This document shows, one piece after another, positions 1 through 64,000 of a stretch of 64,000 bases of DNA; the stretch's first letter is position 1, and every line of letters starts with the position of its first letter. The translations under genes were made by a program, and so were the position numbers. Where the stretch lies: NCBI RefSeq assembly GCF_025231485.1, contig NZ_CP104003.1:2976001-3040000 (forward strand), read 5' to 3'. This DNA comes from Salinirubellus salinus. Lineage in GTDB: Archaea > Halobacteriota > Halobacteria > Halobacteriales > Haloarculaceae. The notes beneath the pieces are model-generated. The model was not told where the DNA came from and made no database searches. It saw nothing but the letters and a program-made list of their open reading frames with translations.

Positions 1-1
1 G

Positions 2-82
2 GTCGCGGAGCTGGAGCAGCTGGGCGAGGAGGGCTGGGTGCGGGTGCTGGGGAGTTACGACAGCAAGACCGTCCTCTACTAG
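2..82 (+). CDS. C-terminal end of a gene cut by the window edge, unidentified
   Basis: The frame is open from base 2 to a TAG at 80-82 and encodes 26 residues ending in GSYDSKTVLY. Base composition fits coding DNA of this genome. The start and any domain lie outside the window. The tail is too short to assign to a family, so no function is proposed. Confidence 0.5.
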   Translation, partial: VAELEQLGEEGWVRVLGSYDSKTVLY

Positions 83-294
83 AACCCACTTTGTACTCGT
101 CGGGTTCGCTCGCTGCGCTCGCGAACCACTCCTCGCAAAAACTTGGGGAAAAAGTGCGCTCCTCGCTTCGCTCGGAGCGGGTGGGTGTGCTGGTGACTAC
201 AGCACAGCACCGCCTCCGCACCCCGACAGCTACCGCCTCCGCGCCGCACGGCACCGCCCGCCACGCCTATACCGCCGTCCGGCGAACGCGAGGT
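83..294. other. Intergenic stretch with hairpins
   Basis: Two simple stem-loops are visible: GGTTCGC at 103-109 pairs with GCGAACC at 121-127, and GCTCC near 159 pairs with GGAGC near 176. A-rich runs lie between them. A TATA-like CCTATACC near 266-273 sits about 25 bp before the ferredoxin ATG and probably drives it. The longer upstream open frame here lacks the acidic composition of real genes in this genome. Confidence 0.4.
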
Positions 295-540
295 ATGCGA
301 ATCGAGTACGACCGGGACACCTGTATCGGGATGTTCCAGTGCGTGGCGGAGTGGGACGCGTTCGAGCGGGACGAGTCGGCCGGGAAGGCCGTGCTCGCCG
401 ACAGCGAGGAACGCGAGGAGGACGTGTTCGTCCGCGAGATCCCCGAGGACGCGGAGTTCGACGCGAAGTTCGCGGCCAGAGTGTGCCCCGTCGACGCCAT
501 CCGGGTGTTCGACGACGACGGCGAGCAGATAATCCCCTGA
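295..540 (+). CDS. Small ferredoxin, probably one [3Fe-4S] cluster
   Basis: An 81-residue acidic protein. Cys10 and Cys16 lie in a CIGMFQC motif and a third Cys lies in a late CPVDA motif (about residue 65). In single-cluster ferredoxins the fourth ligand is a Cys at the third position after the first Cys; here that position is Met. By family knowledge this suggests a [3Fe-4S] rather than [4Fe-4S] cluster. It is likely a cytoplasmic one-electron carrier; its redox partner cannot be read from the context. I chose the ATG at 295 because a TATA-like element lies about 25 bp upstream and the cluster motif follows within ten residues. It faces malate dehydrogenase convergently. Confidence 0.8.
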   Translation: MRIEYDRDTCIGMFQCVAEWDAFERDESAGKAVLADSEEREEDVFVREIPEDAEFDAKFAARVCPVDAIRVFDDDGEQIIP

Positions 541-700
541 ACGCACGTTCGATACGGGCGAACGTCTTTCGTATAAAAGTGCTGTGGCAGCTCCTTCCAG
601 ACGTCGCCGTATCTGCCGTCGGGGCACCGCTAGCGGCGGGGCTGGTCGGGACTCGGTGGCGTGAAAGAAGTGAGGACGTCCGGGTTCGGGCCGCGTCCGC
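541..700. other. Convergent gap with an orphan TATA-like element
   Basis: This space separates the ends of the ferredoxin and malate dehydrogenase genes. It holds a strong TATA-like TATAAAAG at 572-579 on the plus strand with no open frame starting downstream. Otherwise I see nothing distinctive. Confidence 0.35.
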
Positions 701-1615
701 TTACGCGATCTTGTCGTACTGGTCGGCGAGCTTCTCGGCGGCCTCGTCCATCAGCTCGGACTCGTAGTCGTCGAGGTCCCACTCGACGACCTCCTCGACG
801 CCGTTCGAGCCGAGCTTGACCGGGACACCGAAGGCGGTGTCCTCGTAGCCGAACTCGCCCTCGAGCTTCACGGAGCCGGGCAGCACCTCGCCGGTGTCGT
901 GGAGGATGGCCTCGACCATGTGGGCGACGCCCGTCGCCGGGCCCCACTGGGTCGCGCCCTTGCGCTCGATGACGTCCATCGCGGACTGCTGGAGGTCACC
1001 GAGGATCTCCTCCTTCTCGTCGGCGCTGAACTCGGGGTCGGTGCCGTCGACACGGACCTTGGAGAACATGGGGACCTGCGCGTCGCCGTGCTCGCCGAGG
1101 ATGGTCGCCTCCACGTTCTTGACCGGCGCGTCGAAGCGCTCGGAGAGGACGTAGCGGAACCGGGCGGAGTCCAGACGGCCACCGAAGCCGATCACCTTCT
1201 GGCGTGCGCGGTCACCCGCCTCGTACAGGTGGCGGTTGAGCAGGTCCACCGGGTTCGAGGTGGTGACGGAGACGAAGTCGTCGTTGTACTCGGCGAGCGA
1301 CGAGCCGATGTCCTCCATGATGGGGGCGTTGTCGCCCGCGAGGTCGATGCGGGTCTGGCCCGGCTGTCGCGGGATGCCGGCCGTGATGACGACGACGTCC
1401 GAGCCGGCGGTGTCCTCGTACCCGCCCTGGACGACCGTGGTGTTCGAGTCGTAGGCGATGCCGTGGTTCGTGTCGGCGGCCTGCCCGACCGTCTTCTCCT
1501 CCATGTCGGGGATGTCCACGAACACGAGTTCGTCGACGATGTCACGAAGTGCGAGGTTGTACCCCGCCGCGGCACCCACCGTGCCAGCGGCACCGATGAC
1601 GCTCACTTTCGTCAT
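701..1615 (-). CDS. mdh: Malate dehydrogenase
   Basis: A 304-residue NAD-dependent malate/lactate dehydrogenase family protein that interconverts malate and oxaloacetate in the cytoplasmic citric acid cycle. The Rossmann glycine motif GAAGTVG is at residues 8-14, the substrate loop [10 protein letters not shown] carries the arginine typical of malate rather than lactate enzymes, and GEHGD holds the catalytic histidine. Length and sequence closely resemble the well-studied Haloarcula enzyme, as I remember it. I used the ATG at 1615 (MTKVSVIG), not the ATG four codons upstream: it matches the family start, and a TATA-like CTATTAC lies about 25 bp upstream on the minus strand. Confidence 0.95.
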
Positions 1616-1690
1616 ACTGGAGGGCACGACCTAGCCCGTAATAGGTCCCTGTGATTCGTCCTCGCGGGTGGGCTTCCCCCGGCCGACGGC

Positions 1691-2911
1691 TCACCCGAGT
1701 CGCTCCAGCACCGCGTCCGCGTCGTACGCGAGCGACAGCTCGCGCGAGCGCCCCCGACCCTCAACGTTCGTGTACTCGGCGTCGATGACCCCGAGCTGGT
1801 CGAGCTTGTTGATGATCTCGGAGTAGCGGGTGTAGCCCAGCCCGGTGTCCTCGGTGAACGCCTCGAACACGTCGCCCGCGCGCGAGCCGTCGTGCTGGGC
1901 GAGGGTCCGGAGGAACGCCCGCTCCGAGTCCGCCAGCGACCGGAGGTGCCGCGAGAGGTGGACGTACTTCGCCTTCTCGTAGGCCTCGTCCACGTCCTCC
2001 GTGGCGACCTCCGTCGACCCGCGCATCTCCGCGTTCAGGCCAGCGCGCCGGAGCAGGTCGATGCCCACCCGCAGGTCGCCGCCGGACTCGTCCGTCAGCG
2101 CCGCGACCCGGTCGAGCACCTGCGGGCCGACGGCGTCCTCCCGGAACCCGCGCTCGACCCGCTCGCGGAGGATGTCGACCGTCTCGGACTGGCCGTACCG
2201 CGAGAAGTAGACCTCCTCGGGCCGGAAGACGGACTGGACCCGGCCGTCGAGTTCGTCGACGATCTCGAGGTCGAGGTCCGAGGAGACCACGATGACCCCC
2301 ACCTTCGCCCCGGCGTGCTCCTCGTGCGCGCGGAGGAGCGAGTAGAGTGTGTCGCTCGCCTCGCTCTCGTAGAACAGGTAGTTCACGTCGTCGAGCGCCA
2401 CCACGAGCACCTCGTCCTCCTCGACGAGGTGGTCCGTGATCTGCCCGAACAGTTTCTTGAACGAGATGCCAGAGGTCGGCGGTTCGTACTCGAAGATACC
2501 CTCGAACAGCCGGGAGAAGACGGAGTAACGCGTCGAGTTCACCTGACAGTTGACCCGGACCGCGCGGACGTCGGAGACGGCCTCGAGTTCGTCGAACAGT
2601 TTCATCACGGCCGTCGTCTTCCCGGTTCCGGGCGGGCCGTTCGCGAGGACGTTGAGTGGGCGCGAGCCGCGTACCGCGGGTCGGAGCGCGTACTTCAGCG
2701 TCTCCATCTGCGTCTCCCGGTGGAGGAACGCCTCGGGGAGGTAGTTCGAGTCGAACACGCCCTCGTCGCGGAAGACGGACTCGTCCCAGCCGAGCATGTC
2801 GCCCCCACCGTCGGACCGGAGGTCTGACGAGGCTCGCGTTCCGTCGGAACGCTCACCACCGTCGGTGGCCATCTCGCGCTCTCTCGGCCCCTCGCCTTCC
2901 CGGTCTCCCAT
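1691..2911 (-). CDS. orc1: Orc1/Cdc6 replication initiator
   Basis: A 406-residue AAA+ ATPase of the archaeal Orc1/Cdc6 family, which binds origin recognition boxes and loads the replicative helicase. Walker A GPPGTGKTT is at about residues 92-100, Walker B is ALDDVNY, and a winged-helix domain fills the last 90 residues. A low-complexity acidic linker of about 40 residues precedes the core. The ATG at 2911 is preferred: a TATA-like GTTTTACC at 2937-2944 places the transcript start at about the ATG, so the mRNA is probably leaderless. A TTTCAC direct repeat overlaps the start codon and an ORB-like sequence lies at 2968-2991, which suggests self-regulation. Part of the linker (SERSDGTR) is encoded by a palindrome also found near 23.2 kb. 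Confidence 0.92.
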   Translation of the reverse strand: MGDREGEGPREREMATDGGERSDGTRASSDLRSDGGGDMLGWDESVFRDEGVFDSNYLPEAFLHRETQMETLKYALRPAVRGSRPLNVLANGPPGTGKTTAVMKLFDELEAVSDVRAVRVNCQVNSTRYSVFSRLFEGIFEYEPPTSGISFKKLFGQITDHLVEEDEVLVVALDDVNYLFYESEASDTLYSLLRAHEEHAGAKVGVIVVSSDLDLEIVDELDGRVQSVFRPEEVYFSRYGQSETVDILRERVERGFREDAVGPQVLDRVAALTDESGGDLRVGIDLLRRAGLNAEMRGSTEVATEDVDEAYEKAKYVHLSRHLRSLADSERAFLRTLAQHDGSRAGDVFEAFTEDTGLGYTRYSEIINKLDQLGVIDAEYTNVEGRGRSRELSLAYDADAVLERLG

Positions 2912-2923
2912 TTCACTTTCACC
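2911..2923. promoter_or_regulatory. TTTCAC direct-repeat site at the orc1 start
   Basis: TTTCACTTTCACC on the plus strand overlaps the orc1 start codon (CAT at 2909-2911) and lies between the TATA box and the ATG, where a bound protein could block transcription. The same core occurs at 8331-8345 and 23837-23851. The regulator is unknown. Confidence 0.5.
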
Positions 2924-2967
2924 ACGGTCGGGCCGGGGTAAAACGCTTCCGCCCGGACCGCTCGGGA

Positions 2968-2991
2968 GTTCCAGACGAAACGAAGGGGGGT
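2968..2991 (+). promoter_or_regulatory. ORB-like sequence upstream of orc1
   Basis: TTCCAGACGAAAC followed by GAAGGGGGG resembles the archaeal origin recognition box: a TTCCA...GAAAC core with a trailing G-string. Only one copy is seen here, so this is more likely an Orc1 binding site in the orc1 promoter than a full origin, which normally has several copies. Confidence 0.45.
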
Positions 2992-3047
2992 CGCCGCGAG
3001 CGGCGCTCACGCGAAGGTTTTTGACCGGCAGGGACCACGTCGATTCC

Positions 3048-3470
3048 ATGGACTATCGGCAGGTCGAGGGGGGACGCGAGTTCGTCGCACGCATGTCCCA
3101 CGGGGAGGACTGGCGCGCCCAGATAGAGGCCTTCGCCGCCGAACAGGGGGTCGATGCGGCGTTCTTCTACGGACTCGGCGCGGTGCAGGACGCGGAACTC
3201 TACTTCTACGACCAGGACGAACAGGAGTACTACCCGGAGCCGTTCGACGAACCGTTCGAGGTGGCCTCGTGTGTCGGGAACGTCTCGATACTGGACGGCG
3301 AGCTGTTCGCCCACGCGCACGTGACGCTCTCGCGCGAGGACGGGTCGACCGTCGCCGGCCACCTGAACACGGCGACGACGTTCGCGGGCGAACTCTACGT
3401 CCGCGAGTTCGACGCCACGCTCGAACGGGAACACGACCCGGTGACCGACCTCGACCTCTGGCCGCTGTAG
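3048..3470 (+). CDS. PPC/DUF296-domain protein
   Basis: A 140-residue protein matching the PPC (DUF296) fold along its whole length. It includes the HAHVTLSREDGSTVAGHL region that carries the conserved histidines of prokaryotic members. Family members form trimers and are often annotated as DNA-binding proteins, but the prokaryotic forms lack an AT-hook, and none is visible here. Biochemical function is unknown. A TATA-like GTTTTTGAC lies about 25 bp before the ATG at 3048. The TAG stop is followed directly by the polC ATG, so the two genes probably share a transcript; a role linked to replication is only a guess from this. Confidence 0.8.
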   Translation: MDYRQVEGGREFVARMSHGEDWRAQIEAFAAEQGVDAAFFYGLGAVQDAELYFYDQDEQEYYPEPFDEPFEVASCVGNVSILDGELFAHAHVTLSREDGSTVAGHLNTATTFAGELYVREFDATLEREHDPVTDLDLWPL

Positions 3471-6400
3471 ATGCGCGAGGCAGACGAACGGTACTTCCGG
3501 CGACTCGAATCCCGCCTCGACGAGGCGATGGACGTCGCCAGCGACGCCCGGAAACGCGGCGGTGACCCCACCGACGAGGTGGAGATCCCCATCGCGAAGG
3601 ACATGGCCGACCGCGTCGAGAACATCCTCGGTATCCCCGGCGTCGCCGAACGGGTCCGGGAGATGGAGGCCGACCCGAACCTCTCGCGCGAGGAGGCGGC
3701 GCTCGAACTCGCCAGCGACTTCGCCGACGGGAACGTGGGTGACTACGACACGAAGGCCGGGAAGGTGGAGGGCGCGGTCCGCACGGCTGTCGCCCTCCTG
3801 ACGGAGGGGGTCGTCGCCGCCCCCATCGAGGGGATCGACCGCGTCGAGGTGCTGGAGAACGACGACGGCACCGAGTTCGTCCGCGTGTTCTACGCCGGTC
3901 CCATCCGCTCGGCGGGGGGGACCGCACAGGCGCTCTCGGTGCTCGTCGCCGACTACACCCGGACGCTCGTCGGCATCGACCGCTACAAGCCGCGCGACGA
4001 CGAGGTCGAGCGCTACGTCGAGGAGATCGGCCTCTACGACTCCGAGACCGGCCTCCAGTACACGCCGAAGGACAAGGAGACCCGCTTCATCACCCAGAAC
4101 GTCCCCATCATGCTCGACGGGGAGGCGACGGGCGACGAGGAGGTCGACGGCTACCGCGACCTCGAACGGGTCGACACCAACTCCGCCCGCGGCGGGATGT
4201 GCCTCGTCCTCGGTGAGGGTATCGCCCAGAAGGCCCCGAAAATCAAGCGCTACACCTCGCAGCTCGACGAGGTCGACTGGCCGTGGCTCGACGACCTCAT
4301 CGACGGCACCATCGGGAAGGACGACGGGACGGAGGCGGAAGCGGAGCCTACCGAGGCGGACGCGCCCGAGGAGGAGGCGGAGGTGGCCGACGACGCGGAG
4401 ACGGACGCCCCGGCCCCGACGGGCCCGACCGGCCCGAAACGGCCCGACCCCGCCACGAAGTTCCTCCGCGACCTCATCGCCGGCCGGCCGGTGTTCGGCC
4501 ACCCCTCCAGACCAGGTGGGTTCCGCCTGCGCTACGGCCGCTCGCGCAACCACGGCTTCGCGACCGCCGGCGTCCACCCCGCGACGATGCACCTCGTCGA
4601 CGACTTCCTCGCCACCGGGACGCAGATCAAGACCGAACGGCCGGGGAAGGCGGCGGGCGTCGTCCCCGTCGACTCCATCGAGGGACCGACGGTCAAGTTG
4701 GCGACCGGCGAGGTCCGTCGCATCGACGACCCCGAGGAGGCCAAACGGGTCCGCAACGGCGTCGACGCCATCCTCGACCTCGGCGAGTACCTCGTCAACT
4801 TCGGGGAGTTCGTCGAGAACAACCACCCGCTCTCGCCGGCCTCCTACACGCCGGAGTGGTGGGTGCAGGACCTCGAGCACGCTGGCGCGGACGTGCAGGC
4901 GCTGGAGGACGACCCGCGCGTCGATCTGGAGGCCCCGCCGGCCGAGCGGGCCCTCGAGTGGGCCACCGAGTACGACTGCCCCCTGCACCCGAAGTACACC
5001 TACCTCTGGCACGACCTGCCGGTCGAGCAGTTCGACCGGCTCGCCGGGGCGGTGAGCGAGGGCCACTGGGCCGAGGCGGACGGGATGGCGCTGGCCCCCG
5101 ACGACGGGACTGACGAGGCGGCCGACACCGAGGGGGGAACGCTCGTCCTCCCGCGCTCGGAGTTCCTCACCGACGCGCTCGAGGTGCTCCTCGTCGAGCA
5201 CACGCAGGGCGAGGAGACGGTGACGGTCCCGGACGCGAAGCCGTTCGTGCTGTCGCTCGGCCTCTCGGCGTCGCTCGACCGCGAGTGGGAACGCTCCGAC
5301 CTCTCGGCCGAGGCGCGACAGTGGGGCTCGGACGAACCGGGCGAGAACAGCGTCCGTGCGGTCTGCGAGGTCGCCCCCTTCGAGGTCCGCGAGCGGGCCC
5401 CCACCCGCATCGGGTCGCGGATGGGCCGCCCGGAGAAGTCCGAGAAACGCGACCTCTCGCCCGCCGTCCACACCCTGTTCCCCATCGGCGAGGCCGGCGG
5501 CAGTCAGCGCGACGTGGCCGCCGCCGCCGACTGGATGGCCGACCGCCACGCCAAGGCCGGCGAGGTCGAGGTCCAGATCTCCCGACGGGTCTGCCCCGAG
5601 TGCAACACCCACACCTTCCGGGCGCGCTGTCCGGAGTGCGAGGCGGTCACGAACCCGCGGTACGCCTGCCGCGACTGCGGCACGCCCGCCGTCCCGGACG
5701 CGAACGGCCGGGCGGTCTGTCCCCGGTGTGAGTCGAACGCCACGCCCGTCGAGTACCGGAAACTCGACCTGAAGTCGGAGTACCGCAACGCCCTCGAGTC
5801 GGTGGGCGAGCGTGAGGCCGCCTTCGGGACGCTGAAGGGTGTCAAGGGACTCACGAGCGCCGAGAAGGTGCCCGAACCGATGGAGAAGGGCATCCTCCGG
5901 GCGAAGAACGGCGTCTCCACGTTCAAGGACGGCACCGTGCGCTACGACATGACCGACCTCCCGGTGACGAGCGTGCGTCCCGCCGAACTCGACGTGACCG
6001 CCGACGACTTCCGCGAACTCGGCTACCACGAGGACGTCGACGGCCAGCCGCTGCGCCACGACGACCAGCTGGTCGAACTGAAGGTGCAGGACGTGGTGCT
6101 CTCGGACGGCGCGGCCGAGCACATGATGCGGACCGCGGACTTCGTCGACGACCTGCTCGAGCAGTACTACGGGATGGAGCGGTTCTACGAGATAGACGAG
6201 CGTGACGAACTCGTCGGTGAACTGGTGTTCGGGATGGCGCCGCACACCTCCGCCGCGGTGGTCGGGCGAGTGGTGGGGTTCACGAGTGCGGCTGTGGGGT
6301 ACGCACACCCGTACTTCCACGCGGCGAAGCGGCGGAACTGCTTCCACCCGGAGACCGAGATACAGTACGAGGCTCCGGACGGGGGCATCGTGAGCGAGCG

Positions 6401-7616
6401 AATCGACACGTTCGTCGAGTCGCGGTTCACCGACCCCGAGACGGACGACTTCGGGACGCTGGTGGAGGAACTGGACGGTACTGTTCGAGTGCCGTCGCTC
6501 ACCGCGGAGGGGAGAGAGGTGCTGAAGCCGGTCGAAGCGGTGTCGAAACACCCCGCCCCCGACCACCTCGTCCGAATCGAGTTGGACTCGGGGCGGTCAC
6601 TCCGGTTGACCCCCGACCATCGGATGCTCCGGGTTCACGACAGCGAGGTCGAACGCGTCGAAGCCTCCGGGATAACCGTCGGTGACGAGCTCGCACACTC
6701 CACGCTCGCGGCTCACGGTCGGCAGTCGCTGGAGGCCGCGGCCGACGGTGGGGTCTCTACGCGCGATGTCGTCGAGACCGAAGTCGTGCCGAGCGACACC
6801 GAGCACACGTACTGTCTCACGGTCACCGATACGCACGTCCTCTCCGCTAATTATCAGCTCGCTGCCAACTGCGACGGCGACGAGGACTGCGTCATGCTCC
6901 TCATGGACGGCCTGCTGAACTTCTCCAAGAAGTTCCTCCCCGACCAGCGCGGCGGGAAGATGGACGCACCCCTCGTGATGTCCTCGCGCATCGACCCCTC
7001 CGAGATCGACGACGAGGCGCACAACGTCGACATCGTCGAGGAGTACCCACGCTCGTTCTACCTCCAGACGCTGGAGATGGCCGACCCCGGCGAGGCCGAC
7101 ATCACCATCGCCGAGGAGTACCTCGGCACGGACCGCGAGTACCACGGGTTCAGACACACCCACGACACCACGGACATCGCGCTCGGGCCGGACCTCTCGG
7201 CGTACAAGACGCTGGACGACATGCAGAAGAAGATGGACGGGCAGCTCCAGCTCGCCCGCAAGCTCGCCGGCGTGGACGAGACGGACGTGGCCGAGCGCAT
7301 CATCGAGTACCACTTCCTGCCGGACCTCATCGGTAACCTCCGGGCGTTCTCGCGGCAGAAGACCCGCTGTCTCGACTGCGGCGAGGACTACCGCCGGATG
7401 CCCCTCACCGGCGACTGCCGGGAGTGTGGCGGGCGGGTGAACCTCACCGTCCACAAGGGGTCGGTGAACAAGTACATGGAGACGGCCATCACCGTCGCCG
7501 ACGAGTTCGGCTGTCGTCCCTACACCAAGCAGCGGTTGCAGGTGCTGAAGACGTCGCTCGAGAGCGTGTTCGAGGACGACACGAACAAGCAGAGCGGGAT
7601 CGCGGACTTCATGTGA
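3471..7616 (+). CDS. polC: DNA polymerase D large subunit DP2, intein-containing
   Basis: A 1381-residue precursor of the catalytic subunit of the archaeal replicative polymerase PolD, which works with the small subunit DP1 and PCNA. Typical parts are the N-terminal DP2 domain, an acidic Ala/Glu/Pro-rich insert at about residues 283-325 common in haloarchaeal versions, the central zinc-ribbon cysteines (CPECNTHTF, CPECEA, CRDCG, CPRCES), the catalytic segment NCDGDEDCVMLLMDGL, and C-terminal cysteines (CLDCGEDY, CRECGG). A 177-residue intein interrupts the catalytic segment, leaving a 1204-residue mature protein. The gene starts directly after the stop of the PPC gene. DP1 is not in this window. 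Confidence 0.95.
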   Translation: MREADERYFRRLESRLDEAMDVASDARKRGGDPTDEVEIPIAKDMADRVENILGIPGVAERVREMEADPNLSREEAALELASDFADGNVGDYDTKAGKVEGAVRTAVALLTEGVVAAPIEGIDRVEVLENDDGTEFVRVFYAGPIRSAGGTAQALSVLVADYTRTLVGIDRYKPRDDEVERYVEEIGLYDSETGLQYTPKDKETRFITQNVPIMLDGEATGDEEVDGYRDLERVDTNSARGGMCLVLGEGIAQKAPKIKRYTSQLDEVDWPWLDDLIDGTIGKDDGTEAEAEPTEADAPEEEAEVADDAETDAPAPTGPTGPKRPDPATKFLRDLIAGRPVFGHPSRPGGFRLRYGRSRNHGFATAGVHPATMHLVDDFLATGTQIKTERPGKAAGVVPVDSIEGPTVKLATGEVRRIDDPEEAKRVRNGVDAILDLGEYLVNFGEFVENNHPLSPASYTPEWWVQDLEHAGADVQALEDDPRVDLEAPPAERALEWATEYDCPLHPKYTYLWHDLPVEQFDRLAGAVSEGHWAEADGMALAPDDGTDEAADTEGGTLVLPRSEFLTDALEVLLVEHTQGEETVTVPDAKPFVLSLGLSASLDREWERSDLSAEARQWGSDEPGENSVRAVCEVAPFEVRERAPTRIGSRMGRPEKSEKRDLSPAVHTLFPIGEAGGSQRDVAAAADWMADRHAKAGEVEVQISRRVCPECNTHTFRARCPECEAVTNPRYACRDCGTPAVPDANGRAVCPRCESNATPVEYRKLDLKSEYRNALESVGEREAAFGTLKGVKGLTSAEKVPEPMEKGILRAKNGVSTFKDGTVRYDMTDLPVTSVRPAELDVTADDFRELGYHEDVDGQPLRHDDQLVELKVQDVVLSDGAAEHMMRTADFVDDLLEQYYGMERFYEIDERDELVGELVFGMAPHTSAAVVGRVVGFTSAAVGYAHPYFHAAKRRNCFHPETEIQYEAPDGGIVSERIDTFVESRFTDPETDDFGTLVEELDGTVRVPSLTAEGREVLKPVEAVSKHPAPDHLVRIELDSGRSLRLTPDHRMLRVHDSEVERVEASGITVGDELAHSTLAAHGRQSLEAAADGGVSTRDVVETEVVPSDTEHTYCLTVTDTHVLSANYQLAANCDGDEDCVMLLMDGLLNFSKKFLPDQRGGKMDAPLVMSSRIDPSEIDDEAHNVDIVEEYPRSFYLQTLEMADPGEADITIAEEYLGTDREYHGFRHTHDTTDIALGPDLSAYKTLDDMQKKMDGQLQLARKLAGVDETDVAERIIEYHFLPDLIGNLRAFSRQKTRCLDCGEDYRRMPLTGDCRECGGRVNLTVHKGSVNKYMETAITVADEFGCRPYTKQRLQVLKTSLESVFEDDTNKQSGIADFM
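6339..6869 (+). other. Mini-intein inside polC
   Basis: Residues 957-1133 of the DP2 precursor form an intein. It begins CFHPETEIQYE, has a block-B TPDH motif, a block-F region (YCLTVTDTHVLSAN), and ends LAAN before a Cys +1. At 177 residues it has no room for, and no sign of, a LAGLIDADG homing endonuclease. The penultimate residue is Ala instead of the usual His. Codons use more A/T at third positions than the exteins, for example GCTAATTATCAG, consistent with separate origin. Splicing would rejoin RRN to CDGDED at the polymerase active site. Inteins at this DP2 site are known from other archaea. Confidence 0.9.
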
Positions 7617-7818
7617 ATCTTTCTGTGCGGCGGGTCGGCCGAAGGCCGACCGCTTGCGCAAAAGCGTTCACGCAAAAGGCGCTGCTTGCTCCGCTCGCAG
7701 CGGGTGAGACCGCGCCTCCGGCGCGGTACGCTGGCGGGACCGCGGCAGCACCGCACCGCCCGATAGTTCGCTCAGTCGGAGTGACGCTTTTCTCCCTCCG
7801 TGCCCTCCCGTCCCCCGT
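7617..7818. other. polC-hsp20 intergenic region with hairpins
   Basis: TCTTTCT follows the polC stop and a perfect stem GGTCGGCC/GGCCGACC lies at about 7630-7648, a plausible transcription end. Further GC-rich inverted repeats lie at about 7690-7730. A TATA-like GCTTTTCTC near 7784-7792 lies about 25 bp before the hsp20 ATG. Confidence 0.4.
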
Positions 7819-8226
7819 ATGACCCGCAACCCCTTCGAGGAGATGGAACGAGCGTTCGAGCGGATGGGCAAGCAACTGGAGGGATTCGGTCCCGAGGTGG
7901 TCTCGCAGACCATCCGCGTGGACGTGGTCGACGACGGCGACGCCTACGTCGTCACCGCCGACCTGCCGGGCTTCGACCGGGCGGACATCGAGGTGAAACT
8001 CGCGGACCGACGGCTCGAACTCGCGGCCGAACGCGACGAGGAGACGACGGAGGAAGGCCCCGACTACCTCCGCCGCGAGCGGCGACGGGGGTCGCTCCGG
8101 CGGACGGTCCCACTCCCGGGACGCGTCGACAGCGAGGGGACCGAGGCCAACTACGACAACGGCGTCCTCACGGTCACGCTCCCGAAACACGAGAGCGAGA
8201 GCGGCGTCGACATCCCTGTCAACTGA
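7819..8226 (+). CDS. Hsp20/alpha-crystallin small heat-shock protein
   Basis: A 135-residue small heat-shock protein, an ATP-independent holdase that keeps unfolded proteins soluble in the cytoplasm. A short amphipathic N-terminus (NPFEEMERAFERMGKQL) is followed by the alpha-crystallin domain from about residue 33, including VTADLPGF, the loop arginines RRERRRGSLRR and the family signature GVLTVTLPK near residue 118. The C-terminal tail is short. A TATA-like element about 25 bp upstream suggests a leaderless transcript. No heat-shock operator is recognised by eye. Confidence 0.9.
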   Translation: MTRNPFEEMERAFERMGKQLEGFGPEVVSQTIRVDVVDDGDAYVVTADLPGFDRADIEVKLADRRLELAAERDEETTEEGPDYLRRERRRGSLRRTVPLPGRVDSEGTEANYDNGVLTVTLPKHESESGVDIPVN

Positions 8227-8330
8227 TGCTTCTCGTGGGCGGCGCTCACCGCCGTCCTCGGCGCCCGTCACGGCAGCCACTCGGCGTCCGCCAGTCGTCT
8301 GACGACGAGTTCGGGGCGCCGCTGTCTATC

Positions 8331-8345
8331 GGTTTCACTTTCACT
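8331..8345. promoter_or_regulatory. TTTCAC direct-repeat site before a TATA-like element
   Basis: GGTTTCACTTTCACT is nearly identical to the radA site. A TATA-like GCTTATGA follows at about 8359-8366, at a spacing similar to the radA promoter. The gene served is unclear: ilvA has its own TATA-like CGTATAAC at about 8419-8427, about 25 bp before its ATG. An 18-codon open frame (8363-8419) lies in between. Confidence 0.4.
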
Positions 8346-8450
8346 CCGGTAGGCCGGCGCTTATGACCAACACCCGAGTAGGACTGGTTGCACACGCTCC
8401 CCTTTCCTCTTCGGCGTGACGTATAACACGGAGCCACGGCTACGGCGAGC

Positions 8451-9662
8451 ATGCTCTCACTCGCCGACGTCGAGGCCGCTCGCGAGCGACTCGCGGACGT
8501 GGCCCGGCACACGCCGATGGACCACTCACACACCTTCTCCGACTGGACGGGCGCGGAGGTCCACGTCAAGCTCGAGAACATGCAGCGGACGGGGTCGTTC
8601 AAGATCCGCGGGGCCTCGAACCGCATCCAGCAGCTCTCGCCGGCCGAGAAGGAACGCGGCGTCGTCACGGCCAGCGCCGGCAACCACGCACAGGGGGTGG
8701 CGCTGGCGGCGACACGGGCGGGCGTCGACTCGACCATCGTCATGCCGGAGTACGCCCCCATCTCGAAGGTGAAGGCGACCGAGGGGTACGGGGCGCGGGT
8801 GGTCCTCCACGGCGAGGACTACGCCGCCGCGGCCGAGCGGGCCCACGAGATAGAGGCCGCCGAGGACCGAACCTACGTCCACGCGTTCGACGACGAGGCC
8901 GTGATGGCCGGGCAGGGCACCATCGGCCTCGAGATCGTCGAGGACCTGCCCGAGGTGGACACGGTGGTCGTCCCTATCGGCGGCGGCGGGCTCATCTCCG
9001 GCATCGCCACCGCCGTGAAGGGCGTGAACCCCGACATCCGCGTCGTCGGCGTGGAGGCCGAGGGGGCCGCCAGTGTCGCGGACTCGCTGCGCAAGGGCCG
9101 TCGCGTCGAACTCGACCAGGTCGACACCATCGCCGACGGTATCGCCACCCGCGCCGCGGGCGCGAAGACGTTCGAGGTCATCCGCGAGCGGGTCGACGAG
9201 GTGGTGACGGTGAACGACCGCGAGATTGCGATGGCGCTGGTCGCCCTGCTGGAGCGGTCGAAGTCGCTCGTCGAGGGCGCGGGCGCCGTCGCCGTCGCCG
9301 CCCTCGTCGAGCAGCGGTTCGACTTCGACGACGGCGAGGTCATCGTCCCCGCGTGCTGCGGCGGGAACATCGACCTGAACGTCCTCCAGACGGTCATCAC
9401 CCGGGGGCTCATCGAACAGGGCCGGTTCCTCCGCATCCGAACCGTCCTGAAGGACCGACCCGGCGCGCTCGAACACCTCATCGAGGTCATCGCGGCCAAC
9501 CGTGCGAACATCTACGCCATCCAGCACGACCGGGCCTCGAAGGACGTGGCGCTGAACGCCGCGGACGTCGAACTGGACCTGGAGACGCGGGGCCACGACC
9601 ACGTCGCCGAACTGGTCGCGTCGCTGGAGGAGCACGGCTACGAGGTCGAGATTCTCGCGTAG
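8451..9662 (+). CDS. ilvA: Threonine ammonia-lyase (threonine deaminase) with ACT domain
   Basis: A 403-residue PLP enzyme converting threonine to 2-oxobutanoate and ammonia, the first step to isoleucine. The PLP-binding lysine lies in GSFKIRGASN near residue 50, TASAGNHAQGVA binds substrate, and the glycine loop GGGGLISG lies near residue 180. A C-terminal ACT domain (about residues 325-403, beginning RFLRIRTVLKDRPGALEHL) suggests feedback control by an amino acid. One ACT domain and this length fit the shorter TdcB/IlvA-type enzymes. A biosynthetic rather than catabolic role cannot be decided from the neighbours. The transcript is probably leaderless. Confidence 0.92.
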   Translation: MLSLADVEAARERLADVARHTPMDHSHTFSDWTGAEVHVKLENMQRTGSFKIRGASNRIQQLSPAEKERGVVTASAGNHAQGVALAATRAGVDSTIVMPEYAPISKVKATEGYGARVVLHGEDYAAAAERAHEIEAAEDRTYVHAFDDEAVMAGQGTIGLEIVEDLPEVDTVVVPIGGGGLISGIATAVKGVNPDIRVVGVEAEGAASVADSLRKGRRVELDQVDTIADGIATRAAGAKTFEVIRERVDEVVTVNDREIAMALVALLERSKSLVEGAGAVAVAALVEQRFDFDDGEVIVPACCGGNIDLNVLQTVITRGLIEQGRFLRIRTVLKDRPGALEHLIEVIAANRANIYAIQHDRASKDVALNAADVELDLETRGHDHVAELVASLEEHGYEVEILA

Positions 9663-9737
9663 GGCGGGGGCGGGGGCGTCACGGCCCTTCTCCGGTGACG
9701 GTCGGTGGGAGGCCGCCGCGTTCGGGGCGCAGGTCGC

Positions 9738-10412
9738 TCACGACCGCTGCTCGTCGGCGAACGTCCCCGTCGCCCCGTCGGCACCCGCCAGCAGGTAGCC
9801 GCCGAAGGCCGGCAACCAGAGGATGAGCGGGTAGACGACCCACCGCTCGATCCCCCCGCCGCCGAGGAACTCGAGCGGGTGGGAGCCCCGGACGACCAGC
9901 CCGAAGAAGAAGACGCTGAGGAGAACGAGCAGGGAGATGCCGCCGAAGAGTCCACAGAGGAACGAGAACGGTCTGGAGACGACCCGAGCGGAGAGGAGGA
10001 CCGTGATGCCCCCGGCGAAGAACGTCAGCAGCGCGAAGATGCCGTGCCAGGGCGTCACGTTCCCCGGAAAGACGCCGACGCCGAACGCCCCGACCCCGAA
10101 CACGGCGAGCGCGAGCGGGAACCCACGGCGGTCCACGGTCCGGTAGAGGAGGTACGCCGAGAGGACCACCACGGCCCCGGTTACGAGCATCGTCGTGTTG
10201 AAGATCGTCGCGGACGGCTCGTGGATGACAGGGTTCGGCGGGCGGGTCGAGCCCAGGTCGCTGATGTCCTGTCTCGTCGAGTAGTTCGGATAGAGGACCT
10301 CGGCCGTGATGATGCCCATGAAGCCGACGAACCCCGCCACGGTCAGCCCGAAGCCCGCTGCCGACGGCTCCGAGAGCCCGAGGCGCGACTGGAGGGTGCT
10401 GTCGTCGTTCAT
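9738..10412 (-). CDS. DUF998 family membrane protein
   Basis: A 224-residue integral membrane protein with about six hydrophobic segments, starting near residues 20-40 (GFGLTVAGFVGFMGIITAEVL). The NYSTRQDISDLG segment after the first helix and the late WHGIFALLTFF segment fit the DUF998 family, which has no proven biochemical role. The ATG at 10412 was chosen because the competing frame at 9679-10443 on the same strand is arginine-rich and not membrane-like. It is convergent with ilvA and downstream of taw2. Confidence 0.8.
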   Translation of the reverse strand: MNDDSTLQSRLGLSEPSAAGFGLTVAGFVGFMGIITAEVLYPNYSTRQDISDLGSTRPPNPVIHEPSATIFNTTMLVTGAVVVLSAYLLYRTVDRRGFPLALAVFGVGAFGVGVFPGNVTPWHGIFALLTFFAGGITVLLSARVVSRPFSFLCGLFGGISLLVLLSVFFFGLVVRGSHPLEFLGGGGIERWVVYPLILWLPAFGGYLLAGADGATGTFADEQRS

Positions 10413-10485
10413 CTGGGAGGTAGAAATTCACAGGGGGTGACAAGACTTTCCATACACGGCGGCGCGGGGCTCGCCGCCGCCCCCA

Positions 10486-11493
10486 CTACGGCACCCGCGC
10501 GTCCACCACGACGTGTTCGACACCCGCGCTGTACCCCTTCACGACCCGTCGGTCCAGCACCTCCACGGAGCGGCCGGCACGCTCGGCGGCCGCCTCGACC
10601 CGCCCGACCGGCCGGTCCCACAGTTCGGCCGTCGGTGTGGCCTCGTGGAGGTGGAGGACCCCACCCGGACGGAGCGCCGCCACCGCCGAATCCAGCCGCT
10701 CGTGGGCCTCGTAGTGGCCCATCACGACCCGGTCGACCGGCTCCTCGACGGCCACGTCGGCACAGTCCGCGCGGTACGCCTCGACGCGCTCTTGCACCCC
10801 GTTCAGGACGGCGTTCTCGACGAGGTAGCGGTACGCGGTGGGGCGAAGCTCCGCCGCCAGCACCTCCGCCCCCGCCCGCGCCATCGGGAGGGTGAAGTAG
10901 CCGATGCCGGCGAACATGTCGAAGACGCGCTCGCCCGCCTCCACCCGGTCGGCCATCCCCGCGCGTTCGGCCTCGTTCCCCGGCGAGAACATCACCTCGG
11001 CGAGGTCCATCGCGTAGCGCGTGCCGTGTTCGGTGTGGACCGTCTCGGTGTCGCCCTCGCCGGCGAGGACCTCCACCTCGGGTTCGCGGGTCTTCCCGGC
11101 GATGCCCTCCCGCGCGAGGACGGTGTCGGCCTCGCCGTGGAGTGCGAGCAGGGCTTCGCCCACGGATTCGGGGTTCGGACAGCCCGCCACGTCGACGAGG
11201 ACGACGCTCCCGACGACGGCCCACGAGGCGGGGACCGCGTCGAGGTCGTCCTCCTCCCACCCCTTCGAGCGCAGGATGTCGTGGAGGCCGCGCTCGCGTC
11301 GCGGGAGGTCGCTCTCCACCACGTCGCGGACGGCCGTCTCGCTCGGGCGGGCGGTGACCGGCAGGGCCACGGTGTCTGCGTCGTGTGCCTCGACGCGCCG
11401 GGTGTCGTCGTAGACGCCCTCGGTCTGCAGGGAGGCGATGGCCGCCTCGGCGTCGGGCTTGGCGACCACCGCTGCGAGTCGCGAGTCGCTCAC
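10486..11493 (-). CDS. taw2: tRNA(Phe) wybutosine aminocarboxypropyltransferase (Taw2), Trm5/Tyw2 family
   Basis: A 335-residue class I SAM-dependent enzyme of the Trm5/Tyw2 family acting on G37 derivatives of tRNA(Phe). It has an N-terminal D1/D2 region, MFSPGNEAER near residue 168, the SAM motif VFDMFAGIGYFTLPMA, and DRVVMGHYEAH where Trm5 methylases carry an NPP motif. The VMG-type motif and the MFS-GN-ER signature are what I know from archaeal Taw2, which transfers the 3-amino-3-carboxypropyl group in wyosine synthesis, so I favour Taw2 over Trm5. Its ATG overlaps the nmd3 stop by 4 bp (ATGA), so the genes are translationally coupled. Confidence 0.75.
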   Translation of the reverse strand: MSDSRLAAVVAKPDAEAAIASLQTEGVYDDTRRVEAHDADTVALPVTARPSETAVRDVVESDLPRRERGLHDILRSKGWEEDDLDAVPASWAVVGSVVLVDVAGCPNPESVGEALLALHGEADTVLAREGIAGKTREPEVEVLAGEGDTETVHTEHGTRYAMDLAEVMFSPGNEAERAGMADRVEAGERVFDMFAGIGYFTLPMARAGAEVLAAELRPTAYRYLVENAVLNGVQERVEAYRADCADVAVEEPVDRVVMGHYEAHERLDSAVAALRPGGVLHLHEATPTAELWDRPVGRVEAAAERAGRSVEVLDRRVVKGYSAGVEHVVVDARVP

Positions 11494-12629
11494 TGCTCCG
11501 TGTCGTCCTCGTCGCTCTCGTCGGCCTGCTCCGGGACGACGTGCAGGCCCGCCCGCGATTTGAGCACCGTCACGGTCTCGGCGTCGTCGGGCACGGTGTC
11601 GGGCCGCGGGATGGTCTTCGCCTCGTAGGTCTCCGGGTCCAGTACCTGCACCGCGTGGTCGTCCTCGACGGTGACGACAGTGGTCTCCACGGCGTCCTCC
11701 TTCGTCCCGAGGACGCGGGCGTCGGGCTTCACGCCCTCATCGTGACTGGCCTCGTAGTGCTCGCCCGTCTCCACCCGGGTCCCCTTCAGGTTCCCGTGCG
11801 CGGAGGTGACGAGGACGGGGCCGTCGCCGTCGTCGAGGTCGATGACGTCGCCGGGGGTGAACGGCGGCAGGCGCGCGAGGAACGTCACCCGGTAGACCTC
11901 GTTGCCGTCGCCGTCCTCCGTGACGAGGGTCTCGTTCGCCGTGACCTCGCCGCCGAACTGGCGGGTGATGCGCTGGGCGATGCCGTTCGCCATCTGGTGG
12001 GAGGAGATCTTCATGTCCACCCCGTCGCTGTTCCGCTGGATCTCGGTGATGAACGCGTTCCGGTCGCCCTTGGCCTCGCGTTCGCCGATGTAGTCCTCGG
12101 CGATCTCGACCGAGCGGTCCACCTCCTCCTTCGTCGGGGTCCGGTCGGTCCCCCGTACCTGGATGAGCGCGGCGTAGAAGTCGCCCGCGATGCGCCCGCA
12201 CCGGGTGCAGGTCTGCCGGGCGACGTAGACGGGGACGGTGACCTCCTCCTCGACGGGGGTGCCACGCACCGTACCGGTGAACAGCGAGTGCATCCGGATG
12301 GTGTTCTGGTCGACCTGCTCGGGTTCGACCATCCACTGGACGTCCTCGGCCTCGAGGTGGACCCCGAGCGCCGCGGTGGTCTCCTCGACGGCCACGTCGG
12401 TGTAGTCCTGCGCGCCCACGTCGACCCAGCGGTTCCCGCGGTGGACCGCGCCGCACTGCGCACAGACACGGACCTCGATGCGGTCCGGGGCGTCGACGAG
12501 GTCGAAGTCCTCGAAGTAGCAACTGTCGCAGAGCATCGCGTCCGGGTCGCGTGGCTCGCCGGGGCGGGGTTCCTCGGGCGGGTCCATCGCGTCACCACAC
12601 CGGGGGCAGAAGGACCGTGATTCGCTCAT
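11490..12629 (-). CDS. nmd3: NMD3 family protein
   Basis: A 379-residue homologue of NMD3, the adaptor that binds the large ribosomal subunit; in archaea a role in large-subunit maturation is inferred from the eukaryotic protein. Several zinc-binding pairs are visible: CPRCGD, CDSCYFE, CAQCG and CTRCGR. A central mixed domain and an OB/SH3-like C-terminal region follow, with an acidic tail. A TATA-like GGTTTAAACG at 12651-12660 sits about 25 bp before the ATG, suggesting a leaderless transcript. It heads a two-gene operon with taw2, linking ribosome assembly with tRNA modification. Confidence 0.88.
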   Translation of the reverse strand: MSESRSFCPRCGDAMDPPEEPRPGEPRDPDAMLCDSCYFEDFDLVDAPDRIEVRVCAQCGAVHRGNRWVDVGAQDYTDVAVEETTAALGVHLEAEDVQWMVEPEQVDQNTIRMHSLFTGTVRGTPVEEEVTVPVYVARQTCTRCGRIAGDFYAALIQVRGTDRTPTKEEVDRSVEIAEDYIGEREAKGDRNAFITEIQRNSDGVDMKISSHQMANGIAQRITRQFGGEVTANETLVTEDGDGNEVYRVTFLARLPPFTPGDVIDLDDGDGPVLVTSAHGNLKGTRVETGEHYEASHDEGVKPDARVLGTKEDAVETTVVTVEDDHAVQVLDPETYEAKTIPRPDTVPDDAETVTVLKSRAGLHVVPEQADESDEDDTEQ

Positions 12630-12734
12630 TGGTGTCTCCTAGTCGCGTCGTCGCGTTTAAACCGTGTGTTACCACCCGCTCCGCGGGTGCGCGAGAGAAG
12701 CGAGCGGATCACCTCCGCCGACCGGGGCGAACAC

Positions 12735-12923
12735 TCAGACGGACGTTCCGGGTGTGGGCCGGTACTCGCGGACCATCCGTCCGACCACCGAGAGCACGAC
12801 GAGGAGTCCGACCACGAGCAGTGCCACGCCGAAGACGGGGTCGAGGAAGTGGTAGAGGAGCCAGCCGGTGGTGACGTTCACGCTGGCCAGCGCGAGTGGG
12901 TAGATGGTCTGTACGAGGTACAT
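12735..12923 (-). CDS. Small two-helix membrane protein, unknown function
   Basis: A 62-residue protein with one hydrophobic segment near the N-terminus (YPLALASVNVTTGWLLYHFL) and a second after it ([20 protein letters not shown]), then a short charged tail. The ATG at 12923 is chosen over a GTG three codons upstream because a TATA-like CCTTAACAC lies about 25-30 bp before it. I do not recognise the family. Confidence 0.65.
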   Translation of the reverse strand: MYLVQTIYPLALASVNVTTGWLLYHFLDPVFGVALLVVGLLVVLSVVGRMVREYRPTPGTSV

Positions 12924-13134
12924 CGTTCTCACTCCGGGCTACGCGGGGACGTGTTAAGGAATCTACCAAAGCTCAAACGTCCGGTTGAGTGTACGGTGTG
13001 GTACCACTGGTGTCGGTGGGGTGTGGCCCGCCGGACGGCACGCCCGTCACCGGCGAGCGTGTCGACTGCTGCCGCCGTGCCAGTTCGTTTCCGACACCCG
13101 ACCGCCTATCTACCGACCCGTCGAACCCTCGCTG
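12924..13134. promoter_or_regulatory. Divergent promoter region between the small membrane gene and ggt
   Basis: This holds the minus-strand TATA-like element for the upstream gene, an inverted repeat CTCAA/TTGAG at about 12972-12989, a perfect palindrome GTGGTACCAC near 12998-13007, and a plus-strand TATA-like CCTATCTAC near 13106-13114 about 25 bp before the ggt ATG. Confidence 0.4.
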
Positions 13135-14754
13135 ATGACACGAAACGTCGAGGAGATAGACGGCTTCGGCTCCCGTCGCTCGACCGCCTACGCCGAACGC
13201 GGGATGGTCGCCACGAGCCAACCGCTCGCGGCGCAAGCGGGGCTGAACACGCTCCGGGACGGCGGGAACGCGTTCGACGCGGCCGTCGCCACGGCCGCCG
13301 CGCTCAACGTCGTCGAACCCACCTCCACCGGCCTCGGCGGCGACGTGTTCGCGCTCTACCGGACCGCCGACGGCGAGGTGGGCGCGATGCGGGCCTGCGG
13401 GGGCGCCCCCGAGGGTGCCACGCGCGAGAAGGTGCGCGAGGCCGTCGCCGACGAGGGTGAGGACCCGAGCGAGGCCGAGATGCCGATGCTCGGCCCGCAC
13501 ACCGTCACCGTTCCGGGGACCGCCCGCGGGTGGGAGGCCACCGTCGAGGAACTCGGCACGATGAGCCTCGCCGAGGTGCTCGGGCCTGCCATCCACTACG
13601 CCACCGAGGGGTACCCGGCCTCACCGGTCATCGCCGACGCGTGGTCCTACGCCGAGGACCTCTTCGAGAACGAGAACGCGCGCGAGGCCTATCTGGTGGA
13701 CGGGGAGCGCGCACCCGAGGAAGGCGAGGTCGTCCGCCTCCCGAAGCTCGGCGCGTCGATGCAGACCATCGCGGAGGAGGGCGCGGACGCGCTCTACGAC
13801 GGCGAGATTGGCGAGGCCATCGTCGACGAGGTGCAGAGCGCGGGCGGCTTCATGGAACTGGACGACCTCCGCTCGTTCGAGGTGGAGTGGCCCGACCCCG
13901 TCTCCACGACCTACCGCGGGACGGAGGTCTGGGAACTCCCGCCGAACAACCAGGGACTGATCGCCCTGGAGGCGCTCAACGTCGCCGAGGAACTCGGGGT
14001 CCACGAGTACGCTGCCGACGACCCGGAGCGCTACCACTACCTCGCGGAGGCGATGGCCGTCGCGTTCGAGGACGGCCACCACTACATCACCGACCCCGAG
14101 TTCGAGGACCACCCGCCGCTTGGATCGAAGGACTGGGCGAGGCGCCGGGCCGCCGACGTCGGCCCGGAGGCGGGCGACCACACGTGGCTCGAATCGCCGG
14201 CAGAGGACGCCGACACGGTCCTGCTCTGCGTGGCCGACGACGAGGGGAACGTCGTCTCGTACATCAACAGTCGGTTCGCCGGGTTCGGCTCCGGCCTCGT
14301 GGCGGGCGACACCGGCATCGCCCTGCAGAACCGCGGGGCGTCGTTCTCGCTCGACGACGACCACCCGAACCGCCTCGAACCCGGCAAGCGGCCGTTCCAC
14401 ACGCTCGTCCCCGCCGTCGCGCGGTTCGACGAGGACGACTGGGCCGCCTTCGGCGTGATGGGCGGGTACATGCAACCGCAGGGTCACCTGCAGGTGCTGA
14501 CGAACGTCCTCGACTGCGGGATGGGCGCGCAGGCGGCACTCGACGCCCCACGCTGGCGCTACCGCGAGGACGGTTCGGTCGCCGTCGAGGCCCGGATGCC
14601 CGCCGCCGTACAGCACGGCCTGCTGCGCCGTGGCCACGAGGTGAGCGTCTCGCGGCCGCTCCTGTTCGGCGGCGCACAGTTCGTCCGGTCGCGCGCTGGG
14701 GTGCTGGAGGGGGCCACCGAGCCACGGAAGGACGGCGTCGCGGTCGGGTTCTAG
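13135..14754 (+). CDS. ggt: Gamma-glutamyltransferase family protein
   Basis: A 539-residue Ntn-hydrolase of the gamma-glutamyltranspeptidase family, which cleaves or transfers gamma-glutamyl groups from glutathione-like compounds. The N-terminal large-subunit part carries GMVATSQPLAAQAG and GGNAFDAAVATAA. The predicted autoprocessing nucleophile is Thr361 in DADTVLLCVADDEGN, aligned with the TTHxSVVD motif; the following His is absent (TVL). FGSGLVAGDTGIALQNRG and the PFHTLVP block follow. No signal peptide is visible, so the enzyme should be cytoplasmic. It lies directly upstream of, and on the same strand as, a peptide ABC importer; gamma-glutamyl peptides as cargo is an inference. Confidence 0.88.
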   Translation: MTRNVEEIDGFGSRRSTAYAERGMVATSQPLAAQAGLNTLRDGGNAFDAAVATAAALNVVEPTSTGLGGDVFALYRTADGEVGAMRACGGAPEGATREKVREAVADEGEDPSEAEMPMLGPHTVTVPGTARGWEATVEELGTMSLAEVLGPAIHYATEGYPASPVIADAWSYAEDLFENENAREAYLVDGERAPEEGEVVRLPKLGASMQTIAEEGADALYDGEIGEAIVDEVQSAGGFMELDDLRSFEVEWPDPVSTTYRGTEVWELPPNNQGLIALEALNVAEELGVHEYAADDPERYHYLAEAMAVAFEDGHHYITDPEFEDHPPLGSKDWARRRAADVGPEAGDHTWLESPAEDADTVLLCVADDEGNVVSYINSRFAGFGSGLVAGDTGIALQNRGASFSLDDDHPNRLEPGKRPFHTLVPAVARFDEDDWAAFGVMGGYMQPQGHLQVLTNVLDCGMGAQAALDAPRWRYREDGSVAVEARMPAAVQHGLLRRGHEVSVSRPLLFGGAQFVRSRAGVLEGATEPRKDGVAVGF

Positions 14755-14862
14755 GTTCGTTCCACCTTCCGACCGCCAGAATTCGACTTCCGTCGGGCGT
14801 CTTGGTGAAAAATTGTTGTTTCCAATCAACGGATATTTTATACCCTAGTTCATGGTGTGGGT
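14755..14862 (+). promoter_or_regulatory. Promoter of the dipeptide transporter operon
   Basis: The sequence becomes unusually AT-rich. GGATATTTTATACCC at about 14831-14845 is a strong TATA box some 25 bp before the dppA ATG at 14863. Just upstream, GTTG and CAAC form an imperfect dyad around TTTCCAAT (about 14816-14831), a possible operator. It separates ggt from the dpp genes, so the operon has its own promoter. Confidence 0.6.
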
Positions 14863-16761
14863 ATGTCACGCGATACCAGCGGACGGAATATCGACCGACG
14901 AGACGTACTCAAGGGTCTCGGGGTGGCGGGCATGGCCGGCCTCGCCGGCTGTGCCGGCGGTGACCAGACGCCGACGCCCGGCGGCGAGGGCGACGGTGAC
15001 GGCGACGGCGACTCGACGCCCGAGCCGACGGCGACGCCGGAGAAACTCGGCGACCGACTCGTCGACCCGGACGGCGATCAGGTGACGCTCTCGGCGGTCT
15101 ACTCCACGGGTGGGCAGACCACCGAGACGACGATGGAGTTCGTCAAGCAGGAGCTCGGCAAGGTGGGCATCAACGTCGAACTCACCGGCGTCCAGTTCCA
15201 GTCGATGCTGGCGAACTACGCGCAGAACAAGCCCAGCGAGGACGCCACGGCGACGTTCAACGCCGGCTCGCGCGACGAGTCTACCTCGGCCAAGCAGTGG
15301 GACATGATGGGTGGCATCGGCTTCAACTCCTACCCGCTCACGCCGACGTCCATCCGGCCGTTCTGGATCGACGTGGCCAACGAGTCGGCGTCGGTCAACT
15401 TCTACGGCTACAAGCCCAGCGAGCCCATCGCGCCGAAGCTCGACGAGGCGTCCTCGTCGACGGACACGGCCACGCGGCAGGAGCTGTTCTCGACGGTGTT
15501 CGGCATCCTCTCGCGGGACCAGCCGTGTAACTTCCTCACGTTCGACACCGACCTGCTCGGCTTCCGCTCGGACGTGAACGGGCTGGGCGAGGAGAGCTTC
15601 CAGTTCGGCTACAACTACCAGAACCGCTACTTCGGCAGCGGCGACCCGACGGTCGGCGGCACCTACACGAACGGGGCGGCCTCGGGCGCGAAGACGCTCA
15701 ACCCGCTCCGCTCGAACGACACCTCCTCCGACGCCCGCATCAACCTCACGATGGACGCGGCCTACGTGCTCAACGACGACAACGAGTTCGAGGGCCGCTG
15801 GTTCGAGTCCTACGAGGCCAACGACGCGCTCGACACGTACACGTTCACACTGCGCGACAACCTCCAGTGGGGGGCCGGCTACGGCCAGATGACCGCCGAG
15901 GACTGGGTCTACTACATCCAGAACGTCCGGCAGGCCGAGCCCAACTGGGCCGGCGACGTGAACCACGGCGACTGGTTCGTCGGCGGCGAGCCCATCGAGG
16001 TGTCCGCGCCGAGCGAACTCGAACTCGAGGTCTCGCTGCCCGACACGGACCCGGCGTTCGTCAAGAAGCCCGTCCTCTGGGGCGCCTACTGTCTCCCCAA
16101 GGGGCTGGTCGAGCCGTACTACGAGCGCGTCCAGGAGGCCGACGGGCAGGAGGCCAAGGCCGCCATCGGCAACGAGATGAACGAGGACGAGGAGATCCAG
16201 ACGCTCGCGTACACCGGCAACCTCGGGCCGTTCGACTTCGAGCGCTGGGACCGCACGTCCGTCTTCGTCTCCACGAAGGACCCGGACTACTACGGTGCGG
16301 GCACCATCTTCGCGGAGGACGTCCCGTACTTCGAGCAGTCCCAGATCCAGGTGTTCGGCGAGCAGTCCACGCGGCTGGCGGCGCTGCGCACCGGCGAGAT
16401 CGACTACACCGCGCTCCCGCCCGCGCAGGTCCAGGAGTTCGAGAACAACAGCGACGTGAACGTCCTCAAGGTGCCGAGCGCGTTCTGTAACATGCTGGTC
16501 TACAACCAGCGTGCCAACGGCTGGGCGGAACTGCGCAAGCCCGAGGTCCGCCAGGCCCTCTCGACGGCCGTCTCGAAGACGACCGTCGCCGAACAGATCA
16601 ACCGCGGCGCCGCGGCCCCGGCGTACACGCACCAGCCGGAGTTCTCGCAGTGGTTCGACGACTCGAAGGTCACCCGCTTCGGTGGCCCCGACTCCACCAG
16701 CATCGGCGGCGCCCAGCGGATGCTCGCCGACGCGCTCCCCGACGGCTACGAGTTCCGGTAA
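14863..16761 (+). CDS. dppA: Peptide ABC transporter substrate-binding lipoprotein (SBP family 5)
   Basis: A 632-residue extracytoplasmic solute-binding protein of the dipeptide/oligopeptide (DppA/OppA) class. The N-terminus has a twin-arginine signal, DRRDVLKGLGVAGMAG, ending in a lipobox LAGC, so it is likely Tat-exported and lipid-anchored outside the membrane, as usual in haloarchaea. A Thr/Pro/Asp-rich linker follows, then the bilobed binding domain. The ATG at 14863 fits the TATA box; a GTG two codons upstream would precede the predicted transcript start. The ligand is not determined by sequence; peptides are the family default, with nickel or sugars possible. Confidence 0.88.
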   Translation: MSRDTSGRNIDRRDVLKGLGVAGMAGLAGCAGGDQTPTPGGEGDGDGDGDSTPEPTATPEKLGDRLVDPDGDQVTLSAVYSTGGQTTETTMEFVKQELGKVGINVELTGVQFQSMLANYAQNKPSEDATATFNAGSRDESTSAKQWDMMGGIGFNSYPLTPTSIRPFWIDVANESASVNFYGYKPSEPIAPKLDEASSSTDTATRQELFSTVFGILSRDQPCNFLTFDTDLLGFRSDVNGLGEESFQFGYNYQNRYFGSGDPTVGGTYTNGAASGAKTLNPLRSNDTSSDARINLTMDAAYVLNDDNEFEGRWFESYEANDALDTYTFTLRDNLQWGAGYGQMTAEDWVYYIQNVRQAEPNWAGDVNHGDWFVGGEPIEVSAPSELELEVSLPDTDPAFVKKPVLWGAYCLPKGLVEPYYERVQEADGQEAKAAIGNEMNEDEEIQTLAYTGNLGPFDFERWDRTSVFVSTKDPDYYGAGTIFAEDVPYFEQSQIQVFGEQSTRLAALRTGEIDYTALPPAQVQEFENNSDVNVLKVPSAFCNMLVYNQRANGWAELRKPEVRQALSTAVSKTTVAEQINRGAAAPAYTHQPEFSQWFDDSKVTRFGGPDSTSIGGAQRMLADALPDGYEFR

Positions 16762-16808
16762 CCCACCGGACCCGTCCGCTTCGCTAGGAACTATGGATAC
16801 GCACCCAA

Positions 16809-16822
16809 TCTATCCGGATAGA
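16809..16822. promoter_or_regulatory. Perfect 14-bp palindrome before dppB
   Basis: TCTATCCGGATAGA is a perfect palindrome ending two bases before the dppB ATG, in the only sizeable gap of the operon. It could be an internal operator or an mRNA hairpin that sets the ratio of binding protein to permease. Confidence 0.4.
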
Positions 16823-16824
16823 CC

Positions 16825-17841
16825 ATGAGCATGCGCTGGTACGTCGCTCGCCGGCTGGCGTGGGCGGCAGTCGCGACCCTCGTCGTGCTGTCGGGGTACT
16901 TCGTGCTCCTGCAGTTGGCGCCGGGTGACGGCCGCGCAGCCTTCGCGTTCTCGGCGGCGACCGAGGGTGGCAACGCCACCGCCGCCAAGGAGACGTTCGA
17001 CCAGGTCCGCGGTATCGGCGGCCCGCTCCACGAGCAGTACATCGACTTCATGTCGAACATGCTCGTCGGCGACTGGGGCTGGTCGTTCACCCGCAACGAG
17101 CCGGTCATCGACGCGATGGCGAAGGCGTACCCGTACTCGCTGCAGTACGCCGTCCCGTCGACGCTGCTGGCCATCGTGTTCGGCTACGGCATCGGGCTCT
17201 ACTCCGCGACCCACCAGTACACGCTGACGGACTACTTCGGTACGTTCGTCGCGTTCTTCGGCATCTCCATCCCGAACTTCTGGTTCGGCATCATGCTGAT
17301 ACTGGTGTTCGCGGTGTCGGCCCCGGAGGTGACGCTGTTCGGCGTCGAACTGCTGCCGTTGCCGTCGTTCTACCAGACGGGCGTGGTCGAGGAGCACGGC
17401 ATCTTCTCGTACGAGAACGTTCGCCAGCTGATCATGCCCATCGTCGTGCTGACGACGGCCTCCATCGCGGCGAACATGCGCTACTCGCGGGCCGAGGCGC
17501 TGGAGTACGTCCACGCCGAGTTCGTCAAGACCGCCCGCGCGAAGGGGGCCGGCGACTGGCGTATCCTCACCCGCCACATCCTGCGGCCCGCGATGGTCCC
17601 GCTGATGACCATCTTCATCGCGGACCTCCTCGGGTTGCTGTTCGCGGGGGCCTACCTCACCGAGGTGGTGTTCCAGATCCCCGGCCTCGCGTTGCTCTCG
17701 TTCAACGCGCTCATCAACCAGGACACGCCGCTCGTGATGGCGACGACGCTCGTTCCCGTGTTGCTGTTCCTCGTGGGGAACCTGCTGCAGGACCTCGCGT
17801 ACACGGTGCTGGACCCGCGGATCGACTACGGTGACCGATGA
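16825..17841 (+). CDS. dppB: Peptide ABC transporter permease DppB
   Basis: A 338-residue inner-membrane permease of the DppB/OppB family. A first helix near residues 12-32 (AAVATLVVLSGYFVLLQLAP) is followed by a periplasmic-type loop and five further helices. The cytoplasmic EAA loop, ending KTARAKGAGDWRILTRH, is near residues 233-252 and docks the ATPases. It pairs with DppC in the membrane. The gene lies 63 bp after dppA and 21 bp before dppC. Confidence 0.92.
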   Translation: MSMRWYVARRLAWAAVATLVVLSGYFVLLQLAPGDGRAAFAFSAATEGGNATAAKETFDQVRGIGGPLHEQYIDFMSNMLVGDWGWSFTRNEPVIDAMAKAYPYSLQYAVPSTLLAIVFGYGIGLYSATHQYTLTDYFGTFVAFFGISIPNFWFGIMLILVFAVSAPEVTLFGVELLPLPSFYQTGVVEEHGIFSYENVRQLIMPIVVLTTASIAANMRYSRAEALEYVHAEFVKTARAKGAGDWRILTRHILRPAMVPLMTIFIADLLGLLFAGAYLTEVVFQIPGLALLSFNALINQDTPLVMATTLVPVLLFLVGNLLQDLAYTVLDPRIDYGDR

Positions 17842-17862
17842 TGACGGAGATAGAGGTACACG

Positions 17863-19119
17863 ATGGCGACTGACGACTCGTTCCGCGACGTCGACTGGGA
17901 CTCGATGGGCGGTGCGGGGCTCACCCCGCGGGAGACGGCGATGCTGGTCTTCGGCGGCGTGTTCCTCGCGCTGCTCGCGTTCGACTTCCTCGTCCTGCAC
18001 GACGGTCTCAACTGGGTCTCCGGGCTCGTCGAGGGGCCGCAGTTCCAGTGGGTGACCGAGCAGGAGGGCGCACCACTCCCGTTCGGCGTCGACCTCTCGA
18101 CGTCCGACTGGCTGCTGGTGCTCACCCTCGCGGTGATGCTGTTCTACGGCGTCTGGCCGCTGTACGACAACCCCCGGCTGGCGGCCTACTACTGGCGGCG
18201 CTTCCGCCAGAACAAGGCCGCGATGGCCAGCGCGGTCTACCTGCTGGTCATCTTCGCCGTCGGGATGGTCGGCCCGGCGTTCATCGACCAGCCCGAGCTG
18301 GCGTTCGACCAGGTCTCACAGCCCCCGATCTACACCAGCACCCCGATGTCCACCACGGGGGGAGCCTGCGTCGGCGACACCGTCACGAAGACGGTGACGA
18401 CCAACGGGCAGGCGGTCCCCACGACGTTCTGTCAGGGCTCGTGGGCCCACCCGCTCGGCACCACCAACGAGGGGAAGGACCTCGTCGACCTGCTGGTGCT
18501 CGGGATGCGCGTCTCGATGAAGGTGAGCCTCATCACGATGCTCCTCGTGATCTCCATCGGGAGCCTCGTCGGGACGACCGCCGCCTACTACGGCGGCTAC
18601 GTCGACGAGGTGCTGATGCGCTACGTCGACATCCAGGGGACGTTCCCGTCGTTCTTCCTGTTCCTCATCCTCGCGTACCTGTTCACGCCGACGCTGGGGC
18701 TCCTCATCGCCCTGTTCGGCCTGCTCGGGTGGGAGGGGACCTCCCGGCTGGTGCGCTCGGAGGCGCTCCAGCGGACCGAGGAGGAGTACGTCCAGGCCGC
18801 GGAGAACGCCGGGGCGAGCGACGGATGGATAATCCGCCGACACATCCTGCCGAACGTGTCCACGACCGTCATCACGAACGCGACGCTGCTCATCCCGTCG
18901 TTCATCCTGCTGGAGGCGGCACTCGCCTTCCTCGGGCTGACCGACCCCTCGGTGGCGTCGTGGGGCAAGACCATCTCGGCCGGCCGCGACTACCTCAGTT
19001 CGGCGTGGTGGATCGCGACCCTGCCGGGGGTCTTCCTCTTCTTCACCATCCTCGCGTTCAACATGGTGGGCGACGGGCTGCGTGACGCGCTCGACCCGCG
19101 CTCGGGTGGTCGCTCGTGA
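17863..19119 (+). CDS. dppC: Peptide ABC transporter permease DppC
   Basis: A 418-residue permease of the DppC/OppC family, longer than the usual 290-300 residues. It carries an N-terminal extension of about 100 residues with two extra hydrophobic segments (MLVFGGVFLALLAFDFLVLH and WLLVLTLAVMLFYGV) before the standard helix that follows FRQNKAAMASAVYLLV. The EAA loop EEEYVQAAENAGASDGWIIR is near residues 305-324. The extension is often seen in haloarchaeal members. A GAGGT ribosome-binding site lies before the ATG at 17863, and the stop overlaps the dppD GTG. Confidence 0.9.
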   Translation: MATDDSFRDVDWDSMGGAGLTPRETAMLVFGGVFLALLAFDFLVLHDGLNWVSGLVEGPQFQWVTEQEGAPLPFGVDLSTSDWLLVLTLAVMLFYGVWPLYDNPRLAAYYWRRFRQNKAAMASAVYLLVIFAVGMVGPAFIDQPELAFDQVSQPPIYTSTPMSTTGGACVGDTVTKTVTTNGQAVPTTFCQGSWAHPLGTTNEGKDLVDLLVLGMRVSMKVSLITMLLVISIGSLVGTTAAYYGGYVDEVLMRYVDIQGTFPSFFLFLILAYLFTPTLGLLIALFGLLGWEGTSRLVRSEALQRTEEEYVQAAENAGASDGWIIRRHILPNVSTTVITNATLLIPSFILLEAALAFLGLTDPSVASWGKTISAGRDYLSSAWWIATLPGVFLFFTILAFNMVGDGLRDALDPRSGGRS

Positions 19120-20258
19120 GCCACAACGGCCAGTCGGCCGCCACGGCCGACGCGAGCGAGGAGCCGCTCCTCTCGGTTCGTGGCTTGCAGACCTACTTCG
19201 ACACCGACAACGGCACCGTCCGTGCCGTCGACGGCGTCTCGTTCGACGTCGAGCGCGGCGAGACGGTGTGTGTCGTCGGCGAGTCGGGATCGGGCAAGAC
19301 CGTCGCCTGCGAGTCGGTGACCAAGCTCATCGACATGCCGCCCGGCCGTATCGCCGGCGGCGAGGTCCTCTTCGACGGCGAGGACCTGGCACAGGCCTCC
19401 GAGAAGCGCCTCAAGCAGATCCGCGGTGGTCGCATCGGCCACGTGTTCCAGAACCCGCAGGGGGCGCTGAACCCGGTCTACACCGTGGGCGACCAGATCG
19501 TCGAGGCCATCCGCATCCACAGCGACCGCTCGAAGTCCGAGGCACGGGACCGCGCCGTCGAGTTGCTCGACCGGGTCGGCATCCCGGAGGCCGCCTCGCG
19601 CGCCGACGAGTACCCCCACGAGTTCTCGGGCGGGATGAAACAGCGCGTCGTCATCGCGATGGCGCTGGCCGGCGACCCGGACCTGCTCATCGCCGACGAG
19701 CCGACGACGGCGCTCGACGTGACCATCCAGGCCCAGATCCTCCGGCTGTTCGAGGACCTGCAAGAGGAGTTCGACATGAGCATCGTGTTCGTCACGCACG
19801 ACCTCGGCGTGGTCGCGCAGATCGCCGACCGCGTCGTCGTGATGTACTCGGGGAAGGTGATGGAGCGGGGCGACGTGTTCGAACTGTTCGAGCAGGCCGC
19901 CCACCCGTACACGCAGGCGCTGTTGCGCTGTCTCCCCGGTCGGGGCGACGTGAGCGAGGCCATCGGTGGCTCGCTCCCCGACCCCACCAACCCGCCCAGC
20001 GGCTGTCGGTTCCACCCGCGCTGTCCGCACGCGGTGCGCGACTGCCAGACGGGTGACCAGCCGCCCATGGCGGCCGTCGACGACCCCGAGGACGAGGGCG
20101 ACGGCGACACGGACGACCGGGAACACCGCGCCTCGTGTGTCTACTACCGGACCGGCTACAACGCCGACACGGTACGGCAGACGGCGCCTGGAACGACCGG
20201 CGAGGCGAGCGCCCCCGGGAGCAGTACCGGCGCCGGGACGGAGGGGGGTGACGACTGA
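19116..20258 (+). CDS. dppD: Peptide ABC transporter ATPase DppD
   Basis: A 380-residue ATP-binding subunit. It has Walker A GESGSGKT, Q-loop VFQNPQGALNP, signature FSGGMKQRV, Walker B LLIADEPTTALD and the switch His in VTHDLG. The C-terminal oligopeptide/dipeptide domain has [19 protein letters not shown] with a later Cys, the motif that can hold an iron-sulfur cluster in related proteins. An acidic insert and a Gly/Thr/Ser-rich tail follow. The start is a GTG overlapping the dppC stop by 4 bp, so translation is coupled. Confidence 0.92.
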   Translation: MSHNGQSAATADASEEPLLSVRGLQTYFDTDNGTVRAVDGVSFDVERGETVCVVGESGSGKTVACESVTKLIDMPPGRIAGGEVLFDGEDLAQASEKRLKQIRGGRIGHVFQNPQGALNPVYTVGDQIVEAIRIHSDRSKSEARDRAVELLDRVGIPEAASRADEYPHEFSGGMKQRVVIAMALAGDPDLLIADEPTTALDVTIQAQILRLFEDLQEEFDMSIVFVTHDLGVVAQIADRVVVMYSGKVMERGDVFELFEQAAHPYTQALLRCLPGRGDVSEAIGGSLPDPTNPPSGCRFHPRCPHAVRDCQTGDQPPMAAVDDPEDEGDGDTDDREHRASCVYYRTGYNADTVRQTAPGTTGEASAPGSSTGAGTEGGDD

Positions 20259-21589
20259 TGAGCCTCTTCTCCGTCACCGGCCTCGAGAAGCACTACCCGC
20301 TCACGCAGGGGGTGCTCAAGCGCGAGGTCGGTCGGGTGCGTGCGGTCGACGGCATCTCGTTCGACGTGGACCGCGGCGAGACGGTCGGTGTCGTCGGCGA
20401 GTCCGGCTGTGGGAAGTCCACGGCCGCCACCTCGATGCTCCGGCTGGAGGAGCCGACCGGCGGCTCCATCCAGTTCGACGGCGAGGAGGTGACCGACTAC
20501 TCGAAGGCCGACCTGAAGGCGTTCCGCCGGCGCGCCCAGATGGTGTTCCAGGACCCGACCTCCTCGTTCGACCCGCGGATGTCCATCGGGGACAGCATCG
20601 AGGAGCCGCTACGCATCCACGGGATGCGCGACCGCAAACGGCGCCGTCGCATCACCGAGGACATGCTCGAACGCGTCGGACTGGGCGCGGAGGTGGCCGA
20701 CCGCTACCCGCACGAACTCTCGGGCGGGATGAAACAGCGGGCGGCGCTCGCGCGTGCGCTCGTGGTCAACCCGGACCTGCTCGTCGCGGACGAACCCGTC
20801 TCCGCGCTCGACGTGAGCGTGCAGGCCGAGATCCTCGCGCTGCTGGAGGACCTGCAGGCCGAGTTCGACCTCGCGGTGGTGCTCATCAGCCACGACATGG
20901 GTGTCGTCCGGCAGGTGTGTGACCGCGTGAACGTGATGTACCTCGGCGAGGTCGTCGAGCAGGGGCCGACCGAGGCCGTCTTCGACGACCCGCAACACCC
21001 CTACACGGAAGCGCTGATGGCATCCATCCCGCAGCCCGACCCGCGGCTCCGGGGCGAGGGTGTCGAGTTGACGGGCGACGTGCCGAGTCCGTCGAACCCG
21101 CCCAGCGGCTGTCGGTTCCACACCCGGTGCCCGAAGGTCATCCCACCGGCGGACGTGGACATCGACCAGACGGCGTTCCGTCGGGTGATGGACCTCCGCT
21201 CGCGGCTCCGTGGGGAGATCGACGTCGACGCGCTCCGGGAGCGTCACGAGGCCGAACAACGTGAGGTCTCGGACCGAGCGAGCGGTGGAACCGCGAGCCA
21301 CGAGACGACCGTCGCGACCGTCCGCGAGGAGTTCGACCTCCCCGACCTCCGCGACCCCGAGGCCGACCGCGCGGTGCGCGAGGCCCTCGAGGAGATCGCA
21401 CGGGGCGACCAGGATGCCGCCCGCGAGCGGCTCGCGACGGCGTTCCCGACGGTGTGTGAGCGCCACGACCCGCCGCTCGAACGGGTTGGCGAGCGGCGGA
21501 CGACGGCCTGCTTCCGACACGAGGCGGTCGAGTCGCCCGAGGACCGGAGCCACGCCTCCGTCGAGGCGGTGGACCGGTCGGACGACTGA
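20258..21589 (+). CDS. dppF: Peptide ABC transporter ATPase DppF
   Basis: A 443-residue ATP-binding subunit that pairs with DppD. It has Walker [10 protein letters not shown], signature [10 protein letters not shown], Walker [13 protein letters not shown] and switch His in ISHDMG. The C-terminal cysteine motif is split: [11 protein letters not shown] near residue 290 and [10 protein letters not shown]...TACFRH near residues 397-420 are separated by about 100 residues of acidic, helix-prone sequence. This makes it about 100 residues longer than bacterial DppF. The ATG overlaps the dppD TGA by 1 bp and is preceded by a strong GGAGGGGGGTGA ribosome-binding site. Confidence 0.9.
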
Positions 21590-21656
21590 GCGGCCTCTCG
21601 ACCACTCGCCTCCCCCCGACCGAGAACCTTTCAAGCGGCCGTCGCCTCCATCTGGT

Positions 21657-22532
21657 ATGGAGTGGAAACCCGACTGGGGGCTGCGGGGCCGCATGGTGTT
21701 CACCATGTTCCTGCTGTTCGCCCTCTACGTCGGCTTCGTCGCCGTCCTCAGCCTGCTCCGCGCGGACCTCCTCGTCATCGTGGCGGTCATGAGCGTATTC
21801 CTCGTCGCGCAGTTCTTCTTCAGCGACAAGCTCGCGCTCTACTCGATGGGCGCGAAGGTGGTCTCGGAGGAGGAGTACCCGCAACTGCACGCGATGGTCT
21901 CGCGGCTGGCACAGCAGGCCGACCTGCCGAAGCCGAAGGTGGCGGTCGCCGACTCGCAGGTCCCGAACGCGTTCGCCACCGGTCGGTCGCAGAAGAACAG
22001 CGCCGTCGCGGTGACGACCGGCATCATGCGGACGCTCGACGAGGACGAACTCGAGGGGGTCATCGCCCACGAACTCGCGCACATCAAGAACCGCGACGTG
22101 GCCGTGATGACCGTCGCGTCGTTCCTCTCGACCATCGCGTTCCTCGTCGTCCGCTTCGGCATCTACTTCGGCGGCGGTCGGAACCGCAACGGGAGCGTCC
22201 TCGTGGCCATCCTCGCCTCGCTGGCCGTCTGGATCATCTCGTTCTTCCTCATCCGGGCGCTCAGCCGCTACCGCGAGTTCGCCGCGGACCGGGGCGGTGC
22301 GGTCATCACGGGCCAGCCCTCGGCGCTCGCCTCGGCCCTGCTGAAGATCTCCGGGCGGATGGACCAGGTGCCACAGGAGGACCTGCGCGACACCGCGGAG
22401 ATGAACGCGTTCTTCATCATCCCCATCAAGTCCGGTGTCGTCGGACGCCTCTTCTCGACGCACCCGTCGACGGAGAAGCGCGTGGAGCGACTCCGGCAAC
22501 TCGAGAAGGAACTGGAGACCTCGCGCGTCTGA
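21657..22532 (+). CDS. htpX: HtpX-type membrane zinc metalloprotease
   Basis: A 291-residue M48-family membrane protease for quality control of membrane proteins. Two N-terminal helices (about residues 12-60) precede the cytoplasmic catalytic domain with HELAH in GVIAHELAHIKNRD. Two further helices follow (VASFLSTIAFLVV and a later VAILASLAVWIISFFLI), then the third-ligand region RYREFAADRGGA. The ATG at 21657 begins MEWKPDWGLRGR; the frame continues open upstream inside dppF but without family similarity. It is followed 38 bp later by pspAB, a pairing common in haloarchaea. Confidence 0.92.
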   Translation: MEWKPDWGLRGRMVFTMFLLFALYVGFVAVLSLLRADLLVIVAVMSVFLVAQFFFSDKLALYSMGAKVVSEEEYPQLHAMVSRLAQQADLPKPKVAVADSQVPNAFATGRSQKNSAVAVTTGIMRTLDEDELEGVIAHELAHIKNRDVAVMTVASFLSTIAFLVVRFGIYFGGGRNRNGSVLVAILASLAVWIISFFLIRALSRYREFAADRGGAVITGQPSALASALLKISGRMDQVPQEDLRDTAEMNAFFIIPIKSGVVGRLFSTHPSTEKRVERLRQLEKELETSRV

Positions 22533-22570
22533 GCGCAGGGGCTTTTGCGCCGGGCCACCTCGTTCCGCCA

Positions 22571-23176
22571 ATGGGCATCATCGACACCCTCCGGTCCGCC
22601 CTCGGCCTCGGTGCCGAGGACGCCGCCAGCCGCCGGGCCGACCCGGAGGACCTCTTCGGGATGACGACGGCGTACGTGACGATGGAGGCCGAACTCGGCT
22701 ACGCGCCCACCGGCGACGCCGGCCTGCTGTTCAACGGCGTCGACTCCTCGCAGTTCCGGCGGGCCGTCGAGGAGATCGAGGCCATCCTCGAGGCGGGTGC
22801 CGAGGAGACCGGCACCGAGTTCGAGGTGCGCGAGGACAGCCGGGGTGGCGAGTGGGTCGTCCTCCACGACGACGACTTCGAGGACCTCGTCACCTCGGTC
22901 CACTTCGCGGCCGACCAGCTCTCCGAGGAGGGGTTCGGCTCGCGGCTGCTCTCGGCCGTCTTCGCGTTCGGCGGGAACGACAAGCGGGTCTACTGGCTCT
23001 ACTCGTTCCGCCGTGGGGCGTACTACCCGTTCGTCCCGAAGCGGGGCCACGAGCGTGACTCGACGGCCGAGGTGAAACTGGAGTCCGTCCTCGACGGGGA
23101 GCTGAACGTCGAGGACGACACCTCCTACTGGTACCCGCTCTGGTCGGACACGCCCGGTGGGCATCCGTGGGAGTGA
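22571..23176 (+). CDS. pspAB: PspA-associated protein PspAB
   Basis: A 201-residue soluble protein that I recognise as the haloarchaeal PspAB family, usually next to htpX. It starts MGIIDTLRSALGLG, has a mixed alpha/beta body, and ends with an aromatic segment (YWLYSFRRGAYYPFVP) and WYPLWSDTPGGHPWE. The family is linked by name and neighbourhood to the phage-shock membrane-stress protein PspA; the molecular role is not established. Shared strand and a 38-bp gap to htpX suggest an operon for envelope stress. Confidence 0.75.
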   Translation: MGIIDTLRSALGLGAEDAASRRADPEDLFGMTTAYVTMEAELGYAPTGDAGLLFNGVDSSQFRRAVEEIEAILEAGAEETGTEFEVREDSRGGEWVVLHDDDFEDLVTSVHFAADQLSEEGFGSRLLSAVFAFGGNDKRVYWLYSFRRGAYYPFVPKRGHERDSTAEVKLESVLDGELNVEDDTSYWYPLWSDTPGGHPWE

Positions 23177-23223
23177 GCAACGTCGACGGCGTTGCGAACG
23201 TCGATGCGCGAGGAGTGCCAGCG

Positions 23224-23331
23224 ACGAGTTTACCGGCAGTGAGCGTTCCGCCGGAACGCGAATCTCGGTGGACGAGTGCAACGAGTTTACCGGCAGTGAG
23301 CGTTCCGCCGGAACGCGAATCTCGGTGGACG
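23224..23331. repeat. 57-bp-period tandem duplication carrying a palindrome
   Basis: A 51-bp sequence is perfectly repeated at 23224-23274 and 23281-23331 (period 57, exactly 19 codons). Each copy contains the palindrome GCGTTCCGCCGGAACGC. A near-identical unit, with one base different, lies inside the orc1 linker at 2834-2856 on the other strand. The repeat lies between pspAB and the next ATG at 23343. Confidence 0.85.
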
Positions 23332-23342
23332 TGCCCGGGGCG

Positions 23343-23777
23343 ATGACCGCGCCCGACCCCCAGCCGTACGACCACTACCGCGCGGCGGACGGCGGCCCGC
23401 TCCCGGCCGGCACCTACCGTGTCGTCGGCACCCGCGACGGGGTGACGCTGCTCTACGTGACCGACGACGGTGGGCGGCGCGTCCACGCCGGGCGGCTCGA
23501 GCGCGTGGACCGGGCGACGCTGGCCGACCTGACGCCGGTGGAGGGACCGGACGACGACGCCGACATCGGGACGGCACTCTACTACTCCGCTCGCGCGGTG
23601 CCGGGGAACCTCGTGGCCCGGCCGGTGCAGGTGACGCTGGCCGTCGCGCTGTTCGCGCTCTCGGTGGTCGGACCGGGGGTCGTCTCGCTTCCACCGCTCG
23701 CGTTCGAGGCGGCCGAGGTGCTGGCGGCGCTGGCACTCGGGACCGCCGCCGCGGGTCTACCGCGGACCGGGCGCTGA
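23343..23777 (+). CDS. Small membrane-anchored protein, unknown function
   Basis: A 144-residue protein with a soluble N-terminal half (about residues 15-60, beta-rich, [20 protein letters not shown]) and two hydrophobic segments near the C-terminus ([20 protein letters not shown] and [14 protein letters not shown]). I do not recognise the family. The frame is open upstream through the 57-bp duplication, but the ATG at 23343 is the first plausible start, so the duplication is probably leader or promoter DNA. Confidence 0.65.
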
Positions 23778-23804
23778 GCGCCGCTCCCTACCTGAACCTT
23801 CGCC

Positions 23805-23827
23805 GTTCCACTCGAAACGCCCCCGTC
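23805..23827 (+). promoter_or_regulatory. ORB-like sequence upstream of radA
   Basis: GTTCCACTCGAAACG followed by CCCCCGTC resembles the ORB core seen upstream of orc1, but the base run after the core is C rather than G. It lies about 40 bp before the radA TATA element. Binding by Orc1 is a guess. Confidence 0.3.
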
Positions 23828-23836
23828 ACGGATGTC

Positions 23837-23851
23837 GGTTTCACTTTCACC
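23837..23851 (+). promoter_or_regulatory. TTTCAC direct-repeat site in the radA promoter
   Basis: GGTTTCACTTTCACC lies 14 bp upstream of the TATA-like GCTTTATC (23866-23873), which is itself about 25 bp before the radA ATG. A position upstream of TATA suits an activator. The same core appears at the orc1 start, so a shared regulator for replication and recombination genes is possible. Confidence 0.5.
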
Positions 23852-23896
23852 GGGCTGTTGACGAGGCTTTATCACCCGTGGGGCGCAAGACCGAGT

Positions 23897-24940
23897 ATGG
23901 CGACCGCGAAATCGCAGGACCTGGAGGACCTCCCGGGCGTCGGCCCGGCCACCGCAGAGAAGCTCCGAGAGAACGGCTACGACTCGTATCAGAGCATCGC
24001 CGTGGCCTCGCCGGGCGAGCTCTCGAACAAGGCCGACGTGGGTGAGTCGTCCGCCGCGGACATCATCAACGCCGCGCGCGACGCCGCCGACATCGGTGGG
24101 TTCGAGACCGGCACCTCCGTGCTGGAGCGCCGCGAGCGCATCGGGAAGTTGAAGTTCCTCATCCCAGAGCTGGACGAGATGCTCGGCGGCGGCGTCGAGA
24201 CCCAGTCCATCACCGAGGTGTACGGCGAGTTCGGGGCCGGCAAGTCCCAGATCACCCACCAGCTCGCGGTCAACGTCCAGCTCCCGGCCGACCACGGCGG
24301 GCTGGAGGGCCGGTGTGTCTTCATCGACACGGAGGACACGTTCCGCCCCGAGCGTATCGACGAGATGGCCCGCGGGCTGGACGACGACGTCATCGAAGCC
24401 GCGATGGAGCTCCACGGCATCGAGGACGGCAGCGCCGGCAACGAGGCGGACCTCGAGGCGCTGGTCCAGTCGTTCCTCGACAAGATCCACGTCGCGAAGG
24501 CGTTCAACTCCAACCACCAGATCCTCCTCGCGGAGAAGGCCAAGGAGATCTCCAAGGAGTACGAGGACGACGAGTTCCCGGTCCGCCTGCTCTGTGTCGA
24601 CTCGCTGACCGCGCACTTCCGCGCGGAGTACGTCGGCCGCGGCGAACTCGCCTCCCGCCAGCAGAAGCTCAACAAGCACCTCCACGACATCGACCGCGTC
24701 GGCAACCTCTACAACTCGGCCGTCGTCGTCACGAACCAGGTCCAGTCGAACCCGGACGCCTTCTTCGGCGACCCGACCAAGCCCATCGGTGGGAACATCC
24801 TCGGACACAAGTCCACGTTCCGGATGTACCTGAAGAAGTCGAAGGGGAACAAGCGCATCGTGAAGCTCGTCGACGCGCCGAACCTCCCGGACGGCGAGAG
24901 CGTGATGCGCGTCGAGGGCGCGGGCCTGAAGCCCGAGTAG
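23897..24940 (+). CDS. radA: DNA repair and recombination protein RadA
   Basis: A 347-residue archaeal RecA/Rad51-family recombinase that forms filaments on single-stranded DNA and drives strand exchange. The N-terminal helix-hairpin-helix domain ([12 protein letters not shown]) precedes Walker [10 protein letters not shown] near residues 113-121 and Walker [12 protein letters not shown], with the L1/L2 region ([20 protein letters not shown]) near residue 285. No intein is present. The ATG at 23897 is preferred over an ATG 13 codons upstream because a TATA-like element lies 25 bp before it and the archaeal family begins here; the mRNA is likely leaderless. Confidence 0.96.
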
Positions 24941-25046
24941 GTTGGTTCGAGCGTAGCGAGGGACCGACGGTTCCTCGTTCGAACGGCGCTGCACGCCGTG
25001 AGCGTAGCGAGAACCATCTCACGGCGAGCGGCGGACCCCTCCCCAC

Positions 25047-26114
25047 TCACTCGGCCGTCAGCAACTCGACGAGCCGCGCCTCCGCCTCCCGCCCGGGGTC
25101 GAACGCACTCCCGTCGCGGCCGCTCGCCACCGCCTCCGTGACGGTCCGCTCCATCGCCACCTCGACCGGCGTCGAGTCCCACCCGAGCGACGCGAGCTTG
25201 CAGGTGTCGAGGACGTGTGGGTAGCGCGACCCGAGGTGGTGGTAGAGGACGAACTCGTCGGGGTCCAGTCCGACCCTCGCGAGTTCACGCTCGCTCGCGT
25301 GGACGACCTCGACGGACGTGTCCAGCGCGTCCGCGACGAGCTCGACGACGTCCTCCACCGTACACACCCGCCGGTCGGCGGCGTTGTAGGCCTCGCCCGG
25401 GTCGCCCGCCTCCGCGGCGGTGCGGATGGCCGCCGCCACGTCCTCCACGTAGGCCCGGTGCCAGATGGCGGTGCCGTCACCGGGGACGACCACCCGGTCG
25501 TACCGCCGGACCCGGTCGACCCAGTAGTCGTGGTGCGTCTGGAGGCCCGGCACGTCGCCGCCCCACGTCGCCGGGACGGTGTCGGGGCCAGCCCCGCCGT
25601 CGCGGTCGGTCGTCTGCGGGCCGTACACCATCGAGGGGCGGACGGTCACGGCTGCCATCCCGTCGGCGACCGCGGCGGCGACGAGCCGGTCGCACTCTGC
25701 CTTGCGCGGCCCGTAGGTCGCCATCGTGTCGTCGACCGCCTGCTCGGGCGTACACCCGTGGAGCGGCGTCTCGGCCTCGCGTTTCGGTATCTCGTGGGCC
25801 GCGTAGACGCCGCCGCTGGAGACGTAGACGTACCGCGCCACGTCGGCGAAGACGTCGACGACGGTCCGGGCGTCGACGGGGTGATAGAGGGCACAGTCGA
25901 CGACCACGTCGGGGTCGGCCCGTCGGGTGACGTCGGCGAGGACGTCGGCGTCGGTCCGGTCACCGACGACGTGCTCGACGGCGTCCCACTCGGGGACGCC
26001 GAACTCGACGGTGCCACGACTGAGGACCGTGACCTCGTAGCCGTGGTCGAGGAACTCGGCGGCGGTGTGACGGCCGACGAACCCGGTTCCGCCGACGAGC
26101 AGTGCGGAGCGCAT
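25047..26114 (-). CDS. NAD-dependent epimerase/dehydratase (extended SDR)
   Basis: A 355-residue extended short-chain dehydrogenase. The N-terminal GGTGFVG binds NAD(P), VDCALYH marks the strand before the cofactor loop, and SSGGVYAA corresponds to the catalytic Ser region. The Tyr of YxxxK appears as YGPRKAECD near residue 133. C-terminal sequence WHRAYVEDVAAAI and YNAADRR follow family patterns. The substrate, probably a nucleotide sugar or similar, cannot be read from the sequence. It stands alone, convergent to radA. Confidence 0.8.
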   Translation of the reverse strand: MRSALLVGGTGFVGRHTAAEFLDHGYEVTVLSRGTVEFGVPEWDAVEHVVGDRTDADVLADVTRRADPDVVVDCALYHPVDARTVVDVFADVARYVYVSSGGVYAAHEIPKREAETPLHGCTPEQAVDDTMATYGPRKAECDRLVAAAVADGMAAVTVRPSMVYGPQTTDRDGGAGPDTVPATWGGDVPGLQTHHDYWVDRVRRYDRVVVPGDGTAIWHRAYVEDVAAAIRTAAEAGDPGEAYNAADRRVCTVEDVVELVADALDTSVEVVHASERELARVGLDPDEFVLYHHLGSRYPHVLDTCKLASLGWDSTPVEVAMERTVTEAVASGRDGSAFDPGREAEARLVELLTAE

Positions 26115-26237
26115 CCGTCGGAGTACGTCGTGTGCGCTGAAGTGACTATCTCACCGGCGGGTGAGTCTCGGGCGACCCACACCGTGTCGGGGACGGGACG
26201 TGGAGGAGCCGGTGGGCCGCTCGGTCGTGACGCGGCG

Positions 26238-27194
26238 CTACAGGTCCAGCCGCTCGAACGCCAGCAGCCCCAGCCCCAGCGGCACCACGACCCACAGCAG
26301 CAGGTAGACCACGAGCGCGACGTCCGTGAGGTACACCGGCAGGCCACCGCTCTGCCGGAGGATCTGCGCGGCGATCTGGCCGTTGAACCCGCCGATGAGG
26401 CTGGTCCGGGCGGCGAGCTCACCACTCGGACCGACGCTGGCGACCAGCGACTCGTAGGTCCGAACCGGGTTGAGGTGCCGGACGAGCAGGAACAGCTCGA
26501 TGCTCGCCACCCGCGAGAGGTCCAGCAGGTCCGAGAGCTGCCGGAACACGGCGCTCGAGAACTGCCCCCAGAGCAGCGTGAACAGCGCGTAGAGCCCGAC
26601 GATGACGACGACGGCCCGCCGACTGGTGGGGGCGGCGGCGCTCGTCCCGACCGAGATGGCGACGAAGACGACGCCCAGCAGCGCCGTCGCCAGCGCGAAC
26701 CCGGCGAACCCGAGCGGCTTGAACGGGACGCCGGCGAGGGGGAAGACGGGGACGGCGACGAGGAAGCCGAGCAACACCGGCACCGTGACGACGGCACTCC
26801 GCCCGAGGAACTTCCCGAGGACCGTGCTCGCCCGCGAGTGGGGGAGCGAGAGCAGGAGTTTCAGCGTGCCCGACTCCCGCTCGCCGACGACGGCGCTGTA
26901 GGAGACGACGATGGCCGTCAGCGGGACGAGCAGGCGCGTGATGGTCGTGAGCGAGGAGAGGAAGGCGTTCGAGGTGAGCCGCTCGCGGGCCATCCGGGCG
27001 GCCTGTCGCTGGGTGGTGTTGTTGCTCGCGGCCGCGTTGTCGAGGAACTGCTGGAACTGGTCGGCGAAGAAGAACGCCGCCGCGGCGAAGAAGACGACGA
27101 ACACCGTCCCGAGCAACAGGAGCGCCCGGGAGCGGATGGCGTCGCGGTAGTCCTTCTCGGTGACGACCCGGACCGAGCGGGGGTCGACGTTCAC
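26238..27194 (-). CDS. ABC-2 type transporter permease
   Basis: A 318-residue membrane protein with a short cytoplasmic start (VVTEKDYRDAIRSR), one helix, a long external loop of about 55 residues rich in Asn/Gln, then five helices. SYSAVVGERESGTLKLLLSL matches the cytoplasmic coupling segment of NosY/ABC-2 permeases. It probably forms an exporter with the ATPase encoded just upstream, overlapping by 4 bp. The cargo is unknown. Confidence 0.85.
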   Translation of the reverse strand: MNVDPRSVRVVTEKDYRDAIRSRALLLLGTVFVVFFAAAAFFFADQFQQFLDNAAASNNTTQRQAARMARERLTSNAFLSSLTTITRLLVPLTAIVVSYSAVVGERESGTLKLLLSLPHSRASTVLGKFLGRSAVVTVPVLLGFLVAVPVFPLAGVPFKPLGFAGFALATALLGVVFVAISVGTSAAAPTSRRAVVVIVGLYALFTLLWGQFSSAVFRQLSDLLDLSRVASIELFLLVRHLNPVRTYESLVASVGPSGELAARTSLIGGFNGQIAAQILRQSGGLPVYLTDVALVVYLLLWVVVPLGLGLLAFERLDL

Positions 27195-28108
27195 GCCGAC
27201 CCCCCCGTGTACGCCGCGAACAGGTCGTCGAGCGACGCCTCGCGCGTGCTGAAGTCCTCGACGGTCGCGCCCGCGGACTCCAGCGTGTCGAGGACGGCCA
27301 TCTTCACGTCACCCTCGCAGGCGACGGTGAGACCGGTCGACGCCACGCGGACCTCGCTCACGCCGTCGACGGCCTCGACGGCCTCGACGACCGACTCGTC
27401 CAGCCCGTCGGGGTCCTCGACGCGGATCTCGAGGGTGGTGTCGCTCCCGCTCTTGGCGCGCAACCCCTCGATGGAGTCCTCGGCGACGAGTCCGCCGTCC
27501 CGGAGGATGCCGACGCGGTCACAGACGGCCTCGACCTGCCCGAGGACGTGCGAGGAGAAGAACACCGTCGCGCCACGGTCGCGCTCGGCGCGGACGATGT
27601 CGCGCATCTCGCGCGCCCCGTTCGGGTCCAGTCCGGTGGAGGGTTCGTCCAGTATCAGCAGGTCGGGCTCGCCGACGAGTGCCATCGCCAGCGCGAGGCG
27701 CTGGGTCATCCCCTTCGAGAAGCCGCCGGCCCGGCGGTCGACGGCGTCGGCGAGGCCGACCCGTTCGAGGACGGCGGCGGGGTCGTCGTCCACGTCCTTC
27801 GACTCGGCGGCGAAGGCGACGTGTTCGCGGGCGGTCAGCCGGTCGTAGGTGTCGAACCCCTCGGGGAGGACGCCGGTGCGTTCGCGGATGGGGACGCTCT
27901 CGGCCGCGGCGTCGTGTCCGAGCACCTCGACGCGGCCGGTGTCCGGCCGGACGAAGTCCAGCAGGACGTTGATGGTGGTGGACTTGCCGGCCCCGTTCGG
28001 ACCGAGGAAGCCGAACACCTCGCCCTCCTCGACGGTCAGGTCGAGGCCGTCGAGCGCGGTCACGCTACCGAAGCGCTTCCCGACGTCGCTCATCTCGATG
28101 GCGGCCAT
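27191..28108 (-). CDS. ABC transporter ATPase (CcmA/NatA type)
   Basis: A 305-residue ATP-binding protein. It has Walker A GPNGAGKST, signature FSKGMTQRLA, Walker B LLILDEPSTGLDP and switch His FFSSHVL, followed by a C-terminal regulatory region. The ATG at 28108 (MAAIEMSDVGKRFG) matches the family start; the frame upstream is arginine-rich and unlikely. It is the first gene of a two-gene exporter operon with the ABC-2 permease. The substrate is not predictable. Confidence 0.9.
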   Translation of the reverse strand: MAAIEMSDVGKRFGSVTALDGLDLTVEEGEVFGFLGPNGAGKSTTINVLLDFVRPDTGRVEVLGHDAAAESVPIRERTGVLPEGFDTYDRLTAREHVAFAAESKDVDDDPAAVLERVGLADAVDRRAGGFSKGMTQRLALAMALVGEPDLLILDEPSTGLDPNGAREMRDIVRAERDRGATVFFSSHVLGQVEAVCDRVGILRDGGLVAEDSIEGLRAKSGSDTTLEIRVEDPDGLDESVVEAVEAVDGVSEVRVASTGLTVACEGDVKMAVLDTLESAGATVEDFSTREASLDDLFAAYTGGSA

Positions 28109-28192
28109 ACCCCCGCGTTCCGCCCGCCGGTACAAAGGGAGACGGGTTCGGTCGGCGCGTGCGGCCGCGCCCGCCACCGGGTGGCCCCGGCT

Positions 28193-28459
28193 CTATATCT
28201 CGTCGTCGGGCGCGTTGTTCTCGCGGACCCGGTCGGCCTCGGCGGCGTAGCGCTCGCGTTCGCTCTCGGGCGTCGGTTCCAGCGTGTCGGCCTCGATCTC
28301 GCGCGCGGCCGTCGCCGGCGACCGGCGCAACACGTTCATCGCCACCTCGCGTCGGACGTACCGCTCGCCGTCGGGCGTGGCGTACACCAGCGTCACCAGC
28401 CCCCGGTCGTCGTAGGAGCGCTCGACCAGCCACGTCTGTACGGTGTCTGCCTCGCTCAT
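28193..28459 (-). CDS. Small soluble protein, unknown function
   Basis: An 88-residue protein starting MSEADTVQTWLVERSYDDRG, with a beta-rich first half and a highly charged helical second half ending in an acidic tail. Composition is typical of a real haloarchaeal gene. I recognise no domain. It lies between the ABC exporter and tspO on the same strand, 40 bp from tspO. Confidence 0.65.
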   Translation of the reverse strand: MSEADTVQTWLVERSYDDRGLVTLVYATPDGERYVRREVAMNVLRRSPATAAREIEADTLEPTPESERERYAAEADRVRENNAPDDEI

Positions 28460-28499
28460 TGGCGGGCGTGGGGCCGGGGAGGGCTTCGGCCTGACGGTC

Positions 28500-28997
28500 C
28501 TAGTTCAGCACCCAGAACCCGTAGTTCAGGTACGTGGCGAACGAGACCCACGCGAGGTACGGGAGCAGCAACAGCCCCGCCCGGCGGTCCACGCGGTAGA
28601 ACAGCGCGATGTTCGCGACGATGGCCACGAGCAGGACGAGGATGACGGCCAGCGCCGGGCCGATGGCCTCCGCCCCGAAGAAGACGAACGACCACGCGGT
28701 GTTGAGCACGAGCTGGACGCCCAGCGCGGCGTAGGCCGGTCGCTTGTCCGGGTAGTCGGCGCGCGAGACGAGCCACGCGGCCACGCCGATGAGCGTGTAG
28801 AGCGTGGTCCAGACCGGGCCGAACACCCAGTTCGGCGGCGCGAGCTCGGGTCGGACGAGCGTGGCGTACCAGCTGTCGATGGCGGTGAACGTGGCGAGGC
28901 TGCCGAGCAGCCCGGCCAGTTGCGCGAGCACGATCCAGCCCAGCAGCTCGAGACCCGCCCGCAGACGCGGGTCGCGGGGGAACGAGACGGTGTCCAT
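28500..28997 (-). CDS. tspO: TspO/MBR family membrane protein
   Basis: A 165-residue five-helix membrane protein of the tryptophan-rich sensory protein (TspO/peripheral benzodiazepine receptor) family, which binds tetrapyrroles and related ligands. Family hallmarks are WYATLVRPELAPPNWVFGPVWTTLY and, in the last helices, LNTAWSFVFFG and LPYLAWVSFATYLNYGFW. I chose the ATG at 28997 (MDTVSFP) because the upstream part of the frame is not family-like. In haloarchaea a link with light-driven or carotenoid physiology has been suspected; nothing here proves it. Confidence 0.93.
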   Translation of the reverse strand: MDTVSFPRDPRLRAGLELLGWIVLAQLAGLLGSLATFTAIDSWYATLVRPELAPPNWVFGPVWTTLYTLIGVAAWLVSRADYPDKRPAYAALGVQLVLNTAWSFVFFGAEAIGPALAVILVLLVAIVANIALFYRVDRRAGLLLLPYLAWVSFATYLNYGFWVLN

Positions 28998-29120
28998 AGC
29001 TCCTGTAGGCGCTCCGAGGTGATAGCGGTGTCCCGAGCGGGGGACCACTGGACCGGAACGACCGGGGGACGGGCCAGCGCCCCCTGTCTTTACGTCGCTC
29101 TGTGGTGAGGGGTAGCCCGA

Positions 29121-29405
29121 ATGGAGGGTGTTCTCTGGTATCTACTCGCGAGTTCCCGGGGTGGCCCGACACGGGTCCGCATCGTCCGGGCACTCGACGA
29201 GCGGCCACGGAACGCCAATCAACTCGCGACGGAACTCGACCTCGACTACACCACCGTCCGGCACCACCTCGACGTGCTCCAGTCGGACAACGTGGTCAGG
29301 AGGACCGGCGGCGACTACGCCGCAGTCTACCTGTTCTCCGAGGAGGCCGAGGCCCACTGGGACACCGTCGAGGAGATACTGGAGACCGTCGACCCGGAGG
29401 CGTGA
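29121..29405 (+). CDS. ArsR-like winged-helix transcription regulator
   Basis: A 94-residue winged-helix DNA-binding protein. TRVRIVRALDERPRNANQLATELDLDYTTVRHHLDVLQSDNVVRR is the classical helix-turn-helix with wing (quoted by segment: TRVRIVRALDERPRNAN, then QLATELDLDYTTVRHHL, then DVLQSDNVVRR). No metal-binding cysteines are present, so it is not a metal sensor of the canonical type. It is followed within 55 bp by a small membrane protein, a pairing frequent in haloarchaea. Likely targets are these neighbours, upstream of which a GGACGAA(G/T)TTTGGAC motif occurs twice. Confidence 0.85.
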   Translation: MEGVLWYLLASSRGGPTRVRIVRALDERPRNANQLATELDLDYTTVRHHLDVLQSDNVVRRTGGDYAAVYLFSEEAEAHWDTVEEILETVDPEA

Positions 29406-29409
29406 GTAT

Positions 29410-29424
29410 GGACGAAGTTTGGAC
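29410..29424 (+). promoter_or_regulatory. GGAC-type motif, copy 1
   Basis: GGACGAAGTTTGGAC starts 50 bp before the ATG of the 100-residue membrane protein. It differs by one base from the copy at 29781-29795. It contains two GGAC units 11 bp apart (one helical turn). Candidate site for the winged-helix regulator encoded just upstream. Confidence 0.35.
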
Positions 29425-29459
29425 AACACCGAAGAACTCGACCGACGAAGAGGAGGCCG

Positions 29460-29762
29460 ATGACCCTCTGGCTTGACGCCGCCCGCGTCCTCGCGGGCGT
29501 GAACGTGCTCGTCCTGCTGGCGCTCGGGGCCGTCTGGCTCCCGGCGTACCGACGGCACGGTGCGCGACACACGCTCGGCCTGCTGGTGGTCGGCGCGTTC
29601 CTCCTCCTCGAGAACGCGCTGTGGCTCTACCTCTACCTGTTCCATCCCGCGTTCGTCGGGTGGTACGTCGAGAGCGGGACGGAGATGCAGGTGGGCATGA
29701 TGCTGCTCTGTGGGCTGGAGCTGGTCGCGCTCGCGGTGCTCGCCGCACTCACCTGGCGGTAG
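29460..29762 (+). CDS. Small three-helix membrane protein
   Basis: A 100-residue protein with three hydrophobic segments (VLAGVNVLVLLALGAVWLP; LGLLVVGAFLLLENALWLYL; VGMMLLCGLELVALAVLAAL) and almost no soluble part. I do not know its function. It follows the winged-helix regulator gene by 54 bp on the same strand. Confidence 0.7.
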   Translation: MTLWLDAARVLAGVNVLVLLALGAVWLPAYRRHGARHTLGLLVVGAFLLLENALWLYLYLFHPAFVGWYVESGTEMQVGMMLLCGLELVALAVLAALTWR

Positions 29763-29780
29763 GCCCCGGCGGCAACCTCG

Positions 29781-29795
29781 GACGAATTTTGGACG
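29781..29795 (+). promoter_or_regulatory. GGAC-type motif, copy 2
   Basis: GGACGAATTTTGGAC lies 59 bp before the ATG of the lipoprotein gene and matches 14 of 15 bases of the copy at 29410-29424. Its repetition upstream of both membrane-associated genes suggests a shared operator. Confidence 0.35.
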
Positions 29796-29839
29796 CAGTT
29801 CGGAAAACGCTCATCCCTCGCGACTGCCCTCCTCACGGT

Positions 29840-30388
29840 ATGGCACCCACACGACGCGCAGTGCTCGGACTGGTGGCGACGGTGGGGGTAACTGGCTGTG
29901 TCGGTGGCTCCGACGGCACGGGTGGGGCGAGTCCCACGGCGACGCCGGCATCGACCAGCACGCCGGCGGCGACGGCCGGCCCGGCGGCCACCGTCGCAGT
30001 CGACAGTCACCCCGACCTCGGGGACCTCCTCGTCGGCCCCGAGGGGCTGACGCTGTACCTGTTCGACCAGGACACGCAGGGTGCGGGGTCGAGCGCCTGT
30101 GCCGGCGGCTGTGCGGAGGCGTGGCCGCCGCTGACCGTCGACGACGACTCCTCGGCCGGCGAGGGGGTGACGGCCGAGTTGACGACGTTCGAGCGCGAGG
30201 ACGGGCGGACGCAGGTGGCCGCCGCCGGGTGGCCGCTCTACTACTTCGCCGAGGACGAGGCGCCGGGCGACGTGAACGGTCAGGGCGTCAACGGCGTCTG
30301 GTGGGTGCTCGCCCCCGACGGTACACCGGTGCGGACGGGGAGCGAGACCCCGACCGCCACCGGCGGCGGGAGCGGCGGTCCCTACTGA
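29840..30388 (+). CDS. Secreted lipoprotein of the COG4315 repeat family
   Basis: A 182-residue secreted protein. The N-terminus MAPTRRAVLGLVATVGVTGC has a twin arginine and a lipobox VTGC, so Tat export and lipid anchoring are likely. A Thr/Ala/Pro linker leads to two copies of the family repeat: LTLYLFDQD with CAGGCAEAWPPL, and WPLYYFAEDEAPGD with GVWWVLAPDG. The cysteines in the first repeat may form a disulfide or bind metal. The family has no proven role. It follows the regulator and small membrane protein genes. Confidence 0.82.
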   Translation: MAPTRRAVLGLVATVGVTGCVGGSDGTGGASPTATPASTSTPAATAGPAATVAVDSHPDLGDLLVGPEGLTLYLFDQDTQGAGSSACAGGCAEAWPPLTVDDDSSAGEGVTAELTTFEREDGRTQVAAAGWPLYYFAEDEAPGDVNGQGVNGVWWVLAPDGTPVRTGSETPTATGGGSGGPY

Positions 30389-30449
30389 GGCGCCCCCGGC
30401 CTGCGAGCCACAGCAGGCTGCTTATCATCCGCAGTCTCGACGGGTGGAC

Positions 30450-31130
30450 ATGAGCGTCCGCGATGAGTTCGACGCCTGGGCGGCCGACGGCCGCGACCGG
30501 GGCATGGAGGACCGACACTGGCACACCGCGAAGCACGTCCTCGCGCGGATGCCCGTGGAGGCGGGAGACACCGTCCTCGACCTCGGGTGCGGGTCGGGCT
30601 ACGCCGCCCGCGCTCTGCGAGAGACGAAGGACGCCGGCCTCGCCGTCGGCCTCGACGGTGCCCCCGAGATGGCCCGGAACGCCCGCGCGTACACCGACGA
30701 CCCGGCCGTCGAGTTCCTCGTCGGGGACTTCGACGCGCTGCCGTTCGCCACGGACAGCGTGGACCACTGTTTCTCGATGGAGGCGTTCTACTACGCCGCC
30801 GATCCGCACCACACCCTCGCCGAACTCGCGCGCGTCCTCCGACCCGGCGGCACCTTCCACTGCGCGGTGAACTACTACGAGGAGAACGTCCACAGCCACC
30901 ACTGGCAGGAGAACATCGCCGTGGAGATGACCCGCTGGGACCGGGCCGAGTACCGCGAGGCGTTCCGCGAGGTCGGCTTCCACGTCGCCACGCAGGACAA
31001 CGTCCCCGACCGTGAGACGGAGATCCCGCCGGCGGAGGAGTTCCCCACGGAGAACTGGGAGACCCGCGAGGCGATGGTCGAGCGCTACCGCACCTACGGC
31101 ACCCTGCTGACCGTCGGCGTGGTCCCCTAG
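30450..31130 (+). CDS. Class I SAM-dependent methyltransferase
   Basis: A 226-residue methyltransferase of the UbiE/type-11 group. Motif I is VLDLGCGSGYAARAL, motif II region is VGLDGAPEMARNA, the post-II acidic motif is VGDFDALPFATDSVDH, and motif IV/post-IV is ARVLRPGGTFH. The C-terminal half (NYYEENVHSHHWQENI) may shape the substrate pocket. The substrate is unknown; a quinone, lipid or small molecule is possible. TATA-like TGCTTATC at 30419-30426 is about 25 bp before the ATG at 30450, so a leaderless start is preferred over the GTG two codons upstream. Confidence 0.82.
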   Translation: MSVRDEFDAWAADGRDRGMEDRHWHTAKHVLARMPVEAGDTVLDLGCGSGYAARALRETKDAGLAVGLDGAPEMARNARAYTDDPAVEFLVGDFDALPFATDSVDHCFSMEAFYYAADPHHTLAELARVLRPGGTFHCAVNYYEENVHSHHWQENIAVEMTRWDRAEYREAFREVGFHVATQDNVPDRETEIPPAEEFPTENWETREAMVERYRTYGTLLTVGVVP

Positions 31131-32815
31131 CGCGCCGAGGTCGCCTTCTCCCCCGTCCGCTCGGCGTGGACGTGGTCCGCCAGTCGCAACGCGAGCGCCG
31201 CGATGGTGAGCGTGGGGTTCGCCGCCCCACCGGTGACGAACACGCTGCTCGAACTCACGTACAGGTTCGACAGGTCGTGGGTGCGGCAGTTCGGGTCGAC
31301 CACGCTCGTCTCGGGGTCCGTCCCCATCCGCGTCGTCCCGAGGTGGTGGAGGGCGTACCACGGGTCCTCGGGGGTCACGGGCGCCTCGCGGTCGGTCGCA
31401 CCCAGCTCCTCGAGGATGCCGTCGAGCAGGTCGAGCGACTCGGTCAGCGTCCCGCGGGCGGCGTCGCCCACCCCGAACGAGAGGTCGGGGACCGGATTCC
31501 CGGCGGCGTCGGTCGTCGACTCGTCGAGGCCGACGTGGTTGTCGTACTCGGGGGGCATCTCGACCCACGCGCCGATGGCGACCAGCCCCTCGTACTCGTC
31601 GCGGAGGTCGGCCAGCAGGTCGTCGCCCCAGCGCCCCCCGCCGAGGAGTCCCGGCGCCCGGCCGCTGACGGCGTTCCCCAGCCGCGAGGGGCGGACGAGC
31701 GCCGCCGTCGCCAGCGGCGTACCGGCCGTGTTCGACGGTTCGACGAGGACCGACCCGGTCGGCCCCCGGTCGTGCTGGTAGAACTGCTCGGTGAAACTCG
31801 TCGAGTAGCCCACGTTCTGCGGGGCGGTCGGTTCGTCGACGTAGCCCGTCAGTCGGACGTACGGGTGCTCCATGAAGTACCGGCCGACGAGGCCGCTGGA
31901 GTTCGCCAGGCCGTCCGAGTAGACCTCGGAGGTCGAGAGCAACAGGAGTCGGGCCGTCTCGACGGCCCCGCAGGCGAGTACGAACGTCCGGGCGCGCTGT
32001 CGGTGCTCGCCCCCGTCCGGCGTCCGGTAGACGGCGGCCGTGACCCGCTCGCCCGTAGCGTCGTGCTCCAGTCGGACGACGGGTGCCTCCGTGACGATGC
32101 GGGCCCCCCGCCGCTCGGCCCGTTCGGCGTGGACCGTCGCGTCGTACTTCGCGCCCGAGGGGCAGACGGGCGTGCAGGTGCCGAAGCCGACACACCCGCT
32201 CCGCCCGTCGTAGGGGACGGAGTTGACGGCGCGTGGCACCGGCGCGAGTTCGATGTCGAGGGCGTCGAACGCGTCGGCGAACAGCCGGTCCGAGTGACTC
32301 GTCGGGTGGGCCGGCAGGGGGAACTCGGTCGACCGTGGCGGCGCGTACGCCGAGTCGGCACCCGCCACGCCCAGTTCCACCTCCGCGCGGGCGTAGTACG
32401 GTTCGAGGTCGGCGTAGGAGATGGGCCAGTCCTCACCCACGCCGTACCGTGTCCGCATCTCGAAGTCCTCCGGGTGGAGCCGCGGAGTCATCCCGCCCCA
32501 GTGCAGCGAGGTGCCGCCGACGCCCTTCACGCGACTCGTGTTCAGGCTGTACGCCTGCTCGCCGGAGGTGCTGTACGCGTCGCGCGGCCCACCCATGTCC
32601 CACACCGCCTGGAACGTCGACCCGGGGTGGAGCGCCCGGCGCATCCGCTCCATGCGGTCCTCGAGGTCGAAGCGTGGACCGGCCTCGAGGACGACCACGT
32701 CGTGACCGCGGGCCGCCAGCGAGTCCGCGACCAGCGCCCCGCCGGGGCCGGAGCCGACGACACAGACGTCCGGGACGTTCGCCGCGGACCGCCGCGCCCG
32801 GAACCGTCGGGTCAC
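31127..32815 (-). CDS. GMC family FAD-dependent oxidoreductase
   Basis: A 562-residue flavoenzyme of the glucose-methanol-choline family, oxidising an alcohol or sugar. The FAD motif VVGSGPGGALVADSLA is near residues 17-32, GVGGTSLHWGGMTPRLHPEDF matches the second GMC signature region, CVGFGTCTPVCPSGAKY resembles cysteine-rich segments of membrane-associated sugar dehydrogenases, and HHLGTTRMGTDP plus GGAANPTLTIAALALRLADH form the C-terminal catalytic and FAD region. It starts with GTG, overlapping the stop of the upstream subunit gene by 3 bp. That pairing resembles gluconate/fructose dehydrogenase complexes. The substrate is unknown. Confidence 0.88.
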   Translation of the reverse strand: MTRRFRARRSAANVPDVCVVGSGPGGALVADSLAARGHDVVVLEAGPRFDLEDRMERMRRALHPGSTFQAVWDMGGPRDAYSTSGEQAYSLNTSRVKGVGGTSLHWGGMTPRLHPEDFEMRTRYGVGEDWPISYADLEPYYARAEVELGVAGADSAYAPPRSTEFPLPAHPTSHSDRLFADAFDALDIELAPVPRAVNSVPYDGRSGCVGFGTCTPVCPSGAKYDATVHAERAERRGARIVTEAPVVRLEHDATGERVTAAVYRTPDGGEHRQRARTFVLACGAVETARLLLLSTSEVYSDGLANSSGLVGRYFMEHPYVRLTGYVDEPTAPQNVGYSTSFTEQFYQHDRGPTGSVLVEPSNTAGTPLATAALVRPSRLGNAVSGRAPGLLGGGRWGDDLLADLRDEYEGLVAIGAWVEMPPEYDNHVGLDESTTDAAGNPVPDLSFGVGDAARGTLTESLDLLDGILEELGATDREAPVTPEDPWYALHHLGTTRMGTDPETSVVDPNCRTHDLSNLYVSSSSVFVTGGAANPTLTIAALALRLADHVHAERTGEKATSAR

Positions 32816-34245
32816 CGTCCCACCTCCTCGGGCGCGTGCGGGGCGCGCTGGTAGGCCTCGTGGCCACCCCCGTAGCCCGGCGGGTTCTCGATGCCGACGA
32901 GACGCCCGCCGACCGGCGTGCTGAACAGCGCGAACAGCAGTTCGTCGACGACGTAGTGCCTGATGCGTGAGGCCGTCCCGCCGTCCGGGTCCGCCCGCGC
33001 GCCGTTGACGCCCAGTTCCCGCAGGACCGCCTCGCACTCGGCGGGCGCGCACTCGGTCAGCGGCGCCCCGTGGACGAGTCGCGCCTGCTCGTCGAGCGCC
33101 CCGACGGCCCGTTCGACCGCCGCGAGGTAGGTCGGGTCGACCCGCGCCCGGCCGGCCACGTAGCGCTCGACGAACGCCGACGAGGGCGTGACGGCGCTCG
33201 GGTAGACGGCCGCGGCGACGGCCACCAGCCCGTCCACGGTCGGCGTCGGGGGGCGGACCGTCGCGAGCGACGCGCGACCCACGCCGGCGCCGATGCCCAG
33301 CGCCCCGAGTGCGACCACGGCGTCACGGCGCGTGAGTCGGTGGGGGGCCCCCTCGGTCACCCACGCCCCCGGCGACGGGGCGCCGCCGTCCGAACGCTCC
33401 GGGCCCCGGGCGGTCCCGACCGCAGTCGGCCCCCCGTCCGACCCACCTCGCGAGGCGAGCGCGAACGCGACGAACGCGAGAGCGAGCACACCGCCGAGCA
33501 CCTGCACCCACCGGCCAGACTCGACGACGACGGTGAACACCACGCCGGCCAGCCACGCGGGGACGCGCCCGCCGAACAGGGCCGCCGGGTCGGTGACGTA
33601 CCCGAGGTCCTCGGCGAGCGTGCTCAGGACGACGCCGACCCCGACCCAGAGCACCGCCACGACGGCCGGGGTGGCGACCCGGTAGCGCCGGTGGTTCGTC
33701 GTGGTGTCGAGTCCCGACACGGGCGGGTGGCCGAGGAGCCGTGCCCCGGTGAGATACAGCGCTGGGCCGAGGGGGACCGCCACGACGAGCGTCTCGACGG
33801 CCCGGACCGGGACGACGGAGACGAACGCGCTGGCCCCGACCGCGGTGGCGACCCAGCCGACCGTCGCGGCGTGGCACAGTCCCGCGACGGCGACGACGCC
33901 GGCGAACGCGAGCGGCCAGCGTCGGCCGCCGACGAGCCACGGCGTCTCACGGCGGACGGCCGCCCAGAGCGCCACGCCCACCGCGGCGAAGGCGAGGGTG
34001 CCGGCCGTGCCCGCCGCCACCGTCGTCGGCGACCCGCCGACGACCGTGTGGTAGCTCGCCGCCCCGGCCACCACGCCGAGCGTGCCGGCCCGCCCGAACA
34101 GCACCGCGAGGGGGACGACCAGCGCGCCCGCCGCGAAGACACCGACGAGCGGTGCGCTGACGGCGAGCACGCCCGCGAACCCGACGGCGACGGCGACCAC
34201 CACCTGCGTCCCGCGCCCGACCCGGTCGACCCGTAGGGAAGTCAT
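32812..34245 (-). CDS. Multispanning membrane protein fused to a gluconate 2-dehydrogenase subunit 3-like domain
   Basis: A 477-residue protein. Residues 1-275 contain about eight hydrophobic segments. A Ser/Gly/Pro linker follows, then a twin-arginine-like segment, LTRRDAVVALGALGIGAGVG near residue 303, of the kind that opens a stand-alone subunit 3, and then the small-subunit domain (about residues 330-470; VAAAVYPSAVTPSSAFVERY and ENPPGYGGGHEAYQRAPH). Subunit 3 usually is a separate secreted protein that helps export and mature the GMC subunit. Here it appears fused to a membrane anchor, and the GMC gene follows with overlapping start. The role as membrane anchor or electron conduit is inferred. 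Confidence 0.7.
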   Translation of the reverse strand: MTSLRVDRVGRGTQVVVAVAVGFAGVLAVSAPLVGVFAAGALVVPLAVLFGRAGTLGVVAGAASYHTVVGGSPTTVAAGTAGTLAFAAVGVALWAAVRRETPWLVGGRRWPLAFAGVVAVAGLCHAATVGWVATAVGASAFVSVVPVRAVETLVVAVPLGPALYLTGARLLGHPPVSGLDTTTNHRRYRVATPAVVAVLWVGVGVVLSTLAEDLGYVTDPAALFGGRVPAWLAGVVFTVVVESGRWVQVLGGVLALAFVAFALASRGGSDGGPTAVGTARGPERSDGGAPSPGAWVTEGAPHRLTRRDAVVALGALGIGAGVGRASLATVRPPTPTVDGLVAVAAAVYPSAVTPSSAFVERYVAGRARVDPTYLAAVERAVGALDEQARLVHGAPLTECAPAECEAVLRELGVNGARADPDGGTASRIRHYVVDELLFALFSTPVGGRLVGIENPPGYGGGHEAYQRAPHAPEEVGR

Positions 34246-34377
34246 CCCTCCGAGAGAGGTCTGTGAGTGTCTTGGTTACAGACCAGTTAACGGTGACTCC
34301 GTCCCGGTCGGGTGGCGCGGGACCACAATTGTATGCGGTGTGGTGCGGCAGTGGTGACGACGAGTCTGTCGGGAGCG
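34246..34377. other. Intergenic DNA before the pseudogene remnant
   Basis: This region lies upstream of the membrane-fusion gene on one side and the trkA/APC remnant on the other. It has a lower-GC patch (CACAATTGTATGCGG near 34323-34337) that may hold a promoter. Nothing else is recognisable. Confidence 0.3.
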
Positions 34378-34519
34378 CGTGCGCCGGCGACCAGTCTGGG
34401 CCTGCTGGACGCGACGATGGTCGGTATCGGCGCGATGACGAACACGATGGCGAGGTCTCCCTCGTCGCCGTCGAGCCGGACGTGGCCGACGAGGTGTCGT
34501 GGCTGTTCCGGGGCTGAGA
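34378..34519 (+). pseudogene. Remnant of a duplicated APC transporter start and TrkA-type gene end
   Basis: About 34390-34440 reads LGLLDATMVGIGAMT, nearly the start of the intact APC transporter (LGLLDATMIGMGAMI at 35289 on). In another frame, 34455-34519 reads EVSLVAVEPDVADEVSWLFRG then stop, matching the end of the intact TrkA-type protein (AYLVAAEPNVTDEVRQLFHG). The pieces are 20-25 percent diverged at DNA level, in different frames and in inverted order relative to the intact operon. This is the scar of a tandem copy of the trkA-APC pair that lost its middle. Confidence 0.8.
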
Positions 34520-34526
34520 CCCGCTC

Positions 34527-34580
34527 CCGACCTCCGGGACCGACCCCTCCTTCCCGACTTCCGGGACCGACCCCTCACCC
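34527..34580. repeat. 27-bp tandem repeat before the TrkA-type gene
   Basis: CCGACCTCCGGGACCGACCC at 34527 on and CCGACTTCCGGGACCGACCC at 34554 on are two copies of a 27-bp unit with one mismatch in the compared part. They lie just upstream of the TrkA-type ATG, where the promoter would be. Confidence 0.7.
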
Positions 34581-34608
34581 CTTTTCAGGCGGCACCACAC
34601 TCCCGAAC

Positions 34609-35259
34609 ATGGACCTCCGTGTCATCGTGGTCGGTGGCGGTCGGGTGGGGTACCACGCCGCCGAGTCGCTGGAGGAGCAGGGACACCGGGTGGTCGTCGT
34701 CGAGCGGGACGGCGACCGGTGTGAAGAGATTGCCGACGCGTACGTCGCCAGCGTCGTCGAGGGCGACGGGACCCGGCCGGACATCCTCCGTCAGGCCGAC
34801 CCGGAGCGGGCCGACGTCATCCTCGCGCTGACGCCGAACGCCGGGGCCAACCTCGGGGCCTGTGTGCTGGCCTCGCGGCTGAACCCCGACCTCCGGACGG
34901 TGATGCGGGTCGCGACACCGGCGGGTGCCGAGGGGTACGAGGAGGTGGTCGACGCCACCGTGTTCCCGGAGCGGGCCGGCGCCCGTGCGGCCGTCAACGC
35001 GGCCACCGGTGACGCGATGTGGGCGGTCGAGTCGCTCCCCGGCGAACTGGAGATCATCGAGATGCGGGTCATCGAGGACTCGCCGCTGGCAGGCCGGTCG
35101 CTCTCGGCGGTGAGCCTGCCACACGGCAGTCTCGTCGTCTCCGCGGCCGACGGCGACCGTATCGCCAGCGCCGAGACGACGCTCGAACCGGGTCGGGCGT
35201 ACCTCGTCGCGGCGGAACCGAACGTGACCGACGAGGTCAGACAGCTGTTCCACGGATGA
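34609..35259 (+). CDS. TrkA-type NAD-binding regulatory protein (RCK domains)
   Basis: A 216-residue cytoplasmic protein with a TrkA-N Rossmann domain (VIVVGGGRVGYHAAESLEEQ; acidic end of strand two at VVVVERDGD) and a TrkA-C domain (about residues 140-216, EMRVIEDSPLAGRSLSAVSL). Such proteins gate potassium transporters or other secondary transporters by binding nucleotides. Here the partner is probably the APC transporter whose ATG overlaps this stop by 4 bp. The ATG at 34609 begins the family-like sequence; the frame upstream runs through the remnant and is not family-like. Confidence 0.88.
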   Translation: MDLRVIVVGGGRVGYHAAESLEEQGHRVVVVERDGDRCEEIADAYVASVVEGDGTRPDILRQADPERADVILALTPNAGANLGACVLASRLNPDLRTVMRVATPAGAEGYEEVVDATVFPERAGARAAVNAATGDAMWAVESLPGELEIIEMRVIEDSPLAGRSLSAVSLPHGSLVVSAADGDRIASAETTLEPGRAYLVAAEPNVTDEVRQLFHG

Positions 35260-36686
35260 GTCACGACCAGCGCAAACCGGCGGCCGAACTCGGCCTGCTG
35301 GACGCGACGATGATCGGGATGGGCGCGATGATCGGGGCGGGCATCTTCGTCCTGACCGGGCTCGCCGCGGAGATCGCCGGGCCGGCCGCCATCCTCGTCT
35401 TCGCACTCAACGGGGTCGTGACGGCGTTCACCGGCCTCTCGTACGCGGAACTGGCCGCCTCCATCCCCAAGTCGGGCGGCGGCTACGCCTTCGTCCGCGA
35501 GGTGTTCGACGACCTCGCCTCGTTCGTGATGGGGTGGATGCTCTGGTTCGCCTACATGATCGCGGGGACGCTGTACGCGCTCGGGTTCGCCCCGAACTTC
35601 CTCGAGTTGCTCCACGTCTACGGGCTCGTCCCGCCGCCGGACGCGGTGGGGGCAGTGTCGCTGGTGGCGGGGGTCGCCGTCCCGCCGGAGGTGGCGCTCG
35701 CGGCCGTCGCCGTCTGCCTGCTGGTCTCGGTCAACGCCGTCTCGACCGCCGCCAGCGGGAGTCTGGAGACCGTGTTCACCATCGTCAAGGTGAGCATCCT
35801 CGTCGTGTTCGTCGCGTTCGGACTGACCTCCCCGATGTTCGTCCCCGGCGCGGAGTTCCAGCCCCTGTTCGGCGACGGCGGCCCGTTCGCCATCCTGCCG
35901 GCGATGGGGCTGACGTTCATCGCGTTCGAGGGATACGACCTCATCACCACGGTCACGGAGGAGGTGGAGAACCCGCGGCAGAACATCCCGCGGGCCATCT
36001 TCATCAGCCTCGCCGCCACCGTCGTCGTCTACCTCGCCGTCGTCACCGTCGCCATCGGCACCCTCGGCGCGGACGGCCTCGCCGAGGCCGGCGAGGCCGG
36101 CATCGCGCAGGCCGCCACGGCGTTCATGCCCGAGTTCCCCGTCGTCGGCGAGGGTGGGGCCGTCATCGTCTTCGGCGCCGTCTTCTCCACGCTGACGGCG
36201 CTCAACGCGGTCGTCATCGCCTCCTCGCGCGTCGCGTTCTCGATGGGGCGGGAGGGCCAGCTCCTCCCGCGCGTGGGGCGCATCCACCACCGCTTCGGGA
36301 CGCCGTTCGTCGCCATCCTCGCCTCCTCGGTGGTGATGCTGTTCGCCGTCGTCCTCCCCACGAAGAGCGCGGGCAACATGTCGAGCCTGTTCTTCCTGCT
36401 CTCGTTCGTCGTGGTCAACGGCGCGGTCATCCGCCTGCGTCGCGAGCGCCCGAACCTGACCCGCCCCTACGAGATGCCGCTCTACCCGCTCCCACCGGTC
36501 GTCGGTATCGTGCTGAACCTCGTGCTGACGGGCGTCCTCGTCGAGTACCTCGTCCGGACCGACCCGCTCGCGCTCGCGTTGAGCGCCGGGTGGATCGGTC
36601 TCGGGCTGGTCGCGTACGTCCTCGTCGTGCGTGGGGAGTCGGCCCCCACCGCCGCCGAGTCGGCCGTCGAAGCGGGCGACGACTGA
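35256..36686 (+). CDS. APC family amino acid permease
   Basis: A 476-residue secondary transporter of the amino acid-polyamine-organocation family with about twelve membrane helices. The first helix GLLDATMIGMGAMIGAGIFVLTG carries the unwound GAGIF substrate motif (here MIGAGIF), and FIAFEGYDLITTVTEEVENP near residue 220 matches the conserved helix-6 loop. A short charged tail follows. The transporter overlaps the TrkA-type gene, so nucleotide or ion control through the RCK protein is likely. The amino acid specificity is unknown. Confidence 0.9.
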   Translation: MSHDQRKPAAELGLLDATMIGMGAMIGAGIFVLTGLAAEIAGPAAILVFALNGVVTAFTGLSYAELAASIPKSGGGYAFVREVFDDLASFVMGWMLWFAYMIAGTLYALGFAPNFLELLHVYGLVPPPDAVGAVSLVAGVAVPPEVALAAVAVCLLVSVNAVSTAASGSLETVFTIVKVSILVVFVAFGLTSPMFVPGAEFQPLFGDGGPFAILPAMGLTFIAFEGYDLITTVTEEVENPRQNIPRAIFISLAATVVVYLAVVTVAIGTLGADGLAEAGEAGIAQAATAFMPEFPVVGEGGAVIVFGAVFSTLTALNAVVIASSRVAFSMGREGQLLPRVGRIHHRFGTPFVAILASSVVMLFAVVLPTKSAGNMSSLFFLLSFVVVNGAVIRLRRERPNLTRPYEMPLYPLPPVVGIVLNLVLTGVLVEYLVRTDPLALALSAGWIGLGLVAYVLVVRGESAPTAAESAVEAGDD

Positions 36687-36699
36687 GTCTTCGACCCGC

Positions 36700-37272
36700 T
36701 CAGTCGAGCAGTTTCTCGCCCGCCTCCACCGCCACCTCCAGCGTGTTCTCCGCGGGCGGGATGGGGCAGGCGAACGCCTCGTTGTACGCGCAGAAGGGCG
36801 AGTACGCGAGGTTGAAGTCCAGCGGCACCGTGCCGCCGTTCACCAGCAGGTCGTCGGGGTCCCGCGGGTGGAGTTCGATGTACCGGCCCGCGCCGTAGGT
36901 CTCCTCGCCGCTGGTGGCGTCGCGGAACGGGACGAACAGCGTCTCGCCGGACTCGTCGCCCGCCTGCTCGTAGGCGTAGAGGTCGCGCTCCTCGCCCGCG
37001 AGGTCGAACGTCAGTCTCGCCACCCGGACGTACTCGACGGGGTGGCCGGCGGTCATCTCCATCTCGAACGTGTCGTCGTCGTCGACGGGTTCGAGGGTGG
37101 CCTCGACCCGGTAGTCGGGGTCCGGGGGGTAGTACGAGAGCCCGTCGAACGCGTCCTTCTCGTCGTCCGGGATGGGCGACTGCGGGTGCTCGGCGAAGAA
37201 GTGGTCCTTCTCGTGGCGGTGGTGTTCGAGTTCCTCCTCCCACTCGGCGGTGTCGACGTCTGTCTCGCTCAT
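36700..37272 (-). CDS. DUF1684 family protein
   Basis: A 190-residue protein matching the DUF1684 family. It starts with a charged WEEELEHHRHEKDHFF helix, has SYYPPDPDYR and a beta-rich body, and ends with the signature AYSPFCAYNEAFACPIPPAENTL (quoted in part: PFCAYNEAF and CPIPPAENTL), where the two cysteines are conserved. Function is unknown. No signal peptide is visible. It is convergent with the APC gene. Confidence 0.85.
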   Translation of the reverse strand: MSETDVDTAEWEEELEHHRHEKDHFFAEHPQSPIPDDEKDAFDGLSYYPPDPDYRVEATLEPVDDDDTFEMEMTAGHPVEYVRVARLTFDLAGEERDLYAYEQAGDESGETLFVPFRDATSGEETYGAGRYIELHPRDPDDLLVNGGTVPLDFNLAYSPFCAYNEAFACPIPPAENTLEVAVEAGEKLLD

Positions 37273-37377
37273 GGTGGCCCCACTAGTCGGTCACCCTTGG
37301 TAACCCTTCCGCACGTGTGTGTGCCCGGTGGGGTCCCGTTTCGGGTCGAGCGCAGTTCGGGTACCGTAGGGGTCGCT

Positions 37378-37446
37378 GTGCGTTCGAGCGGTGTGGTGCG
37401 TTCCGTGCGTTCGAGCGGTGTGGTGCGTTCCGTGCGTTCGAGCGGG
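37378..37446. repeat. 27-bp tandem repeat, about 2.5 copies
   Basis: The unit GTGCGTTCGAGCGGTGTGG plus GCGTTCC-type remainder (27 bp) is repeated perfectly at 37378-37404 and 37405-37431, followed by a partial third copy to about 37446. It lies directly beside the palindromic element that starts at 37453. Confidence 0.9.
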
Positions 37447-37765
37447 GAGACTAGCGCGGTACAACCGAGACCGCACGGCTCCGCGAAGCGGCCGGTCAGC
37501 CCGAAGGGCCGACACGGCGGCCCTGCCCTCCCCCGTGCCCGACTACACGCTCCAGCCGGTCGCGTGAGTCGGGCAGGCCACCTGCTTCACCCGCCCGACG
37601 AGACCGCCGGCCGCCGAGGACCACGCGGCACCGCCGCGTGTGTCCGAGGTGGGGGAGGGACGGCCTGCCGTCCCGGGCCGCCCTGCGCGGCCCGGGCGGC
37701 CGCTCCGCTGTGCGGTTCAGTTGTACCGCGCTGGCACTCTCGCTCTCCGTCACGGTGTCCTCTCC
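37439..37765. repeat. Palindromic intergenic element A with AGCGCGGTACAAC ends
   Basis: The ends AGCGCGGTACAAC (37453-37465) and GTTGTACCGCGCT (37720-37732) are perfect 13-bp inverted repeats. Inside them the arms stay similar: ACCGCAC, then AGCGGCCG, then a hairpin, then CCCTCCCCC. Similarity to element D continues outside both ends, with GAGCGGGGAG before the left end and CTCTCCGTCACGG after the right. No open frame inside is credible. It fills the 0.55-kb gap before priL. It looks like a member of a dispersed non-coding family. Confidence 0.75.
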
Positions 37766-37828
37766 GCGCCCCCCGCCACACCCGGCGGACCGTCACCTTC
37801 ATCCAGACAAGCCGTGAACGAACAGTCC

Positions 37829-38884
37829 ATGCGACGGCTCCACGCGCGGTACCCCTTCCTCCGGGCCTCTCGCGAGGCCGTCCAGGACGCCGAGGTGGAC
37901 CTCGGCCAACTGGTGACGGAGGGCGGGCCGGCGGTCGAACGGGGCCGTGAACGGGTCGAGCGCGCCCTGCTGGCCGGGACGGTGGCCAGCGAGGGCCGGT
38001 CCTCGACGCGGGCCGAACTGCTCTCCTACCCGGTAGCGCGGGTACTCGTCTCGCTGCTCGACACGCCCGGCGCGGTGGCCAAGTACGCCAACGCCGAGGC
38101 CGCCCTCGCCCACGCGCGGTTCACCGAGGACTTCGACGACGACGCCCAGCTCAAGTCGACGGACCGCGAGCGTCTCTCGCTCGACCGACTGCTCGCCGAC
38201 TTCGACCTCTCCGGACAGGTCCGGCCCACGGGCGAGGGAGAGTTCCTCGTCGACGTGACCGCGTACCTGAAACTCGCCTCGGCGCTGGAAGGCGAGCGGT
38301 GGCGCCTCGTCGCCCGCGAGCTACACGACGGCGTGGTCCCGGTCCGGCGGCCGGAGCTCTACACCCTGCTCCGTGAGGCGGTGCGCCGGCGGGTGGCCGA
38401 CGACCTGCCGCTCTCCGTTCCCGAGGGGGTCGCCGACGCGCTGGCCGGGCAGGTCCGGACGCTGAAGGACGCCGTGGCGGACGTGGAGTTGCGCGCGACG
38501 CCGGACGTGGTCGAACCGGAGCTGTTCCCGCCGTGCGTGAAGGCGCTGCTCGAACGGGCGCCCGACCTCGACCGGCGGGGCCGGTTCGCGCTGGTGTCGT
38601 TCCTCGCGGGACTGGACGTGGACACGCAGGACGTGCTGGCGTTCTACGGCGTCGAGACGGAGAGCGACGCGGACTCCGTGGAGTACCAGTTCGAGCGCCT
38701 CGCCGACAGCCGCGGGGCGGCGTTCCCGCCGCCGGCGTGTGCGACGATGCAGGCGTTCGACCTGTGCGTGGACCGCGACGAGGTCTGCGCGGACATCGGG
38801 CACCCGGTGACCTACTACGCCGAGCGCGTCGAGCGGGCGGGCGTCGCGGTCGACGCCGACGCCGGTACCGCCGACGGCGACTGA
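37829..38884 (+). CDS. priL: DNA primase large subunit
   Basis: A 351-residue PriL/Pri2-family protein, the non-catalytic primase subunit that works with PriS in primer synthesis. It begins MRRLHARYPFLRASREAV. The C-terminal iron-sulfur region shows four conserved cysteines: FPPCVKALLER, then CATMQAFDLC and DEVCADIGHPVTYY, the latter the family hallmark. The ATG at 37829 is used; a GTG five codons upstream is possible. PriS is not in the window. Confidence 0.93.
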   Translation: MRRLHARYPFLRASREAVQDAEVDLGQLVTEGGPAVERGRERVERALLAGTVASEGRSSTRAELLSYPVARVLVSLLDTPGAVAKYANAEAALAHARFTEDFDDDAQLKSTDRERLSLDRLLADFDLSGQVRPTGEGEFLVDVTAYLKLASALEGERWRLVARELHDGVVPVRRPELYTLLREAVRRRVADDLPLSVPEGVADALAGQVRTLKDAVADVELRATPDVVEPELFPPCVKALLERAPDLDRRGRFALVSFLAGLDVDTQDVLAFYGVETESDADSVEYQFERLADSRGAAFPPPACATMQAFDLCVDRDEVCADIGHPVTYYAERVERAGVAVDADAGTADGD

Positions 38885-38908
38885 CCCCGTCCCTGACGGA
38901 TGGTCCGA

Positions 38909-39112
38909 CTACCGGCCCGAGAGGAAGAAGCCGACGGCGAACATGAGGACGATGAACCCGACGATGGCGCCGAGCAGCGCCACCGCCCCCTCCGGTCCGA
39001 ACCCGCCACGACCGCCGTAGTTCATGCCGATGGCGACGACGGCGACGACGAACACGACGACGGTGACCAGCGAGACGGCTATCTCGACCACCGTCTCGCG
39101 CGCTATCTGCAT
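38909..39112 (-). CDS. Small two-helix membrane protein, unknown function
   Basis: A 67-residue protein with two hydrophobic segments (IAVSLVTVVVFVVAVVAIGM and AVALLGAIVGFIVLMFAVGF) joined by a glycine-rich loop NYGGRGGFGPEG. It resembles small conserved haloarchaeal membrane proteins of unknown role. It is convergent with priL. Confidence 0.7.
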   Translation of the reverse strand: MQIARETVVEIAVSLVTVVVFVVAVVAIGMNYGGRGGFGPEGAVALLGAIVGFIVLMFAVGFFLSGR

Positions 39113-39174
39113 GTCCCGGCGTTCTGGGGGCCCGAAGAAAAGGACTTCGAAGCGTTCGAGAGCCCCGAACGCGC

Positions 39175-39588
39175 TCAGGCCGGTCTCGCGCCGACCGACC
39201 GCCGGTAGTAGTAGCCGACCAGCGGACCGAACACGACGAGGGTGGCGACCACCGCGCCGGTCAGGACGACGACGGTCACCGGGAGGGCGGTGTTCGTGTC
39301 GAGCGCCCCCGCCGTCCCAGCGGCCACGAGGAAGAACAGGTACAGCACGAACAGCCCCCGGACCGCGTGGAGGCGACTCCCCTCGCCGAGGAACGTCAGG
39401 TCGCCACCGAGCGCGACCTCGACGACGTCGAGCGCGGCGAAGACGGCGACGGCGCCGACCATCCCGACGACACCACCTACGAGCGTCGACAGGGAGAGGG
39501 CGTCGGCGACCCAGCCGGCGAGCAGGCTGTACAGGAGGAGGAACGCCACGGTGTGCACCGCGACGTGGATCGACCGTTCGGAGACCAT
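39175..39588 (-). CDS. Four-helix membrane protein, unknown function
   Basis: A 137-residue protein with four hydrophobic segments, starting HVAVHTVAFLLLYSLLAGWV and ending VVVLTGAVVATLVVFGPLVG. The ATG at 39588 (MVSERSIH) was chosen because the earlier part of the frame is not protein-like. No family is recognised. It is followed on the left by another small membrane gene on the same strand. Confidence 0.68.
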   Translation of the reverse strand: MVSERSIHVAVHTVAFLLLYSLLAGWVADALSLSTLVGGVVGMVGAVAVFAALDVVEVALGGDLTFLGEGSRLHAVRGLFVLYLFFLVAAGTAGALDTNTALPVTVVVLTGAVVATLVVFGPLVGYYYRRSVGARPA

Positions 39589-39631
39589 ACGGACAGTTCT
39601 GCCACCCGACAGTAAGAGTCCGTCGCCAGCG

Positions 39632-40816
39632 TCAGGGCCGTATCGTGTTCGACGCGAGGTCACGGGGGAAGTGCGTCAGCACCTCGTACCCGTCCTCGGT
39701 GACGGCCACCGTGCCGGAGTGGCGGTAGCCAGCCTCGTCGGTGTAGAGGCCGGGCTCGATGGTGTAGACGTGGCCGGCTTCCATCGTCCGGTCGGCGGGG
39801 TCGTCGCGGTGTTCACTCCAGCCAGTGTCGACGTACGGCGGTTCGTGGGCACCGAGTCCGATGTTGTGCCCGACGTGGTGCCGAGCGAGGTCGGCGATGC
39901 CCTGCTCGGCGAGGTAGTCGTGGACCGCGTCGTCCACGTCCGCGAGCGGCACCCCCGGCCCGCACGCCTCGATGGCGATGGTCTGGGCCTCCAGCATCTG
40001 TTCGAAGCGGTGGGCCTGCTCGTCGCTCGGCTCGCCGACGAACATCGTCCGCTCCAGCTCCGAGTAGTAGCCGTCGACGTTCGCCGTCGCGCCCGTTATC
40101 AGCACGTCCCCCTCCGAGAGTCGTTCGTTCGGGGTGTGCCCGTGCGGGAGCCGGGTCTCGGCACCGCTGATGTAGCCCGCGTGGACGGGGCCGTCGCCAC
40201 GCGTGCGGACGGCGTACTCGCTCCCGAGCGTGTCCAGCATCGCCCGCGAGGCCGCCATCGAGGCGCGCTGGGAGACGGTCACCGGGTGGGCACCGACCTC
40301 GGTGAAGTCCGCCAGGTAGCGGTGGCCGAGGTTGGCCCACTTCGCCGACTCCCGGATCAGGTCGACCTCCGTCTCGCTCTTGGCCCAGCGCAGCCGGTCG
40401 ACCCACGACTGGGTGTCGACCGCCACGGACGCCGAGAGCGCCGGCCCCTCGTAGCCCATCACCCCCGGCGCGCCGTCGCTGTCGGCCGCGACCGACGCGG
40501 CACCGAGGCCGTCGAGCATCGAGGCGACGACACCCATCGGGTCGCCACCGGGGTAGTCGAAGTAGTCGTGGACCGCGTCGACGCGCGGGTTCGGGGCGAC
40601 CCGTTCGACCTCGAGTCGCGGGACGACCAGTTCGACGCGGTCGGCCGTGACGGCGAGACAGACCGGCCGCTCGGTCTGGATGTGGTGGAAGCCAGTCAGG
40701 TACTCGATGCTGGTCGCGCCGAACCAGACGGCGGCGTCACACGTGGTGTCGGACAGGCGCTCGCGGACCGCGGCGAGGCGGGACTCGAACTCGCTCGCGG
40801 GGACACGCGTCGTCAT
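39632..40816 (-). CDS. M24 (pita-bread fold) family hydrolase with altered metal site
   Basis: A 394-residue protein with an N-terminal creatinase/prolidase-like domain and the C-terminal M24 fold. The sequence HHVGHNIGLGAHEPPY keeps the catalytic histidines and YTIEPGLY one glutamate ligand. Compared with prolidases, however, the first Asp ligand aligns with Gly (ITGATANVDG), the second with Glu (YYSELERT), and the last Glu with Ser (YRHSGTVAV). Three of five metal ligands are changed, as in non-peptidase relatives such as creatinase or ectoine hydrolase. It may act on a small amide rather than on X-Pro peptides. Confidence 0.8.
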   Translation of the reverse strand: MTTRVPASEFESRLAAVRERLSDTTCDAAVWFGATSIEYLTGFHHIQTERPVCLAVTADRVELVVPRLEVERVAPNPRVDAVHDYFDYPGGDPMGVVASMLDGLGAASVAADSDGAPGVMGYEGPALSASVAVDTQSWVDRLRWAKSETEVDLIRESAKWANLGHRYLADFTEVGAHPVTVSQRASMAASRAMLDTLGSEYAVRTRGDGPVHAGYISGAETRLPHGHTPNERLSEGDVLITGATANVDGYYSELERTMFVGEPSDEQAHRFEQMLEAQTIAIEACGPGVPLADVDDAVHDYLAEQGIADLARHHVGHNIGLGAHEPPYVDTGWSEHRDDPADRTMEAGHVYTIEPGLYTDEAGYRHSGTVAVTEDGYEVLTHFPRDLASNTIRP

Positions 40817-40908
40817 ACCGCTCTCTCGGTCGCGGGCGGCAAGTAGCCTGTCCCGTCCCGGCGTGGGGCGAGCGGGCCTTTATCGCGTCTCGTCGCCACC
40901 CGACCGGC

Positions 40909-41742
40909 ATGACCGAGACCCTCCAGACCGGCGGTGACACCGCTCCACCCTCCGTGCCCTCCCGTTCGTGGGGTGAGCGCCTGCGCCGGTTCGGTGTCCT
41001 GTTCCTGCTCGGGACGGTCGGCGTCGTCGCGCTCGTCCGCTCGACCGACCTCGCCACACTCGAGGCGACCGCCGAGGCCGCCGGCCTCCCGGCCGCCGTC
41101 CTCCTCGCCATCAGCGTCGGCCAGTCGCTCGTCCTCCTCTCGCTCGCCGTCGCGGTCGGCCTCTACGCCGCGCCCCGCGTCGGCTTCGAGTCACACCTCC
41201 TCTCACGACTCTCCGAGGGCACGCCGCTGGCCCCCGCGGTCCGCTCGTTCGCCCGGCCCGCGCTCCTCGGCGGGGTCGCGGTCGGGGCGCTCCTGCTCGC
41301 CCTCGATGTCGTGGCGCCGACGCCCGTCGACGGGACGGCCGCACCCACCGTCACCGTCGGCGCGCTGCTCGCCAGCCTCCCCCTCCGGCTGCTCTACGGC
41401 GGCGTGACCGAGGAACTCCTGCTCCGCTGGGGCGTGATGTCGCTCCTCGCGTTCGCCCTGTTCCGGACGGTCGGCCGGCGCGCCGAGGCGCTCTCGCCCG
41501 CGCTGGCGTGGACGGCCATCGTCGGCTCGTCGGTGCTGTTCGGTGTCGGCCACCTCCCCGCCGCGCTGACCGTCTACGGCGCGCTCACGCCAGCGGTGCT
41601 CGCGTTCGTCGTCGGGGGGAACACCCTCGCCGGCCTCGTCTTCGGGTGGCTGTTCTGGCGTCACGGCCTCGAGGCGGCGATGGTGGCCCACGCGCTGGCA
41701 CACGTCGTCGCCGTCGCGGTCGGGTTCCTCTCGCTCGCGTAG
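40909..41742 (+). CDS. CPBP family intramembrane glutamic endopeptidase
   Basis: A 277-residue membrane protein with about eight helices. The Abi/CAAX-protease (CPBP) motifs are present: TEELLLRWG (EExxxR), FGVGHLP and MVAHALAHV. Family members cleave within membranes or process prenylated and peptide substrates; in prokaryotes the substrate is usually unknown. A 30-residue soluble N-terminus precedes the first helix. A TATA-like TTTATCGC near 40880 is about 25 bp before the ATG. Confidence 0.85.
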   Translation: MTETLQTGGDTAPPSVPSRSWGERLRRFGVLFLLGTVGVVALVRSTDLATLEATAEAAGLPAAVLLAISVGQSLVLLSLAVAVGLYAAPRVGFESHLLSRLSEGTPLAPAVRSFARPALLGGVAVGALLLALDVVAPTPVDGTAAPTVTVGALLASLPLRLLYGGVTEELLLRWGVMSLLAFALFRTVGRRAEALSPALAWTAIVGSSVLFGVGHLPAALTVYGALTPAVLAFVVGGNTLAGLVFGWLFWRHGLEAAMVAHALAHVVAVAVGFLSLA

Positions 41743-41781
41743 CGGGCGAAGATATACACTCGCCGGCGTCTCCCGGTCGGT

Positions 41782-42882
41782 ATGATGGACCCAGAGCGCC
41801 TCGACCCGCCCGCGCCGACCGTCCCTGACCGGCCCCGCACGTTCCGCTACGACGGCGAGGTGCGCCCCGGCGAGACCCGCCACCTCCGCTACGAGGTGGG
41901 CGAGACGTACCACGGCGCCGCCGTCGAGGTGCCGGTCACCATCGTGAACGGCGCCCGTCCGGGGCCGCGCCTGTTCGTCTCGGCGGCCATCCACGGCGAC
42001 GAACTCAACGGCGTGAAGGTGGCACAGGAGGTGGCGGCGCGCTACGACCCCGACGACCTCGCGGGGACGCTGGTCGTCGTCCACGTCGCCAACGTCCCCG
42101 GCTTCCAGGCCCAGCAACGCTACCTCCCCATCTCCGACCAGGACCTGAACCGGGCGTTCCCCGGTCGCGAGTCCGGGACCACCGCCTCGCGGATGGCCCA
42201 CGCGCTCTGGGAGGCGTTCTACTCGCGGTGTGACCTCGGGCTGGACCTGCACACCTCGACGCGCAACCGGACGACGATGTACCACGTCCGGGCGGACCTG
42301 AGCAGCCCCGACGTGGGGCGACTGGTGTGGGCGTTCGGCGCGAACGTCGCGCTCAACGGGGCGGGCGACGAGGGGTCGCTCCGGAAGGCCGCCACCGAGG
42401 CCGGCATCCCCACCGTCACCGTCGAGATGGGGAAGGCCCACCGCTTCCAGCCGGTCCTGATCGCGAAGGCCGTCGCCGGCATCGACAACGTCCTGCGGAC
42501 CTACGGGATGGTCGACGGCGAGGTGACGGCCCCCGACTGGTTCCTCTCGACGGGCGAACCCGGCGACAAGGCGTGGCTCCGGGCCGACACCGGCGGCCTC
42601 GTCGACATGCAGTGGGGTCCCTACCCGTTCGTCCACACGGGTGAGACCATCTGCACGGTGACCGACCACTTCCGGAAGGAAGAGCGGGTCGTCGAGGCCC
42701 CGTTCACCGGGTTGCTCGTCGGGGTGCTCGAGAACCCCGTCGCGCTGCCGGGCCACCCGCTCTGTCACCTCGTGCGCGTGGACGAGGAGACCGCCGAGGA
42801 GATCGAGCGCGAGATCGCCACCGGCGAGTTCGACGGCTACCGGGCGAACGGGACGGTGTGGCGGGCGCCCGAGCAGACGTGA
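41782..42882 (+). CDS. Succinylglutamate desuccinylase/aspartoacylase family protein
   Basis: A 366-residue zinc-dependent deacylase-like protein (M14-related AspA/AstE group). Zinc ligands are visible in SAAIHGDELNG (His and Glu) and LDLHTST (His). A C-terminal beta domain (about residues 280-340) resembles the family's barrel-like lobe. The substrate is probably an N-acyl amino acid or related amide, not identified. A TATA-like AGATATACAC near 41749-41758 places the transcript start at the ATG at 41782; the second ATG at 41785 is an alternative. Confidence 0.85.
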   Translation: MMDPERLDPPAPTVPDRPRTFRYDGEVRPGETRHLRYEVGETYHGAAVEVPVTIVNGARPGPRLFVSAAIHGDELNGVKVAQEVAARYDPDDLAGTLVVVHVANVPGFQAQQRYLPISDQDLNRAFPGRESGTTASRMAHALWEAFYSRCDLGLDLHTSTRNRTTMYHVRADLSSPDVGRLVWAFGANVALNGAGDEGSLRKAATEAGIPTVTVEMGKAHRFQPVLIAKAVAGIDNVLRTYGMVDGEVTAPDWFLSTGEPGDKAWLRADTGGLVDMQWGPYPFVHTGETICTVTDHFRKEERVVEAPFTGLLVGVLENPVALPGHPLCHLVRVDEETAEEIEREIATGEFDGYRANGTVWRAPEQT

Positions 42883-43022
42883 GTCCGGGCACCCGCAGAC
42901 GCGAGCGATACGGTCGCACCCACGCTCCGCGGTCCGCTGCGCTCACCGCTCCGCCGAGGCGTCTCGCTCCACGCGCCTCCGCGCACCCGAAGTCTAATGT
43001 CTCGGACGCACCTCGCCCCGGT

Positions 43023-43265
43023 ATGGCAGACATCGGCATCGACCTTCCCGACCGGATTCTCACCGAGATAGACCGCCTCGTCGAGCAGGGTGAGTTCCTC
43101 AACCGCGACCAGGCCGTCGAGGAACTGCTGGGGATGGGCGTCTCCGCCTACGAGACGACCACGGACGAGCCGGTCGAGGGCGTCGGCGACGACCCGTTCT
43201 CGCAGGCCGTCGACGACCAGCAGGACCCCGCGATGCGCGACGACGACTTCGGCGGCGGCTACTGA
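43023..43265 (+). CDS. Ribbon-helix-helix (CopG-like) protein
   Basis: An 80-residue protein. The N-terminal 45 residues, MADIGIDLPDRILTEIDRLV then EQGEFLNRDQAVEELLGMG, match a ribbon-helix-helix dimerisation and DNA-binding unit: one strand then two helices. An acidic, low-complexity tail ends in GGGY. It is likely a small transcription regulator; targets unknown. It lies 94 bp upstream of the SCP2-like gene on the same strand. No toxin gene is adjacent, so an antitoxin role is unlikely. Confidence 0.75.
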   Translation: MADIGIDLPDRILTEIDRLVEQGEFLNRDQAVEELLGMGVSAYETTTDEPVEGVGDDPFSQAVDDQQDPAMRDDDFGGGY

Positions 43266-43359
43266 TCCCGCCGGACGTCGCGGGCCCCGACCCACCCACC
43301 GGCTGTACCCGACGACATCCTTTTCTCGTGGCCACGCACACCGTGCGACAGCACACCGC

Positions 43360-44073
43360 ATGAGTCTGTACCCCACGCAGGAGTGGCTGGAGGAGTACGG
43401 CAGACGCCTCGACGAGAACGCCGCGCTGGACGACGTGGCGGCCGGGTGGGGTGTCGGCTTCGACGGCGGCATCCTGCTGGTCATCACGGACGTCCCCGTC
43501 GAGGAGACGACGCTCGGTGACCTCCCGCCCGCGGCGCTCGGCGACATCCCCGAGGACATCCGGGCTGGCGTCGCGAACGTCACGCTCGCCGAGGCGCCGA
43601 CGAAGTTCGGCGAGCGCCTCCGCCCCTCGCTCCCCGCCGTGGTCCAGGACCTGCTCTACCAGGTCGAGACGTACGTCGACGACGGGACGGTGTACGCCTA
43701 CGTCGGGCTGGAGAGCGGCCGCTGTACCGGCGTCGAGTTGCTGGAATCCCCCGACGACCGGGAGACGGGGTTCGCCGTCCGAGCCACCTGCCGGGAGTGG
43801 CAGCGCCTCGTCGACGGCCGGCCCGCGCTCTCGGCGCTCCTCGGCGGCGACCTGCGCATCGAGGGGAACCCCGCCCGTATCGCCCAGTACGCCACCGTGT
43901 TCCACCTGCTGGCCGACGTGGCCGCCGAGGTGGAGACGACCCACCTGTTCCCGCGCTCGCCGGACCCGCCAGCCGAGCGACTCCTGGACGAGGCCCTGCG
44001 GGGCCCCATCCGCGTCCAGCAGGCGATGCAGCGCAACGCGATGCGCTCGGCCCGCCTGTTCGGGTTCCGGTAG
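43360..44073 (+). CDS. SCP2 sterol-carrier-like domain protein
   Basis: A 237-residue soluble protein starting MSLYPTQEWLEEYGRRLDEN. The central part, VYAYVGLESGRCTGVELLES then FAVRATCREWQRLVDGRPAL and DLRIEGNPARIAQYATVFHL, follows the SCP2 pattern: beta strands, a helix with W..L..G, then a G-L-I-G loop. Such domains bind hydrophobic ligands. The C-terminal 60 residues are helical. Assignment is by pattern recognition and moderate. Confidence 0.6.
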   Translation: MSLYPTQEWLEEYGRRLDENAALDDVAAGWGVGFDGGILLVITDVPVEETTLGDLPPAALGDIPEDIRAGVANVTLAEAPTKFGERLRPSLPAVVQDLLYQVETYVDDGTVYAYVGLESGRCTGVELLESPDDRETGFAVRATCREWQRLVDGRPALSALLGGDLRIEGNPARIAQYATVFHLLADVAAEVETTHLFPRSPDPPAERLLDEALRGPIRVQQAMQRNAMRSARLFGFR

Positions 44074-44121
44074 TCCGGCCGCCGCCGACGCACTCTTGTC
44101 GCTGCCCGTCCGCGGGGGGCC

Positions 44122-44946
44122 ATGGGCACCACAGACACCACTCCCGACTCGCCGATTCCCCGCCTCGGACTGGGGACGTGGCAGAACACCGACTTCGACC
44201 AGTGCCGCGAGAGCGTCAGGACCGCCATCGAGGTGGGCTACCGCCACGTCGACACCGCCGAACTCTACGAGAACGAGCGTCCCGTGGGTGCGGGTGTCGC
44301 CGCGGCCGGCGTCCCGCGCGAGGACGTCTACCTCGCGACGAAGGTGCTCCACCCGCGCGAGGCGGGCGACGTGACGCGTGCTTCCATCCGGGCTGCCGTC
44401 GAGGGCTGTCTCGACCGTCTCGCCGTCGATGCCGTGGACCTGCTCTACGTCCACTGGCCCAGCGACTACGACCTCGACCTCGTCCACAGCACGCTCGCGG
44501 AACTCCGCGACGACGGCCTCACCGACGGCGTCGGCGTCAGCAACTACGAACCAGAGCACGTCGATACGGCCCTCGAGACGGACCCCGCTATCCTCGCGAA
44601 CCAGGTGGAGTGTCACCCGCTGCTCCCGCAGGGCGACCTCCGCGAGCACTGTGCCGACGTGGGCGTCGACGTGGTCGCGTACGCGCCGCTGGCCCACGGC
44701 CACGTCTTCGACGTGCCCGAACTCCAGTCGGTGGCCGAGGACCACGGCGTGAGCGTCCCCCGCGTGACCCTCGCGTGGCTCCGGGCGAAGGGGGTCGCCG
44801 CGGTGCCGAAGGCGACGAGCGAGGCACACGTCCGCGACAACTGGGCCTCGCGTGACCTCGACCTGTCCGACGCGGACGTGGCGACCATCGACGGCATCGA
44901 GCGGACCGAGCGGTTCTTCGACCCAGACTACGCGCCGGACTGGTGA
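44122..44946 (+). CDS. Aldo/keto reductase
   Basis: A 274-residue NADPH-dependent reductase with the aldo/keto reductase barrel. The catalytic tetrad is visible: Asp and Tyr in DTAELYENE, Lys in LATKVLH, and His in YVHWPS. NADPH binding at VAAVPKATSEAHVRDN is typical of 2,5-diketogluconate-reductase-like members. The substrate is a small aldehyde or ketone, not predictable. It ends 74 bp before the 3' end of the tRNA-Tyr gene, which is on the opposite strand. Confidence 0.92.
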   Translation: MGTTDTTPDSPIPRLGLGTWQNTDFDQCRESVRTAIEVGYRHVDTAELYENERPVGAGVAAAGVPREDVYLATKVLHPREAGDVTRASIRAAVEGCLDRLAVDAVDLLYVHWPSDYDLDLVHSTLAELRDDGLTDGVGVSNYEPEHVDTALETDPAILANQVECHPLLPQGDLREHCADVGVDVVAYAPLAHGHVFDVPELQSVAEDHGVSVPRVTLAWLRAKGVAAVPKATSEAHVRDNWASRDLDLSDADVATIDGIERTERFFDPDYAPDW

Positions 44947-45020
44947 GTGCGCGACTCAGTCTTCCGGTGGCGTTCGGTGGAACACTCGCTCACGCTCTCC
45001 GCTTCGCTCGCAGGAGGAAG

Positions 45021-45094
45021 TCCGCTCTCCCCGATTTGAACGGGGGACAAGTCGATCTACAGTCGACTGCTCTACCAAGCTGAGCTAAGAGCGG
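45021..45094 (-). tRNA. tRNA-Tyr (anticodon GTA)
   Basis: A 74-base cloverleaf on the minus strand. Acceptor stem CCGCTCT pairs with AGAGCGG, with discriminator A at 45021. The D-arm region is AGCTCAGCTTGGTAGAGC, the anticodon stem GTCGA/TCGAC encloses loop CTGTAGA (GTA = Tyr), and the T-arm is CCCCCGTTCAAATCGGGGA in approximate form. CCA is not encoded, as usual in archaea, and there is no intron. It is divergent from cdrL. Confidence 0.95.
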
Positions 45095-45190
45095 TCTACC
45101 AGAACGGAGCCGACGGTCGGACTTAACGGTTATCATACCGTCCCGTGTGCCCGACGACAGACAGGTGTCCGACGCCGCGCGAAGTTTCAA

Positions 45191-45222
45191 GTACGACGGA
45201 AGACAAGCGTGTACGACGGATG
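45191..45222 (+). promoter_or_regulatory. 20-bp-period direct repeat overlapping the cdrL start
   Basis: GTACGACGGA occurs at 45191-45200 and again at 45211-45220, the second copy running into the ATG. A TATA-like TTTCAAG lies just upstream, near 45185-45191. Two identical half-sites two helical turns apart at the transcript start suit a dimeric ribbon-helix-helix repressor, possibly CdrL or CdrS itself. Confidence 0.5.
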
Positions 45223-45780
45223 AGCAAGATCACGTTCCGAGCCGACGACGACCTCATCGAGCAGCTGGAGGAGTTCGACGCCTCCAAGAGCGAGGTCATG
45301 CGTGAGGCCCTCCGGGAGTACCTCGGGGAGCCGACGGCTGGGCTCGGGACGCAGTCGACGGCGTCTGACACGTCGTCCGTGGATCCGGCTTCGGGCAGCC
45401 TCGACGAGATGCTGGTCGAACGCATCGACGCGCTCATCGAAGACCGACTGGACGCGTACGACTCGCGGACGGCGCGTAAACCGCAGGATGTGAACGTAAA
45501 CATCACTCTCGACGGCGATTCCGGCAGTGCCGGGGTGTCGGAGGGTGAGGCCCGTAAGACACCCGTGGACGAGGGCGTAAACGAGCCCGAGCCGGAGGCG
45601 AAGACGTGTAAACAGTGCGGCGACGACCTGCCGCCGTCTGCCGTTTACTGCGCCAACTGCGGGGAGAAGGCGAGCCACCGCGTGTTCTGCGACTGCGGGG
45701 ACGAGATCCGCTCAGACTGGGCGTTCTGCCCCTCCTGCGGGCGTCGGACGCCGGCGGCCGATGTGTTAGACAAGTCGTAA
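45220..45780 (+). CDS. cdrL: CdrL: ribbon-helix-helix protein with double zinc ribbon
   Basis: A 186-residue protein. Residues 1-45 (MSKITFRADDDLIEQLEEF then SKSEVMREALREYL) form a ribbon-helix-helix domain, followed by an acidic Ser/Thr linker and a helical segment DEMLVERIDALIEDRLDAYD. The C-terminal double zinc ribbon has CKQCGDDL, CANCGEK, CDCGDE and CPSCGR. In Halobacterium salinarum the CdrS and CdrL regulators are encoded next to ftsZ2 and control cell division; domain order and position here match CdrL. It is followed by a 376-bp spacer and cdrS. Confidence 0.85.
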   Translation: MSKITFRADDDLIEQLEEFDASKSEVMREALREYLGEPTAGLGTQSTASDTSSVDPASGSLDEMLVERIDALIEDRLDAYDSRTARKPQDVNVNITLDGDSGSAGVSEGEARKTPVDEGVNEPEPEAKTCKQCGDDLPPSAVYCANCGEKASHRVFCDCGDEIRSDWAFCPSCGRRTPAADVLDKS

Positions 45781-46156
45781 ACGACGGGCATACGCCCTCG
45801 AGCTGCCGACAGAGTACGAGTACCACCCGTAAGAGATGCACCTCGACGTGCCGGCTCCCGCCCAAACGGGCCGGTCTCGACCGCCGAAATCGGCCTCAGG
45901 GCCGACGTGCGTCTGACGCACGCACGACGGTAAACGGCGTAAATGGCCGTCTCAGGCTGTATACCGCCGTAAGTGTTGTCGTGTCTTACGCTGGTGAAAA
46001 CATTTATAATACAACAGTCTGTGGTAGGAGATGCGTAAGACGGTCGTCTTACAGGGCGTGTGCGGCGGGGTGACTCGCCGCAGCGTGTGCACCCTGGAGA
46101 CACAGTGCGGGCGTGTGCCGCCTCCGTCTTACCGGACCACAAGGGGAAATACCAAA
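45781..46156 (+). promoter_or_regulatory. cdrS-ftsZ2 promoter and leader with GTAAG/CTTAC dyads
   Basis: A TATA box, TTTATAAT at 46003-46010, predicts a transcript start near 46031-46035. Dyad 1, CGTAAG...CTTACG at 45968-45990, ends 12 bp before the TATA box. Dyad 2, GTAAGAC-GGTC-GTCTTAC at 46035-46052, is perfect and covers the predicted start or the first leader bases. Half-sites occur at 45828-45834 (CGTAAGA) and 46126-46132 (GTCTTAC). The remaining leader to the ATG at 46157 holds no other TATA box. Confidence 0.6.
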
Positions 46157-46333
46157 ATGGAGCGTGTGACACTACGGATTCCGAAGCAGCAGATAGATGA
46201 GGTCGAACGGCTTGTCGACACCGGCAAGTTCCCGAACCGCAGCGAGGCGATTCGCGCGGCCGTTCGAGAGATGATCAACGAGGAGGCCGACGACGAGCAG
46301 CCGCCCAAGCGCCGCGGCTGGGCCAAGGTGTAA
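46157..46333 (+). CDS. cdrS: CdrS ribbon-helix-helix regulator of ftsZ2
   Basis: A 58-residue protein that is almost only a ribbon-helix-helix domain: strand [10 protein letters not shown], helix [13 protein letters not shown], helix [15 protein letters not shown], then an acidic/basic tail. It starts one codon before the strand, as expected. In Halobacterium, CdrS regulates ftsZ2 and cell division. The stop is one base before the ftsZ2 ATG, so the two are co-transcribed. An in-frame ATG at 46031, at the predicted transcript start, would add 42 Cys- and Arg-containing residues; the short form fits the family better. Confidence 0.88.
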
Positions 46334-46334
46334 G

Positions 46335-47543
46335 ATGCAGGACATCGTCAACTCCGCACTCGAGAACGCGGAGAAAGAGAAGCGCGACGTCGACGCGTCG
46401 TCCGACGGGGACGAGTTCGGTGACCCGCGCATCGTCATCATCGGGGCCGGCGGCGCCGGCAACAACACCGTCAACCGCCTGTACAACATCGGCGTCGACG
46501 GTGCCGACACGGTGGCCATCAACACCGACAAGCAGCACCTGAAGATGATCGAGGCCGACACGAAGATCCTCGTCGGCAAGTCGCTCACCCAGGGGCTGGG
46601 TGCCGGTGGCGACCCCTCGATGGGCGAGCGCGCCACCGAGATGGCGCAGGGCACCATCAAGGAGGTCCTCGGTGATGCCGACCTCGTGTTCGTCACGGCC
46701 GGTATGGGTGGCGGGACCGGCACCGGTGCCGCCCCCGTCTGTGCGAAGATCGCCAAGGAGCAGGGCGCCATCGTCGTGGGCATGGTCTCGACGCCGTTCA
46801 ACGTCGAGCGTGCCCGCACGGTGAAGGCCGAGGAGGGGCTGGAGAAGCTCCGCAACGAAGCGGACTCCATCATCGTCCTGGACAACAACCGCCTGCTCGA
46901 CTACGTCCCGAACCTGCCCATCGGCAAGGCGTTCTCGGTGATGGACCAGATCATCGCCGAGACGGTCAAGGGTATCTCCGAGACCATCACCCAGCCGAGC
47001 CTCATCAACCTCGACTACGCGGACATGACGTCCATCATGAACCAGGGCGGCGTGGCCGTGATGCTCGTCGGGGAGACGCAGGACAAGAACAAGACCGAGG
47101 AGGTGGTGAAGGACGCGATGAACCACCCGCTCCTCGACGTCGACTACCGCGGTGCATCGGGGGGACTGGTCCACATCACCGGCGGCCCCGACCTCACGCT
47201 GAAAGAGGCCGAGGGTATCGCCCAGAACATCACCGAGCGGCTCGAGGCCTCCGCGAACGTCATCTGGGGCGCTCGCATCCAGGAGGAGTACAAGGGTAAG
47301 GTGCGGGTCATGGCCATCATGACCGGCGTCCAGTCCGCCCAGATCCTCGGACCGACGACCCAGAAGCAGGCCAACGCCTCCCGCCGCGCCATCGAGGGCG
47401 GCGAGACCGGCGGCCAGCAGGGGAGCTCCGGCTCCTCGTTCGAGGCGAGCGGCAACGGCGGCAGCGGCTCCGTCGACTACGGCGAGACGGACGGCGGCGA
47501 GTCCCAGCTCGAGAAGAACAACGGCCTCGACGTCATCCGATAA
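46335..47543 (+). CDS. ftsZ2: Cell division GTPase FtsZ2
   Basis: A 402-residue tubulin-like GTPase that forms the division ring. Glycine motif [15 protein letters not shown] is near residue 36, the GTP signature [10 protein letters not shown] near residue 131, and the synergy-loop region [11 protein letters not shown] near residue 226. The tail after about residue 350 is Gly/Ser-rich and ends [10 protein letters not shown]. Its place behind cdrS identifies it as FtsZ2, the haloarchaeal paralogue needed for constriction, rather than FtsZ1. Gene order cdrS-ftsZ2 with ncsA nearby matches other haloarchaea. Confidence 0.93.
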
Positions 47544-47549
47544 CCGACA

Positions 47550-47580
47550 GGTCGAGATTCAAACCTTTCTTTCGGCGGCG
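47550..47580 (+). terminator. T-rich end of the cdrS-ftsZ2 transcript
   Basis: After the ftsZ2 stop comes ATTCAAACCTTTCTTTCGG at about 47556-47574, with two short T-runs of the kind that end archaeal transcripts. There is no strong hairpin. Confidence 0.4.
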
Positions 47581-47670
47581 GTGTACTGCGATTAGCGAGA
47601 TTACTTCTAGCGCAGTCTGTCTGACATCCGTCACACGACCGGCGGACGGACGTCTGTCGCGTGGCGTGTA

Positions 47671-48492
47671 TTACGCCGACTCGGCGGCCCGTTCGGGGGT
47701 CGCCGGCAGGCCGTCGGCCGCCTCCACCAGCGAGCGGAACCGTTCGACGAACCGGGCGGCCGGTGCGCCGTCGACGGTGTCGTGGTCGACGCTGACCGTC
47801 ACCGCGAGGAACTCGTGCGGTTCGACGGTCCCGGCCTCGTCGAAGGCCGGTCGCTCGGCGATACCCCCCACGGTCAGTTGCACCGGGTAGTTCGTGATGG
47901 GCACTCCCCACCCGCCGCCGGAGCCGAACATCCCGAGCGAGGTGACACAGGCCGTCCCGGCCGTCTCCCGCCACCGGTGGGGGAAGAGGTGTGGCAGGCG
48001 GTAGATCTGTCGGCGGACGATCCTGGGGAGCCGGAGTAGCCACGGGAGCCACCGCGACCGCTGGGTGGCGTCAGGTTCGCGCTGACGGGTCCGGATGGCC
48101 GCCGTGATGGCCTCGACGGACTCGTGGCCCGCGTCGCGGACGACGAACGGGACGCCGGTCCGGGTCCCGCCGACCTCGCTCTCGACGAGGACGGCCACGT
48201 CCACCGTCTCGAAGACCACCAGTCGTCCCCGCCAGTCGCGGTAGGCCTGCACCTCGGGGTGCTCGCGCAGCGCCCGCGCGAAGCAGTGGACGACGAACGC
48301 GGTGAACGAGAGGTCCTCCCCGGTCGCGGCCTCGTGGGCGTGGATGCGGCGACGTGCCTCCGTGACGTCGAACTCCACGAGACCGTGGATGGTGTGTCGA
48401 CGGTGGCCCATCGCCACCGCGTCGACGACGGCCCGCCGTCGGAGCGGGAACGGTTCGACCCGGACGTCGTCAGCTGACGTGCGCTGGTTCAT
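47671..48492 (-). CDS. Stand-alone 2-oxoacid dehydrogenase E2-type acyltransferase
   Basis: A 273-residue protein with the catalytic domain of dihydrolipoamide acyltransferases: RRAVVDAVAMGHRRHTIHGL, then VTSLGMFGSGGGWGVP and the active-site VSVDHDTVDGAPAARF near residue 238. It has no lipoyl or peripheral-subunit-binding domain, so it is not a normal E2. It belongs to the chloramphenicol-acetyltransferase-like fold, and the acyl acceptor is unknown. It is convergent with ftsZ2. Confidence 0.8.
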   Translation of the reverse strand: MNQRTSADDVRVEPFPLRRRAVVDAVAMGHRRHTIHGLVEFDVTEARRRIHAHEAATGEDLSFTAFVVHCFARALREHPEVQAYRDWRGRLVVFETVDVAVLVESEVGGTRTGVPFVVRDAGHESVEAITAAIRTRQREPDATQRSRWLPWLLRLPRIVRRQIYRLPHLFPHRWRETAGTACVTSLGMFGSGGGWGVPITNYPVQLTVGGIAERPAFDEAGTVEPHEFLAVTVSVDHDTVDGAPAARFVERFRSLVEAADGLPATPERAAESA

Positions 48493-48556
48493 GCCGTACT
48501 GGAGCGCGCCGGGGGAGAACAGCGGTCGGTTGGCGCGCGCTACGTTCGGGCCCCGG

Positions 48557-49561
48557 TCAGTCGTCGCTCTCGCTCACGTCCGCCCCGGCCCCCGCCTCGT
48601 GGACGGACGCCACCAGCTGGCACTTCCGACACAGGTCACGCGTCGTCGGCGCGCCACACCGCTCGCACTCGCCCAGCGGCGGGCTCCCGTCGTCGCGGCT
48701 GGCCTCGCTCGCCAGCCGGGCGAGTTCCTCGTAGCCCGCGAGGATGGAGTGCCGCGTGCCAGGGTGGTTCTCCTCGAGTTTCAGGAGGAGGTCGCGGATC
48801 TCGCCGCGGTAGGCCTCGCTCGCGTGCGGGCACTCGGCCATGTGGACCGGCAGGTCCGCGAGGTGCGCGTATAGGGCGACCTCCTTCTCGGGCACGTCCC
48901 GGAGCGGCTTGGCCCGGGGGACGAACCGCTCGTCGTGGTCGGTCGAGCGGTCGGGGAACGCGCCCAGCGACGCGTCGAAGTGTTTCGCGACCTGGTTCAC
49001 GTCGCCCGAGAGGAAGTTCATCAGCGCGGTCTGTGCCTCGTCGTCGAGGTTGTGGCCGGTCAGGAGCTTGTCCGCGCCCAACTCGTCGGCGTAGCGTTCG
49101 AGGACATCCCGTCGGAACACCCCGCAGTACGCGCAGGGGGCCATCCCTTCCGGGTCCGCCTCGGCCACGTCGTCCATCCGGAGGTCGAACTCGTCCTCGT
49201 AGGCGACGACCTCGTGGTCGATACCGAGGGCCTCGGTGAGTTCGAGACAGGCGTCCAGCGAGGCGTCGCGGTAGCCCTCGATGCCCTCGTGGATGGTCAG
49301 CGCGACCAGTTCGACGCGGGGGTCCTGCGCGAACACGTCGTGGAGGATGTGCGTGAGGACGACGCTGTCCTTCCCGCCGGAGAGGCCGACGACCCACGTC
49401 TCCGGGTCCTCCGGCGTGGCGCGCTGGGGGAGGAGGTCGTCCTCGCGGACCCGGCGGCGCACCCGCTTGTCCACCGACCGCAGGAAGTGCGCCTCGCAGA
49501 GGTGGAGCCCCGAGTACGCCGCGTGGGTGACGGCCGGGTCGCCACACTTGTCGCAGTCCAT
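48557..49561 (-). CDS. ncsA: tRNA 2-thiolation protein NcsA
   Basis: A 334-residue PP-loop ATPase of the Ncs6/TtuA/CTU1 family that adenylates U34 for 2-thiouridine formation. N-terminal zinc motif CDKCGDP...CEAHF, PP-loop LSGGKDSVV near residue 60, central CAYCGVFRR (iron-sulfur or active-site cysteines), and C-terminal zinc motif CERCGAP...CRKC are all present. In Haloferax NcsA accepts sulfur from the ubiquitin-like SAMP2. Its position near ftsZ2 is conserved in haloarchaea. Confidence 0.93.
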   Translation of the reverse strand: MDCDKCGDPAVTHAAYSGLHLCEAHFLRSVDKRVRRRVREDDLLPQRATPEDPETWVVGLSGGKDSVVLTHILHDVFAQDPRVELVALTIHEGIEGYRDASLDACLELTEALGIDHEVVAYEDEFDLRMDDVAEADPEGMAPCAYCGVFRRDVLERYADELGADKLLTGHNLDDEAQTALMNFLSGDVNQVAKHFDASLGAFPDRSTDHDERFVPRAKPLRDVPEKEVALYAHLADLPVHMAECPHASEAYRGEIRDLLLKLEENHPGTRHSILAGYEELARLASEASRDDGSPPLGECERCGAPTTRDLCRKCQLVASVHEAGAGADVSESDD

Positions 49562-49650
49562 TGTCCGACTCTACGTGCGCGGACGGGTGACGGTTTCGCC
49601 TCGTGAGCGCGGAGCGGAACACTCGTGGTGTCCGCCCCGGACCCGACGAC

Positions 49651-50148
49651 ATGCTCGATTCCCTGCGCGTCTCGCTCTGGAAACTCGCCTTCCGCCTCTT
49701 CCCCGCCTACCGTGGCACCGGCGGTCGCATCACCCACATCGAACCGGACTGGTCGCACGTCGAGGTGGAACTGCCCCTCTCGCTCCGCACCCGGAACTAC
49801 GTGGGGACAATCTTCGGCGGGTCGATGTACGGCTGTGTCGACCCGATCTACATGCTGATGCTCATCCGCCGGCTCCCGTCGGCCTACACGGTCTGGGACA
49901 AGGCGGCCGAGATACGGTTCGAGAAGCCCGGCCGTGACACCCTCCACGCCGAGTTCGCGGTGTCCGACGCGGAGGTCGAGGCCATCCGCGAGTCGCTCTC
50001 GCCCGGCGAGTCGCTGGACCGCGAGTACACGGTCGAACTCGTCGACGACGAGGGTGTCGTCCACGCGACCGTGGAGAAGACGCTCTACGTCCGGCAGGAC
50101 CGGCCCGAGGGGCTGGTCGGTCGGGTACGGTCGTGGCTGGGCCGGTAG
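49651..50148 (+). CDS. DUF4442 hot-dog fold protein
   Basis: A 165-residue protein with hot-dog fold features of the DUF4442/PaaI-like thioesterase group: KLAFRLFPAYRGTGGRITHI, then NYVGTIFGGSMYGCVDPIYM where the Asp is likely at the active site. Possible role is acyl-CoA thioester hydrolysis; the substrate is unknown. The ATG at 49651 is preferred over a GTG at 49603 because the family similarity begins there. Confidence 0.75.
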   Translation: MLDSLRVSLWKLAFRLFPAYRGTGGRITHIEPDWSHVEVELPLSLRTRNYVGTIFGGSMYGCVDPIYMLMLIRRLPSAYTVWDKAAEIRFEKPGRDTLHAEFAVSDAEVEAIRESLSPGESLDREYTVELVDDEGVVHATVEKTLYVRQDRPEGLVGRVRSWLGR

Positions 50149-50194
50149 CGCGCCAAGCGAACCACTCTTTCTCCTCGACGCCCTACGCCGGCCA

Positions 50195-50866
50195 ATGAGC
50201 GAGCAGGGCATGGGTCGGGCCGCGGCGGTCGACCGGGTCGAACGCATCGTCGAGGCGGTCGAGTCCGAGCCGATGCCCGTCCCCGTCCGCGAGGTGTGGG
50301 CCTTCGGCGACGTGGTGCTCGGACTGGACCCCGTCGCGCGGCTGGACGTCTACGTCACCAAGGACCTCCTGTTCAAGGACCGCCCCGGGGCCGAGGCCGA
50401 GTTCGAGGCGAGCCACGGGATGCAGGGGGTCGGCAAGACCGTCTCGGCGGACTGGGCCGAGGCATTCCCGGAGCATCTCCGCGCGAACGCGAACGGCCAC
50501 GCCGCCCCCGAGAAGTGCCTCGGCGCACATCTCCTCCCCGAGGACGAACCGGTCCACCTCGAGGTCTGTAACACCGGGTTCGAGGACAACGTCACCCAGC
50601 GCCTGCGGGGTGCGCAGGCACGGGGCGACTGGACGCAGGTGCTCGACCCCCGGGCGGCCTGTCTCTGGGTCGACACCGAGGACGGCGGGGTCCGCAGCGA
50701 GGAGGCGTTCCGCAAGCTCCGCGCGGGTGAGTTCGTCTTCCCGACGCTGTCGGAATCGCTGTCGATGCTGGGGCTGGACGAGGCGGAGGCGAACGCCGCG
50801 GCGGACGCGGTGCGCCGCTCGCGGGCGGAGTCGGAGGGCGCGAGCGTCCGCGGGGACGTCGTCTGA
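50195..50866 (+). CDS. Haloarchaeal protein of unknown function
   Basis: A 223-residue acidic protein. VREVWAFGDVVLGLDPVARLDVYVTKDLL near residues 28-56 faintly resembles a nucleotidyltransferase strand-loop (quoted by parts: VREVWAFGDVVLG and VARLDVYVTKDLL), but the GS motif is missing. A helical C-terminus follows. I do not recognise a characterised family. It follows the DUF4442 gene by 46 bp and may share its transcript. Confidence 0.7.
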   Translation: MSEQGMGRAAAVDRVERIVEAVESEPMPVPVREVWAFGDVVLGLDPVARLDVYVTKDLLFKDRPGAEAEFEASHGMQGVGKTVSADWAEAFPEHLRANANGHAAPEKCLGAHLLPEDEPVHLEVCNTGFEDNVTQRLRGAQARGDWTQVLDPRAACLWVDTEDGGVRSEEAFRKLRAGEFVFPTLSESLSMLGLDEAEANAAADAVRRSRAESEGASVRGDVV

Positions 50867-51205
50867 GGGACAGGGTACAGGCCGGCCGCGGATTCGGTTG
50901 TTCAGGGTGCCAGACCCGGTGCGACGCGGCCCGTACCGTCTGTGACAACGTCACGTGGTAAACCCCTTTTCCGAACTCTCACCCAAATCTCTCGAAGATT
51001 CGGCTAGAGGGTTCGATTCTCGGGGTGAACGGTCCCGAACCGGTCGTCTTTCGTGTCGACGAGTGGAGTGACTAGCGCGGTACAACGTGAACCGCACCGC
51101 GGAGCGGCCGGTCCGCCCTCGCGGGCGGACACGGTACCCCTGCCCTCCCCCGCTTCGCCCCCGCGCTCGCTTCGCTCGCGCAGCGTGCGAAGGCCACTGG
51201 CACGC
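50867..51205. other. Gap with AT-richer patch and left half of a palindromic element (B)
   Basis: The first part holds an AT-richer patch (GTGGTAAACCCCTTTTCC near 50954-50971, then AAATCTCTCGAAGATTCGG). From 51071 comes a left-end copy of the palindromic family: AGCGCGGTACAAC at 51074-51086, GTGAACCGCACCGCGGAGCGG, a hairpin, GGACACGG, and CCTGCCCTCCCCCG by about 51150. The matching right end is not here but a degenerate one lies beyond the aminopeptidase gene. Confidence 0.6.
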
Positions 51206-52297
51206 TCAGCCCTCGAACCCGTCCTCGAAGCGGAACGTGCCGTCCCGCTGGACGACCTCGCCGTCGACCTCGATGAACGAGTCCTCGCCCATGTCGACGA
51301 TCATGTCCACGTGGGTCGCGCTGTCGTTGGCCTCGTTCTCCTCGCCCACGGTCCACGGGATGGAGCGGCCGATGGCCATGTGGACGGTGTCGCCCATCTT
51401 CTCGTCGAACAGCATGTTGTAGGTGAACCGGTCGATGTCGCGGTTCATCCCGATGCCGAGTTCACCGAGGCGCCGGGCGCCGTCGTCGGTGTTCAGGAGG
51501 GCGGTCAGGACCGCCTCGTTCTTCTCGGCCGAGTGGTCGACGACCTCGCCGCCCTCGAAGACGAGACGGGCGCCGAGAATCTCGCGGCCCTGGTTGACGA
51601 CCGGCTTGTCGAAGGTCACCTCCCCCTCCACGCTCTCGGGGAGTGGGGCGGTGTAGACCTCGCCGCCCGGCAGGTTCAGTTCGGCGTAGTCGTTCGCGGT
51701 GGGGTTGCCCGCGACGGACATCGTCACGTCGGTGGTGTCCCCGGAGACGATTCGGACCTCGTCGGCGGGGTCGAGGATCTCCACCATCTGCTGCTGGTGC
51801 TCCCGTTGCTGGTCCCAGTCCTTGTCGATGGCCGCGTAGACGAAGTTCTCGTAGGCCTCCGTGGCCATCTCGGCCTCCTGTGCGTTGCCGGGCGCGGGGT
51901 ACTGCGTGCCGACCCAGCGCTTGCCCATCCGCTCCTCGAAGATGGGACGGTGGGCCTTCGAGTACGCGGCGGTCTTCTCGGGGTCCACGTCGCTCGTCTG
52001 GCGGGTGTTGGTGTCCCCTCTGATGCTCACGTAGACGTCGGCGGCCTCCATCTGCGCGAGGGCGTGTTCGGGCGTCTCGAACTGGTCGGCGTCGGCCGCG
52101 TGCATGAACGCCCGGTGGGCCGCCGTCGTCTGGCCGAGCCACTGGGGGTTGGCACCGCGCTCCCCGCAGATGGCGAAGAGGGCGGTGACGAGGTCCTCGG
52201 CGACGGGCGGGGCGTTGAGTATCACGTTGTCCCCTTCCTCGATGCGGGTGGAGTGGTCGGCGATTATCTCCGCGTGCTTGCGGACGCGTGGGTCCAT
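51206..52297 (-). CDS. M29 family aminopeptidase
   Basis: A 363-residue metal-dependent aminopeptidase of the thermophilic M29 family (AmpS/PepS/aminopeptidase T). It starts MDPRVRKHAEIIADHSTRIE. Likely metal ligands are in VEGEVTFDKP, FEGGEVVDHSAEKNE, LGELGIGMN and the C-terminal HMAIGR and THVDMIVD blocks. It is cytoplasmic and removes N-terminal residues from peptides. The gene is bracketed by two half-elements with inverted ends near 51074 and 52513, which is unusual. Confidence 0.88.
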   Translation of the reverse strand: MDPRVRKHAEIIADHSTRIEEGDNVILNAPPVAEDLVTALFAICGERGANPQWLGQTTAAHRAFMHAADADQFETPEHALAQMEAADVYVSIRGDTNTRQTSDVDPEKTAAYSKAHRPIFEERMGKRWVGTQYPAPGNAQEAEMATEAYENFVYAAIDKDWDQQREHQQQMVEILDPADEVRIVSGDTTDVTMSVAGNPTANDYAELNLPGGEVYTAPLPESVEGEVTFDKPVVNQGREILGARLVFEGGEVVDHSAEKNEAVLTALLNTDDGARRLGELGIGMNRDIDRFTYNMLFDEKMGDTVHMAIGRSIPWTVGEENEANDSATHVDMIVDMGEDSFIEVDGEVVQRDGTFRFEDGFEG

Positions 52298-52583
52298 ACC
52301 GTTCGGGTTCGCCCGGCCGCCCGAAGAAGGTTGGCAGAAACGGGTTTCTGTCCGGGAGGCGGGTGGACGGGAACCGGGGGTGTCGTCGGGCGGTCCGTCA
52401 GTCTGTGTGGCACGCGCTGCGGGCGCGCTCGTGCACCCGCCGGCACCGTGCGAACGAGTCGGCTGGGGAGGTGTGAGGGCTGTGCGGTGCCGCGCGGTTC
52501 ACGTTGCACCGCGACTCGCGCGTCTGCCTGCCACCAGCAGCATCGGCGGCACCACTGAACCACACAGAAACACGAACTCCGTC
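52298..52583. other. Intergenic gap with right half of a palindromic element (C)
   Basis: The reverse complement of about 52470-52515 reads GTCGCGGTGCAACGTGAACC then GCGCGG and ACCGCACAGC, a degenerate version of the left end AGCGCGGTACAACGTGAACC of element B. It is oriented as a right end. A nearby GGGGAGG matches the inner CCTCCCC arm. No gene is visible. Confidence 0.5.
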
Positions 52584-53378
52584 CTACACCCGGCCGACGG
52601 TGACGTAGAACGGAACGGTCTCACGCCGCCGGTAGCTCCCCTCGCCCACCTGCCGCACCGCCTCGCGGCCCATCTCGCGCCACGCGCGGCGCAACTCGTC
52701 GAGTTCGGCCTCGCTCGCCCCGCCGTTGGCCAGCACCCCCCGGCGCTCGCGGAGGTCGGCGGCCTTCGCCTTCCGGGCGACGGCCCGCACGTCCTCCTCG
52801 GCGTACGGCGGCTCGACGGTCAGCGTCTGCTCGTAGCGCCGCACCGTCACGTCCGCCAGCCCCACCGCGTCGAACAGGTCGCGCACGCCGCCGAGTGCCA
52901 CGTCTGTCGCTGCGCCGGCGACGTAGAGGTCGCGGGCCCGCTGTGCCAGCGCGGCCTCCGCGCCGACCGAGGACTCGACGCTGACGGCGGCGTTGTCGGG
53001 TTCGACGGCGGCCACCCGCCCGCCCGGACGAGCGACACGGACGAACTCCCGGAGCGCCCGCGCGGGGTCGGGGAGGTTCACCAGCAGGGCCTGACAGGCC
53101 ACCACGTCGAACGTGTCGTCCGGGAACGGGAGGGCGTGGGCGTCGGCCCGGACGCCCTCGCAGTCGGCGGCCGCCAGCAGGTCGGGGTCGCGGTCCGCGC
53201 CGACGACACGACCCGGCGACTCCTCGGCGAGGACGGCGGTGAACTCCCCCGAGCCACAGCCCACGTCGAGCACGCGGTCGGCACTCGCCAACTCGAGGTC
53301 GGCCAGCGCCTCGCGCTCGCCGCCCGCCCACATCCCCTCGCGGGTCCGCGCGAGGTACGACTCGGTGAACCGACGCAT
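52584..53378 (-). CDS. Class I SAM-dependent methyltransferase
   Basis: A 264-residue methyltransferase. Motif I is VLDVGCGSGEFTAVLAEE near residues 36-53, the acidic loop is VGADRDPDLLAAAD, and RADAHALPFPDDTFDVVACQ is the post-II/IV region with LVNLPDPARALREFVRVARP after it. This is the UbiE/type-11 pattern; the C-terminal part is helical. The substrate is unknown. It is alone on its strand between the aminopeptidase and cupin genes. Confidence 0.82.
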   Translation of the reverse strand: MRRFTESYLARTREGMWAGGEREALADLELASADRVLDVGCGSGEFTAVLAEESPGRVVGADRDPDLLAAADCEGVRADAHALPFPDDTFDVVACQALLVNLPDPARALREFVRVARPGGRVAAVEPDNAAVSVESSVGAEAALAQRARDLYVAGAATDVALGGVRDLFDAVGLADVTVRRYEQTLTVEPPYAEEDVRAVARKAKAADLRERRGVLANGGASEAELDELRRAWREMGREAVRQVGEGSYRRRETVPFYVTVGRV

Positions 53379-53484
53379 TCGCTCGGAAGTGGGTGACGGG
53401 TGGGCAAAAGGGGTCGGGTGTGGTCGTGGCTCGCGGGTCGTACCTCACTGCTCGCTCTTCGAGGCCTCCCTGCCGTCGGCCTCG

Positions 53485-53946
53485 CTACACCGGCGGCGCG
53501 TCGTACGACTCGCCACACTCGGGACACTCGAAGGTGAATCCGTCCCCGCCCGGGATCGCCCGCAGATCCTCGCTGTCACACTCGGTGCAGGCGAACGGCA
53601 CGCGGACGTCGGTCGACCCCTTCGGGGCGCCGATCGCCAGCGCCTCGACGGTCCCCTCGCCCGCGTTCTTCCCGACTTGGTAGTCGCCGGGGGCGAACCG
53701 GACCGCCTCGCCGGCCCCGACCTCGACCTCGCCGTCGGGCGTCTCGAACACCGCCTCGCCCGCCATCACGTAGAAGACCTCCTCCTGGTCCTCGTGCGTG
53801 TGCATCCCGCTGGAGAAGCCCTCGCCCGCCGCCAGCGTGTAGTGGTTGATGGCCACGTCCCCGAGACCGAGCGCCTCGGTCAGCGAGCGGACCGACGCGC
53901 CCGCGCGGTCGAACGCCTCCACGTCCTCGACTGTCGTGTGCTCCAT
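53485..53946 (-). CDS. Cupin-domain protein with C-terminal zinc ribbon
   Basis: A 153-residue protein. The cupin barrel carries the metal motif GMHTHEDQEEVFYVMAGEA near residues 46-64 and the second motif FAPGDYQVGKNAG. A zinc ribbon follows at the C-terminus (CTECDSEDLRA and CPECGESYDA). The combination suggests a small metal-binding regulatory or enzymatic protein; function unknown. The ATG at 53946 (MEHTTVEDVEAF) starts the family-like part. Confidence 0.8.
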   Translation of the reverse strand: MEHTTVEDVEAFDRAGASVRSLTEALGLGDVAINHYTLAAGEGFSSGMHTHEDQEEVFYVMAGEAVFETPDGEVEVGAGEAVRFAPGDYQVGKNAGEGTVEALAIGAPKGSTDVRVPFACTECDSEDLRAIPGGDGFTFECPECGESYDAPPV

Positions 53947-54057
53947 AGCCGCCCGGTCTCGGGCACCCAAGGAAAACGCTTGGAAGCCGGAAGCGAACGG
54001 GGCGACGCCGCCCGCAGTTCGCGGGTCGCTCCGCTCCCCGCTCACGATTCCGCGAGC

Positions 54058-54906
54058 CTACGTCTCGCGCAGTTCCCGCACTCGCTGGACGTTCCACTCG
54101 AAGGACTTCCCGTCCTCGGTGGGCGTCTCCAGCACGAACGGCACGTCCTGCAGGGCCGGGTGGTTCACGACCGCGCGCATCCCCTCCTCGCCGATCTCGC
54201 CGAGGCCGACGTGGGCGTGCTCGTCCTTGTTCGTCCCCCGGCCGTGTTTCGAGTCGTTGAGGTGGAAGCAGGCGAGGCGGTCGAGACCCACCTCGCTGTC
54301 GAACTCCTCGACAGTCTCGTCGACGCCCTCGGGCGTCGAGAGGTCGTAGCCCGCAGCCCACGCGTGGGCGGTGTCGACGCACACCTCGAGGTCGTGGTGC
54401 GACTCGTCGCACACCTGCCCGAGGTGCCAGAACTGCCCGCCGAGTTTCGTCCCGCTGCCGGCGTCGGACTCGACGAGGATGGTCACGTCGTCCGGCACCT
54501 CCACGTCGTCTAGCACCGAGACGGCGTTCGCCAGCCCGCCCTCCACGCCGGCGCCGGTGTGCGCCCCGAGGTGGACGTTGACGTACTCGATTCCCAGCCG
54601 CGAGGCCGTGTCGACCTCCTCCTGCATCGAGTGCAGGGACTTCTCGCGCAGGCCGTCCTTCGGCGTACAGAGGTTGACGAGGTAGGAGGTGTGGACGACC
54701 CACGGGCCGACGCCGTGCTCCGCGGTCAGGTCGCGGAACGCGGCGGCGTCCTCGTCGTCGATGGAGGGCCCGGCCCAGACCTGCGGCGAGGAGGAGAATA
54801 TCTGGCCGCAGTTGCCGCCGTACTCCAGCTGTTCGGTGACGGCGTTCTGGACGCCGCCGGCGATGGAGGTGTGTGCGCCCACGCGGAGCGTGTCGTCGGT
54901 GCTCAT
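54058..54906 (-). CDS. nfo: Endonuclease IV (deoxyribonuclease IV)
   Basis: A 282-residue AP endonuclease of the xylose-isomerase-like barrel fold that cuts DNA 5' of abasic sites in base-excision repair. Zinc ligands appear in [60 protein letters not shown] and VLETP. Length fits the family. A start at 54906 ([14 protein letters not shown]) places the first strand correctly. It is 39 bp from the lipoate ligase gene. Confidence 0.93.
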
Positions 54907-54945
54907 GGAGGGGTGGAGGGGTGGCCCGGAATTAGTGACTTCGTT

Positions 54946-55845
54946 TCAGGCGAGGGGGTCGTCTCGCTCGCGCGTCCACGCCTCGGTCCGGTACTTCTCG
55001 TCGGCGATCTCCCTCGCGCGCTCGCGCTCCGCCTCGGTCCACCCCTGCTCGTCGGCGTCGCACCACGCCGCCAGACTCCGCTCCAGTGTGCGGACCGCGT
55101 GGTCGCGCGAGACGGCCAGACTGTCGAGTGGCCCCACGTCCTCACCCTCGTACTCGCGGGTCTCGATGGTCCGCTCGATGGTCGCCTCCATCGAGGCGAC
55201 GCGGTCCTCGAACTGCTCGACGGGCACGTCGCAGTCGGCGAAACACGAGCAGTGCCGCTCCGGGTTGGGCGCGAACGAGAACGAGCCGTGCTGGACCACC
55301 GCGTCGCGGGTCCGGTGCTGGGCGTTGCCGGCCACCTTCTTCCCCTCGGGCGTGACCACGTCGTGTGCGGGGTTCACGTCCCGGAGGAAACACGCCGGCT
55401 CGAAGATGGCCTCGCGTTCGGTCTCGGCGAAGTCGGCGGGGACGCCCGCCGCGCGGAGCGCCGCCAGCACCGGCTCGCAGAGCAGCTCGTACGTCTCCAT
55501 CAGGTCGCCGGGGAGTTCGTCCGCGGGCGCGACGATGGAGTAGGAGATGTCGCCGTGCGTGTCGTGGTAGATGGCGCCGCCGCCGGTCGGCCGGCGGACC
55601 ACGTCGATGCCCTCGCGCTCGCAGAAGCGCCAGTCCACGTCGTCGGCGTCCTGTCGGTACCCGAGCGAGAGCGTGCTCGGGAGCCACTGGTAGACCCGGA
55701 CAGTTCGGGGGCCGCCGTTCGCGGCCGTCTCCGCCGCGACCTCGTCGTAGGCCATCGCCGTCGCGCCGTCGAGTACCTCCTCGGTGACGACGCGCCACTC
55801 CGCGTCGGCCACCGCCGGGTTCGGGTCGACCCCTGCGTCGGTCAT
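54946..55845 (-). CDS. lplA: Lipoate-protein ligase A family protein
   Basis: A 299-residue lipoate/biotin ligase-fold protein. RRPTGGGAIYHDTHGDISYSI (first part RRPTGGGAIYHDTHG) is the lipoate-binding signature, and GKKVAGNAQHRTRDAVVQHGS holds the conserved lysine. It attaches lipoate to 2-oxoacid dehydrogenase or glycine-cleavage proteins. A C-terminal domain of about 70 residues is present, so a separate LplB may not be needed; this is not certain. The partner proteins are not in the window apart from a lipoyl-less E2 homologue. Confidence 0.88.
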   Translation of the reverse strand: MTDAGVDPNPAVADAEWRVVTEEVLDGATAMAYDEVAAETAANGGPRTVRVYQWLPSTLSLGYRQDADDVDWRFCEREGIDVVRRPTGGGAIYHDTHGDISYSIVAPADELPGDLMETYELLCEPVLAALRAAGVPADFAETEREAIFEPACFLRDVNPAHDVVTPEGKKVAGNAQHRTRDAVVQHGSFSFAPNPERHCSCFADCDVPVEQFEDRVASMEATIERTIETREYEGEDVGPLDSLAVSRDHAVRTLERSLAAWCDADEQGWTEAERERAREIADEKYRTEAWTRERDDPLA

Positions 55846-55896
55846 ACCCGCCCTCGGGGACGGGGGGCGAAAAAGGTCGCCGGTCCCGGTGACCCC

Positions 55897-56640
55897 TCAG
55901 AGGAGGCCGCCGCAGCGGTCCTCGTGGAGCCGTTCGGCCACCGCGTCCGCGACGGTCCGGAGGTTGACGGTGTCCTCGCGGTTGTACGAGACCAGCGTCT
56001 CCAGCGCCTCGTCGTTCCCGCGGCGCTCGTAGTCGTGCCACAGCCGCACCGCGTCACGACCCGAGAGGTCCGGCCGGTCGCGCTCGATACCCACGTCCTT
56101 CTCGACGGTCTTCAGCCCGCCCGTCAGGTCGACCGACCGGCAGGGGTAGAGCAGGTCGAGGTGCGCCGCGTCGAGCGAGAGGTCGAACGACCGCTCGACG
56201 AACGGGACGTCGAAACTCGCGCCGTTGTAGGTGACGAGCAACGGAGCGTCCAGCGCCTCGGCCAGTCGCTCTCGCGTGAGGTCCTGCCCGTGAATCAGGG
56301 TCTCCGTCTCGCCGTTCTGGTACACGGAGACGGTGGTCACCTTGTCCCGCTCCTTCGAGAGCCCGGTCGTCTCGATGTCGAAGAACGCGGCCTCGTTCCG
56401 GAAGTTCTCGTAGAGGCGCCACGCCTCCGCGCTGGGGAGGGCGTCCGCGAAGAACCGGGCGTCCCCCCGGTCGAGTCGAGGGCGGGCCGTCTCGATGAAC
56501 GACTCGATGCGCTCGGCCGTCGTGGCTCCGACGAGCGACGAGTCGAACTCGTCCCAGTGGGTGACGCCTCGCTCCCAGAGCTTTCGCTCGGTCTTCTCGC
56601 CCACGCCACGGACCGGGATGAAACTGTTCTCGATTCGCAC
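55897..56640 (-). CDS. RNase H-like exonuclease domain protein with N-terminal helix-hairpin-helix region
   Basis: A 247-residue protein. The N-terminal part (FIPVRGVGEKTERKLWERGV) looks like a helix-hairpin-helix DNA-binding segment. The DEDD-type exonuclease core follows: AFFDIETTGLS (Asp, Glu), VTYNGASFDVPFVERSF (Asp), and YNREDTVNLRTVAD (Asp). It matches the predicted-exonuclease family near YprB (COG3359). A repair or RNA-processing role is likely, substrate unknown. Its upstream side borders palindromic element D. Confidence 0.82.
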   Translation of the reverse strand: MRIENSFIPVRGVGEKTERKLWERGVTHWDEFDSSLVGATTAERIESFIETARPRLDRGDARFFADALPSAEAWRLYENFRNEAAFFDIETTGLSKERDKVTTVSVYQNGETETLIHGQDLTRERLAEALDAPLLVTYNGASFDVPFVERSFDLSLDAAHLDLLYPCRSVDLTGGLKTVEKDVGIERDRPDLSGRDAVRLWHDYERRGNDEALETLVSYNREDTVNLRTVADAVAERLHEDRCGGLL

Positions 56641-57082
56641 TAGGTGCTGGTGGGTGACTGGTCGATTAAAAGCGTTCGTTCTCTGGGGGTCGGGTTTCGG
56701 GTGGAACGTCGACCGTGGTTCTCGTCTGGGTCGTGGGACGTCCTAGGGCTCTGTTGAGACGAGCGGGGAGCCTAGCGCGGTACACGTGAACCGCCCCGCG
56801 ACCGCAGGCGGGGGTGCGCCGGGGGCGCACCACGCGCCCGCCACCGCAGTGTCCACCACTCCTCCCCCTCCCCTCGCGTGCGGGCGCTCGCCCGGCGGCG
56901 AGCGCGGGCCTGCTGGAGCTTGCTCCAGCATCGCGGCGCACCGGGGAGGGCAGGGCCGCCGTAGCGCGGCCCCGCCGCGCCCGGCGCTACTGCGCGGCGG
57001 TAACTGTGCGGTATAGCTTGTATCGCGCTAGTCGCCTCGCTCGCCGTCACAGAACACGGACTCACCACCACCCCACGGACCC
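56641..57082. repeat. Palindromic intergenic element D with AGCGCGGTACA ends
   Basis: The left end is GAGCGGGGAGCC then TAGCGCGGTACACGTGAACC (from about 56761); the right end is GTGCGGTATAGCTTG then TATCGCGCTAG (57018-57030) followed by CTCGCTCGCCGTCAC. The ends are inverted repeats of each other and match element A and half-elements B and C. The interior is a set of nested GC-rich hairpins, including GCTGGAGC/GCTCCAGC at about 56911-56929, and shares GGCGGCCCTGCCCTCCCC with element A on the opposite strand. No gene is credible inside. Confidence 0.72.
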
Positions 57083-57679
57083 CTACTCGACCACTAGCAC
57101 TTCCCCACGAGGTTCGTACTCCATCTCGGCCTGCACGGTGTCGGCCACGTCGTCGCCGAACTCTCGGCGGACGAAGTGGACGGCGAGGTCCAGCCCCGAG
57201 GTCACACCCCCACACGTGAGCACGCGCCCGTCGTCCACGACCCGAGCCTCCACGAACTCCGCCGCCGAATCGCGCAGGTCGGCGTGCGCGACGTGGTGGG
57301 TCGTCGCCGGCCGGCCGTTCAGCACGCCCGACTTCGCCGCGAGCATCCCGCCCGTGCAGACGGTGAGGACGGTGGCGCCCGCGTCGTAGGCCTCGGCGAC
57401 GGCCTCGGGGACGTCGCCCCGCTCGTACTCGCCCCACGCACCCTGTTCGGCCCGGTTGCCCCACCCGCCGCCGGGAACGAGGAGCGCGTCGGGCGACCCG
57501 AGCGTCCCCTGTACGCCGACCTCGAGGTCGTGGCTGGCGGTCACGGTGTCGCGCTCGTCCAGCGTGACCATCGTCGTCTCGAGGGCCGCCCCCGCCGTCT
57601 CGGCGTTCCGGAACACCTCGTACGGCGCGATGGCGTCCACCTCGTCGAACCCGTCGTAGAGCAGTATCTGGAGGTCCAT
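57083..57679 (-). CDS. DJ-1/PfpI family protein
   Basis: A 198-residue DJ-1/PfpI (class I glutamine amidotransferase-like) protein. The nucleophile elbow is VLTVCTGGMLAAKSGVLNG near residue 106, with Cys as nucleophile; DGFDEVDAIAPYEVF carries the acidic residue near position 14, and LLVPGGGWG the oxyanion glycines. Members are chaperones, glyoxalase-like or isonitrile hydratases; the exact reaction is unknown. The ATG at 57679 is supported by TATA-like CTTATTTG at 57703-57710. The 27-bp motif copy lies 15 bp upstream of that TATA box. Confidence 0.88.
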   Translation of the reverse strand: MDLQILLYDGFDEVDAIAPYEVFRNAETAGAALETTMVTLDERDTVTASHDLEVGVQGTLGSPDALLVPGGGWGNRAEQGAWGEYERGDVPEAVAEAYDAGATVLTVCTGGMLAAKSGVLNGRPATTHHVAHADLRDSAAEFVEARVVDDGRVLTCGGVTSGLDLAVHFVRREFGDDVADTVQAEMEYEPRGEVLVVE

Positions 57680-57724
57680 GGCGGCCGTTCGCGCCCGGAG
57701 GGCAAATAAGCGACCGTGGGCGTG

Positions 57725-57751
57725 GTAAACCCCAGAGTGCGATACGAAATC
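57725..57751 (+). promoter_or_regulatory. 27-bp repeated motif, copy 1
   Basis: GTAAAC, seven variable bases, TGCGATACGAAATC. It lies upstream of the PfpI promoter, 15 bp from its TATA box. The same layout recurs at 59276-59302, 60774-60800 and 61891-61917. It contains two GTAAAC/GCGATAC-like units about 16-17 bp apart. Confidence 0.65.
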
Positions 57752-57841
57752 GTCCCGCGGCGACCACCCGCCGGCCACGTGAGACGCGCCGCTCGTGGGT
57801 TCGAGCGACCCGAGAAACGCCGAACCGGTGGCGCTCCCCGC

Positions 57842-59221
57842 TCAGTCCTCGGTCAGCCCGTGGTCCACCCAGACCGTCTTCCGGTTGACGAACTCGTGGA
57901 TGCCGTCACGGCTCAGCTCCCGCCCGTAGCCCGAGTCCTTCACGCCGCCGAACGGGACTCTCGGGTCGCTCTTCACGAACTCGTTGACGAAGCAACAGCC
58001 GGCCTCGAACTCGCGGGCGACGCGCTCGCCCCGTTCGAGGTCCGCGGTCCAGACGCTCGCGCCCAGCCCCAGCGTGGAGTCGTTGGCCACCTCGACGGCC
58101 GTCTCCTCGTCCGGCACCCGGATGACAGCGGCGACAGGGCCGAACGTCTCCTCGCAGGCCACGGCGCTGTCGAGCGGGACGTCCGTCAGCACCGTCGGCG
58201 GGTAGAACGGCCCCTCGCGGTCCAGCGGTTCGCCGCCGAGCGCCACCTCCGCGCCCGCTTCGACGCTCCGCTCGACCTGGTCGTGGAGCTCCTCCATCAG
58301 GTCCTCGCGGGCCTGCGGCCCCACGTCCGTCTCGGGGTCCAGCGGGTCACCGACGGTCAGGTCGGCCATCGCGTCGACGAACCGGTCGAGGAACTCGTCG
58401 TACACCGACTCGACGACGACGAACCGCTTGCCGGCGATGCAGGACTGGCCGTTGTTCTGCGTCCGGGCGTGGACGGCCTTCTCGACGGTCTCCTCGATGG
58501 GGGCGTCCTCGAGGACGACGAACGGGTCGGCCCCGCCGAGTTCGAGGACCGTCTTCTTCAGTTCCCGGCCGGCGGTCTCGGCGACGGCGCGACCGGCGAG
58601 TTCGCTCCCCGTCAGCGTCACCGCCTTCACCCGTCGGTCCTCGATCACCGAGTCGACCTGTCCCGAGCTGACGAGGAGGGTCTGGAACGCCCCCTCGGGC
58701 GCGCCTGCGTCCCGGAGCACCTCCTCGATGGCGAGCGCGCTACCGGGGACGTTCGAGGCGTGTTTCAGGAGACCGACGTTCCCCGCCGCGAGGTTCGGGG
58801 CCGCGAAACGGAATACCTGCCAGAACGGGAAGTTCCACGGCATCACCGCCAGCACCGGCCCCAGCGGTTCGTGCGAGACCAGCGTGCGGGCGTCGTGCTC
58901 GGTGCCGATCACCTCGTCGGCCAGCTGTTCGGGCGCCCGCTCGGCGTAGTACTCACACACCCACGCGCACTTCTCCACCTCACCGACGCCCTGCTCGATG
59001 GGCTTGCCCATCTCCTTCGACATCAGCTCGCCGTACTCCTCGCTGCGCTCGCGCAGGAGGTCGGCCGCCTCGACGAGCACCCCGCAGCGCTCCTGGACCG
59101 GCCGCTCGCGCCACTCTGCGAACTCGTCGACGGCTCGCTCGAGGGCGGCGTCCACCTCCTCGGGCGTGTGCTCCTCGTACGTGGCCAACTCCTCGCCAGT
59201 CGTCGGGTCGACACTGCGCAT
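57842..59221 (-). CDS. NAD(P)-dependent aldehyde dehydrogenase (succinate-semialdehyde type)
   Basis: A 459-residue aldehyde dehydrogenase. The catalytic Cys lies in NNGQSCIAGKRF, the general-base Glu in VLELGGADPFVV, NAD binding at LTGSELAGRAV, and MPWNFPFWQ matches the family signature. Length and sequence resemble GabD-type succinate-semialdehyde dehydrogenases. The ATG at 59221 (MRSVDPTTGE) is backed by a TATA-like ACATTTCA at 59245-59252. Downstream of kynureninase on the same strand, it might act on an aldehyde from tryptophan breakdown, but this is a guess. Confidence 0.88.
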   Translation of the reverse strand: MRSVDPTTGEELATYEEHTPEEVDAALERAVDEFAEWRERPVQERCGVLVEAADLLRERSEEYGELMSKEMGKPIEQGVGEVEKCAWVCEYYAERAPEQLADEVIGTEHDARTLVSHEPLGPVLAVMPWNFPFWQVFRFAAPNLAAGNVGLLKHASNVPGSALAIEEVLRDAGAPEGAFQTLLVSSGQVDSVIEDRRVKAVTLTGSELAGRAVAETAGRELKKTVLELGGADPFVVLEDAPIEETVEKAVHARTQNNGQSCIAGKRFVVVESVYDEFLDRFVDAMADLTVGDPLDPETDVGPQAREDLMEELHDQVERSVEAGAEVALGGEPLDREGPFYPPTVLTDVPLDSAVACEETFGPVAAVIRVPDEETAVEVANDSTLGLGASVWTADLERGERVAREFEAGCCFVNEFVKSDPRVPFGGVKDSGYGRELSRDGIHEFVNRKTVWVDHGLTED

Positions 59222-59275
59222 ACCGGCCGCTCGCCCGGCTGGGTGAAATGTGTTCGTGCGGGGCCGCCCCACGAG

Positions 59276-59302
59276 GATTTGGTATCGCAACCAGTGGTTT
59301 AT
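59276..59302 (-). promoter_or_regulatory. 27-bp repeated motif, copy 2
   Basis: On the minus strand: ATAAAC, seven variable bases, TGCGATACCAAATC. It is 55 bp upstream of the aldehyde dehydrogenase ATG and 24 bp from its TATA-like element. It is the only copy with C rather than G at the tenth motif base. Confidence 0.6.
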
Positions 59303-59319
59303 CGCTTCTGGCGCCCCGC

Positions 59320-60642
59320 TCAGGTCACGCCGCCCGAACGCCGCTCGAACCGCTCGTGAGCGCCCGAATCAAGTATCTCGCGGATCTCGTCCACGACCGC
59401 CCACACGTCCGCGAACCCGACGTAGTACGGCGAGGGGCACACCCGCACCACGTCCGGCGGGCGGAAGTCGACGACCACGTCCCGAGCCTTGAGCGCCTCG
59501 CTCAGCCGGTAGCCGTCGGGGTGTTCGACCGCGACGTGGCCGCCACGGCGCTCGCGGTCGCGCGGCGTCCCGACCTCGCACTCGGGCAGGCGGTCGTCGA
59601 CCAGTCGGACGAGGTACTCCGTGAGTGCCAGCGAGCGCGCCCGGAGCCGCTCGATGCCGGCTCTCGTGTCCCCGTCGCCGGCTGCGCGGACCACGTCCAG
59701 CGACCCCTCGATGGGGGCGGCCGACAGCATCGGGACGGTCCCGATCTGCCACGCACCGGCCGACTGCGCGGGCGTGTAGGTGTGGTTCATCTCGAACTGG
59801 GTCTCCTTCTCGTGGCCCCACCATCCCGTGAGCGCGGGCGTCAGGCCGTGGTGCTCGCGGTTCACGTAGAGTCCGGCGATGGCGCCCGGGCCGGCGTTGA
59901 GGTACTTGTAGTGACACCAGGTGGCGAAGTCCGCGTCGACGGCCGAGAGGTCGTGGGGGACGGCGCCGACGGAGTGTGCGAGGTCGAACCCGGCGAGCGC
60001 GTCGTGGTCGTGGGCCGCCTCGGTCAGTCGTTCGAGGTCCAGCAACTGCCCGGAGCGGTACAGGACGCTCGGGAAGAACAGCACGCCCACGTCCGGGGAC
60101 GCCGCCAGCGCGGCCTCGACGTCCGCCTCCTCGATGGTCCGGCCGTCGCGCGAGTCGACGGCTACGAGGTGCTCGTCGGGGTCCAGCCCCCGGAGGCGGA
60201 GCTGCGCCCGGACGGCGTAGTGGTCGGTGGGGAAGTCGAGCTCGTTCACGAGGACCTTCCGCCCCAGCCCCCGCTCGGCGGCCACCGAGAGGAACGTCCC
60301 GACGAGGGTGTGGACGTTCACCGTCGTGGAGTTCGCCACGACGACCTCGTCGGCCCCGGCACCCACGATTGGCGCGAGTCGCTCGCCGAGATACTCCCCG
60401 TAGCCGAACCACGGCGGGTCGCCGTCGGTCCACCCCTCGATAGCGAGATCGCGCCACTCCTCGAGGACGCGGGTGAGGGTGCGCTCGGCGTCCTCGGAGA
60501 CAGGTCCCAGCGAGTTCCCGTCGACGTAGTGGCCCTCGGGCACGTGGAACCGCTCGCTCAGCGTCCACCCAGCGGCCTCGTCCCGCGCGTGGGCGTACTC
60601 GCGCGAGGCGTCGTAGCTCGGCAGTGGGTCGTCGTCGCTCAT
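59320..60642 (-). CDS. kynU: Kynureninase
   Basis: A 440-residue PLP enzyme that splits kynurenine to anthranilate and alanine in tryptophan degradation. PLP-site features are VANSTTVNVHTLVGTF, the Asp in AGFDLAHSVG, and the Schiff-base lysine in WCHYKYLNAGPGAIAG near residue 234. Its length fits the family. No other kynurenine-pathway gene (tryptophan dioxygenase, formamidase) is in the window, so the pathway cannot be completed here. The start at 60642 (MSDDDPLPSYDASR) is 132 bp from motif copy 3. Confidence 0.9.
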   Translation of the reverse strand: MSDDDPLPSYDASREYAHARDEAAGWTLSERFHVPEGHYVDGNSLGPVSEDAERTLTRVLEEWRDLAIEGWTDGDPPWFGYGEYLGERLAPIVGAGADEVVVANSTTVNVHTLVGTFLSVAAERGLGRKVLVNELDFPTDHYAVRAQLRLRGLDPDEHLVAVDSRDGRTIEEADVEAALAASPDVGVLFFPSVLYRSGQLLDLERLTEAAHDHDALAGFDLAHSVGAVPHDLSAVDADFATWCHYKYLNAGPGAIAGLYVNREHHGLTPALTGWWGHEKETQFEMNHTYTPAQSAGAWQIGTVPMLSAAPIEGSLDVVRAAGDGDTRAGIERLRARSLALTEYLVRLVDDRLPECEVGTPRDRERRGGHVAVEHPDGYRLSEALKARDVVVDFRPPDVVRVCPSPYYVGFADVWAVVDEIREILDSGAHERFERRSGGVT

Positions 60643-60773
60643 TGCCGGTGTGGTGGGTGGAACGCGGTTGTGTCTTGTGGGTTCCCGGTCCGGGCGTCGC
60701 GCGGCCGAGACGACCGGAGACGCACTCGAGGGAACGCTCTGGAGGTGGCGCTCGGTCCGGGCGAGGGCGTGTC

Positions 60774-60800
60774 GTAAACTGCATACTGCGATACGAAATC
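60774..60800 (+). promoter_or_regulatory. 27-bp repeated motif, copy 3
   Basis: GTAAAC, seven variable bases, TGCGATACGAAATC in the divergent space between kynU and the esterase gene. A second inverted repeat, CTGAAC...GTTCAG, lies at about 60831-60848 next to the esterase start. Confidence 0.65.
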
Positions 60801-60873
60801 ACCTGGGTGCGGCCCAGCGCTCGCCACAGCTGAACGCCAACGTTCAGGGCGCTCGCGCCCCGAGAAGCCCGAC

Positions 60874-61812
60874 ATGACCGATACACCGCTCGACCCGGCC
60901 CTCGCGGACGTGGTCAGCGCGCTCGACGCCGAGGCCGTCCCGCCGTGGTCCAGCCTCGGCGTCGAGAGTGCCCGCCGCCTCGAGGACGAACTGTTCTCGG
61001 CCGGCTCCGGCCCGGAGATGGACCTGATCCGGGAGTTCGCGGTGCCGGGTGAGGGTGGCGAGCTGCCGCTTCGTCTCTACCGGCCGCCAGACGTCGAGCG
61101 GCCCGCGCCCGCGCTCGTGTTCGCCCACGGCGGGGGCTGGACGCTCGGGACGCTGGACTCCGCGGACGACATCTGCCGGGAACTCGCTGCTCGGGTGGGT
61201 TGTACCGTCGTCAGTGTGGACTACCGTCTCGCGCCCGAACACCCGTTCCCGGCCCCGCTGGAGGACGTACGGACGGCCGCCACGTGGGTCCGCGAGCACG
61301 CCGAGTCGCTCGGCGTCGACACCTCGCGCCTGGGACTGGCCGGGACGTCGGCAGGGGGGAACCTCGCGGCGGCGACGGCGCTCTACACGGTCTCCGAGGG
61401 GGGCGACCCGTTCGCCTGCCAGGTGTTGCTGTACCCCATCACGGACTGTTCGTTCGACACCGACTCGTACCGCGAACACGCGGACGGCCCCCTGCTCACG
61501 CGCACCGACATGGAGTGGTTCTGGGCGCAGTACCGCCGCACGCCCGCCGACGCGTACCACCCGCTCGCGTCGGTGCTGCGCGCCCCCGACGCGATGCTCG
61601 ACTGTGAGACGCCGGCCGTCGTCGCCACGGGAGGGCACGACCCGCTCCGGGACGAGGGCCGGGCCTACGCCGAGCGCCTGCGCGAGTTCGTCGACTGTGC
61701 GACCCACGACGTGCCGGCGCTGGCCCACGGGTTCTGCTCGCTCACGGACGACGTGCCCGCCGCGGACGAGACGTTCGACGCCATCGCGGAGAGCGTTCGC
61801 GAGCGGCTCTGA
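60874..61812 (+). CDS. Alpha/beta hydrolase, hormone-sensitive-lipase family esterase
   Basis: A 312-residue esterase. The oxyanion motif is FAHGGGWTLG near residue 86, the nucleophile Ser is in LAGTSAGGN near residue 157, and the acid and base are expected in GGHDPLRDEG and LAHGFCS. This is the bacterial hormone-sensitive-lipase group, which hydrolyses short-chain esters. It has no signal peptide. It is divergent from kynU. Confidence 0.9.
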   Translation: MTDTPLDPALADVVSALDAEAVPPWSSLGVESARRLEDELFSAGSGPEMDLIREFAVPGEGGELPLRLYRPPDVERPAPALVFAHGGGWTLGTLDSADDICRELAARVGCTVVSVDYRLAPEHPFPAPLEDVRTAATWVREHAESLGVDTSRLGLAGTSAGGNLAAATALYTVSEGGDPFACQVLLYPITDCSFDTDSYREHADGPLLTRTDMEWFWAQYRRTPADAYHPLASVLRAPDAMLDCETPAVVATGGHDPLRDEGRAYAERLREFVDCATHDVPALAHGFCSLTDDVPAADETFDAIAESVRERL

Positions 61813-61890
61813 GTCCGAGACTGTCGAAGACGGTAGCTTCGACGCTTCCAGCGCCCGATCTCTCGTGTCCAGCGTCCGCGTCGCGTCGGC

Positions 61891-61917
61891 GATTTCGTAT
61901 CGCGACATGCAGTTTAT
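61891..61917 (-). promoter_or_regulatory. 27-bp repeated motif, copy 4
   Basis: On the minus strand: ATAAAC, seven variable bases, CGCGATACGAAATC. It lies between the esterase stop and rio2, 36 bp upstream of the rio2 TATA-like CTTTTATC (61953-61960). Confidence 0.65.
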
Positions 61918-61983
61918 CGCCCGTACGTGTCCGGCGTCCCGTACACGCGCCCCTTTTATCTCTCGGCCCGCTATCGGGCGCTA

Positions 61984-62895
61984 ATGGTGCGGAACGTCGC
62001 CGGTGAGATGGCTTCGCTCGAACCCGGGGACTTCTACCTCCTCTCGGGTGTCGAGCACGGGATGCGCTTCGCCCGCTGGGTCGACCGGGGGAAGATAGAG
62101 AACTTCTCGCGCCTCGACGGGGAGGAGGTCGAGTACCGGCTGGACCGGTGTGAGGACCGCGGTCTCGTCGAGCGGAAGACCATCCAGTACACGGGGTTCC
62201 GGCTGACGTTCGAGGGGTACGACGCGCTGGCGCTCCGGACCTTCTCCGAGCGCGAGACCCTGCAGGGCGTCGGCGCGCCGCTCGGGGTGGGCAAGGAGAG
62301 CGACGTCTACGAGGCCCAGTCGTACAAGCCGCTCGCGCTGAAGTTCCACCGCGAGGGGTACACGAACTTCCGCGAGGTACAGAAGGAGCGCGACTACACG
62401 AGCGACAAGGAGCACATCTCGTGGTTCTACACGGCCCGGAAGGCCGCCGAGCGGGAACACGAGGCGCTCGAGGCGCTCTACCCGGCCGTCCGGGTCCCCC
62501 GCCCGGTGGACCAGAACCGCCACGCCATCGTGATGGAGAAACTGTCGGGGGTCGAACTCTCGAAGGCGAAACTCGACCCGTCGCAGGCGGTGGGGGTGCT
62601 CGACCTGATCCTGGACGAGGTCCAGACGGCGTACCAGGAGGGGTACGTCCACGCGGACATGTCCGAGTACAACGTCTTCGTCGACGAGGACGGGGTGACG
62701 GTGTTCGACTGGCCGCAGGCGGTCCCCGTCGACCACGAGAACGCCGACGAGTTCCTCGAACGCGACGTGCGCAACCTCGTGGGCTACTTCCGGCGGAAAC
62801 ACCCGGCAGAGGTGCCCGAAGTGGACGTCGGTGCGGTGGCCGAGGCCATCAGGACGGACGCCTTCGAGGGCGTTCGGACGCTCACCTCGGAGTAG
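61984..62895 (+). CDS. rio2: Rio2 serine protein kinase/ATPase
   Basis: A 303-residue RIO2 protein. An N-terminal winged helix (about residues 1-85, DFYLLSGVEHGMRFARWVDR) precedes the RIO kinase domain with glycine loop LGVGKESDVYEA, Lys in ALKFHREGYTNFR, catalytic loop VHADMSEYNVFV and metal-binding DWPQAV. In archaea it is thought to act in small ribosomal subunit maturation. The ATG at 61984 fits a TATA-like element about 25 bp upstream; the frame upstream is not conserved-looking. Confidence 0.92.
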   Translation: MVRNVAGEMASLEPGDFYLLSGVEHGMRFARWVDRGKIENFSRLDGEEVEYRLDRCEDRGLVERKTIQYTGFRLTFEGYDALALRTFSERETLQGVGAPLGVGKESDVYEAQSYKPLALKFHREGYTNFREVQKERDYTSDKEHISWFYTARKAAEREHEALEALYPAVRVPRPVDQNRHAIVMEKLSGVELSKAKLDPSQAVGVLDLILDEVQTAYQEGYVHADMSEYNVFVDEDGVTVFDWPQAVPVDHENADEFLERDVRNLVGYFRRKHPAEVPEVDVGAVAEAIRTDAFEGVRTLTSE

Positions 62896-62982
62896 TCGGG
62901 CACGTGGCGCGGCCGCTCTCGGTGGGGTGAAAGAGGGGAGAAGTGTCGCGTGTGACCGCGGGGGATGGAGCGTGCGTGTGGT

Positions 62983-63690
62983 TCAGTCGGTCTCCTCGAC
63001 GAGCTCCTCGTCGAGCTCGTCGTCGCCACCGACCGGGACCTCGACGGGCTGGACCTCGTCGAATCGCTCCTGCACGTCGTCGAAGCGCTCCTGGAGCTGG
63101 TCGAGCTGCTCCTCGTAGCGCTCGAGCTGCTCCTCGAAGCGGCCCTCGAAGTCGGTGGCCTGCTCCTCGATGCGGCCCTGCAGGTCCTCGGCGCCCTCGT
63201 CGAGCTGCTCCTGGAGCTCCTCGAGCTGGTCCACGAGCTGCTCGAAGGAGTCCATGGTCCGCTCCTCGACGTCCTCGTTGGTGTCGAGCAGGAACTCGAT
63301 CTGGTCGTTGATGGCCTCGAGCGAGTCGGCGGTGAGGTCGTCGTAGCTCTCGATGCCCCCACTGTACTGCTCGTCGACCGCGTCGAACGCCTGGCTGTGC
63401 TGCTCGCCCAGCGTGTCGAAGCCCTCGTCGACGGCCTCGCGGATCTCGTCGACGGTGCCCTCGGAGCCGGGGAGCGCCTGCTCGATGGTGTCGAGCACCG
63501 TGTGGATGGAGGTCTGGCCGAACTCCAGGGTCCGCTTCTGGGCGGCCTCCTGGGCGTCGAAGGAGTCCTGGAACGTCTCCGCGAGGTTACGCGGGAGGTC
63601 CAGCGACCGCTCGAACACCTGCTGGCCGGACTTGATCGTGTTTCGCTGCAGCTCGAAGACCGCACTGATGGGGGAGTTCTTGTCACTCAT
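62983..63690 (-). CDS. phaP: Polyhydroxyalkanoate granule phasin PhaP
   Basis: A 235-residue very acidic, mostly helical protein with a long coiled-coil in the second half (runs of EEQLERYEEQLDQLQERFDD type at about residues 160-210). The N-terminal 60 residues (NSPISAVFELQRNTIKSGQQ) form an amphipathic helix. This matches haloarchaeal PhaP, which coats PHA granules. Its start overlaps the end of the phaR gene by 8 bp. It is convergent with rio2. PHA synthase genes phaE/phaC are not on this side. Confidence 0.82.
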   Translation of the reverse strand: MSDKNSPISAVFELQRNTIKSGQQVFERSLDLPRNLAETFQDSFDAQEAAQKRTLEFGQTSIHTVLDTIEQALPGSEGTVDEIREAVDEGFDTLGEQHSQAFDAVDEQYSGGIESYDDLTADSLEAINDQIEFLLDTNEDVEERTMDSFEQLVDQLEELQEQLDEGAEDLQGRIEEQATDFEGRFEEQLERYEEQLDQLQERFDDVQERFDEVQPVEVPVGGDDELDEELVEETD

Positions 63691-63997
63691 TGGTATCGCC
63701 TCGGTTTCGCTTGACGGGCACGATGACCGTCTGGACGATGTCGCCCTCCCGGATGTCGAGTGCCTCGCGCTCGGCGTCGGGGATGCTGATGCGCCCGCTG
63801 CGCTGGACGCGCGTCTTGAACGTCGCGGTCCGACTCAGTTCCTCGAGTTCGGTGCTCAGCCCGACATCGGGTCCGGCGGACGCACCCGCGAGCCGCCGCA
63901 GGAGCTCCCGCTGAGCCCCCACGGCGTCCTGTCCGGCGCCCTGGAGTTCCTCCAGGAGTTCCGGGACTAGCGTACGACCGCCGTCGTGCTTCGACAT
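63683..63997 (-). CDS. phaR: AbrB-type PHA regulator PhaR
   Basis: A 104-residue protein. The C-terminal half (about residues 55-95, TFKTRVQRSGRISIPDAERE then ALDIREGDIVQTVIVPV) is an AbrB/SpoVT-type swapped-hairpin DNA-binding domain. In Haloferax mediterranei PhaR of this type controls its own operon with PhaP and so PHA granule formation; pairing with phaP here supports the name. The ATG at 63997 is three bases from the window end, so a longer N-terminus cannot be excluded. Confidence 0.8.
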   Translation of the reverse strand: MSKHDGGRTLVPELLEELQGAGQDAVGAQRELLRRLAGASAGPDVGLSTELEELSRTATFKTRVQRSGRISIPDAEREALDIREGDIVQTVIVPVKRNRGDTNE

Positions 63998-64000
63998 CGT

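Follow-up and report, generated by a model that had tools for sequence, protein, structure and literature searches.

RHH proteins of the MetJ, Arc and NikR type recognise short dyads in which the centres of the two half-sites stand about one helical turn apart. It is to these operators, through the common property of RHH proteins reading short dyads, that the palindromic sequence upstream of the haloarchaeal cdrS and ftsZ2 genes can be likened; we know of no RHH operator that doubles as an RNA helix. A second analogue comes from structured cis-regulatory leaders, the riboswitches and protein-responsive elements represented in Rfam, which the predicted cdrS leader resembles in its 5'-UTR position, multi-branched fold, covariation and single downstream operon. 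The cdrS leader differs from these known leaders in having no Rfam match, and in that its helices coincide with operator-type half-sites.

The regulators themselves have been studied in two haloarchaea. In Hbt. salinarum the only reproducible ChIP site of CdrL lies upstream of cdrS-ftsZ2 (Darnell et al. 2020, PMC7439475), that is, a single genomic site in the same promoter region as the dyad described here; the words 'motif' and 'palindrom' are absent from the main text of that paper, its account of the site mentions no RNA, and in our comparison the dyad is kept in genomes that lack detectable CdrL. In H. volcanii a symmetric CdrS motif with 18 sites has been reported (PMC8406309), and the cdrS dyad has the same 18-bp N4 frame as the dyads before ftsZ1, hisB and a threonine ammonia-lyase gene in a Haloferax genome, but carries A at base 3 and sits at the predicted transcription start, not 5' of the TATA box. 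The CdrS ChIP table of the same paper does not contain the cdrS promoter, and a figure legend there gives H. volcanii cdrS a 5' UTR with a TATA box and a +1 position. Ribo-seq and RNA-seq in Hbt. salinarum show that cdrS-ftsZ2 mRNA and ribosome occupancy diverge, so that post-transcriptional control is suspected (PMC8303175). Structured leaders as a means of translational control have been called not typical of haloarchaea, and 72% of protein-coding transcripts in H. volcanii are leaderless (PMC4983044).

The window analysed here is a stretch of 64,000 nucleotides from Salinirubellus salinus (contig NZ_CP104003.1, positions 2,976,001 to 3,040,000), and a Pfam domain search of it confirms the identities of three consecutive genes on its forward strand. 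These are cdrL (45220-45780; RHH_1, PF24252 CdrL_M and DZR; ATG at 45220 taken from the open reading frame), which lies directly upstream of the cdrS promoter; cdrS (46157-46333; RHH_1), which encodes 58 amino acids; and ftsZ2 (46335-47543; Tubulin and FtsZ_C). Further upstream are a tRNA-Tyr gene (45020-45094, reverse strand) 5' of cdrL, and a gene for a small DUF7120 protein by Pfam (42900-43262, forward strand) about 2 kb 5' of cdrL; a tRNA gene also stands 5' of cdrS in three of four loci scanned (L006, L035 and L203).

The cdrS promoter has a TATA box, TTTATAAT, at 46003-46010, from the spacing of which transcription would be predicted to start at 46030-46036 (+/-3 nt), giving a leader of about 120-125 nt. 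At this predicted start lies the dyad GTAAGAC-GGTC-GTCTTAC (46035-46052), the arms of which we call A and A', and in 122 of 160 loci A lies 32-33 bp downstream from the T that opens the TATA box. A conserved, SD-like GGGG (46143-46146), identified in the leader alignment, precedes the start codon. An in-frame ATG at 46031, just 5' of the dyad, would extend CdrS to 100 amino acids, and is best regarded as an annotation trap because the cdrS start conserved in relatives is 46157. A leader of about 125 nt and a coding region of about 180 nt together somewhat exceed the published monocistronic cdrS band, at about 250 nt.

A sequence-only reading of this stretch had reported several GTAAG and CTTAC words around the promoter, all of which lie where it placed them, and had proposed that the perfect palindrome at the predicted start be sought before other cdrS-ftsZ2 operons. 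When cdrS loci were gathered from genomes of the family and order, 154 of the 161 haloarchaeal loci proved to carry an exact GTAAGAC-N2-6-GTCTTAC 5' of the gene, the spacer between A and A' being 2-6 nt long across the set. The 4.38-Mb genome contains GTAAGAC-N(0-30)-GTCTTAC once, and this is the cdrS dyad (the reversed control gave 0); the next best site resembling GTAAGAC-N4-GTCTTAC has one mismatch. Of the 160 rows left for a site-by-site count after removal of those that were identical or poorly matched, 158 have an exact A and 155 an exact A'; in L071 and L139, A' is GTATGAC. A further GTCTTAC at 46126-46132, which we call B', is exact in 141 of 160 and thereby bears out one of two additional half-sites that had been listed; the other, given as 45828, did not hold up and was discarded, as its GTAAG (45829-45833) recurs in no other row compared.

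The same reading had seen a second palindrome just upstream of the TATA box, formed by CGTAAG (45968-45973) and CTTACG (45985-45990). Its right arm is conserved, but as a unit the palindrome had to be abandoned: the left arm is missing from the nearest genera (L006-L013), where the right arm is kept, and one arm only is retained as a rule. In family f7 this is a GTAAGAC within about 2 bp of the left-arm place, replacing the right arm. The right arm, like B', recurs widely among the loci, and defines a single site, U (GTCTTAC, 45983-45989), which is 13 bp 5' of the TATA box and is untranscribed from this promoter. Scored as GTCTTAC, GTCATAC or their complements (four forms) up to 36 nt 5' of the TATA box, an exact U heptamer stands in 132 of the 150 cdrL-bearing loci and in 5 of the 10 others; a control window farther 5' has one in 2 of 160. 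In L111, L133, L134 and L135 the place of U, 5' of the TATA box, is taken by a complete dyad, GTAAAAC-N4-GTTTTAC, which is likewise untranscribed; L108 has the same replacement with N5, and L132 has GTAAGAC-N3-GTTTTAC. Such a full dyad in place of U looks like an operator repeated across the TATA box. GTAAACG/CGTTTAC words also recur 5' of U in many loci.

The dyad has relatives elsewhere in the genome. The pattern GTMNGAC-N4-GTCNKAC occurs at nine sites in S. salinus and at none in the reversed control. One lies 63 nt from the ftsZ1 ATG, immediately 5' of the TATA box; others stand before genes that include those for a DUF7139 membrane protein, a TauE-type transporter and an RDD protein. The DUF7139 protein we take to be the division protein CdpA/HVO_0739. 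Its promoter carries the full dyad (up to two mismatches) in only 12 of 30 genomes and often shows one clear half-site only; many of these 30 promoters (L312-L341) have a conserved GTCTGAC(A/G)TA block followed by a T-rich stretch 5' of the start codon. At ftsZ1, 25 of 30 genomes have GTMWGAC-N4-GTCWKAC with up to two mismatches and none of the 30 has the reversed pattern; a looser frame finds a dyad in 27 of 30 promoters, with C at base 3 in 48 of 54 halves and GTAAGAC in 0 of 54. A dyad of the form GTNNGAC-N4-GTCNNAC is therefore found near haloarchaeal division promoters, but the half-site letters are not those of the CdrS regulon, base 3 being A at cdrS and mostly C at ftsZ1, and for that reason we class the cdrS dyad as a variant.

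In a Haloferax genome there are 15 dyad places against one in the reversed control, and three of these precede ftsZ1 (identified by sequence), hisB and a threonine ammonia-lyase gene (NCBIfam), all of which are in the CdrS ChIP table of PMC8406309; the matching to the table covers these three of the 15 places, one of the other 12 being at cdrS. Dyads before these ChIP-listed genes make it very probable that the N4 dyad is the motif of CdrS, and its presence at ftsZ1 and the Haloferax ChIP genes would make the cdrS dyad a variant operator of the CdrS/CdrL type. The suggestion that repeated sites on both sides of one TATA box form a repressor layout, by which division might be timed, can be kept in part: as to layout, conserved sites do flank the TATA box, and the architecture of 7+N4+7 is that of the CdrS ChIP targets in the table, but the upstream palindrome does not contribute to it as a unit.

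Which paralogue would read the dyad is less straightforward. The single CdrL site in Hbt. salinarum (PMC7439475) fits the one GTAAGAC dyad of the S. salinus genome, and the simple reading would be a paralogue code in which CdrL reads the A form and CdrS the C form. Against such a code, CdrL was undetected in seven genomes that are at least 94% complete (G004, G006, G063, G126, G139, G206 and G208), all of which have an exact dyad; CdrL is therefore not the only reason for the dyad, and we reject it as the sole reader. Pairing in RNA would account for A, A' and B' being kept without CdrL where U is exact in only half of the loci, although the numbers are small.

The leader was compared among relatives by reducing the 161 loci to 159 with recognisable A and A', and these to 121 non-redundant leaders. 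In these, the nucleotides flanking A match those flanking B' (GG/CC here; GACG/CGTC, GGCG/CGCC, GAG/CTC, GGAC/GTCC or AG/CT in relatives), just as the nucleotides around A' correspond to those around a mid-leader copy, B (GTGTAAGAC in many relatives), which could be placed confidently in 83 of the 121. Within one genus-level group (L035-L039) the flank pairs change together, as GAG/CTC, GGG/CCC and GGAC/GTCC. Covariation was measured on 73 of the 121, hand-picked for canonical length and layout and aligned by sequence alone. For two nested helices, P1 (A with B') and P2 (A' with B), 91.9% of cells are paired and there are 80 two-sided changes against a shuffle mean of 32 (0 of 500 shuffles as high). 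Coarser measures are less marked: the number of pairs with a two-sided change is 7 against 5.3 (6 of 500 as high), and further pair types number 25 against 22.3 (24 of 500 as high). Sliding the partner by 1-3 columns lowers pairing to 31-47%.

A tree-aware null, in which independent columns were simulated on a FastTree phylogeny of the cdrS-ftsZ2 coding start, gave joint p values for P1 of 0/1000 (pair 10-120) and 0.002 (11-119), and for P2 of 0/1000 (24-73, 25-72 and 26-71), 0.001 (27-70) and 0.01 (23-74), against 0.22-0.89 for eight slid control pairs (300 simulations each). On its own, each measure gives the two P1 flank pairs modest values: p is 0.45 and 0.11 for the fraction paired, and 0.015 and 0.021 for two-sided changes. 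Since the core heptamers are almost invariant, the support for P1 and P2 comes from their flanks, which favour nested over local pairing of the dyad arms in RNA. RNAalifold on the sequence-only alignment recovered P1 and did not recover P2.

Thermodynamic predictions point in the same direction. Partition functions favour A:B' over A:A' in 100 of 121 leaders and A':B over B:B' in 74 of 83. Compared with dinucleotide shuffles, folding is more stable for whole leaders (mean z -5.0, n=83), for the segment inside P2 (mean z -1.56, n=83) and for the P3 segment between B and B' (mean z -1.27, n=79), P3 having compensatory forms in L011-L013. A normal B' was not found in L112, L116 and L117. The covariation-supported helices P1 and P2 make the region a candidate structured cis-regulatory leader.

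In the window itself the predicted leader would consist of a closing helix, P1, a branch, P2, with inner hairpins, and a hairpin, P3. By fold and covariation, the 5' strand of P1 (GUAAGACGG, 46035-46043) pairs with a 3' strand at 46124-46132 (CCGUCUUAC) that contains B' and ends 10 nt before the GGGG motif. The 5' strand of P2 (GUCUUACAGGG, 46046-46056), placed by the centroid fold and by covariation in relatives, pairs with CCCUGGAGAC (46092-46101), the window's degenerate version of site B. Inside P2, 46061-46069 folds with 46074-46082 into a hairpin of which the sequence varies among relatives, and a weak P3 (46107-46121; GCGG/CCGC, loop GCGTGTG) has three of its four pairs in the centroid. 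The unconstrained centroid contains P1, P2 with one bulge and the inner hairpin; of the two helices, only P1 is in the minimum-energy fold, and folding of this leader gives a z-score of -2.05. Over the set of leaders, the mean unpaired probabilities are 0.44 for the SD-like motif and 0.51 for the AUG, so that neither element is plainly accessible or plainly sequestered.

A covariance model built from the leaders, R1, was scanned over 392 genomes of the phylum and matches 79, namely 78 Halobacteriales and one outsider; S. salinus has one match (E 5e-21). In all 68 of the 78 genomes for which the place of cdrS is known, the best match abuts or overlaps the cdrS start. R1 matches thus lie just upstream of the cdrS operon, and the predicted transcript start would make them 5' UTRs. 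Several divergent families have matches that are weak but in place. At least three Halobacteriales genomes lack a match (G125, G126 and G152); that in G126 (L121) appears under laxer filters, while L127 (G125), L128 and L129 have no forward match. The outsider (L274 in G316, E 9e-5), which precedes an unrelated HTH-like open reading frame and has the ends GTAAGACG...CGTCTTAC, is outside Halobacteriales and away from cdrS, and is probably a chance match. One genome, G181, has a weak match of 20 bits elsewhere; the remaining surplus matches of R1 lie over the cdrS leader but on its opposite strand. Another genome, G010 (60% complete), has two cdrS loci with different leaders (L048 and L049), possibly reflecting a mixed assembly. 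Rfam returned nothing for the leader in the window or in four loci, only tRNA in the flanks, and among the titles and abstracts listed by full-text searches, with most subscription journals and bioRxiv preprints outside their range, none describes the leader or the dyad. What we regard as new, then, is a candidate RNA leader acting in cis, the helices of which fall on operator-type half-sites.

Our preferred explanation, to which we give a probability of about 0.6, is that one sequence serves twice, in DNA as an operator of the CdrS/CdrL RHH family and in RNA as helices of a structured leader. Were it used in DNA only, the heptamers being half-sites of CdrL and/or CdrS and their pairing in RNA a by-product of inverted repeats, one could readily understand the CdrL ChIP site in the cdrS-ftsZ2 promoter region (PMC7439475), the kinship with CdrS targets, and the motif common to untranscribed U and the dyads that replace it. 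G-U pairs (36 observed, 43 expected) and A-C mismatches (24 observed, 41 expected) in the helix extensions do not separate strand or molecule. Use in DNA alone leaves unexplained, however, why the extensions of P1 and P2 covary across roughly 50-90 nt and do so even within one genus-level group, and why the inner segments fold better than shuffles; a spacer varying by 2-6 nt and a dyad that outlasts detectable CdrL also tell against it, and we think it unlikely. The converse, that this is solely a structured leader, an mRNA stabiliser or a ligand- or protein-responsive element with an incidental likeness to CdrS operators, accords with the covariation, the distribution of R1, the folding z-scores and the fate of the dyad and of U where CdrL is lacking. 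Yet it does not account for the lower variability of A and A' relative to B, for a conserved site that is not transcribed, for an N4 spacing common to ftsZ1 promoters or for the CdrL ChIP site (PMC7439475), and we judge it slightly less likely still.

The sequence-only reading had also suggested that the start-site palindrome forms a hairpin at the 5' end of the mRNA. Its arms are perfectly complementary and do pair, but the covariation of the flanks supports nested partners, 46035 with the 46126 site and 46046 with the mid-leader site, over local ones. The A:A' hairpin has a mean pairing probability of 0.15 and is dominant in some leaders; nonetheless, the flanks of A:A' and B:B' show no covariation (3 two-sided cells, with 482 of 500 shuffles as high), and the GTATGAC that stands as A' in two loci breaks A:A'. 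We reject the local hairpins as the conserved fold, and consider a functional A:A' element very improbable. As for palindromes arising by chance or composition, single half-sites are indeed short, and nothing else speaks for this idea, which is refuted by a dyad present in 154 of 161 loci and unique in its genome; its probability is negligible.

If the double use is correct, the start-site dyad and the single site U 5' of the TATA box would be a putative operator of the CdrS/CdrL RHH family. The position of the dyad at the start site suggests negative autoregulation of cdrS-ftsZ2, a bound RHH regulator blocking initiation; factors bound at or 3' of a promoter are usually inhibitory, as the discussion of Liao et al. 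(2021, PMC8406309) notes. The sister dyad of ftsZ1, in which base 3 is usually C, sits 5' of the TATA box and so would occupy an activator position. In RNA, the two heptamers, the 46126 site and the mid-leader copy would form P1 and P2 of a leader of about 125 nt, most likely tuning translation or decay of the cdrS-ftsZ2 mRNA, so that autoregulation may be combined with post-transcriptional control. Given that leader-based control is regarded as atypical of haloarchaea (PMC4983044), a cdrS leader so widely kept is unlikely to be idle. More doubtful is a transcribed operator, in which the regulator reads the heptamer in DNA and also the P1 and P2 arms of its own mRNA, or a bistable switch between A:B' with A':B and A:A' with B:B'.

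How archaea control FtsZ-based division is little understood. From this study come a probable consensus sequence of the CdrS regulon and, in the third base of the half-site (A or C), a hypothesis for how CdrL and CdrS sites may be discriminated. The leader, together with its operator-type dyad, could be the cis element for the post-transcriptional control of cdrS-ftsZ2 that the ribosome occupancy data had led others to suspect (PMC8303175). Should the transcribed operator or the switch prove true, one sequence would couple transcriptional and translational feedback on archaeal cell division.
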